Shown: positions 1 to 25,599 of the stretch, piece by piece
Position numbering within the stretch: position 1 is the stretch's first letter
How the letters are laid out: each line of letters opens with the position of its first letter
Assembly: GCA_025356695.1 (NCBI GenBank)
Contig: JANXSE010000198.1
Coordinates: 1 to 25,599, forward strand
Direction: 5' to 3'
Length of the DNA: 25,599 nucleotides
Source: Betaproteobacteria bacterium
Lineage (GTDB): Bacteria > Pseudomonadota > Gammaproteobacteria > Burkholderiales > SG8-41
Notes under the pieces: model-generated
Told to the model about the DNA's origin: nothing
What the model saw: only the letters and a program-made list of their open reading frames with translations
Database searches by the model: none
Position numbers and translations under genes: made by a program

Positions 1-546
1 GGTGTTCGCCATGTCCATCAGAAAGGGGGGATGTTTGCCGGCCGGTGTCGCCACCGACCACGGATTGGTACCGATGATTTTTTTGCGCCCGCCCCACGGC
101 GCCATCGCCGGCCCGCCGTTGCTGGTGAGAAACATCGCGCAGCCGTCCAGCGCGCCCATGCGCGTGTAGTACATGCAGGTGCCGAAATGATTCGACATGC
201 GCACACCGACCGCGCCGATGCCGTGCGCTTTGGCACGCTTGACCGCTTCGCGCGTGGCAAGTTCGGTCACGACATGGCCGACGCCGTCGTGGCCGTCGAT
301 CACCGCCACCGCACCGGCGTCGATGACGAACTCGGGTGTCGTCACCGGTTTCATCACGCCGTTCCTGATGCGGTCGAGATACCAGCCGAGGCGCAGCACG
401 CCGTGCGATTGATGGCCCCACAGATCGGCCTGCACCAGCGTGTCTGCAACGAAGTGCGCATCTTTTTCCGGCATGCCAGCGCCGGCGTAGACGGAGGCGG
501 CGAAGTCGAGCAGTTTTTCGGCATCGACGCGTGGCGTGGTGTTCAT
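1..546 (-). CDS. Malate/L-lactate dehydrogenase family oxidoreductase (5' part; gene runs off the left edge)
   Basis: The minus strand is open from an ATG at 546 to the window edge, giving 182 N-terminal residues of a family whose members are about 350 long. The family (Ldh_2: malate, sulfolactate, ureidoglycolate dehydrogenases) reduces or oxidises 2-hydroxy/2-oxo acids with NAD(P) in the cytoplasm. Seen here are the family's GHxSHG motif (residues 44-49), the SNHFG motif (118-122) followed by a Tyr pair at 126-127, the glycine-rich TSNGGPAMAPWGG stretch (141-153) and IGTNPWS (158-164). No good Shine-Dalgarno precedes the ATG, but the start fits the family N-terminus. Substrate is not decidable from the part visible. 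It is separated from the Bug cluster upstream by the low-GC cassette. Confidence 0.9.
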   Translation of the reverse strand, partial: MNTTPRVDAEKLLDFAASVYAGAGMPEKDAHFVADTLVQADLWGHQSHGVLRLGWYLDRIRNGVMKPVTTPEFVIDAGAVAVIDGHDGVGHVVTELATREAVKRAKAHGIGAVGVRMSNHFGTCMYYTRMGALDGCAMFLTSNGGPAMAPWGGRKKIIGTNPWSVATPAGKHPPFLMDMANT

Positions 547-595
547 GATTTGCAATTTCTTTGTGCGCGTTTCAATTTTGTTTACCCCACATCCC

Positions 596-634
596 CGCCT
601 TCCCCCTCAAGGGGAATTATATACATGACTCCCT
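596..634 (+). repeat. Left copy of an inverted repeat flanking the low-GC cassette
   Basis: About 39 bp of the form CGCCTTCCCCCTC, AAGGGG, AATTATATAC, TGACTCCCT. It recurs in opposite orientation at 1745-1788. Within each copy the C-run and G-run can also pair as a short hairpin. The copies match over nearly their whole length with a few single-base differences and indels, as aligned by eye. Confidence 0.7.
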
Positions 635-677
635 GATACTATTGAGTGGGCAGGCTGGTTTTCTAACATGGGCGGCG

Positions 678-1565
678 CTAGGTTTCCTTGCGTTCCTCAT
701 CATCGTTATAGCCGGGCTGTGGCACAAAAATAAGATTGTTAGGTATGAGCCCGGGAACGTAATTGCGTGCATATTTGCCACGGAAATTTCGCCCAAATTG
801 ATCGGTGTAATCAACGAACCCATAAACAACCAATTGCTTCTCTCGCTCCCGTATCAGCGGGAGATCGGAAACATTCATCCAAAACTGGAATCCAACGTTG
901 ACGTCGGAATCTTTCATCAAGAACGCCTGTATCGGCTGTTCGGCCAAGTCGCCAATATCTATGGTGTAGTCAGGAATTGTGGGGAGAGCAATCAAAGCCC
1001 GTTTAGTAAGAAATATCCGCGTTATTTTTGCGGGCGTGGCCCCATAATTTTTGATATTAATAGTAACAGTGCAGTATCCGGTAATCGGATTAACCGACAG
1101 GCCATGGACATGCTCATTAGAAAAATGCGACATCTGAACATATGCGCGCTCGATGGTGCGCGTGAGATTGATGCTATTCGTCGCGGCGCTCTCGGCGTCG
1201 CTGGCAATTTTTTTCGTAGACGCGTACAACTTAGCGGTATAGATTGCCAGCCCCAAAGTAATGAATGCGAGGGCTACCGTAGCGTAAACAAGCCACCATT
1301 CACCATCCGTATAGTCGCGATGCTTTTCTGTTTTATCGGTGGTTTCTACCTGTATGACAGGGGTCTTAAGCACTTCTACGATGGCCGGCTGTTGCAAGGT
1401 CGCTCGCTTATCTTTGCCGGCCTCATCCTTGTTATTTGCAGTCTGTGTCTTTGGCTCTCCAGCGGATTTAAATGGAGTTGGGGCTGGTGGATTTGATGAC
1501 GCCAAACACAGGCCAACAGCAAATATTGAGCATAACGTAGAGACGGAGCCCGAAAACTTGTTCAT
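678..1565 (-). CDS. Hypothetical membrane-anchored protein
   Basis: A 295-residue protein of unknown function. Residues about 7-24 are hydrophobic and may be a signal or first membrane segment. Residues 25-88 are a polar, Pro/Lys/Thr-rich linker. Residues 90-112 form a clear transmembrane helix, and residues 120-295 look like a folded beta-rich domain (for example the VTINIKNYGATPAKI stretch). The base composition is visibly lower in GC than the neighbours: I counted 24 G/C in the 60 bases 1021-1080 against 42 in 3001-3060. The gene lies 9 bases after a small basic ORF, and both sit between inverted repeats, so acquisition as a unit is likely. I do not recognise a family function; a membrane-tethered accessory protein is as far as I would go. 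Confidence 0.7.
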   Translation of the reverse strand: MNKFSGSVSTLCSIFAVGLCLASSNPPAPTPFKSAGEPKTQTANNKDEAGKDKRATLQQPAIVEVLKTPVIQVETTDKTEKHRDYTDGEWWLVYATVALAFITLGLAIYTAKLYASTKKIASDAESAATNSINLTRTIERAYVQMSHFSNEHVHGLSVNPITGYCTVTINIKNYGATPAKITRIFLTKRALIALPTIPDYTIDIGDLAEQPIQAFLMKDSDVNVGFQFWMNVSDLPLIREREKQLVVYGFVDYTDQFGRNFRGKYARNYVPGLIPNNLIFVPQPGYNDDEERKET

Positions 1566-1574
1566 CTCTAGCCG

Positions 1575-1715
1575 TTACTGTTTCGCCAACTTCTTCGAGC
1601 GCCGCACCCGCTTCTTCGCTGGCGCACTCTTGGGCTTTGGCTTGTGGGCGAGAACCTTATCAACAACCCGGTGCAGCGCATCGGGTATCAGGTGATGCGG
1701 AAATGATTTGTTCAT
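1575..1715 (-). CDS. Small Lys/Arg-rich protein (46 aa), unknown function
   Basis: An ATG at 1715 opens a 46-residue frame ending at TAA 1575-1577, 9 bases before the start of the membrane protein gene. The first half is mixed (PHHLIPDALHRVVDKVL) and the second half is strongly basic with repeated Lys/Pro and Arg/Lys pairs ending in KKLAKQ, as in small nucleic-acid-binding proteins. No convincing Shine-Dalgarno is visible, so translation is unproven. The tight spacing to the next gene and the shared low-GC composition favour a real two-gene unit. Confidence 0.4.
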   Translation of the reverse strand: MNKSFPHHLIPDALHRVVDKVLAHKPKPKSAPAKKRVRRSKKLAKQ

Positions 1716-1744
1716 TCGGAAATAAGCCGCTTGTAAGTGATGCG

Positions 1745-1788
1745 AGGGGAGTCAAGTATATAATTTCCCCCTTCAAGGGGGGAAGGCG
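1745..1788 (-). repeat. Right copy of the inverted repeat flanking the low-GC cassette
   Basis: About 44 bp. Its reverse complement reads CGCCTTCCCCCC, TTGAAGGGGG, AAATTATATAC, TTGACTCCCCT and matches the copy at 596-634. Together they bracket the two genes at 678-1715. Just outside it, 1797-1820 holds a CCTCTCCCCG / CGGGGCGAGG hairpin that lies downstream of the Bug gene ending at 1833. Confidence 0.7.
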
Positions 1789-1832
1789 AAAACCGCCCTC
1801 TCCCCGCACACGGGGCGAGGGAAAAAACGAAG

Positions 1833-2798
1833 CTATTCAGCCTTGATGCCGGCTTCCTGCACGACCTTGACCCAGCGCTCGTACTCGCCGCGGATGCGCT
1901 CGCCGAATTTCTGCGGCGTGCCGCCGGTGGCAACCATGCCTTGCGCATCGAGGTTTTTCTTCATGTCGGCGGTCTGCAAGGCCTTGTTGATAGCGTCATT
2001 CACGCGATCGATGATCGGCTGCGGCGTGCCGCGCGGCGCCATCGCACCGAACCACAGTTCGACCTGATAGCCGGGCAGCGTTTCCGCAATCGTCGGCACG
2101 TTTGGCAGCGAATACCAGCGCTTGGCGGTGGTCACCCCCAGCGCACGCAGCCTGCCGGTTTCGAGATAGGGCACCACCGGCAGCAGGCTGCCGACGATGA
2201 TCGGCGCCTGGCCCGACAAGAGGTCGGTCATGGCCGCGCCCGTGCTCTTGTAAGGCACGTGCACCATCTTGATCTTTGCCATGCTGACAATGAGTTCTGT
2301 AGCCAGATGGGTAAGGCCGCCCATGCCGCTGGAAGCGTAAACCAGTTGTCCGGGTTTGGCTTTTGCCAGCGCGATGAACTCTTTGGTCGTCTTCGGCGGC
2401 AGCGACGGATGCACCGTCAGCACGAAGGGCGTGACGCCGAACTCCGCCACCGGAATGATGCTGTTGACCGGATCGAAGACCGGCTTGTGGGTCGCGGCAG
2501 TGGCCGAGAAACTGCCGGACATCATCATCAGCGTATAACCGTCGGGCGGCGCCTTCGCCACCATCTCCATGCCGATCACACCACCCGCGCCACCGCGGTT
2601 ATCCACCACGAACTGCTGACCAAGCGCCTCGGTTAGCTTGGCCGAGAACTGGCGCGCAGTGATATCGCTGCCGCCGCCGGGTGCAAACGGCACGACGACG
2701 CGTACCGTTTTAGCCGGATAGGTCTGGGCGATGACCGGACCAGAAATCGCCACCGCCACAAGCAACGTGCAAATCGTTTTCGTACCGTTTGTTTTCAT
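1833..2798 (-). CDS. Bug/TctC-family periplasmic solute-binding protein
   Basis: A 321-residue exported binding protein of the tripartite tricarboxylate family, expected to capture a carboxylate-type ligand in the periplasm. The start at 2798 is set by a GGAGG 6 bases upstream and by a signal peptide (residues 1-24, cut near VIA|QTYP). The mature N-terminus begins with the family's YPxKxVRVVVPF, then PGGGSDITARQ, VVDNRGGAGG and PDGYTL, followed by HVPYKSTG. These are the hallmark segments of the two-lobed Bug fold. It is the last Bug gene of the long minus-strand series, separated from the next one upstream by a GC-rich palindromic spacer. No TctA or TctB gene is near. Confidence 0.93.
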   Translation of the reverse strand: MKTNGTKTICTLLVAVAISGPVIAQTYPAKTVRVVVPFAPGGGSDITARQFSAKLTEALGQQFVVDNRGGAGGVIGMEMVAKAPPDGYTLMMMSGSFSATAATHKPVFDPVNSIIPVAEFGVTPFVLTVHPSLPPKTTKEFIALAKAKPGQLVYASSGMGGLTHLATELIVSMAKIKMVHVPYKSTGAAMTDLLSGQAPIIVGSLLPVVPYLETGRLRALGVTTAKRWYSLPNVPTIAETLPGYQVELWFGAMAPRGTPQPIIDRVNDAINKALQTADMKKNLDAQGMVATGGTPQKFGERIRGEYERWVKVVQEAGIKAE

Positions 2799-2879
2799 TT
2801 TTTCCTCCGTTTTTGTGTTCCTTTCCCCCTTGCGGGAGAAGGTCGGGATGGGAATGTTCGCTGCCTGCCCCCTCCCCAA

Positions 2880-2906
2880 CCCTCCCCCGTTACCCACGGG
2901 GGAGGG
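2880..2906. repeat. GC-rich intergenic palindrome
   Basis: CCCTCCCCCG and CGGGGGAGGG form a perfect 10-bp stem around a 7-base loop. It lies in the 152-bp gap between two Bug genes. No T-run follows on either strand, so it resembles the C/G-rich dispersed intergenic repeats of proteobacteria more than an intrinsic terminator. A second C/G-rich imperfect dyad sits at about 2822-2840. Confidence 0.6.
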
Positions 2907-2921
2907 CGTTCTCGCTGTCGC

Positions 2922-2945
2922 TCAATCCTGATTCCTAAATCCTGC
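2922..2945 (-). repeat. GGATT-type short tandem repeat after a stop codon
   Basis: On the minus strand three near-copies of a 7-9 base unit based on GGATT(T/C)A occur just after the stop of the Bug gene at 2951. Related arrays follow the stops at 3934 and 9057. Confidence 0.45.
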
Positions 2946-2950
2946 CTCCA

Positions 2951-3919
2951 TCACTCCGGCTTGATGCCCGAACTCTGTACAACCCTGGCGTACAGCGCGG
3001 TCTCTTTGCGGATATGCGCGGCCAGCTGCTCACCCGGCGCGGCGACGACTTCGCCGCCCTGGCTGGCCATGCGTTCGCGCACGTCGGCACGCGCGAGCAC
3101 CGTCATGAAATCAGCCTGCAGCTTGGCGGTAATTTCGCGCGGCGTACCGGCCGGCGCAAAGATGCCGACCCAGGTCGTGATATCGAATTCAGGATAGGTC
3201 TCGGCAATGCCCGGCACCTTCGGCAATATCGCCGCACGCTTCGCCGACGACACCGCGATCACGCGCACGCGACCCGAGTTGATATGCGTCATCGCGCCGG
3301 TGATGTTGGCAAACATCAGGCCGCACTGGCCGGCAATGACATCGATGAACGCGGGTGCGGCGCCCTTGTACGGCACGTGGTTCAACTTCATGCCGGCGAG
3401 CGCCTGCAGATGCTCCATCGCCAGATGCTGCAGATTGCCGACACCGGCTGACGCATAGTTGATCTGGCCGGGACGCGCTTTCGTAAACGTCACCAACTCC
3501 TTCACCGACTTCACCGGCAACGACGGATGCACCACCAGCACCATCGGCGAGGCCGAGACGGTAATCACGGGGATGAGATCGCGCTGCGCGTCGTACGGCA
3601 TTTTTTTCTGCAGACTCGGATTGATCGTAATCGGCCCGGCGTTGCCGAGCAGCAGCGAATAACCGTCCGGCGCGGCACGCGCCACTGCCTCGGCGCCGAT
3701 ATTGCCGCCAGCGCCGCCGCGGTTGTCGACTACCACCACCTGATTCCAGATTTCCGTCAGGCGCGGGCCGAGCAGGCGCGCCAGCTCATCATAGGGGCCG
3801 CCGGCGACATAAGGCACGACCACACGCACGGGTTTTGATGGATAGGTTTGCGCATGCACCGTTGCAACAGCAGCAAATGCCAATGCCGCATGCGCGACAA
3901 ATTTCATTCGGGTCATCAT
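2951..3919 (-). CDS. Bug/TctC-family periplasmic solute-binding protein
   Basis: 322 residues. The start is one of two adjacent ATGs (3919 or 3916), with AGGA 5 bases upstream of the first. Signal peptide is residues 1-23 (MKFVAHAALAFAAVATVHA core) and the mature chain begins QTYPSKPVRVVVPY. Family landmarks are GGPYDELARLL, VVDNRGGAGGNIG and PDGYSLLL near the N-terminus and HVPYKGAAPAF in the middle. It starts 14 bases after the stop of the preceding Bug gene, so the two are probably co-transcribed. Which carboxylate it binds cannot be told. Confidence 0.93.
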   Translation of the reverse strand: MMTRMKFVAHAALAFAAVATVHAQTYPSKPVRVVVPYVAGGPYDELARLLGPRLTEIWNQVVVVDNRGGAGGNIGAEAVARAAPDGYSLLLGNAGPITINPSLQKKMPYDAQRDLIPVITVSASPMVLVVHPSLPVKSVKELVTFTKARPGQINYASAGVGNLQHLAMEHLQALAGMKLNHVPYKGAAPAFIDVIAGQCGLMFANITGAMTHINSGRVRVIAVSSAKRAAILPKVPGIAETYPEFDITTWVGIFAPAGTPREITAKLQADFMTVLARADVRERMASQGGEVVAAPGEQLAAHIRKETALYARVVQSSGIKPE

Positions 3920-3921
3920 CG

Positions 3922-3936
3922 CTATCCTGAATCCTA
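3922..3936 (-). repeat. Short GGATT-type repeat overlapping a stop codon
   Basis: The minus strand reads CTAGGATTCAGGATAG, two copies of the GGATTCA-like unit, overlapping the TAG stop of the upstream Bug gene. The second copy also supplies the AGGA ribosome-binding site for the downstream Bug gene. Confidence 0.4.
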
Positions 3937-4908
3937 GTTTTCCGGTTTAATGTTCGCTGTCTTGATCACCTGCGCCCACTTCGCGGTTTCCGCTTTGATC
4001 TTGGCCGTGAATTGCTCCGGCGTGCTGCCGATCACTTCGGAACCCTGGGCACCGAGCAGTTCGCGCACGTCGGGTTGGCGCGCAATTTTCATCAATTCGG
4101 TGTTCAGTCTTGTTATCACCGCCGCCGGCGTTTTCACCGGCACGACGATGCCGTGCCATGAAGTCGTCTCGTACGTCGGATAACCCGATTCGGCGACGGT
4201 TGGAATCTCCGGCGCCGAATGCGCGCGCTTCGCGCTGGTCACCGCCAGCGCGCGAATGCGGCCCGCTTTCACATAGGGCGTTGCCGGCAGCAGGTTGATG
4301 AACCAGATCTGGATCTGTCCCGAAATGACATCCGTTACCGCCAGGCTGGCGCCTTTATATGGCACGTGCACAAGATCGATGCCGGCGGTAATTCTGAAAA
4401 GCTCCGCCGATAGATGGTTGCCGGTACCCACACCGCCCGAGGCAAAGGTGAGCTTGCCCGGACTGGCTTTCGCCAGCGCGACGAGCTCTTTGACGCTGCG
4501 CGCGGCCACAGTGTTGCTCAAAGCGAATACGTACGGCGATTCGGAAAGCAGCGACACCGGCGCAAAATCGCGCAGCGGTTGATACGGCAGCTTGGGCGTC
4601 AGGCTGGGTTGCACCGACATCGTGCCGATCACGCCGAGCAGCAGCGTATAGCCATCAGGCACTGCACGCGCGGCGATTTCGCAGGCGATCACGCCGGCGG
4701 CTCCACCGCGATTGTCCACCACCACCTGCTGACCCAAGGCGTCGCCGAGCTTCTGCCCGAAAATGCGCGCAACAATGTCGGTCGGCCCGCCGGTCGGAAA
4801 CGGCAGAATCAAACGCAGCGGGTGATCGGGATAGTCGGCGGCAGCCGCCGTGTTTGCGCCACCGGCGGCAACGCAAAGACCTGCGAACAACAGACTTCTG
4901 ATGTGCAT
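3934..4908 (-). CDS. Bug/TctC-family periplasmic solute-binding protein
   Basis: 324 residues beginning MHIRSLLFAGLCVAAGG, with AGGA 5 bases before the ATG. The signal peptide is cut around residue 23 (AAA|DYPD). Seen in order: YPDHPLRLILPF, PTGGPTDIVARIF, VVDNRGGAAGVI, PDGYTLLLG, HVPYKGASLAV. In the segment that normally reads IGxEx(V/A)A this copy has IACEIAA, which puts an unusual Cys in a conserved loop. Only 7 bases separate it from the preceding Bug gene, so it is almost certainly in the same transcript. Confidence 0.93.
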   Translation of the reverse strand: MHIRSLLFAGLCVAAGGANTAAAADYPDHPLRLILPFPTGGPTDIVARIFGQKLGDALGQQVVVDNRGGAAGVIACEIAARAVPDGYTLLLGVIGTMSVQPSLTPKLPYQPLRDFAPVSLLSESPYVFALSNTVAARSVKELVALAKASPGKLTFASGGVGTGNHLSAELFRITAGIDLVHVPYKGASLAVTDVISGQIQIWFINLLPATPYVKAGRIRALAVTSAKRAHSAPEIPTVAESGYPTYETTSWHGIVVPVKTPAAVITRLNTELMKIARQPDVRELLGAQGSEVIGSTPEQFTAKIKAETAKWAQVIKTANIKPEN

Positions 4909-4915
4909 TTCGTTC

Positions 4916-5884
4916 CTACTCTATTTTCAGATTGATGCGCTTGCCCAGGCGCGCATATTTTTCGATATCGGCAACGAGGTAACGCGCGAATTCATCGCTC
5001 GGCATACCAACCGGCTCGGCGCCGAGATTGGCAATTTTTTCGCGCACGTCCGGTTCCTTCAAAGCCTTCAATACTTCGGCAAGCACGCGGTCGGTGATTT
5101 CGCGCGACGTTTTCGCCGGCGCATACAAACCGTACCAGCCGCCGATTTCGGCGTCACGGATGCCGAGTTCATTGAGCGTGACGAGATCCGGCAGCAGATG
5201 CGAGCGCCGCATGCCCATCTGCGCAATGCCGCGCAAACGCCCGGCCTTGATCGGCGGAGTCATCGAGATCGGGCTCGCGAACATCATGTCGATATGGCCG
5301 CCCAGAAGATCATTCAATGCCGGCGTTGCGCTCTTGTACGGCACATGCGTGATGTTGGTGCCGGTCGCCGCCTTGAACAGTTCGCCGGCGAGATGCAGCG
5401 TGTTACCGTTGCCGGCCGAGCCGAAGGTCAGCTTGCCCGGGTTAGCCTTCGCCAGCGCCACGAGTTCTTTCACTGACTTCACCGGCAGCGACGGATGCAC
5501 GCCGATCACCATGCCGGCCGATTCGCCAACCAGCGTCAGCGGAATAAAGTCTTTGAGCGTATCGTACGGCAGCCTCGGATGCAGTGCCGCGTTCGTGGTG
5601 TGCGAGCCTGTCGTCAGCAAATACGTATAACCATCGGGCGCAGCACGCGCGACCATCTCAGTGCCGATAATGCTGTTGGCACCCGGACGGTTGTCGATGA
5701 CGAACTGCTGTTTGAACGCATCGCCGATACGCTGACCGATTACGCGACCGACCGCATCCGGCGGTCCGCCGGCCGCCCATGGCACAACCAGGCGGATCGA
5801 GCGGCTCGGATAATTCTGCGCCTCGGCAATGGCGCCGTACGCCAGAGCAGGCAATAACACTGCAATCAGTATGCGTTGCTTCAT
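4916..5884 (-). CDS. Bug/TctC-family periplasmic solute-binding protein
   Basis: 322 residues with a GAGG ribosome-binding site 8 bases before the ATG. Signal peptide is residues 1-22 (MKQRILIAVLLPALAYGAIAEA). Landmarks are YPSRSIRLVVPW, AAGGPPDAVGRVI, VIDNRPGANSIIG, PDGYTYLLT and HVPYKSATPAL. The ligand-loop motif is GGPPDAVGR, differing from the GGxxDxxAR of its neighbours at the Ala position. An 82-bp gap precedes it, larger than the gaps downstream, so an additional promoter there is possible but I see no strong one. Confidence 0.93.
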   Translation of the reverse strand: MKQRILIAVLLPALAYGAIAEAQNYPSRSIRLVVPWAAGGPPDAVGRVIGQRIGDAFKQQFVIDNRPGANSIIGTEMVARAAPDGYTYLLTTGSHTTNAALHPRLPYDTLKDFIPLTLVGESAGMVIGVHPSLPVKSVKELVALAKANPGKLTFGSAGNGNTLHLAGELFKAATGTNITHVPYKSATPALNDLLGGHIDMMFASPISMTPPIKAGRLRGIAQMGMRRSHLLPDLVTLNELGIRDAEIGGWYGLYAPAKTSREITDRVLAEVLKALKEPDVREKIANLGAEPVGMPSDEFARYLVADIEKYARLGKRINLKIE

Positions 5885-5966
5885 GGAATGACCTCGTGCT
5901 TTTTCGACGCCCCCAAAGAGGCGCTATGTTACTGCATCGTGCCCGCGTCACCGGTGATGCACATTT

Positions 5967-6929
5967 TTATTCCGGCTGAATTCTGGCGTCACGTACGATG
6001 TCGGCGTAGCGTTTCATCTCGCCGAGGAAGAATTTGCGGAATTCCTCCGGCGTGCTGCCGACCGGCTCGTAACCGCCGCTGATCAGCACCTCGCGTACTT
6101 TCGGCTCCTGCAATGCCGCGTGTATGGCACGCTGGATTTTTACGATGGTGTCGGCGGGCACGCGGGCCGGCGCGAAAATGCCGTCCCAGCCGGCGGCGAT
6201 GGTAAACCCCGGTACGGTCTCGGCGAGGGTCGGCACCTCCGGCATCAGATTCCAGCGCACCGGCCCGGTGAAAGCGAGCGCGCGTGCGCGGCCCGACTTT
6301 ACCTGCGGCACCGCGATAGTCGGCGGCATGAAAGCAAGCTGCACCTCGCCTGCCATCACCGCGGTCAATGCAATACCGATGCCCTTGTACGGCACGTGCA
6401 GCATCTGCGTGCCGGTGCGCAACTTAAAGACCTCACCTGCCAGATGCAGTGAATTGCCGTAACCGGGCGAACCGAAAGTCAGTTTTGACTCGGGATTCTT
6501 TGCCAGCGCGATGAGTTCCTTCACCGAGGCAGCGGGTAATGAAGGCCCGGCGACCAGCAGAAAACCCACTGCGGCGCCCACCGAGGTCACCGGCACAAGA
6601 TCGCGCAGCGTGTCGTACGGCAGTTTCTTGTAGATGCTGGGATTCAGCGAAATCGACGATGACACATACAGCAGCGTGTGGCCGTCGGGCGCCGCGCGCG
6701 CGACGAGTTCGGTGGCGATGATACCGTTGGCGCCGACGCGGTTATCCACCACCGCCGGCTGACCGAGCTGGCGTTCGAGCTGCCCGGCTACCACGCGCGC
6801 GTTGACGTCGGTGGTACCGCCGGCCGGAAACGGAATCACCAGCCGTAGCGGTCGCAATGGAAAATTCTGCGCCGACGCTGCGACAGAAAGCGTCAGCGCC
6901 GCACACGCTGTGACAACGCGCGAAGTCAC
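5967..6929 (-). CDS. Bug/TctC-family periplasmic solute-binding protein (GTG start)
   Basis: 320 residues starting at a GTG only 3 bases after the stop of the DapA-like gene, with AAGG overlapping that stop. Translational coupling between the two is therefore likely. Signal peptide is residues 1-20 (cut ASA|QNFP). Family segments are FPLRPLRLVIPF, PAGGTTDVNARVV, VVDNRVGANGIIA, PDGHTLLYV (His where Tyr is usual) and HVPYKGIGIAL. The coupling suggests that this protein delivers the substrate used, directly or after one step, by the DapA-like enzyme. Confidence 0.93.
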   Translation of the reverse strand: MTSRVVTACAALTLSVAASAQNFPLRPLRLVIPFPAGGTTDVNARVVAGQLERQLGQPAVVDNRVGANGIIATELVARAAPDGHTLLYVSSSISLNPSIYKKLPYDTLRDLVPVTSVGAAVGFLLVAGPSLPAASVKELIALAKNPESKLTFGSPGYGNSLHLAGEVFKLRTGTQMLHVPYKGIGIALTAVMAGEVQLAFMPPTIAVPQVKSGRARALAFTGPVRWNLMPEVPTLAETVPGFTIAAGWDGIFAPARVPADTIVKIQRAIHAALQEPKVREVLISGGYEPVGSTPEEFRKFFLGEMKRYADIVRDARIQPE

Positions 6930-6932
6930 GCC

Positions 6933-7952
6933 TTACTCTGGGTTCCGGCTGACAAAATATTCGCTGTCCGGATCGTCCGTGACCTTGAGGCCGGATTTTT
7001 TCAAACCTTCACGCAGGATGCGCATATTACGATCGACGATCTTCATGGTCGGCTGGCGCAGCGGTCCGCCGTTGAAACCGGCCAGCCAGTTCTGGTATTT
7101 CCAGTCCATGCGGTTGATCACCGAGGTGCCCGGCATATAGCTGTTGCCGGCGGCTTTCTGCGCCATGCGCGCCGGGTGGATCTGCCAATAAATTTTCATT
7201 GCCGCGTCGAAGTTGCCATCGCGTGCGAGGTTGAACATTTTCGGCACCATGTCGCCGAAGTAACCGGTGTTGCTGGTTCCGGAGAACTGTATAGGCGCGA
7301 AACCCATGAACGGAATCGCATCGGCTTCGAGCGGGCTGGTGACGATCACTTCATGCGAGTGATTTTTCCACGCCTCGACAAAACCCGCCGGTGTCGGCAT
7401 GCCGGCCTCGGCTTTGATGCAGACGATGTTCGGTATTTCCTTGACCATTTTCTTCACGAGTTCCGGGTCCATGCCGGCCGGATGGATGCGCTCGAAACCC
7501 CAGTGCGGCACCGGAAACAGAATCACGCCGAGCTGCGTCGCATCGCAAAATGCTTTGGTGTAATCGTAAATGTGCTGGTTGGTGGTGGCGAAAAAATTCT
7601 GCGGGTATCCGAGCAGCACGATTTCGGCGCCGGCTTTCTCCGCTGCCTGCACCGCGGCGATGTTCTCTTTAAGCGTACCGAAACCGGCATGGTGTATCAG
7701 CTTCAGCTTGCCGCCTGCCTCATCGTGCGACCATTTCACAAACTGCGTGTATTCATTAACCGTGATCGCCACCTCGGAAACCAGCAGCGTGCCCCAGAAA
7801 CCATAGTTGATGCAGGTGCGGATGTCGTGGCGTATGCCCTTCTCGCTCAGGCGTTCCATGTCCTGCGTGTACGAGGGAATGACGACGTTGGCCACACCCT
7901 TCATGTTTTCGCGTGCCCACGCGCGTGCTTCGCTCTTCTTGTAACCGGCCAT
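6933..7952 (-). CDS. Dihydrodipicolinate synthase (DapA)/N-acetylneuraminate lyase superfamily protein
   Basis: 339 residues, start ATG 7952 with AAAGG upstream. The superfamily uses a Schiff-base lysine to make or break C-C bonds of 2-oxo acids in a TIM barrel. The expected lysine is K180 in IPNIVCIKAE, matching the IKE motif of DapA. The position of DapA's catalytic Tyr in ILYNVP is Phe146 here (ILFPVP), and the GTTGE loop is replaced by GTLLVSE (residues 54-60), so it is not a true lysine-biosynthesis enzyme. The closest relative in the window is the paralogue at 9057-10076: I count 142 identities in the first 190 aligned residues. It lies in a DapA-Bug-DapA-Bug series, suggesting a catabolic lyase or hydratase on an imported oxo acid. 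Confidence 0.88.
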   Translation of the reverse strand: MAGYKKSEARAWARENMKGVANVVIPSYTQDMERLSEKGIRHDIRTCINYGFWGTLLVSEVAITVNEYTQFVKWSHDEAGGKLKLIHHAGFGTLKENIAAVQAAEKAGAEIVLLGYPQNFFATTNQHIYDYTKAFCDATQLGVILFPVPHWGFERIHPAGMDPELVKKMVKEIPNIVCIKAEAGMPTPAGFVEAWKNHSHEVIVTSPLEADAIPFMGFAPIQFSGTSNTGYFGDMVPKMFNLARDGNFDAAMKIYWQIHPARMAQKAAGNSYMPGTSVINRMDWKYQNWLAGFNGGPLRQPTMKIVDRNMRILREGLKKSGLKVTDDPDSEYFVSRNPE

Positions 7953-7968
7953 TTCAAACACCTTTCGT

Positions 7969-8934
7969 TTATTGAGGTTGTATGCCAACCAGTTTCGCAA
8001 AATTCGCCTGCACAACCAGATCTTCCTTGATGAACGTATTGAATTCTTCCGGCGTCGTGCCGGTCGCGAAATAATCCGCTTCGGCGAGATAGCGGCGCGC
8101 CTCAGGCGTCGCCAGCACTCTCACCATTTCGCTGTTCATGCGGCGTACGATATCCACCGGCACACCGGCCGGAAACAACATGCCGTGCCAGCAGATGACG
8201 TTATAGCCGGGCAACCCGGCTTCCATGATGGTCGGTACCTCGGGCAGCGTCGGCAGGCGCTGCGGACCGGCGATGCCGAGCGCGCGCAAACGGCCCGAGG
8301 GCAGGTACGGCCGCGCCACCGCGGCGGTGACGAACATCATCTCGATATGCCCGCCGACGACATCGGTAAATGCCGGCGGGTTGCCCTTGTACGGCACGTG
8401 CACGAGGTCAATGCCCGCCATCGACGCGAACACCGCGGCACTGACGTGCTGCGGGCTGCCAACGCCGGCCGAAGCGTAGTTGAGCTGCCGCGGCCGCGCT
8501 TTGGCAAAGGCAATGAATTCCTTCACCGTGCGTGCCGGCACAGACGGGTGAGCAACCATCAGATTGCCGGAGGTAACGTCGATTTGTGTAATCGGCGCGA
8601 AGTCGTTGAGCGTGTCATAGGGCAGTTTCTTGTAATACGCAGCGTTGCCGGTGTGTGCACAGTTGGCGGCGAGCATTGTGTAACCGTCACGCGGCGACTT
8701 GGCAACCAGATCACTGCCCAGCGTGCCGCTGGCGCCGGGACGGTTATCGATAATGAAAGACTGTCCCATCGTTTCAGTAAGGCGCTGCGTAAAAATACGC
8801 GTCAACGTTTCGACCGGGCCGCCGGCGGGAAACGGCACGATTACGCGCACCGGTTTGACCGGATAGGTTTGGGCGTGCGCAGTTGTGATTGCAATCGCGC
8901 TCAGCCCTGCAACGAACAGGAATCTGTTTTTCAT
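7969..8934 (-). CDS. Bug/TctC-family periplasmic solute-binding protein
   Basis: 321 residues; ATG at 8934 preceded by GGGA. Signal peptide is residues 1-22 (MKNRFLFVAGLSAIAITTAHA), mature start QTYPVKPVRVIVPF. Landmarks are PAGGPVETLTRIF, IIDNRPGASGTLG, PRDGYTMLA and HVPYKGNPPAF. In the ligand loop the usual Asp of GGxxDxxxR is Glu (GGPVETLTR), the only such change among the nine copies, so its binding preference may differ. It sits 16 bases upstream of the DapA-like gene at 6933-7952 and 122 bases after the other DapA paralogue. Confidence 0.92.
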   Translation of the reverse strand: MKNRFLFVAGLSAIAITTAHAQTYPVKPVRVIVPFPAGGPVETLTRIFTQRLTETMGQSFIIDNRPGASGTLGSDLVAKSPRDGYTMLAANCAHTGNAAYYKKLPYDTLNDFAPITQIDVTSGNLMVAHPSVPARTVKEFIAFAKARPRQLNYASAGVGSPQHVSAAVFASMAGIDLVHVPYKGNPPAFTDVVGGHIEMMFVTAAVARPYLPSGRLRALGIAGPQRLPTLPEVPTIMEAGLPGYNVICWHGMLFPAGVPVDIVRRMNSEMVRVLATPEARRYLAEADYFATGTTPEEFNTFIKEDLVVQANFAKLVGIQPQ

Positions 8935-9021
8935 TTTCCCGTCTCCTCGAACAATCAGCGCCGTATGCCCCACCGCCGCCCGCCCCCGCGCTACGCGCAA
9001 GGGAGGGAGTCCCTTTGATCA

Positions 9022-9053
9022 CTCAATCTTCGATCCTGAATCCTCAATCCTGC
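9022..9053 (-). repeat. GGATT-type short tandem repeat after a stop codon
   Basis: Directly after the stop of the DapA-like gene the minus strand has four near-copies of a GGATT(G/C)A unit (CAGGATTGAGGATTCAGGAT then CGAAGATTGAG). The same type of array follows the stops at 2951 and 3934. It lies in a 122-bp spacer that also carries a C/G-rich stretch at 8965-9012. Confidence 0.5.
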
Positions 9054-9056
9054 TTT

Positions 9057-10076
9057 TCAGCACGGATTGCGGCCGACGAAATATTCGCTGTCCGGATCCG
9101 CAGTCACCGGCAGTCCGGATTTCACCAGACCGTCGCGCAGTATTTTCATGTTCTTGTCGACGATTTTCATCGTCGGCTGGCGCAAAGGCCCGCCGTTGAA
9201 GCCCGACAGCCAGCCTTCGTATTTCCAGATGTGGCGGTTGATGAAGTGCGTCGAGGTCATATAAGTGCCGCCCACATACTTGCGCGCCATGCGTGCCGGG
9301 TGGATCTGCCAATAGAGCTTCATACCCTCGTCGAACTTGCCCTCGTTCATCAATTTGAAAATACGCGGAATCATCGGCCCGTAATACTCGCTGTCGCTGG
9401 TGCCCATGAACTGCATCGGCAGGAGGCCGGCCAGCGGCAGCGCTTCGTCCTCGACCGGGAAGGTCACCACGACTTCGTGATTGTGGTTTTTCCAGGTCTG
9501 GATGAAACCGCCCAGCGTCGGCATGCCGCCCTCGGCTTTGACAGCGACGAGATTGGGTATGTCCTTGACCAGTTGCTTGATCAGTTCCGGGCTCATGCCG
9601 GCCGGATGCACGCGCTCGAAGCCCCACAGCGGCACCGGAAACAGGATGACGCCCAGCTGCGTCGAGTCACAAAACGCTTTGGTGTAATCGTAGATATCTT
9701 TTTCGGACTTGGCGTAGAAATTCGCCGGGTAACCGAGCAGCACCAGTTCGGCGCCGGCTTTTTCGGTCGCCTGTACTGCCTCGATATTTTCTTCCAGCGT
9801 GTTGAACGCGGCATGATGAATCAGCGTGAGTTTGCCGCCGGCTTCATCACGCGCCCATTGCGTGAACTGCACATACTCGGGCACCGTGATCGCGACTTCC
9901 GAAACCAGCAGCGTGCCCCAAAAACCGTATTCGATCTCCTTGCGGATATCGAAGCGTATGCCTTTTTCATTGAGTCGCTTCAAATCGCCCGAGAACGACG
10001 GGATGACCACATTGGCTACACCCTTCATGTTTTCACGCGCCCACTGTCTTGCTTCGTTTTTTTTGTAGCGAACCAT
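9057..10076 (-). CDS. Dihydrodipicolinate synthase (DapA)/N-acetylneuraminate lyase superfamily protein, paralogue 2
   Basis: 339 residues, exactly the length of the neighbour at 6933-7952 and alignable without gaps. The start has a strong GGAGGAGG ribosome-binding site. The presumed Schiff-base lysine is K180 (NLVAVKAEGG), Phe146 replaces the canonical Tyr, and the GTLLVSEVAITV segment at 54-65 is unchanged between the two copies. The C-terminal FNGGPLRQPTMKIVD is also shared. Most differences lie in residues 25-50 and 122-128, as expected if the paralogues act on different substrates. It is 47 bases downstream of the OCD-like gene and may be in its operon. Confidence 0.88.
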   Translation of the reverse strand: MVRYKKNEARQWARENMKGVANVVIPSFSGDLKRLNEKGIRFDIRKEIEYGFWGTLLVSEVAITVPEYVQFTQWARDEAGGKLTLIHHAAFNTLEENIEAVQATEKAGAELVLLGYPANFYAKSEKDIYDYTKAFCDSTQLGVILFPVPLWGFERVHPAGMSPELIKQLVKDIPNLVAVKAEGGMPTLGGFIQTWKNHNHEVVVTFPVEDEALPLAGLLPMQFMGTSDSEYYGPMIPRIFKLMNEGKFDEGMKLYWQIHPARMARKYVGGTYMTSTHFINRHIWKYEGWLSGFNGGPLRQPTMKIVDKNMKILRDGLVKSGLPVTADPDSEYFVGRNPC

Positions 10077-10123
10077 GTTGAACCTCCTCCGTACAGATTT
10101 AAATTTTTCTTATCGCACTCCGT

Positions 10124-11128
10124 TTATTTCTTGCCCTTAACCGTCAAACCCACCGGCAGTGGCGTGCCGAGACCGCGGCTGCGCGCATTCTTCAGACACA
10201 TTTCAGACACTGCAATGTCCTGCAATGCCGAACCAACCGATTTGAACAACACGATATTGTCGCTGCGCTGTTCGACCTTGTGTTTACCCTGCATCAAGTC
10301 GGCGATCGCTATCATCTTGTCGGCAAACTTCACACCCGCTTTCGCCGCCGCCAGCATATCGCCGGTTTCATGCGTCACCTCTTCCGGCACGTCGGCGACA
10401 ATGACTTCGGCCCGGCGTATCACCTCGGGATCGACCTCAATCTGCTCGGGCAGCGTCGAACCGATTGAAATCACCATGGTGCCGGGTTTCAGCCACTCGC
10501 CCTTGAGGACGGGTGATTCGTCGCGCGAACGCGCCGCGCAGATAATCAGATCGGCACCCTCGACCGCTGCCTGCGCCGAATCGACTGCGCGGCAATCGGC
10601 TTTCAGTTCTGCGGAAAATTTCTGCACAAACCGTTCGCGGCTCGCCGGCGTCGGGCTGAATACCTTGAGCGCGGTAATAGTGCGCAGCGAACCGATGGCG
10701 CTCGCATGCGCCTGCGCTTCCTGGCCAGCGCCGAGTACCGCAACGCGGATCGGCCGCTTCGGCAATATGCGGTCGGTCGTCATCGCCGTCGTGCCGGCGG
10801 TGCGCATGCCGGTGATATGTTTGCCGTCGAGCAGGCAAACGAGTTCCGCCGTCTCCTGCTCCCACAACGGAATCAGATAACTCGATTGCGGCTTGCGCGC
10901 GCGGCCAATGATCTTCACACCCATATGGCCGCCCGACGACATCGCCGACAACACGCGCAACCAGGCGTTGCCGCTGCGCGCGACCACGCGCGGCGGCACG
11001 GCAGCATCTTCCTGCGGCGCCGAGTAAGCGGCGGTGAGGCAGGCGATCACATCGCGCCAGTTCAGCAACTCGATGGTATCGGCTTCGGAAATGAACAGCA
11101 GTACATTTTGATCGGACAAGGTGGGCAC
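10124..11128 (-). CDS. Ornithine cyclodeaminase/mu-crystallin family protein
   Basis: 334 residues from a GTG start at 11128. The family are NAD(P)-dependent enzymes, including ornithine cyclodeaminase, alanine dehydrogenase and ketimine reductases. Seen are VKIIG (K72), the RTAGTTAM segment beginning at R109 that contacts substrate carboxylate, and the Rossmann motif VLGAGQEAQAHA (131-142). A later stretch VIVADVPEEVTHETGD matches the family's Asp-containing region. True OCD cannot be distinguished from ketimine/imine reductase. A TATAAT box lies 41-46 bases upstream of the start, so it may head a transcript with the DapA/Bug genes. Confidence 0.88.
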   Translation of the reverse strand: MPTLSDQNVLLFISEADTIELLNWRDVIACLTAAYSAPQEDAAVPPRVVARSGNAWLRVLSAMSSGGHMGVKIIGRARKPQSSYLIPLWEQETAELVCLLDGKHITGMRTAGTTAMTTDRILPKRPIRVAVLGAGQEAQAHASAIGSLRTITALKVFSPTPASRERFVQKFSAELKADCRAVDSAQAAVEGADLIICAARSRDESPVLKGEWLKPGTMVISIGSTLPEQIEVDPEVIRRAEVIVADVPEEVTHETGDMLAAAKAGVKFADKMIAIADLMQGKHKVEQRSDNIVLFKSVGSALQDIAVSEMCLKNARSRGLGTPLPVGLTVKGKK

Positions 11129-11168
11129 TTTCGAACAGGATTTACCGCGAAGAAATAACCTCGAAAAG

Positions 11169-11174
11169 ATTATA
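11169..11174 (-). promoter_or_regulatory. Possible -10 box for the OCD-DapA-Bug transcript
   Basis: The minus strand reads TATAAT, a perfect -10 hexamer, in the 64-bp gap before the OCD-like gene. No good -35 lies at 16-18 bases (CCTGAG at 17). A start about 7 bases downstream would give a short leader of about 34 bases. Confidence 0.4.
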
Positions 11175-11192
11175 CCGGTATCGCCGCGCCGC

Positions 11193-12554
11193 TCAGGACT
11201 GCAACAGACGGCGCAACGCGCGCACGTCGCGCAGGCGGTCGATGTTGCAGACCGCGGTGATCAAAGCCTCGGCGCGGCGTTTGCCCATCACCGGCGTAAG
11301 CAGCGCGCGACTCTTCGCGGCGACGTCTTCGCGCGTCATCGGATTGGTCGCGGTGCCGCGCACTTCGCGCGTGTGGTGGCGCAGCTTGCGGCCGTCGCGC
11401 GTGACGATTTCGGCGATCGCCTGCGTGGTCTTCGCTTTCGACAGCGCGGCACTGCCGACAATGGCGATGCGTTCGCGCAGTTTCAGCACTTTCGGATCGC
11501 GCACACGCCTAGGGCTATGCGATGCCTCGAAGCTGATGTCGCCGTCGATCAGCATGATCGCGGCAAGGTGCTGGATGTTGATGTCGGCCATGGTGCGGCC
11601 GCTGACGGTGCGCGCGCCCTGCTCGTCGAGCGTGATTTTCACGCTTTCAACATCGGCGGCACCGACCCGGTGTTTCGCCATCAGATTCGACAACGCATCG
11701 AGCGGCGCCTGGATCGGGTAACCGACCGGCCAGCGCTTGATCGCCGTTTGCATGATGTCGAAGCTGCGACCGAGGCCGGCGACGAATTGCTGCGGTTCGG
11801 CAAATCGTTCGTGCGCGTGAAAAAACCCGCGGTCGCCGGCGAACACGTCTTCAACGCCGGTAAATTTACTCGCCACCATGGTCGCCGATGTCACGCCGTT
11901 GCGCGCCGGCATGCCGCCGAAGTCGAAAGCTTTCTCGACGTGCTCGGTGTCGCGCGCCCAGCAGGAAAGCCCCGACGCCTGCTGCGCTGTATATGAGAGC
12001 AGCCAGCGCGCCTGATCTGCATTGATGCCGGCCAGTGCGCCGGCTGCTGCAGCTGCGCCGAAAGTGCCGCCATAGCTGTGGGTTGAATGCCCCGACGAAC
12101 GGAATTTTTCAATACCCAGCGCCTTCGATGTGCGTGCGCATATGTCATAGCCAACCACCACCGCGCGCAACAAAGCCATGCCGCTTGAATGCTGACGCTC
12201 CGCCATCGCCAGTGCGGCCGGCACCACCGCGCAACCCGGATGCACGAGAGCAAGGTAATAAGCGTCGTCGGTTTCATCGGCGTGCGCGAGCATGCCGTTG
12301 GCGAGTGCGGCGTTGACTGCGGTGGTGACGATACGCGTACCGACTACGCAGGCTTCGGGCGTGCCGCCCATTGCGCCTACATATTCAATCGCGCGGCGGC
12401 CGGGCAGCAGCGGCGCGCCAGACAGCATTGCCGAGAGCGTATCGAGCAGATGGTGTTTGGCGCGTTCGGTGACGCGTGCGGGCAGCGGACGGCGCACGGC
12501 GCCGGCGATGTAGGTGCTTAGCTTGCGCATGACTGGGGAAATCGTGGGTTTCAT
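11193..12554 (-). CDS. MmgE/PrpD family protein
   Basis: 453 residues with ATG at 12554; an upstream in-frame ATG at 12599 lacks family similarity. PrpD-family proteins include 2-methylcitrate dehydratase and related dehydratases or isomerases for tricarboxylic-type acids in the cytoplasm. The length (about 450-460) and conserved segments are as expected: DTLSAMLSG near residue 35-45, DETDDAYYLALVHPGC, GHSTHSYGGTFGAAAAAG and WPVGYPIQAPLDAL. The gene ends in TGA, which shows that TGA is a normal stop in this genome. There is no prpB, prpC or acnD neighbour, so a role in propionate breakdown is not supported. Confidence 0.88.
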   Translation of the reverse strand: MKPTISPVMRKLSTYIAGAVRRPLPARVTERAKHHLLDTLSAMLSGAPLLPGRRAIEYVGAMGGTPEACVVGTRIVTTAVNAALANGMLAHADETDDAYYLALVHPGCAVVPAALAMAERQHSSGMALLRAVVVGYDICARTSKALGIEKFRSSGHSTHSYGGTFGAAAAAGALAGINADQARWLLSYTAQQASGLSCWARDTEHVEKAFDFGGMPARNGVTSATMVASKFTGVEDVFAGDRGFFHAHERFAEPQQFVAGLGRSFDIMQTAIKRWPVGYPIQAPLDALSNLMAKHRVGAADVESVKITLDEQGARTVSGRTMADINIQHLAAIMLIDGDISFEASHSPRRVRDPKVLKLRERIAIVGSAALSKAKTTQAIAEIVTRDGRKLRHHTREVRGTATNPMTREDVAAKSRALLTPVMGKRRAEALITAVCNIDRLRDVRALRRLLQS

Positions 12555-12617
12555 TTCGCGTTGCCCTGTTCCAAAAATAAAGCAGTGCGTCAGAAGCAAA
12601 TTCGCCGGTGGCAGTTC

Positions 12618-12696
12618 GTAGCCCGGAAGGAGCGCAGCGTATTCCGGGACATTCGATTGCAGAACCCCGGAATACGGGTTGCTCCTTCCGGGCTAC
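12618..12696. repeat. Palindromic REP-like element
   Basis: Two 31-base arms. GTAGCCCGGAAGGAGC plus TATTCCGGG on the left is repeated as its exact reverse complement on the right; the 6 bases between these blocks differ (GCAGCG versus CGGGTT). The arms are separated by 17 bases. This is the GTAGCCCGG(A/T) type of long intergenic palindrome common in proteobacteria. It sits between the cyclase gene's end and the PrpD gene's start and could fold in the transcript. Confidence 0.8.
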
Positions 12697-12760
12697 AAGA
12701 TTCTGGGATGAGAAACCGCGCGGGATGAACGGCACGCAGTGTCCGTTCGATCCGGCGCAG

Positions 12761-12794
12761 TCGTTCCGGTGCCGCACAGCGGCGCCAGGAACGA
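12761..12794 (-). terminator. Hairpin directly after the cyclase stop codon
   Basis: On the minus strand TCGTTCC and GGAACGA enclose GCCGC-TGT-GCGGC, giving a two-part GC-rich hairpin starting 2 bases after the stop at 12797. No T-run follows, so it may be a transcript-stabilising hairpin instead of an intrinsic terminator. Confidence 0.4.
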
Positions 12795-12796
12795 CA

Positions 12797-13804
12797 CTAC
12801 TTTACTGCGTAAGGATTGACCGGCGAACCGACACCGCCTGTGATCGGCAGCGCCGGCGCGCAGAACATGAACTCGTAAACACCGTCTTCGGCGCAGGCTT
12901 TGGAGAGGGCACCGAGGTCGAAAATTTCGCCGACGGTGAGGCCCATGATCGGAATCGCAATCCAGTGCCACGGCTGGTTGGTGTCTTCGGTTTCGTTTGG
13001 CCGCACTTCGGCACCCCAGGTATCGGTGACGATAGCGGCGACTTCTTTCTTGTGCAGCCAGTCGAGCGTTTCGAAGGCAAGGCCCGGCGCGTCGCCGCCC
13101 GAGTAGCCGTCCCAGTTCTTGTCAGCGAACTTGCGCTCGACGTGGCCGGTGCGCACCAGCAGGAAGTCGCCGCGGCGCACTTCAACGCCGAGTTTGTCGG
13201 CGGTGTAATCGAGAATTTCATTGGTGACGGCAAAACCGTCCGGCAGCCATTTCATGCCGAGCGCTTTCGGCACATCGAGCAGCACGCCGCGGCCGATCAT
13301 TTTTTCCTTGGTCTTCTCGATGCCGCCCTTGGACGCGCCGGCACTTGTGACGGTGCGGCAGTCGTAGCCGTTCCACATATGGTCGTAGTACATGATATGG
13401 CCGAGGCCGTCCCACTGCGTGCCGCATTGCAGCGGCATGATGATGATGTCGTCGGTGCCGCGGATCTTGCGGTGATCGAGCACACCCGAATAAGCGTCGG
13501 TGCCGGTGCGCGTCATCAGATGGATCGGGTTGAAGCGGCCGAGCGCCGGGTATTTGGTCTTGCCGCCCTGCGGGCCGGTCTGGTCGTAGTTCAACGCCAG
13601 CGAAATCACCTGGCCTTTGGTCACGAGCTGGCAGGCATCAACGATGCAATCCGGTGTGACGAAATTCAGCGTGCCGATTTCGTCGTTCTTGCCCCAGCGG
13701 CCCCAGTTCTTCAGGCGCTTGGCGGCGGCATGAATATCTTTCCGCGTCAGTTTGCGATTTTTTTTGTCGATGGTGTTTTTAAATTTTGGTTTGCGCGCAG
13801 CCAT
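12797..13804 (-). CDS. Cyclase family protein (kynurenine formamidase-like hydrolase fold)
   Basis: 335 residues, start ATG 13804 with GAGGAG 5 bases upstream. An upstream extension in frame to 13918 lacks a ribosome site and family similarity. The cyclase family (PF04199) are metal-dependent amidohydrolase-like enzymes typified by HxGTHxDxxxH. Here the corresponding segment is QCGTQWDGLGH: both His at the first two positions are Gln while Asp and the last His are kept, so metal binding may differ or the subgroup may be distinct. The N-terminus is very basic (AARKPKFKNTIDKKNRK). No signal peptide is seen, so it is probably cytoplasmic. It is transcribed towards PrpD, with a palindrome between. 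Confidence 0.85.
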   Translation of the reverse strand: MAARKPKFKNTIDKKNRKLTRKDIHAAAKRLKNWGRWGKNDEIGTLNFVTPDCIVDACQLVTKGQVISLALNYDQTGPQGGKTKYPALGRFNPIHLMTRTGTDAYSGVLDHRKIRGTDDIIIMPLQCGTQWDGLGHIMYYDHMWNGYDCRTVTSAGASKGGIEKTKEKMIGRGVLLDVPKALGMKWLPDGFAVTNEILDYTADKLGVEVRRGDFLLVRTGHVERKFADKNWDGYSGGDAPGLAFETLDWLHKKEVAAIVTDTWGAEVRPNETEDTNQPWHWIAIPIMGLTVGEIFDLGALSKACAEDGVYEFMFCAPALPITGGVGSPVNPYAVK

Positions 13805-13857
13805 GACTACTCCTCTAGATACGGATATTGAACAGGGGGATGCAAAACGGAAAGGGA

Positions 13858-13887
13858 AGTCTAGCAAATTGTGAAGCGGTGCGTGAA
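13858..13887 (-). promoter_or_regulatory. Possible sigma-70 promoter for the cyclase gene
   Basis: On the minus strand TTCACG (13887-13882), an 18-base spacer and TAGACT (13863-13858) lie about 50 bases before the cyclase ATG and downstream of the terminator that closes the preceding operon. Confidence 0.35.
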
Positions 13888-13934
13888 CCACCGCGCAATC
13901 GGCACGGAGCAAAGCCATTGAGGGCGGGGAACTG

Positions 13935-13982
13935 CAAAAAACGATGCCGCCGTCCCGGCCCGTTGCAGGCAGGGACGGCGGC
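13935..13982 (-). terminator. Intrinsic terminator of the thioredoxin-peroxiredoxin operon
   Basis: On the minus strand GCCGCCGTCCC and GGGACGGCGGC form a perfect 11-bp stem with a 15-base loop, followed within a few bases by TTTTTT. It begins 4 bases after the stop codon at 13987. It therefore closes the reading frame that lies beyond the in-frame TGA of the peroxiredoxin, supporting that this downstream part is a real gene end. Confidence 0.88.
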
Positions 13983-13986
13983 AGGA

Positions 13987-14544
13987 TTACTTCAGCTTCG
14001 ACAAAACTTCCAGCATCTCGTCATTGGGCACGAGTCCGCGCGGGTCGGTCACCCGCGCATAAACCACGACGCCATTCTTGTCGACAATGAACCACGAACG
14101 CTTTGAGCGCAGATACTGCGGGATGCGCGCTGGATCATTTGCAGCCGTTGCATCGTCATTGAGCACGCCATAAGCACGTGAAATCTGGCGGCGAAAATCG
14201 GTGAGCAACGGATAAGTCAGGCCGAGCTTCTGGCCCCACGCCTTGTTGGCGTCATTGAAGTCAACACTGATGCCCAGGACCTGGGCATTTGCGGCTTCGA
14301 ACTTGGGAAGATCAAGTTGGAAAGCCAGCGCTTCCTGCGTTCAAGTGTTGGTGAATGCGCCGATGTAAAAGAAAAGTATCGTATTTTTCTTGCCGGCGAA
14401 ATCTGCGAGCGCAATGTCCTTGCCCGTAGTAGACGGCGCCGAAAACGCCGGGGCTTTATCGCCGACCTCTATCGCCGCTGCCGCCGCTGCCCATGCCACC
14501 AGCAGAAAACCTGCCAACAACTGTCGCCATCGTGTTGCCTGCAT
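13987..14544 (-). CDS. Exported peroxiredoxin with predicted selenocysteine at the catalytic position (in-frame TGA 14341-14343)
   Basis: Read through one TGA, this is a 185-residue AhpC/TSA-type peroxiredoxin, a peroxide reductase. The start ATG 14544 has GGGGGG just upstream; a longer start at 14568 is less likely. Residues 1-24 are a signal peptide (cut about AAA|IEVG), so it acts outside the cytoplasm. Domain landmarks are APAFSAPSTTGK (31-42), FFYIGAFTNT-U68-TQEALAF, VLGISVDFND and the conserved Arg149 in KRSWFIVDKNG. U68 occupies the peroxidatic Cys site: family motif TxxC with Thr at -3, although the usual Pro is Ile61. There is no Cys at all in the mature chain, so it is a one-Sec enzyme needing an outside reductant, plausibly the UxxC protein encoded 40 bases upstream. 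A terminator follows the TAA. The alternative, a nonsense-mutated pseudogene, is unlikely because the frame and conservation continue for 117 residues. Confidence 0.87.
14293..14326 (-). promoter_or_regulatory. Candidate SECIS hairpin of the peroxiredoxin gene
   Basis: Starting 15 bases after the TGA, GGCTT pairs with AAGCC and, inside a small internal loop, AACTTG pairs with CAAGTT. The apical loop begins 29 bases after the TGA, within the range of bacterial SECIS elements. A G opens the loop only if the last G-C pair is unpaired (GATCTTCCC). The fit is therefore moderate. Confidence 0.5.
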
Positions 14545-14584
14545 AAGACCCCCCATGGTTAATTGCACTTACAACAAATCAATT

Positions 14585-15130
14585 CTATGAACGTTCTGAC
14601 AGCGCTTTGACGTAATTGCGGAATGCCGGACTCAGCATGTCGACGGGGCCGTAACCGCCGCCGACGAGATTGCCGTTGCGATCGATGATGACGGTCCACG
14701 GCGCTACGCGCACGCCGAGCGAACGCGCAAACTTCATGTCCGGATCAAGCGATACCGGCAGCGTGTACTTGTGTTCGGCGAGGAAAGGTTTGACTGCCTT
14801 GCCACCGTCGCCGTCGAGAGAAATCGCGAGCATGGGTATGCCGCTTTTCTGGTATTCCTGCTGAGCCCTCTGCACGGAGGGCATCTCACCTACGCAGATG
14901 TCTCACCAGGTTGCCCAGAAGCGGGCGACGATGACTTTGCCTTTGTAGTCGTCGGTCTTCATCGTGCCGCCCGCCGCGGTCGGCAGATTGAATGCGGACA
15001 GTTTGGTTGCCGCTGACGGCGCCGAGAGGCCTTGCGGTAATGGCGGCAAATCGGCGGCGATTGCATTTGCGGACAGCAACGCGACTGCCAACAATGTGAC
15101 GGTCCGGATGCACGTTTGGAAAATTTTCAT
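14585..15130 (-). CDS. Exported TlpA-like thioredoxin with predicted selenocysteine in a UxxC active site (in-frame TGA 14903-14905)
   Basis: Read through one TGA, this is a 181-residue thioredoxin-fold protein of the TlpA/DsbE type. ATG 15130 has GGAGGA 4 bases upstream. Residues 1-25 are a signal peptide (cut AIA|ADLP). The active site is FWATW-U76-DIC79-VGEMP, that is WCxxC with the first, attacking Cys replaced by TGA and the resolving Cys kept. The rest of the fold follows in frame: ISLDGDGG, a DPDMKFARSLGVRV segment and the cis-proline loop A143-P144 before WTVIIDRNGN. U76 and C79 are the only redox residues of the mature protein. It likely reduces substrates outside the cytoplasm, with the adjacent peroxiredoxin the obvious candidate. 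A candidate SECIS hairpin follows the TGA. A gene call that stops at TGA would split it into 14903-15130 and a false ORF starting at the Met at 14884. Confidence 0.88.
14865..14882 (-). promoter_or_regulatory. Candidate SECIS hairpin of the thioredoxin-like gene
   Basis: GCCCTC and GAGGGC form a perfect 6-bp stem around the loop CGUGCA. The loop starts 27 bases after the TGA and has G then U at positions 2-3. This agrees with the bacterial SECIS pattern: a stem-loop with G in the first two loop bases, loop about 16-37 bases from the UGA, inside the coding region. Confidence 0.65.
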
Positions 15131-15167
15131 CGTTCCTCCAGCATTAACTTTGACCTGCCAAGCAGGC

Positions 15168-15196
15168 AACATAACAGAGTGCTTAATGCGCCACAA
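15168..15196 (-). promoter_or_regulatory. Weak possible promoter before the selenoprotein pair
   Basis: On the minus strand TTGTGG (15196-15191), 17 bases and TATGTT (15173-15168) lie in the 85-bp gap between the Bug gene and the thioredoxin-like gene. The match is weak. A CCTGC-TTG-GCAGG mini-hairpin follows. The pair may instead be read from the Bug operon. Confidence 0.25.
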
Positions 15197-15215
15197 GTTG
15201 CACTATAGCCCGCCT

Positions 15216-16199
15216 TTATTCGGCGCGCGCGCCCGACTCTTTGACCACCTTCGCCCACTTGACGATTTCGGACTTGATATAAGTGGCGAACTCCTCCGGC
15301 GTAGTGCCTGAGGCTTCCGTTCCGGTGGCAAGCAAACGCTCTTTCACCTCCGCCACATGCAGGAGTTTGACGACCTCGCTGTTCAATCTCGCGACGATGG
15401 CCTTCGGCGTGCCGGCCGGCGCCGCCATGCCGTACCAGGTAATCGCTTCGAAGCCGGGGAGCGCCGCTTCGGCGATGGTCGGCAGCTCGGGCGTGGTCAG
15501 CGAGCGTTTCGCGCTGGTCACCGCAATCGCTTTCAGCTTGCCGGCTTTCACTTGCGGCAGTGCCGGCGGCATGGTCGAGAACATCAGCTGCACCTGCCCC
15601 GCGAGTAGATCGGTCAATGCCGGCGCCGCGCCCTTATATGGAACGTGGACGAGTTTTACGCCGGCCATGGTGTTGAACAATTCACCGGCAAGCTGCGCCG
15701 GCGTACCCAGCCCCGACGAGGCAAAATTGATTCTGCCCGGGCTCGCCTTTGCCAGCACGATCAGTTCTTTAACCGTATGCGCCTGCACCGACGGATGCGC
15801 CACCAGCAGATTGGGCGTCGCGCCGGCAAGCGTAATCAATGCAAAATCCTTCAACGGATCGAACGGCAGCTTGCCCATCAAACTGCCGTTGATCGAGAAC
15901 GGGCCCGACAAGGCCATCACCAGCGTGTAACCATCGGGCACCGCTTTGGCGACGATGTCGGTGCCGATATTGCCACCGGCACCGCCGCGATTATCAACAA
16001 TGATTTGTGTGCCCAGCGCTTCGCCGAGTTTCTGCGCGATGGTACGACCGGTGATATCGGAACCGCCGCCCGGCGGAAACGGCACAACGAGGCGGATCGG
16101 CCGGTCGGGATAATTCTGACCGGTCGCAGGAAACGCCGACAACGCTGCGCTTGTGATTAACACCGCTGCCACTGCGCGCCATTTTATTTGATACTGCAT
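15216..16199 (-). CDS. Bug/TctC-family periplasmic solute-binding protein
   Basis: 327 residues. I place the start at ATG 16199, with AAAGG upstream and a signal peptide right after it (MQYQIKWRAVAAVLITSAAL, cut near residue 28). The in-frame extension to 16370 would put a long Arg/Lys-rich tail before the signal. Landmarks are YPDRPIRLVVPF, PPGGGSDITGRTI, IVDNRGGAGGNIG, PDGYTLVMA and HVPYKGAAPAL. Its C-terminal KSEIVKWAKVVKESG resembles the Bug proteins ending at 16255 and 18089, so these three may be a local duplication group. It ends 85 bp before the selenoprotein pair. Confidence 0.93.
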   Translation of the reverse strand: MQYQIKWRAVAAVLITSAALSAFPATGQNYPDRPIRLVVPFPPGGGSDITGRTIAQKLGEALGTQIIVDNRGGAGGNIGTDIVAKAVPDGYTLVMALSGPFSINGSLMGKLPFDPLKDFALITLAGATPNLLVAHPSVQAHTVKELIVLAKASPGRINFASSGLGTPAQLAGELFNTMAGVKLVHVPYKGAAPALTDLLAGQVQLMFSTMPPALPQVKAGKLKAIAVTSAKRSLTTPELPTIAEAALPGFEAITWYGMAAPAGTPKAIVARLNSEVVKLLHVAEVKERLLATGTEASGTTPEEFATYIKSEIVKWAKVVKESGARAE

Positions 16200-16254
16200 T
16201 GTTTTACCTTTCAAAACTATATTAGTGTGACGCAAGGCCGCTAGTTTACGCGCC

Positions 16255-17235
16255 TCAATGCGCTGCGTCGGCTTTGACTCCCGCTGCCTGCAGAACCTTC
16301 GCCCATTTGAGAATTTCCTGCCTGATATAAGCGGCGAACTCTTCCGCGCTATTGCCGACGGGATCGACACCCTGCGCTTTCAGACGTTCCCTGACGTCGG
16401 TCACCTTCAGCGCCGCGGCAATTTCACTGCTCAGCTGTACGATCACATTGCGCGGCGTGCGCGCCGGCGCCAGCACACCGTACCAGGAGCCGGACTCATA
16501 ACCGGGCAAGCCCGATTCAGCGACCGTCGGCAATTCCGGCATCACCGCCGAACGTGCGCGCCCGGTCACCGCAATCGCACGCAGGCGCCCCGAACGCACA
16601 TGCGGCAGAGTCGTCGGACTGGTCCCGAACATCAGTGCGAGCCGTCCGGCAACTAGATCGTTGATGCCGATGCTCGCACCTTTGTACGGCACATGCGTGA
16701 GTTTGACGCCGGCGACAATGTTGAACAGCTCCGCCGCGAGATGCGGTGCGTCACCGGTGCCGGCCGATGGAAACAGCAGTTCGCCCGGCTTGGCTTTGGC
16801 CAGCGCGATCAGTTCAGTAACCGAGTTGATGGGTTGTGACGGATGCACCGCCAGTATCAGCGGCGTGGTCGCCACCAGCGACACCGGCGCGAAATCGCGG
16901 ATCGAATCGTACGGCAGCTTGCTTACCAGCGTGACATTGATTGCCAGTGTGCTGCTCGACATTACCAGCGTGTAGCCATCGGGCGCCGCCTTCGCCACCA
17001 GCTCCATGCCGATGATGGTGGTGGCGCCGGGACGGTTATCGACAACGACTGATTGCCCGATGTTTTTCGACATCGCGGCGGCAAGCGTGCGCGACACCAG
17101 ATCGTTGCCGCCGCCGGGCGCGAATGGCGAAATCAACCGCAGCGGACGCGATGGAAACTCTTCCGCGGCGGGCGCAACCGTCGCCAGCAGCAACAGCGCA
17201 ACGGGCAGCGGCGCCCGCAAAAAACTAACTCTCAT
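16255..17235 (-). CDS. Bug/TctC-family periplasmic solute-binding protein
   Basis: 326 residues from ATG 17235, a start that overlaps the last codons of the upstream alpha/beta hydrolase gene (hydrolase stop at 17225). A longer start at 17250 is also in frame. The overlap indicates translational coupling. Signal peptide MRVSFLRAPLPVALLLLATV is cut near APA|AEEF. Landmarks are FPSRPLRLISPF, APGGGNDLVSRTL (Asn before Asp), VVDNRPGATTIIG, PDGYTLVMS and HVPYKGASIGI. The coupling suggests that the imported or sensed compound is related to the hydrolase substrate or product, possibly an ester or lactone. Confidence 0.92.
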   Translation of the reverse strand: MRVSFLRAPLPVALLLLATVAPAAEEFPSRPLRLISPFAPGGGNDLVSRTLAAAMSKNIGQSVVVDNRPGATTIIGMELVAKAAPDGYTLVMSSSTLAINVTLVSKLPYDSIRDFAPVSLVATTPLILAVHPSQPINSVTELIALAKAKPGELLFPSAGTGDAPHLAAELFNIVAGVKLTHVPYKGASIGINDLVAGRLALMFGTSPTTLPHVRSGRLRAIAVTGRARSAVMPELPTVAESGLPGYESGSWYGVLAPARTPRNVIVQLSSEIAAALKVTDVRERLKAQGVDPVGNSAEEFAAYIRQEILKWAKVLQAAGVKADAAH

Positions 17236-18058
17236 GACAAGCGGTGCCATCGTGTTGCGCAGCGAAATGCAGCACCTGTGTCGCGCACGATGCCGGTTGC
17301 GTGCAATGCAGATTGTGAAAATGCGAAGGTAGATGCACCAGCCGCAGGTTGCGCACGTTTTTCTTTAACGCCTCTTCCTGTTCCGGCGTGGAATGCGTGT
17401 CATGCGACGGATAAATTACCAGCGTCGGCGCTTCAATACGCGCGAGATAAGGTGTGGTATCGAGGCCGTAGGTAAATTTCTGCATGTTGATCATGACTTC
17501 GAGATCGGACTTGCCCTGCTCCGCCGCGAACCATTCCATCAGCCCCGGATCGGTGCCGGGCGGAAAGCGATCGGCGCCGTTCTTGGCGCGCGCGTAAGCC
17601 ATCGGCCCGAGCTTGCGCAGCGCGGCCTCGCCCACACCGACCCGCTGCGCCGCGGTCGCGTTGAGCCGCACTGGTGCCGAAACGAGGCTCAGTGTACGCA
17701 CGCACTGCGGCCGCTCGGCCGCAAACAGCATGCCGATGATGCCGCCGGTCGATTCGCCGCAATAGTGGACGGTTTCGGCGCCGACAGCATCGAGTATCGC
17801 CTCAAGATCGGCGATCCAGTTCTGCACCGAGAACCCGCTCTTTACATCGAAATCGCGCGACGACTGCCCGAGTCCGCGCAGATCGGTGCGCACCACTTTG
17901 AAAAAACGCGCCAGATACGGCACCCACTGGTACCAGAATTTCGATGAACGCGCGAAGCCGTGCTGCAAAACCATTACCGGCGCATTGCGCCAGGGATCGG
18001 TGTAATCGTCGAGTTCGTAATGCAGCGCGGGCTGGCCGCGGCGTTCAACGGTGGGCAT
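17225..18058 (-). CDS. Alpha/beta-fold hydrolase
   Basis: 277 residues, no signal peptide, so cytoplasmic. The fold is shown by the oxyanion segment VLQHGFARSS, the nucleophile elbow CGESTGG (Ser is the nucleophile), an Asp in YPSHDTHS after the last strands and a His in SHFHNLH near the C-terminus, completing a Ser-Asp-His triad. The sequence resembles lactonase/esterase members such as 3-oxoadipate enol-lactonase, but no substrate can be assigned. The last 25 residues (CTQPASCATQVLHFAAQHDG) contain several His and Cys. An A-rich stretch, not a classic Shine-Dalgarno, precedes the ATG. It lies between two Bug genes, 30 bases from the one upstream and overlapping the one downstream. Confidence 0.88.
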   Translation of the reverse strand: MPTVERRGQPALHYELDDYTDPWRNAPVMVLQHGFARSSKFWYQWVPYLARFFKVVRTDLRGLGQSSRDFDVKSGFSVQNWIADLEAILDAVGAETVHYCGESTGGIIGMLFAAERPQCVRTLSLVSAPVRLNATAAQRVGVGEAALRKLGPMAYARAKNGADRFPPGTDPGLMEWFAAEQGKSDLEVMINMQKFTYGLDTTPYLARIEAPTLVIYPSHDTHSTPEQEEALKKNVRNLRLVHLPSHFHNLHCTQPASCATQVLHFAAQHDGTACHES

Positions 18059-18088
18059 TTTTTTTATGCGCGCGGAAACACGCCATCC

Positions 18089-19063
18089 TTATTCCGCTTT
18101 GATTTTGGCGGTCTTGATGACTTTCGCCCACTTGGCGATTTCTGATTTTATATAAGCACCGAATTCGTCGGGCGTGCTGCCGACCGGCTCGAAACCCTGC
18201 GCCAGCAATTTTTCTTTAGTGTCCGCCACTGCCAGCAATTTGATGATTTCGCCATGCAATCTGGTGACGATTGTTTTCGGGGTACGCGCCGGCGCCAGCA
18301 CGCCGTACCAGGTTGAAACTTCATAACCTTTGACGCCCGCTTCGGCGATGCTCGGCAGATCGGGCAGCGATTGCGAGCGCTTCGCGCTGGTAACGCCGAG
18401 CGCCCGCAGCTTGCCCGATTTCACATGCGGCATGGCTGCCGGCGTCGTCGTCATCATGAATTGCATCTGCCCCGACATCAGATCAACCATTCCCGGTCCG
18501 CCGCCTTTATACGGCACGTGCACGACCTCAATACCGGTCATCATCGCCAGCAATTCCGGCGCCAGATGCGAAGAGCTGCCGATGCCGGCCGACGAATAAT
18601 TCAGCGCGCCCGGCTTCGATTTAGCGAGCGCGATGAACTCCTTGACCGTTTTCGCCGGCAGCGACGGATGCACGATCAGGATGTTCGGCGTCAATGCAAC
18701 CAGACTGATCGGCTCGAAATCGTTGACCGGATCGTACGGAATTTTCGCGAACAGGCTGACGTTGATCGCGTTCGGCGCGACGTTGCCCATCATCACGGTG
18801 TAACCATCGGGCGCCGCACGCGCGACGATTTCGGTGCCGATATTGCCGGTGGCGCCACCGCGATTGTCGACGACTACGGTTTGACCGAAAGTCTCACTCA
18901 GTTTCTGCGCCACCATGCGGCCGACGATGTCGGTGCCGCCGCCGGGCGGATAGGGAACGATCATGCGGATCGAACGTGTTGGATAAGCGTCTTGCGCCAT
19001 CGCCGGCGCTATAGCTGCAGCAAAAGCTATTACGAGCGGCAGGCAACTATTGAGCATGCGCAT
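18089..19063 (-). CDS. Bug/TctC-family periplasmic solute-binding protein
   Basis: 324 residues; the ATG at 19063 lies 11 bases after the stop of the oxidoreductase gene, with a GGGA upstream. Signal peptide is residues 1-23 (cut AMA|QDAY). Landmarks are YPTRSIRMIVPY, PPGGGTDIVGRMV, VVDNRGGATGNIG, PDGYTVMMG and HVPYKGGGPGM. Close spacing to both neighbours makes an oxidoreductase-Bug-hydrolase-Bug-Bug operon likely. Its C-terminus (KSEIAKWAKVIKTAKIKAE) is close to the copy ending at 15216. Confidence 0.93.
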   Translation of the reverse strand: MRMLNSCLPLVIAFAAAIAPAMAQDAYPTRSIRMIVPYPPGGGTDIVGRMVAQKLSETFGQTVVVDNRGGATGNIGTEIVARAAPDGYTVMMGNVAPNAINVSLFAKIPYDPVNDFEPISLVALTPNILIVHPSLPAKTVKEFIALAKSKPGALNYSSAGIGSSSHLAPELLAMMTGIEVVHVPYKGGGPGMVDLMSGQMQFMMTTTPAAMPHVKSGKLRALGVTSAKRSQSLPDLPSIAEAGVKGYEVSTWYGVLAPARTPKTIVTRLHGEIIKLLAVADTKEKLLAQGFEPVGSTPDEFGAYIKSEIAKWAKVIKTAKIKAE

Positions 19064-19074
19064 GATTTTCCCGT

Positions 19075-20187
19075 CTACGCCGACATCGGCAGCTTGACCT
19101 GCCGTCCGGTATCCGCGGCGAGTTCAATTGCGAGTGTGGTTTCAAGATTGATACGCGCCTCTTGCGGTGTCGCCAGCACGCACTTCTTACCTGTGGCGAG
19201 ATGATCAAGCCAGGCGCGCGTTTCATTCGCAATCGGCCCCCAGAAATCGCCGAGCGCCCAGTCGCCGGGCGTGCCGCTGTTCAGAAACACCATATTGGTG
19301 GTGTGATCGGGCAGATATACGTGCGGCAGCCCCTTCTCGCTGTACATGATCTGGTCGGTGTGATCGTCATCCAGAATCATCACGCCTTCGCTGCCGAGGA
19401 TTTCGACGCGCGCAGCATGGCCCAGCGACGGATATTTTTCCGGCAGCGCGTAACACACGCCGAGATTGACCACGGCGCCGCTCGCATAAGTGAGAATCGC
19501 CCAACTCACGTCATCAACATCATGCCCGGCGGCTTTCAACACGCCCTTCTGGCCGCGCGCATACACTTCGACCGGCGCGCCGCCGTCGAGAAACCAGTTC
19601 ATCAGATCAACGTAATAGGTCAGCGCATCAACTACCGGCGTGGCGTGCGGATTCCTGCCGAGCATCGCCAGCGCCTGCGAACGCGAATTGTAAACGCGCG
19701 CCGCCGCGCCGATTACCTTGCCGATGCGCCCCTGCACGATCTGCTCCTTGGCGACAAGATAACGGTCTTTGTAGCGCCGGCTGTAACCGACGCGCACTTC
19801 GACGCCGGCTTTCGTGGCCGCAGCGATGATGCGGTCCGCATCAGCGGTGCTTAACGCGATCGGCTTCTCCACCAGCACAGGTTTACCGAGCTCAATCGCC
19901 AGCAGCACCGCATCAAGATGTTCGCCCTCGCTGGTCGAGACAATGACGGCGTTGACTTCGGGATGCGCGATGATCGCGCGATTGTCGGTCGACACGAAGC
20001 CGGCGCCGACGGTCTTCGCAAGTTTTTGCGCATTGGCCTCGACCGTGTCCGAGACCGCAATAAATTTCACTGCCGGATGTTCCGAAGCAAGCCGCGAGCG
20101 CAGCGTGCCAATGCGGCCTGAACCGACGACCGCGATGCCGAGTTGTTTGCGTTGAATGATTGCGTCCTCCAGCCGGCATTTTCGCAC
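19075..20187 (-). CDS. Gfo/Idh/MocA family NAD(P)-dependent oxidoreductase
   Basis: Up to 370 residues. The family oxidises or reduces sugars, inositols and related polyols in the cytoplasm. Seen are the N-terminal Rossmann motif VVGSGRIG (20-27), the hallmark EKP (107-109) of VLVEKPIAL, and the C-terminal alpha/beta domain with a typical Asp-His region (GHDVDDVSW). The start is uncertain: GTG at 20187 has no ribosome site, whereas a perfect GGAGGA lies at 20165-20170, 4 bases before ATC and 7 before ATT (20155-20157), both in frame. A rare ATT start would remove the first ten residues and fits the family N-terminus better. Confidence 0.88.
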   Translation of the reverse strand: MRKCRLEDAIIQRKQLGIAVVGSGRIGTLRSRLASEHPAVKFIAVSDTVEANAQKLAKTVGAGFVSTDNRAIIAHPEVNAVIVSTSEGEHLDAVLLAIELGKPVLVEKPIALSTADADRIIAAATKAGVEVRVGYSRRYKDRYLVAKEQIVQGRIGKVIGAAARVYNSRSQALAMLGRNPHATPVVDALTYYVDLMNWFLDGGAPVEVYARGQKGVLKAAGHDVDDVSWAILTYASGAVVNLGVCYALPEKYPSLGHAARVEILGSEGVMILDDDHTDQIMYSEKGLPHVYLPDHTTNMVFLNSGTPGDWALGDFWGPIANETRAWLDHLATGKKCVLATPQEARINLETTLAIELAADTGRQVKLPMSA

Positions 20188-20236
20188 AAGGCGGGAGTTG
20201 CATGGCGGCGCAGGCGCGCCGCAAATTACAGACTGA

Positions 20237-20821
20237 TTATTGACCGGCCGTCAGCATGATGCGGCCGGACTCGTCGCGGACCGCCATAGTCGCCGCGCGC
20301 ATTCCGCCTCCAATCCCCAGAGTGGAAATAATATCGCGTTTGCCAAGCGCATCGACGAACTGCTGCACGTTGATCGAATTGTTCGCCGGCGCCTTGATTT
20401 CAACCGTGATTCCCGGCGACTTCGGGTCCGCCACCTCCATCGACTTGCCGGGTGCAATAACGCCCGTAACAGACGGCGTCGTATTCCCGCCAAAAAGAAC
20501 GCCGTTCGGACTGATCAGGATGACTCGTCCATTCGATTGCAAATTCCCGACGATCGCAGGGTTCGCGCCAATAACTCGACCTAACGTCGCCGAGGACCCG
20601 GATTGCTGCACAAACCGCGTTATATCGTTGGCGCCGATCGAAAACGTGGCAATCGAACCGCTACGGGTAATATTCAACGGCGTCAGCGTATTCAGATTGA
20701 TCAAAACCTGCGAGCCGCCGGTGATGGCAAGCGGACTCGGCTGCGCGTTTGCAGCGCCGGCCGCACAAAACCCGATCGCAACGACAGCAAGCAGATCAAA
20801 CGGTCTGGATAGTCGTTTCAT
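20237..20821 (-). CDS. Short exported protein with a filamentous-haemagglutinin TPS (two-partner secretion) domain
   Basis: 194 residues from ATG 20821, preceded by GGAGGA 4 bases upstream. Residues 1-26 are a signal peptide (cut about ANA|QPSP). The mature protein has the TPS-domain landmarks: NITRSGSIATFSIGAND, then LGRVIGANPAIVGNLQSNGR followed by VILISPNGVLFGG, the counterpart of the FhaB NPNGVLFG motif. In TpsA proteins this domain starts a beta-helix of thousands of residues that is exported by a TpsB pore. Here the protein stops after a short RDESGRIMLTAG segment and no TpsB gene is visible. It may be a remnant or a stand-alone beta-helix seed. It lies 49 bases upstream of the oxidoreductase gene. 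Confidence 0.78.
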   Translation of the reverse strand: MKRLSRPFDLLAVVAIGFCAAGAANAQPSPLAITGGSQVLINLNTLTPLNITRSGSIATFSIGANDITRFVQQSGSSATLGRVIGANPAIVGNLQSNGRVILISPNGVLFGGNTTPSVTGVIAPGKSMEVADPKSPGITVEIKAPANNSINVQQFVDALGKRDIISTLGIGGGMRAATMAVRDESGRIMLTAGQ

Positions 20822-21033
20822 GCATTCCTCCGACGGTCTTGCACTAACGTGAGCGGTCAGTCTATGCCCCTGTCCTGCCGGGGTCAAACCGCTCTTTTTC
20901 GGACCGGGCAACGGTTTTTGATGCGCCACAACACCGCCGACTGCGCGGAACAGCGACCGACGCACGCTTTACGCGCGGAAGGTGCCGGCGTAGCATCCTT
21001 CGCACAACAAAAAACCACCGAGGGAGATTCAGC
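20822..21033. other. Divergent intergenic region
   Basis: A 212-bp gap between the minus-strand TPS-domain gene and the plus-strand amidohydrolase gene must hold both promoters. I see the two ribosome sites at its ends but no strong -35/-10 pair and no clear operator dyad. Confidence 0.5.
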
Positions 21034-22101
21034 ATGGATGATTCCAACACGACGTCGCCGCAAAACCGCCGCGAATTTCTAAAAATCAGCGCTGCTGCGG
21101 CAGCCATTTCCACGCTCACAACGAATGCTGCTGCGCAAACGCGCAGCGGCGGCTCGATCGACGCGCATGCGCACTGGGCGCCGGAAGTCTATATCAAAGC
21201 CGTTACTGCGCTCGGCCAGGCGCCGCGCACGCGCGGCAAGGCGATTGAACCCAAGCTGCACGATCTTAAATTGCGCATGCAATGGATGGACGAACGCAAT
21301 GTGCAGATGCACGTGCTGACGCTGTCGGGCAGCGCCCCCTGGGGCTGGGCCAAACCCGATGAAGCGGTGCGTCTCGCGCAAATCGTCAACGACGCCGGCA
21401 TGGAAGCGCACGCAACCTGGCCCGAGCGTTTTCTGATCGGCGCCGCGGTGCCCGTGCGCAATCCGGCCGCGGCGATTGCCGAGCTCAACCGTGTCGCCGG
21501 CAAACCCGGCATACGCGGCGTCGGTTTGCCGAATTCGCTAGACGGCAAGGACTATCTGTTCGCGCCCGAATACGCGCCCTTCCTCGCGCGTTGCGAAGAG
21601 CTCGGCCTGCCGCTGATTTTTCATCCGATCGATTACGCGCCGCATCACTACAGCGAACCGCGGCTTGAAGGCCCCGATCTGCTCTACAACACGCTGGGCT
21701 TTCCGTTCGAGACGGCAACCACCGCGGCCAAGTTCATTTTCAGCGGCGTGCTCGACCGCCATCCGAAGCTCGACATCGTGCTGCCGCACTCGGGCGGCTG
21801 CATTCCATACCTTGCGGGTCGCATCCAGCACAGCATCAACAAGGGCGCGACCGAAACCAAGCTGAAAAATCCGGTCCGCGATTACGTCAAACGCTTCCAC
21901 TACGATTCGCTCGCTTACTATCCGGAAACGCTGCGCTTCATGATCAACCTGCTCGGCATCGATCGCATTGTCATCGGCACCGACAGTTTTGCGACCATGG
22001 ATGTCGATCAGCCCAACGCGCTGGTCGAGCAGTTGAATCTGCCGGCGGCCGATCGCGAAAAGATTTTTTCCGGCAACGCGCGGCGCTTGTTCAAAATCTG
22101 A
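21034..22101 (+). CDS. Tat-exported amidohydrolase (amidohydrolase_2, ACMSD-like)
   Basis: 355 residues with GAGGGAGA 6 bases before the ATG. The N-terminus has a Tat signal, NRREFLKISAAAAAIS (residues 11-26), so the folded metalloenzyme would be exported. The TIM-barrel amidohydrolase motifs are D43-A-H45-A-H47 (first metal His pair), H197 in FHPIDY, H252 in LPHSGG and D317 in GTDSF. These match 2-amino-3-carboxymuconate semialdehyde decarboxylase/resorcylate decarboxylase-type enzymes, which decarboxylate or hydrolyse aromatic-ring products. The exact reaction is not assignable. It is followed 46 bases later, on the same strand, by the Mo hydroxylase gene, suggesting a two-gene exported degradation module. 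Confidence 0.9.
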   Translation: MDDSNTTSPQNRREFLKISAAAAAISTLTTNAAAQTRSGGSIDAHAHWAPEVYIKAVTALGQAPRTRGKAIEPKLHDLKLRMQWMDERNVQMHVLTLSGSAPWGWAKPDEAVRLAQIVNDAGMEAHATWPERFLIGAAVPVRNPAAAIAELNRVAGKPGIRGVGLPNSLDGKDYLFAPEYAPFLARCEELGLPLIFHPIDYAPHHYSEPRLEGPDLLYNTLGFPFETATTAAKFIFSGVLDRHPKLDIVLPHSGGCIPYLAGRIQHSINKGATETKLKNPVRDYVKRFHYDSLAYYPETLRFMINLLGIDRIVIGTDSFATMDVDQPNALVEQLNLPAADREKIFSGNARRLFKI

Positions 22102-22147
22102 TTTCCGTACAATACGATCGCAACGACGATCGTCCGGGAGGAAAAAC

Positions 22148-24343
22148 ATGAAAACCATCAACAGAACCGCAACGCCCGATCTGTCACGACGTCGCTTTAT
22201 CGTCAGCTCCGCCGCAGCCGCGGGCGGCCTCGCCATCGGCTTCAATCTGCCGGGCGGCGCGCATGCCCAATCAGCCGCCGGTGTTGAAGTCGATGCCTGG
22301 GTGGTGATCAAGCCCGACGACAGCTGCGTAATCCGTTTCGCGCGCACCGAAATGGGCCAAGGCACACGCACCGGCATTGCGCAGCTCATCGCCGAAGAAC
22401 TTGAGTGCGACTGGGACAAAATCGTCATTGAATCGGTGACGCCGCAGGACAATCTCGCGCGCAAACGCGCGTGGGGCGAAATGCTCACCGTCGGCAGCCG
22501 CGGCATACGCATCTCGCAGGATGCCGTGCGGCGCGGCGGCGCGGCCGCCCGCATGCTGCTTTTGCAGGCCGCGGCCAGCGAGTGGAATGTGCCGGTAACT
22601 GAGTTGAGCGTGGACAAAGGCGTCATCCGCCACGCCGCCTCGAACCGCATGACGACCTACGGTAAGGTCGCCGCCGCTGCAGCAAAATTGCCGGCGCCCG
22701 ATACAAAATCGCTCAAACTGAAAGACATGCGCGACTGGAAAATCGCCGGCAAGCCGCTGAATCGCGTCGACACCGCAGGCAAACTCGACGGCAGCCTCAT
22801 CTACGCAATCGACGTCAAACTGCCCGGCCTGCTCAATGCCGCGATCAGGGATTGCCCGGTGTTCAGCGGCAAGCTCACCAGCTTTGACGGCAGCAAGGCC
22901 CTGACCATGCCGGGTGTGCGCAGCGTGATCCGCGTCGATGCCAGCGCAGTTGCCGTGATTGCCGACACCTGGTGGCATGCAAAAAAAGCGCTCGACGCCG
23001 TCACTATCGTCTGGGATGAAGGCCCGAACGCAGCGGAATCGAGCGCGACCATTGCCGAACGTTTGCGCGACGGCCTCAGCACGCAAACCAAAGTGCATGC
23101 CTTCCGCAACGAAGGTGACGCATTGAAGGCCATCGCCGGCGCGGCGAAGAAAATCGAAGGCACCTACAGCACACCGTTTCTGAATCACGCGACCATGGAG
23201 CCGATGAACTGCACGGCGCGTTACACCGCCGACAAATGCGAAGTATGGGTGGCGACACAGGACCTCGACGGCTGCCATCTGCAGGTGTCGAAGTCCTCCG
23301 GACTGCCGCTGGAGAAATGTTTCGTCAATCGCTACGATCCGGGCGGCGGTTTCGGCCGGCGCGGCCGCGTCTCGGATTTCGCGCGCCAGGCGGTCGATAT
23401 CGCCAAACAGTTTCCGGGCATCCCGGTCAAAATGATCTGGACGCGCGAAGAAGATATGCAACACGGCCAGTACCGGCCGATCTCAATGTGCAAGTTCAGC
23501 GCCGGGCTTGACGCGCAAAACAATCTCGTCGGCATGCATGTGCGCATGTCGGGCCAGTCGATCAACGCCTGGGTCAATCCGGCGGCGATCATCGACGGCT
23601 ACAAGGACGACCGCCAGTTGCAGGGCTGGTACGCGCAACCCGACGACCAGCAGCTCGGTTACACGATACCGAACCTGCTGATCGAATACGCGATCCGCAA
23701 TACGCATGTGCCGGTCGGCACCTGGCGCGGCGTCAACATTCCGCAGAACGGTTATTACATGGAGTGTTTCATCGAGGAAATCGCGCGCGCCGCCGGTATC
23801 GATTCACTCGAATTCCGGCGTTCACTCGCACGAAATCACCCGAAACATCTGGCGATACTCAACACCATCGCGGAAAAAGGCAACTGGGGCAAACCGACGC
23901 CGCCGGGTGTATTCCGCGGCATCGCGCAGGTCATGAGCTACGGCACCTATTCCGCCGCAACCGCCGAGGTATCGGTAGCCAAAAACGGCGACGTCAAAGT
24001 CCACCGTATGGTGCTCGCCGTCAACGTCGGTCATGCCGTCAACCCGGGGCAAATCGCGGCGCAGATCGAAGGTTCCATCGTCTATGGGCTGTCAGCAACA
24101 CTGTGGGGTGAAAACACAGTTGAAAAAGGCCGCATCGTCGAAACCAATTTTCACAACTACCGCGTGCTGCGGCTTGCCGAAATGCCGAAGGTCGAAACGG
24201 TAATCGTTGCCAACGGTGATTTCTGGGGCGGCATCGGCGAGCCAACGATTTCGGTTGTCGCGCCGGCAGTCGTCAATGCTGTAAGTCTCGCGATCGGCAA
24301 GCCGTTGCGTAATCTGCCGTTGAAAAACCAGAAGCTCGTCTAG
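22148..24343 (+). CDS. Xanthine dehydrogenase-family molybdopterin-binding subunit (isoquinoline 1-oxidoreductase beta-like), Tat-exported
   Basis: 731 residues; GGAGG 6 bases before the ATG. The N-terminus has SRRRFIVSSAAAAGG (13-27), a Tat signal. The protein binds the molybdenum cofactor and hydroxylates N-heterocycles or oxidises aldehydes using water. Motifs seen are ARTEMGQGTRTGIAQLIAEEL (early, with E68-MGQG), the GGGFGRRG loop in the middle and, near the C-terminus, WGGIGEPTISVVAP with the catalytic Glu698. The single-chain IorB-type length and Tat signal are typical. Its usual partner, a small [2Fe-2S] protein of about 150 residues, is not encoded next to it. Electrons might pass to the diheme cytochrome encoded convergently 24 bases away, but this is inference. 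Confidence 0.9.
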   Translation: MKTINRTATPDLSRRRFIVSSAAAAGGLAIGFNLPGGAHAQSAAGVEVDAWVVIKPDDSCVIRFARTEMGQGTRTGIAQLIAEELECDWDKIVIESVTPQDNLARKRAWGEMLTVGSRGIRISQDAVRRGGAAARMLLLQAAASEWNVPVTELSVDKGVIRHAASNRMTTYGKVAAAAAKLPAPDTKSLKLKDMRDWKIAGKPLNRVDTAGKLDGSLIYAIDVKLPGLLNAAIRDCPVFSGKLTSFDGSKALTMPGVRSVIRVDASAVAVIADTWWHAKKALDAVTIVWDEGPNAAESSATIAERLRDGLSTQTKVHAFRNEGDALKAIAGAAKKIEGTYSTPFLNHATMEPMNCTARYTADKCEVWVATQDLDGCHLQVSKSSGLPLEKCFVNRYDPGGGFGRRGRVSDFARQAVDIAKQFPGIPVKMIWTREEDMQHGQYRPISMCKFSAGLDAQNNLVGMHVRMSGQSINAWVNPAAIIDGYKDDRQLQGWYAQPDDQQLGYTIPNLLIEYAIRNTHVPVGTWRGVNIPQNGYYMECFIEEIARAAGIDSLEFRRSLARNHPKHLAILNTIAEKGNWGKPTPPGVFRGIAQVMSYGTYSAATAEVSVAKNGDVKVHRMVLAVNVGHAVNPGQIAAQIEGSIVYGLSATLWGENTVEKGRIVETNFHNYRVLRLAEMPKVETVIVANGDFWGGIGEPTISVVAPAVVNAVSLAIGKPLRNLPLKNQKLV

Positions 24344-24367
24344 CTGCCGGCGGCGTCGCGGCCGGGC

Positions 24368-24964
24368 TCAGCGCTGGCGCGACAGGAAGTGCGCGAGGTC
24401 GCGGAAGTTGTCGTCGTTGAGCGGATAGAGCACGTCGTCCATCGTCGCATCGTAACCGCGCCGCGCATTAGATTTGTAGTCGCGCAAAGCCTTCAACAGA
24501 TAATCCTCGCGCTGGCCGGCCAGCCGTGGCACGTTTTGCTGGCCGGAATAATCGCGGTTGTGGCAGAAATTGCAGCGGTGCTGCACCACCAGCGCCTGCG
24601 CGCGCTCAACCCGTGCCGCCTCAGCCGTCTCTGTCGACGGCTCGGGCGCCGGCAGTTTTGCAATCGTCGCGGCGAGACGTTTCAATTCATCGTCTTTGAT
24701 GCCGGCGAGCATCGAGGTCATCGGCTCGACGACGCGCATTTTTTCGCGAAACATGTAGAGCTGGATAGTCAGATAGTCGAACGGCTGTGCCCCCAGTACC
24801 GGCGTGTTCGGCAGCGCAGCGCGTTCACCGTCGCCGTGACAGGCAAGACAGGCGGTGAGACGCGCATCGACGGTTTCCGCGGCATCGACGCAGAAAGCCA
24901 GTGCACAAAAAACGGCGGCCGCAGAGGCCGCCGTTAATCTACGCAAAATACGCAGGACGATCAA
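24368..24964 (-). CDS. Diheme cytochrome c (cytochrome c4-like)
   Basis: 198 residues with a signal peptide (1-28, cut VDA|AETV). Two CxxCH heme sites are seen: C39-L-A-C-H43 and C131-N-F-C-H135, one per domain. Candidate Met ligands include M82 or M86 in domain 1. Such proteins shuttle electrons in the periplasm from dehydrogenases to terminal oxidases. The gene overlaps the sugar dehydrogenase gene upstream by 4 bases (24961-24964), so the two are translationally coupled and the cytochrome is probably that enzyme's acceptor. Confidence 0.9.
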   Translation of the reverse strand: MIVLRILRRLTAASAAAVFCALAFCVDAAETVDARLTACLACHGDGERAALPNTPVLGAQPFDYLTIQLYMFREKMRVVEPMTSMLAGIKDDELKRLAATIAKLPAPEPSTETAEAARVERAQALVVQHRCNFCHNRDYSGQQNVPRLAGQREDYLLKALRDYKSNARRGYDATMDDVLYPLNDDNFRDLAHFLSRQR

Positions 24965-25599
24965 CGCGCCGCGACCCTAGTGCCGGCGCCGTAACTGACG
25001 CGATACACCGCGCCGGCATGGTCATCGGAAATCAGCAAGGCGCCGTCTTTCATCACCAGCACATCAACCGGACGGCCGACGTAACCGTTGTTCTGCAGAA
25101 AGCCGGTGAGGAAGGGTTTCCACGACTTCACCGAACCGTCCTTGTTCAACGTCACGTAAATAATGTCGCCGCCGAGTTTTTTCGATTTGTTCCACGAACC
25201 GTGGCGCGCAATGAAAATGCCGTTGCGGTATTCGTTCGGAAACATTTTCCCGGTGTAGAAACGCATGCCGAGCGCGGCCGTATGTGGCCCGAGCAGCGCG
25301 GCGGGTTTTTCAAACTCGTCACAAGTGCGGCCCCAGCCCATCTCGCGATCGGTGAAGTCCCCCTGATGGCAGTACGGGAAACCGAAATGCTGGCCCTGTT
25401 TGGTGACGCGATTCAATTCGTCGTTGGGCAGATCTTCCGACAACCAGTCGCGGCCGTTGTCGGTGAAATAGAGTTCCTTGGTCACCGGGTTCCAGTCGAA
25501 ACCAACCGAGTTGCGCACGCCGCGCACCACCACCTCAGGGTCGCTGCCGTCGAGATTGAAGCGGCGTATCTGCCCGTTGGTCGCCGGCGGTTCGCAGAT
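24961..25599 (-). CDS. PQQ-dependent sugar/sorbosone dehydrogenase family protein (C-terminal part; gene runs off the right edge)
   Basis: The frame is open from the right edge to a stop at 24961, giving 213 C-terminal residues. It has the six-bladed propeller segments of soluble glucose/sorbosone dehydrogenases: RNSVGFDWNP, YFTDNGRDWL, PNDELNRV, HFGFPYCHQGD, ARHGSWNKS, and GRPVDVLVMKDGALLISDD near the end. The enzyme is periplasmic in related systems and passes electrons to a cytochrome c, here the next gene. The start lies outside the window. An internal GTG at 25533 should not be taken as the start. Confidence 0.88.
   Translation of the reverse strand: MCEPPATNGQIRRFNLDGSDPEVVVRGVRNSVGFDWNPVTKELYFTDNGRDWLSEDLPNDELNRVTKQGQHFGFPYCHQGDFTDREMGWGRTCDEFEKPAALLGPHTAALGMRFYTGKMFPNEYRNGIFIARHGSWNKSKKLGGDIIYVTLNKDGSVKSWKPFLTGFLQNNGYVGRPVDVLVMKDGALLISDDHAGAVYRVSYGAGTRVAAR

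Follow-up and report, generated by a model that had tools for sequence, protein, structure and literature searches.

In Caulobacter crescentus, the periplasmic protein TlpA reduces a periplasmic peroxiredoxin, PprX, as part of the chain ScsB-TlpA-PprX, and PprX reduces H2O2 and cumene hydroperoxide (Cho et al. 2012, according to the accounts in PMC5403849 and PMC9144841). Peroxiredoxins with selenocysteine (Sec) form a described family (PF00578/COG1225, motif TxxU) that includes the Eubacterium acidaminophilum enzyme (PMC9312934), and a peroxiredoxin-like thiol:disulfide oxidoreductase with a UxxC motif (PF00578) is also a listed selenoprotein family (PMC13188914, PMC9312934). SAO and Tso are selenoprotein operons; the 2026 review that treats them names other selenoprotein pairs and operons and cites a Methylomirabilota metagenome-assembled genome (MAG) with 63 selenoprotein genes (PMC13188914). 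In the Global Ocean Sampling data, one read is reported with a neighbouring Prx/Prx-like 2 pair (PMC2398784).

We analysed a stretch of 25,599 nucleotides of betaproteobacterial DNA (contig JANXSE010000198.1; the window), in which a first-pass annotation had proposed a tandem pair of exported selenoproteins, a UxxC reductase and a one-Sec peroxidase. The ScsB-TlpA-PprX chain is the closest working model for this pair, likened at the level of the pathway: in both, a thioredoxin-like TlpA would take electrons from a transporter in the membrane and hand them on to a peroxiredoxin in the periplasm (PMC5403849, PMC9144841). Unlike in that chain as described there, both soluble partners here are predicted to carry Sec, and no membrane partner lies beside the pair except for a ccdA-like gene in two loci. 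The peroxiredoxin has the AhpC/TSA fold and the Sec at the peroxidatic position in common with the known Sec-containing family (PMC9312934) but differs from its described members in an export-like N-terminus, the lack of any Cys and the lack of the Pro of the PxxxTxxU motif (PMC13188914). Its neighbour shares the AhpC-TSA domain and UxxC with the listed oxidoreductases; what sets it apart is the Sec-peroxiredoxin partner, a pairing that goes unmentioned in the relevant parts of PMC13188914 and PMC9312934. The ocean read likewise places a Sec-peroxiredoxin beside a UxxC peroxiredoxin-like selenoprotein, but Prx-like 2 is described as a weak pfam04592 group, the evidence is a single read, and kinship with our pair may or may not exist (PMC2398784). 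SAO and Tso also combine several selenoproteins in one operon, but from other protein families (PMC13188914). What appears to be new is the pairing, both protein kinds being known selenoprotein families already. The pair is undescribed in the sections of the literature that our searches covered (including PMC13188914, PMC9312934, PMC5029168, PMC1794560, PMC2398784, PMC5403849, PMC9144841, PMC5909903 and PMC4491210), and it may stand in primary catalogues such as the Methylomirabilota MAG study.

Layout of the locus and the two predicted proteins

On the minus strand, the TlpA/ResA-like gene (14585..15130) comes first and is followed, after a gap of 40 bp, by the AhpC/TSA peroxiredoxin gene (13987..14544). 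The peroxiredoxin gene has an alternative start at 14556, and its TGA (14341..14343) is codon 68 when counted from the ATG at 14544 and codon 72 from the ATG at 14556. A script that located the nearest start codon in three relatives (L001-L003) matched 14544, not 14556. This start fits the 40-bp gap, and the spacing, shared strand and U68 numbering of the first-pass annotation therefore stand. Its further claim that the pair ends at a single terminator agrees with a strong hairpin and U-run 3' of the peroxiredoxin gene (13936..13983, minus strand), a probable intrinsic terminator with a folding energy of -36.1 kcal/mol that none of 200 shuffles equalled (z = -7.0). A simple terminator scanner (loop rule 3-8 nt) listed no terminator, and no sigma-70-like promoter was listed. 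The two genes most likely form one operon. Elsewhere in the window are several minus-strand genes for TctC, the tripartite tricarboxylate transporter receptor (1833-9000 and 15216-19063; 4/4 tested scored as TctC), and a plus-strand gene for a large protein with molybdopterin cofactor-binding domains (22148-24343).

Signal peptides had been proposed for both proteins. We applied our own simple basic/hydrophobic/AxA rule to sequences of at least 165 aa, and export-like N-termini were recognized in 29/30 TlpA-like and 29/31 peroxiredoxin sequences, those of the window included. Both proteins are therefore probably exported.

The TlpA-like protein comprises 181 aa. An in-frame TGA (14903..14905, minus strand) is codon 76 in the context WATW-U-DIC and would form, together with C79, the UxxC redox pair that had been reported for this protein; beyond U76 and C79, the only Cys is C7, which falls within the signal region. 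Positions C76 (U being treated as Cys), C79 and P144 were invariant across 30 TlpA-like sequences, P144 being, by alignment, the presumptive cis-Pro position. Pfam assigns AhpC-TSA/Redoxin to this protein as well as to the peroxiredoxin. The best structural match of its AlphaFold model (pLDDT 91.0) was 3kcm (TM 0.90 by target), followed by TlpA and ResA, so that fold, motif at the CxxC position and cis-Pro position of the TlpA/ResA group are all present. Against the NCBIfam model WAxxUGC_long (NF041054) the protein scored 50 bits, below the cut-off of 300, and its motif is UDIC, not the UGC motif of that family.

The peroxiredoxin of the window contains no Cys and has U68 as its sole Sec, exactly as first noted. 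Across the set of the window, L001-L031 and L045, the relatives' peroxiredoxins also had no Cys outside the signal region, with the exception of C78 in L010. Having no resolving residue, the enzyme would need an external reductant. Its AlphaFold model (pLDDT 88.5) matched Bcp4 (3hjp, 0.91) and AhpE (4x1u, 0.92). The domain, the fold and the active-site Thr and Arg of the AhpC/TSA family were found, Thr and Arg being largely kept among relatives; the column that we take to be the catalytic Arg of peroxiredoxins is R in 125/130 rows. The score against the NCBIfam equivalog PrxU (NF040737) was 50.4 bits, far below the cut-off of 270. As the Sec forms of its clade lack the active-site Pro of PxxxTxxC/U, we lowered the identity to a peroxiredoxin with an altered motif, still placed in the superfamily by domain and fold.

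Conservation of the TGA codons and the hairpins behind them

A genome scan returned at least 558 confirmed relatives, of which the best 80 were kept and the codons read in the best 31 loci. The active-site TGA of the peroxiredoxin was present in all of these best 31. The TlpA-like gene adjoined it in 29, the other two loci (L017, L031) being cut by a contig end, and both genes carried a TGA in 27 of the 29 adjacent pairs, while L029 and L030 had a Cys-type TlpA. Within L001-L028, the TlpA TGA was found in 27/27 loci that contain the gene (L017 is cut), and together with L045 these sequences gave 28 TGA-bearing TlpA-like proteins, all of which retain UxxC. In the family of our reference genome G001, 42/74 genomes yielded 43 peroxiredoxin matches (E<=1e-45), each with exactly one TGA. 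A class-wide draw matched in 4/185 genomes (E<=1e-30), with a TGA in G001 only; in the genus of G022, TGA forms of the peroxiredoxin occurred in 4/4 genomes.

Orthologues keep each TGA, which occupies the place of a catalytic Cys, and Cys homologues exist, which is the pattern expected of a bacterial selenoprotein gene. On the strength of this conservation we read both TGAs as Sec codons, and the two genes as selenoproteins of the kinds named at the outset, a Sec-peroxiredoxin and a UxxC thioredoxin-like protein. The Sec machinery was counted in the carrier relatives, the window's own genome standing outside this count. SelB scored above cut-off in 30/32 carrier genomes (G008 and G032 fell below it with shorter matches), and tRNA-Sec was recovered from 30/32 (absent from the results for G006 and G012). 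In the G001 family, SelB was above cut-off in 66/74 genomes, non-carriers included; the Sec machinery alone is thus no predictor of the pair.

Behind the TlpA UGA lies a hairpin (14864..14883, minus strand; apical loop CGUGCA) in which 97.3% of the aligned cells were paired and three pairs showed two-sided changes; slid controls paired to at most 67.0%. In shuffles that leave the kinship among sequences in place, 0/500 reached the covariation score, and 19/500 equalled the hairpin in how many pair types occur. Most often, CCC/CCT on one side changes together with AGG/AAG on the other, and the outermost pair is unformed in the window's own sequence. Judged by these comparisons, the hairpin is a putative SECIS element, conserved and covarying. 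The counterpart in the peroxiredoxin gene (14297..14321, minus strand) was 96.8% paired with one two-sided pair, and 17/500 shuffles matched its covariation score; it is a weakly supported putative SECIS. Neither hairpin was unusually stable in the window sequence (z about -0.5), and no Rfam family reached its gathering cut-off anywhere in the window.

Linkage of the two genes across genomes

The first-pass annotation had suggested a survey of co-occurrence for both Sec and Cys forms. In the G001 family, 40/43 peroxiredoxin genes were preceded, in the same orientation, by a TGA-bearing TlpA gene at a distance of 32-84 bp between the ends of the profile matches, and the three exceptions (G224, G017, G031) all lie at contig ends. 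Eleven TlpA matches without a stop were found in nine genomes of the family, none of which had a peroxiredoxin match at E<=1e-45. In a draw of 399 genomes of the order, with at most eight candidates per genome scored, the peroxiredoxin occurred in 15 genomes and TlpA in the same 15. The genes were adjacent in 14; in the remaining genome, G318, they lie near the ends of two contigs. The chance of hitting the same 15 genomes under a uniform draw that ignores kinship is near 1.7e-27. In the family and order searches, the TGA form of TlpA was never found in a genome without the peroxiredoxin, and it was adjacent wherever the contig allowed. The possibility that homologues are never neighbours in other genomes, which would have spoken against the pair, clearly fails, adjacency being near absolute in the G001 family.

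A second group of carriers belongs to the phylum of G030, which we take, judging by how L030 and L045 are titled, to be Methylomirabilota. Here 53/95 genomes gave 69 peroxiredoxin matches (E<=1e-35), 58 with one TGA, ten without a stop and one with TAG. Among 30 examined loci, which include the repeats L089 (= L030) and L095 (= L045), 25 pair a Sec-peroxiredoxin with a TlpA-like gene: in seven, a Cys-TlpA gene precedes the Sec-peroxiredoxin gene, and in 18 the Sec-peroxiredoxin gene precedes a Sec-TlpA gene. The latter order is opposite to that of the Betaproteobacteria, a group name that we took from record titles. The other five had no TlpA match. Four of them (L105, L107, L113, L117) carry a Sec-peroxiredoxin of the same clade that looks alone, the flanks of about 1.5 kb on each side showing no TlpA-like gene, and the fifth, L096, has at most a possible TlpA remnant and a ccdA-like gene downstream. 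The partner is thus not always adjacent.

In a quick, midpoint-rooted tree, the pair-linked peroxiredoxins of all arrangements fell into one group with the lone peroxiredoxins and with four Cys forms (SH-aLRT 97, 65 rows), the Cys forms sitting among the Sec forms. Within this clade, the Pro of the PxxxTxxC motif was present in 0/61 Sec rows and in 4/4 of the nested Cys rows; outside it, Pro was found in 37/38 Cys rows and 5/27 Sec rows. The association comprises two independent pairs on well-supported branches (five on all branches), too few for a test, and a Sec form without Pro as against a Cys form with Pro is a lead, not a result. The TlpA tree gave three groups, each supported at 100, and did not discriminate between a single and a repeated origin of the pairing (AU p about 0.5). 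Several MAG titles in the set may be mislabelled, namely 'Chitinophaga pinensis' (L001) and 'Bordetella parapertussis' (L003, L020, L025, L028), because in both trees they fall among sequences whose titles say Betaproteobacteria.

The 6 kb around 30 pairs revealed no clear conserved third gene. Neighbouring genes clustered most often, in 21 loci, into a group whose members mostly have the length of TctC; as TctC genes are frequent in the window, we did not regard this group as a partner. Searches of viral contigs gave no confirmed relatives of either protein, and plasmids gave none by DNA or by peroxiredoxin protein search. In PHROGs, the TlpA-like protein had no match and the peroxiredoxin matched one family of unknown function.

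A candidate peroxide-reducing relay and its alternatives

The proposed coupling of peroxiredoxin and TlpA is well supported by the genomic data, and we consider it probable that the operon encodes a relay for peroxide reduction in the periplasm in which each partner carries Sec. In such a relay, the U68 selenolate of the peroxiredoxin would reduce the peroxide and become a selenenic acid. As the peroxiredoxin lacks a resolving residue, the U76 selenolate of TlpA would attack this selenenic acid, giving a transient mixed diselenide that C79 would resolve into a Se-S bond within the TlpA-like protein. A membrane reductase of the DsbD/ScsB/CcdA kind would then re-reduce this bond with electrons from cytoplasmic thioredoxin. 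Pairs of the L029/L030 type use a Cys-TlpA, and the diselenide step is thus not obligatory. We hold a fuller version more tentatively, as an idea somewhat short of probable: the relay would run through a transient diselenide between U68 of the peroxiredoxin and U76 of TlpA, the Sec-peroxiredoxin would have dispensed with the Pro of the Cys type, and the pairing was maybe assembled more than once, as the opposite gene orders in Betaproteobacteria and the G030 phylum may suggest.

The pair had been called a self-contained redox system, which is too strong because the UxxC protein must itself be re-reduced. The first-pass annotation had also suggested a search for a DsbD/CcdA-type donor elsewhere in the genome. 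A DsbD-type transmembrane domain, a class in which DsbD, ScsB and CcdA were not distinguished, was found in 28/32 carrier genomes; the other four (G011, G019, G030, G032; completeness not given) had no DsbD-type match at E<=1e-10. Beside the peroxiredoxin, such a gene was seen in two loci only, both of the G030 phylum, where a ccdA-like gene, named from its sequence by eye, lies directly downstream of the Sec-peroxiredoxin gene (L096:2106-2831 and L097:2152-2877). The order in L097 (the place of L124) is Cys-tlpA, Sec-prx, ccdA-like. Among seven loci with longer flanks (L124-L130), ccdA occurred only in L124 and L125, the latter being the place of L096.

The genes could instead be co-expressed selenoproteins with separate jobs, the peroxiredoxin being reduced otherwise and TlpA acting on different thiols of the periplasm, such as those of cytochrome c or of copper chaperones. 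TlpA/ResA relatives are indeed described, in the accounts we drew on, for work on ScoI/CoxB and cytochromes, TlpA relatives without a stop occur in G001-family genomes in which the peroxiredoxin was unmatched at E<=1e-45, and 4/30 examined loci of the G030 phylum (five with L096) have a Sec-peroxiredoxin without an adjacent TlpA. Yet the TGA form of TlpA did not turn up without the peroxiredoxin in the family and order searches, and a peroxiredoxin with no resolving residue needs a reductant from outside; we regard separate jobs as unlikely. A different substrate is less likely still. Neither H2O2 nor organic hydroperoxides would then be what the pair acts on, but perhaps reactive species of nitrogen or sulfur, with the peroxiredoxin as a general oxidant sink, and the replacement of the usual active-site Pro in every Sec row of the clade does point to a non-standard active site; the Thr and Arg positions are nevertheless largely kept, and the protein has a peroxidase fold.

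Least probable by far, and already nearly refuted, is that the genes are broken or encode no selenoproteins, each TGA being a true stop, an error of sequencing or the sign of another code (TGA=Trp). Many long database relatives of the peroxiredoxin do show W at the Sec site (P0123, P0124, P0126, P0129, P0154 and others), which probably reflects translation of TGA as Trp by gene callers. Against this reading stand the exactly one TGA in every family match and its catalytic position in all of the best loci, the nested Cys forms, SelB and tRNA-Sec in carrier genomes and the covarying hairpin 3' of the TlpA UGA.

Such a relay would bring together two selenoenzymes that plausibly touch in one catalytic cycle and are kept together in Betaproteobacteria, in an Entotheonella MAG and in a further phylum. 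Their retention as neighbours in many environmental bacteria points to a selenium-on-selenium peroxide defence outside the cytoplasm. The natural variants (Sec/Sec, Cys/Sec and apparently lone Sec) make this a defined system for what Sec buys on each side. It is easily missed, since the database proteins of many relatives start after the TGA.

Other arrangements of Sec-peroxiredoxin genes were also observed. Six Acidobacteriota loci (L032, L033, L034, L035, L038, L046) contain two such genes near each other, both with a TGA and about 2 kb apart in L033, and no match to the TlpA-like protein is listed in these loci. In L129 (2426-3996; the place of L093), a Cys-TlpA gene, a Sec-peroxiredoxin gene and a second, divergent peroxiredoxin-like gene with an in-frame TGA lie in a row.
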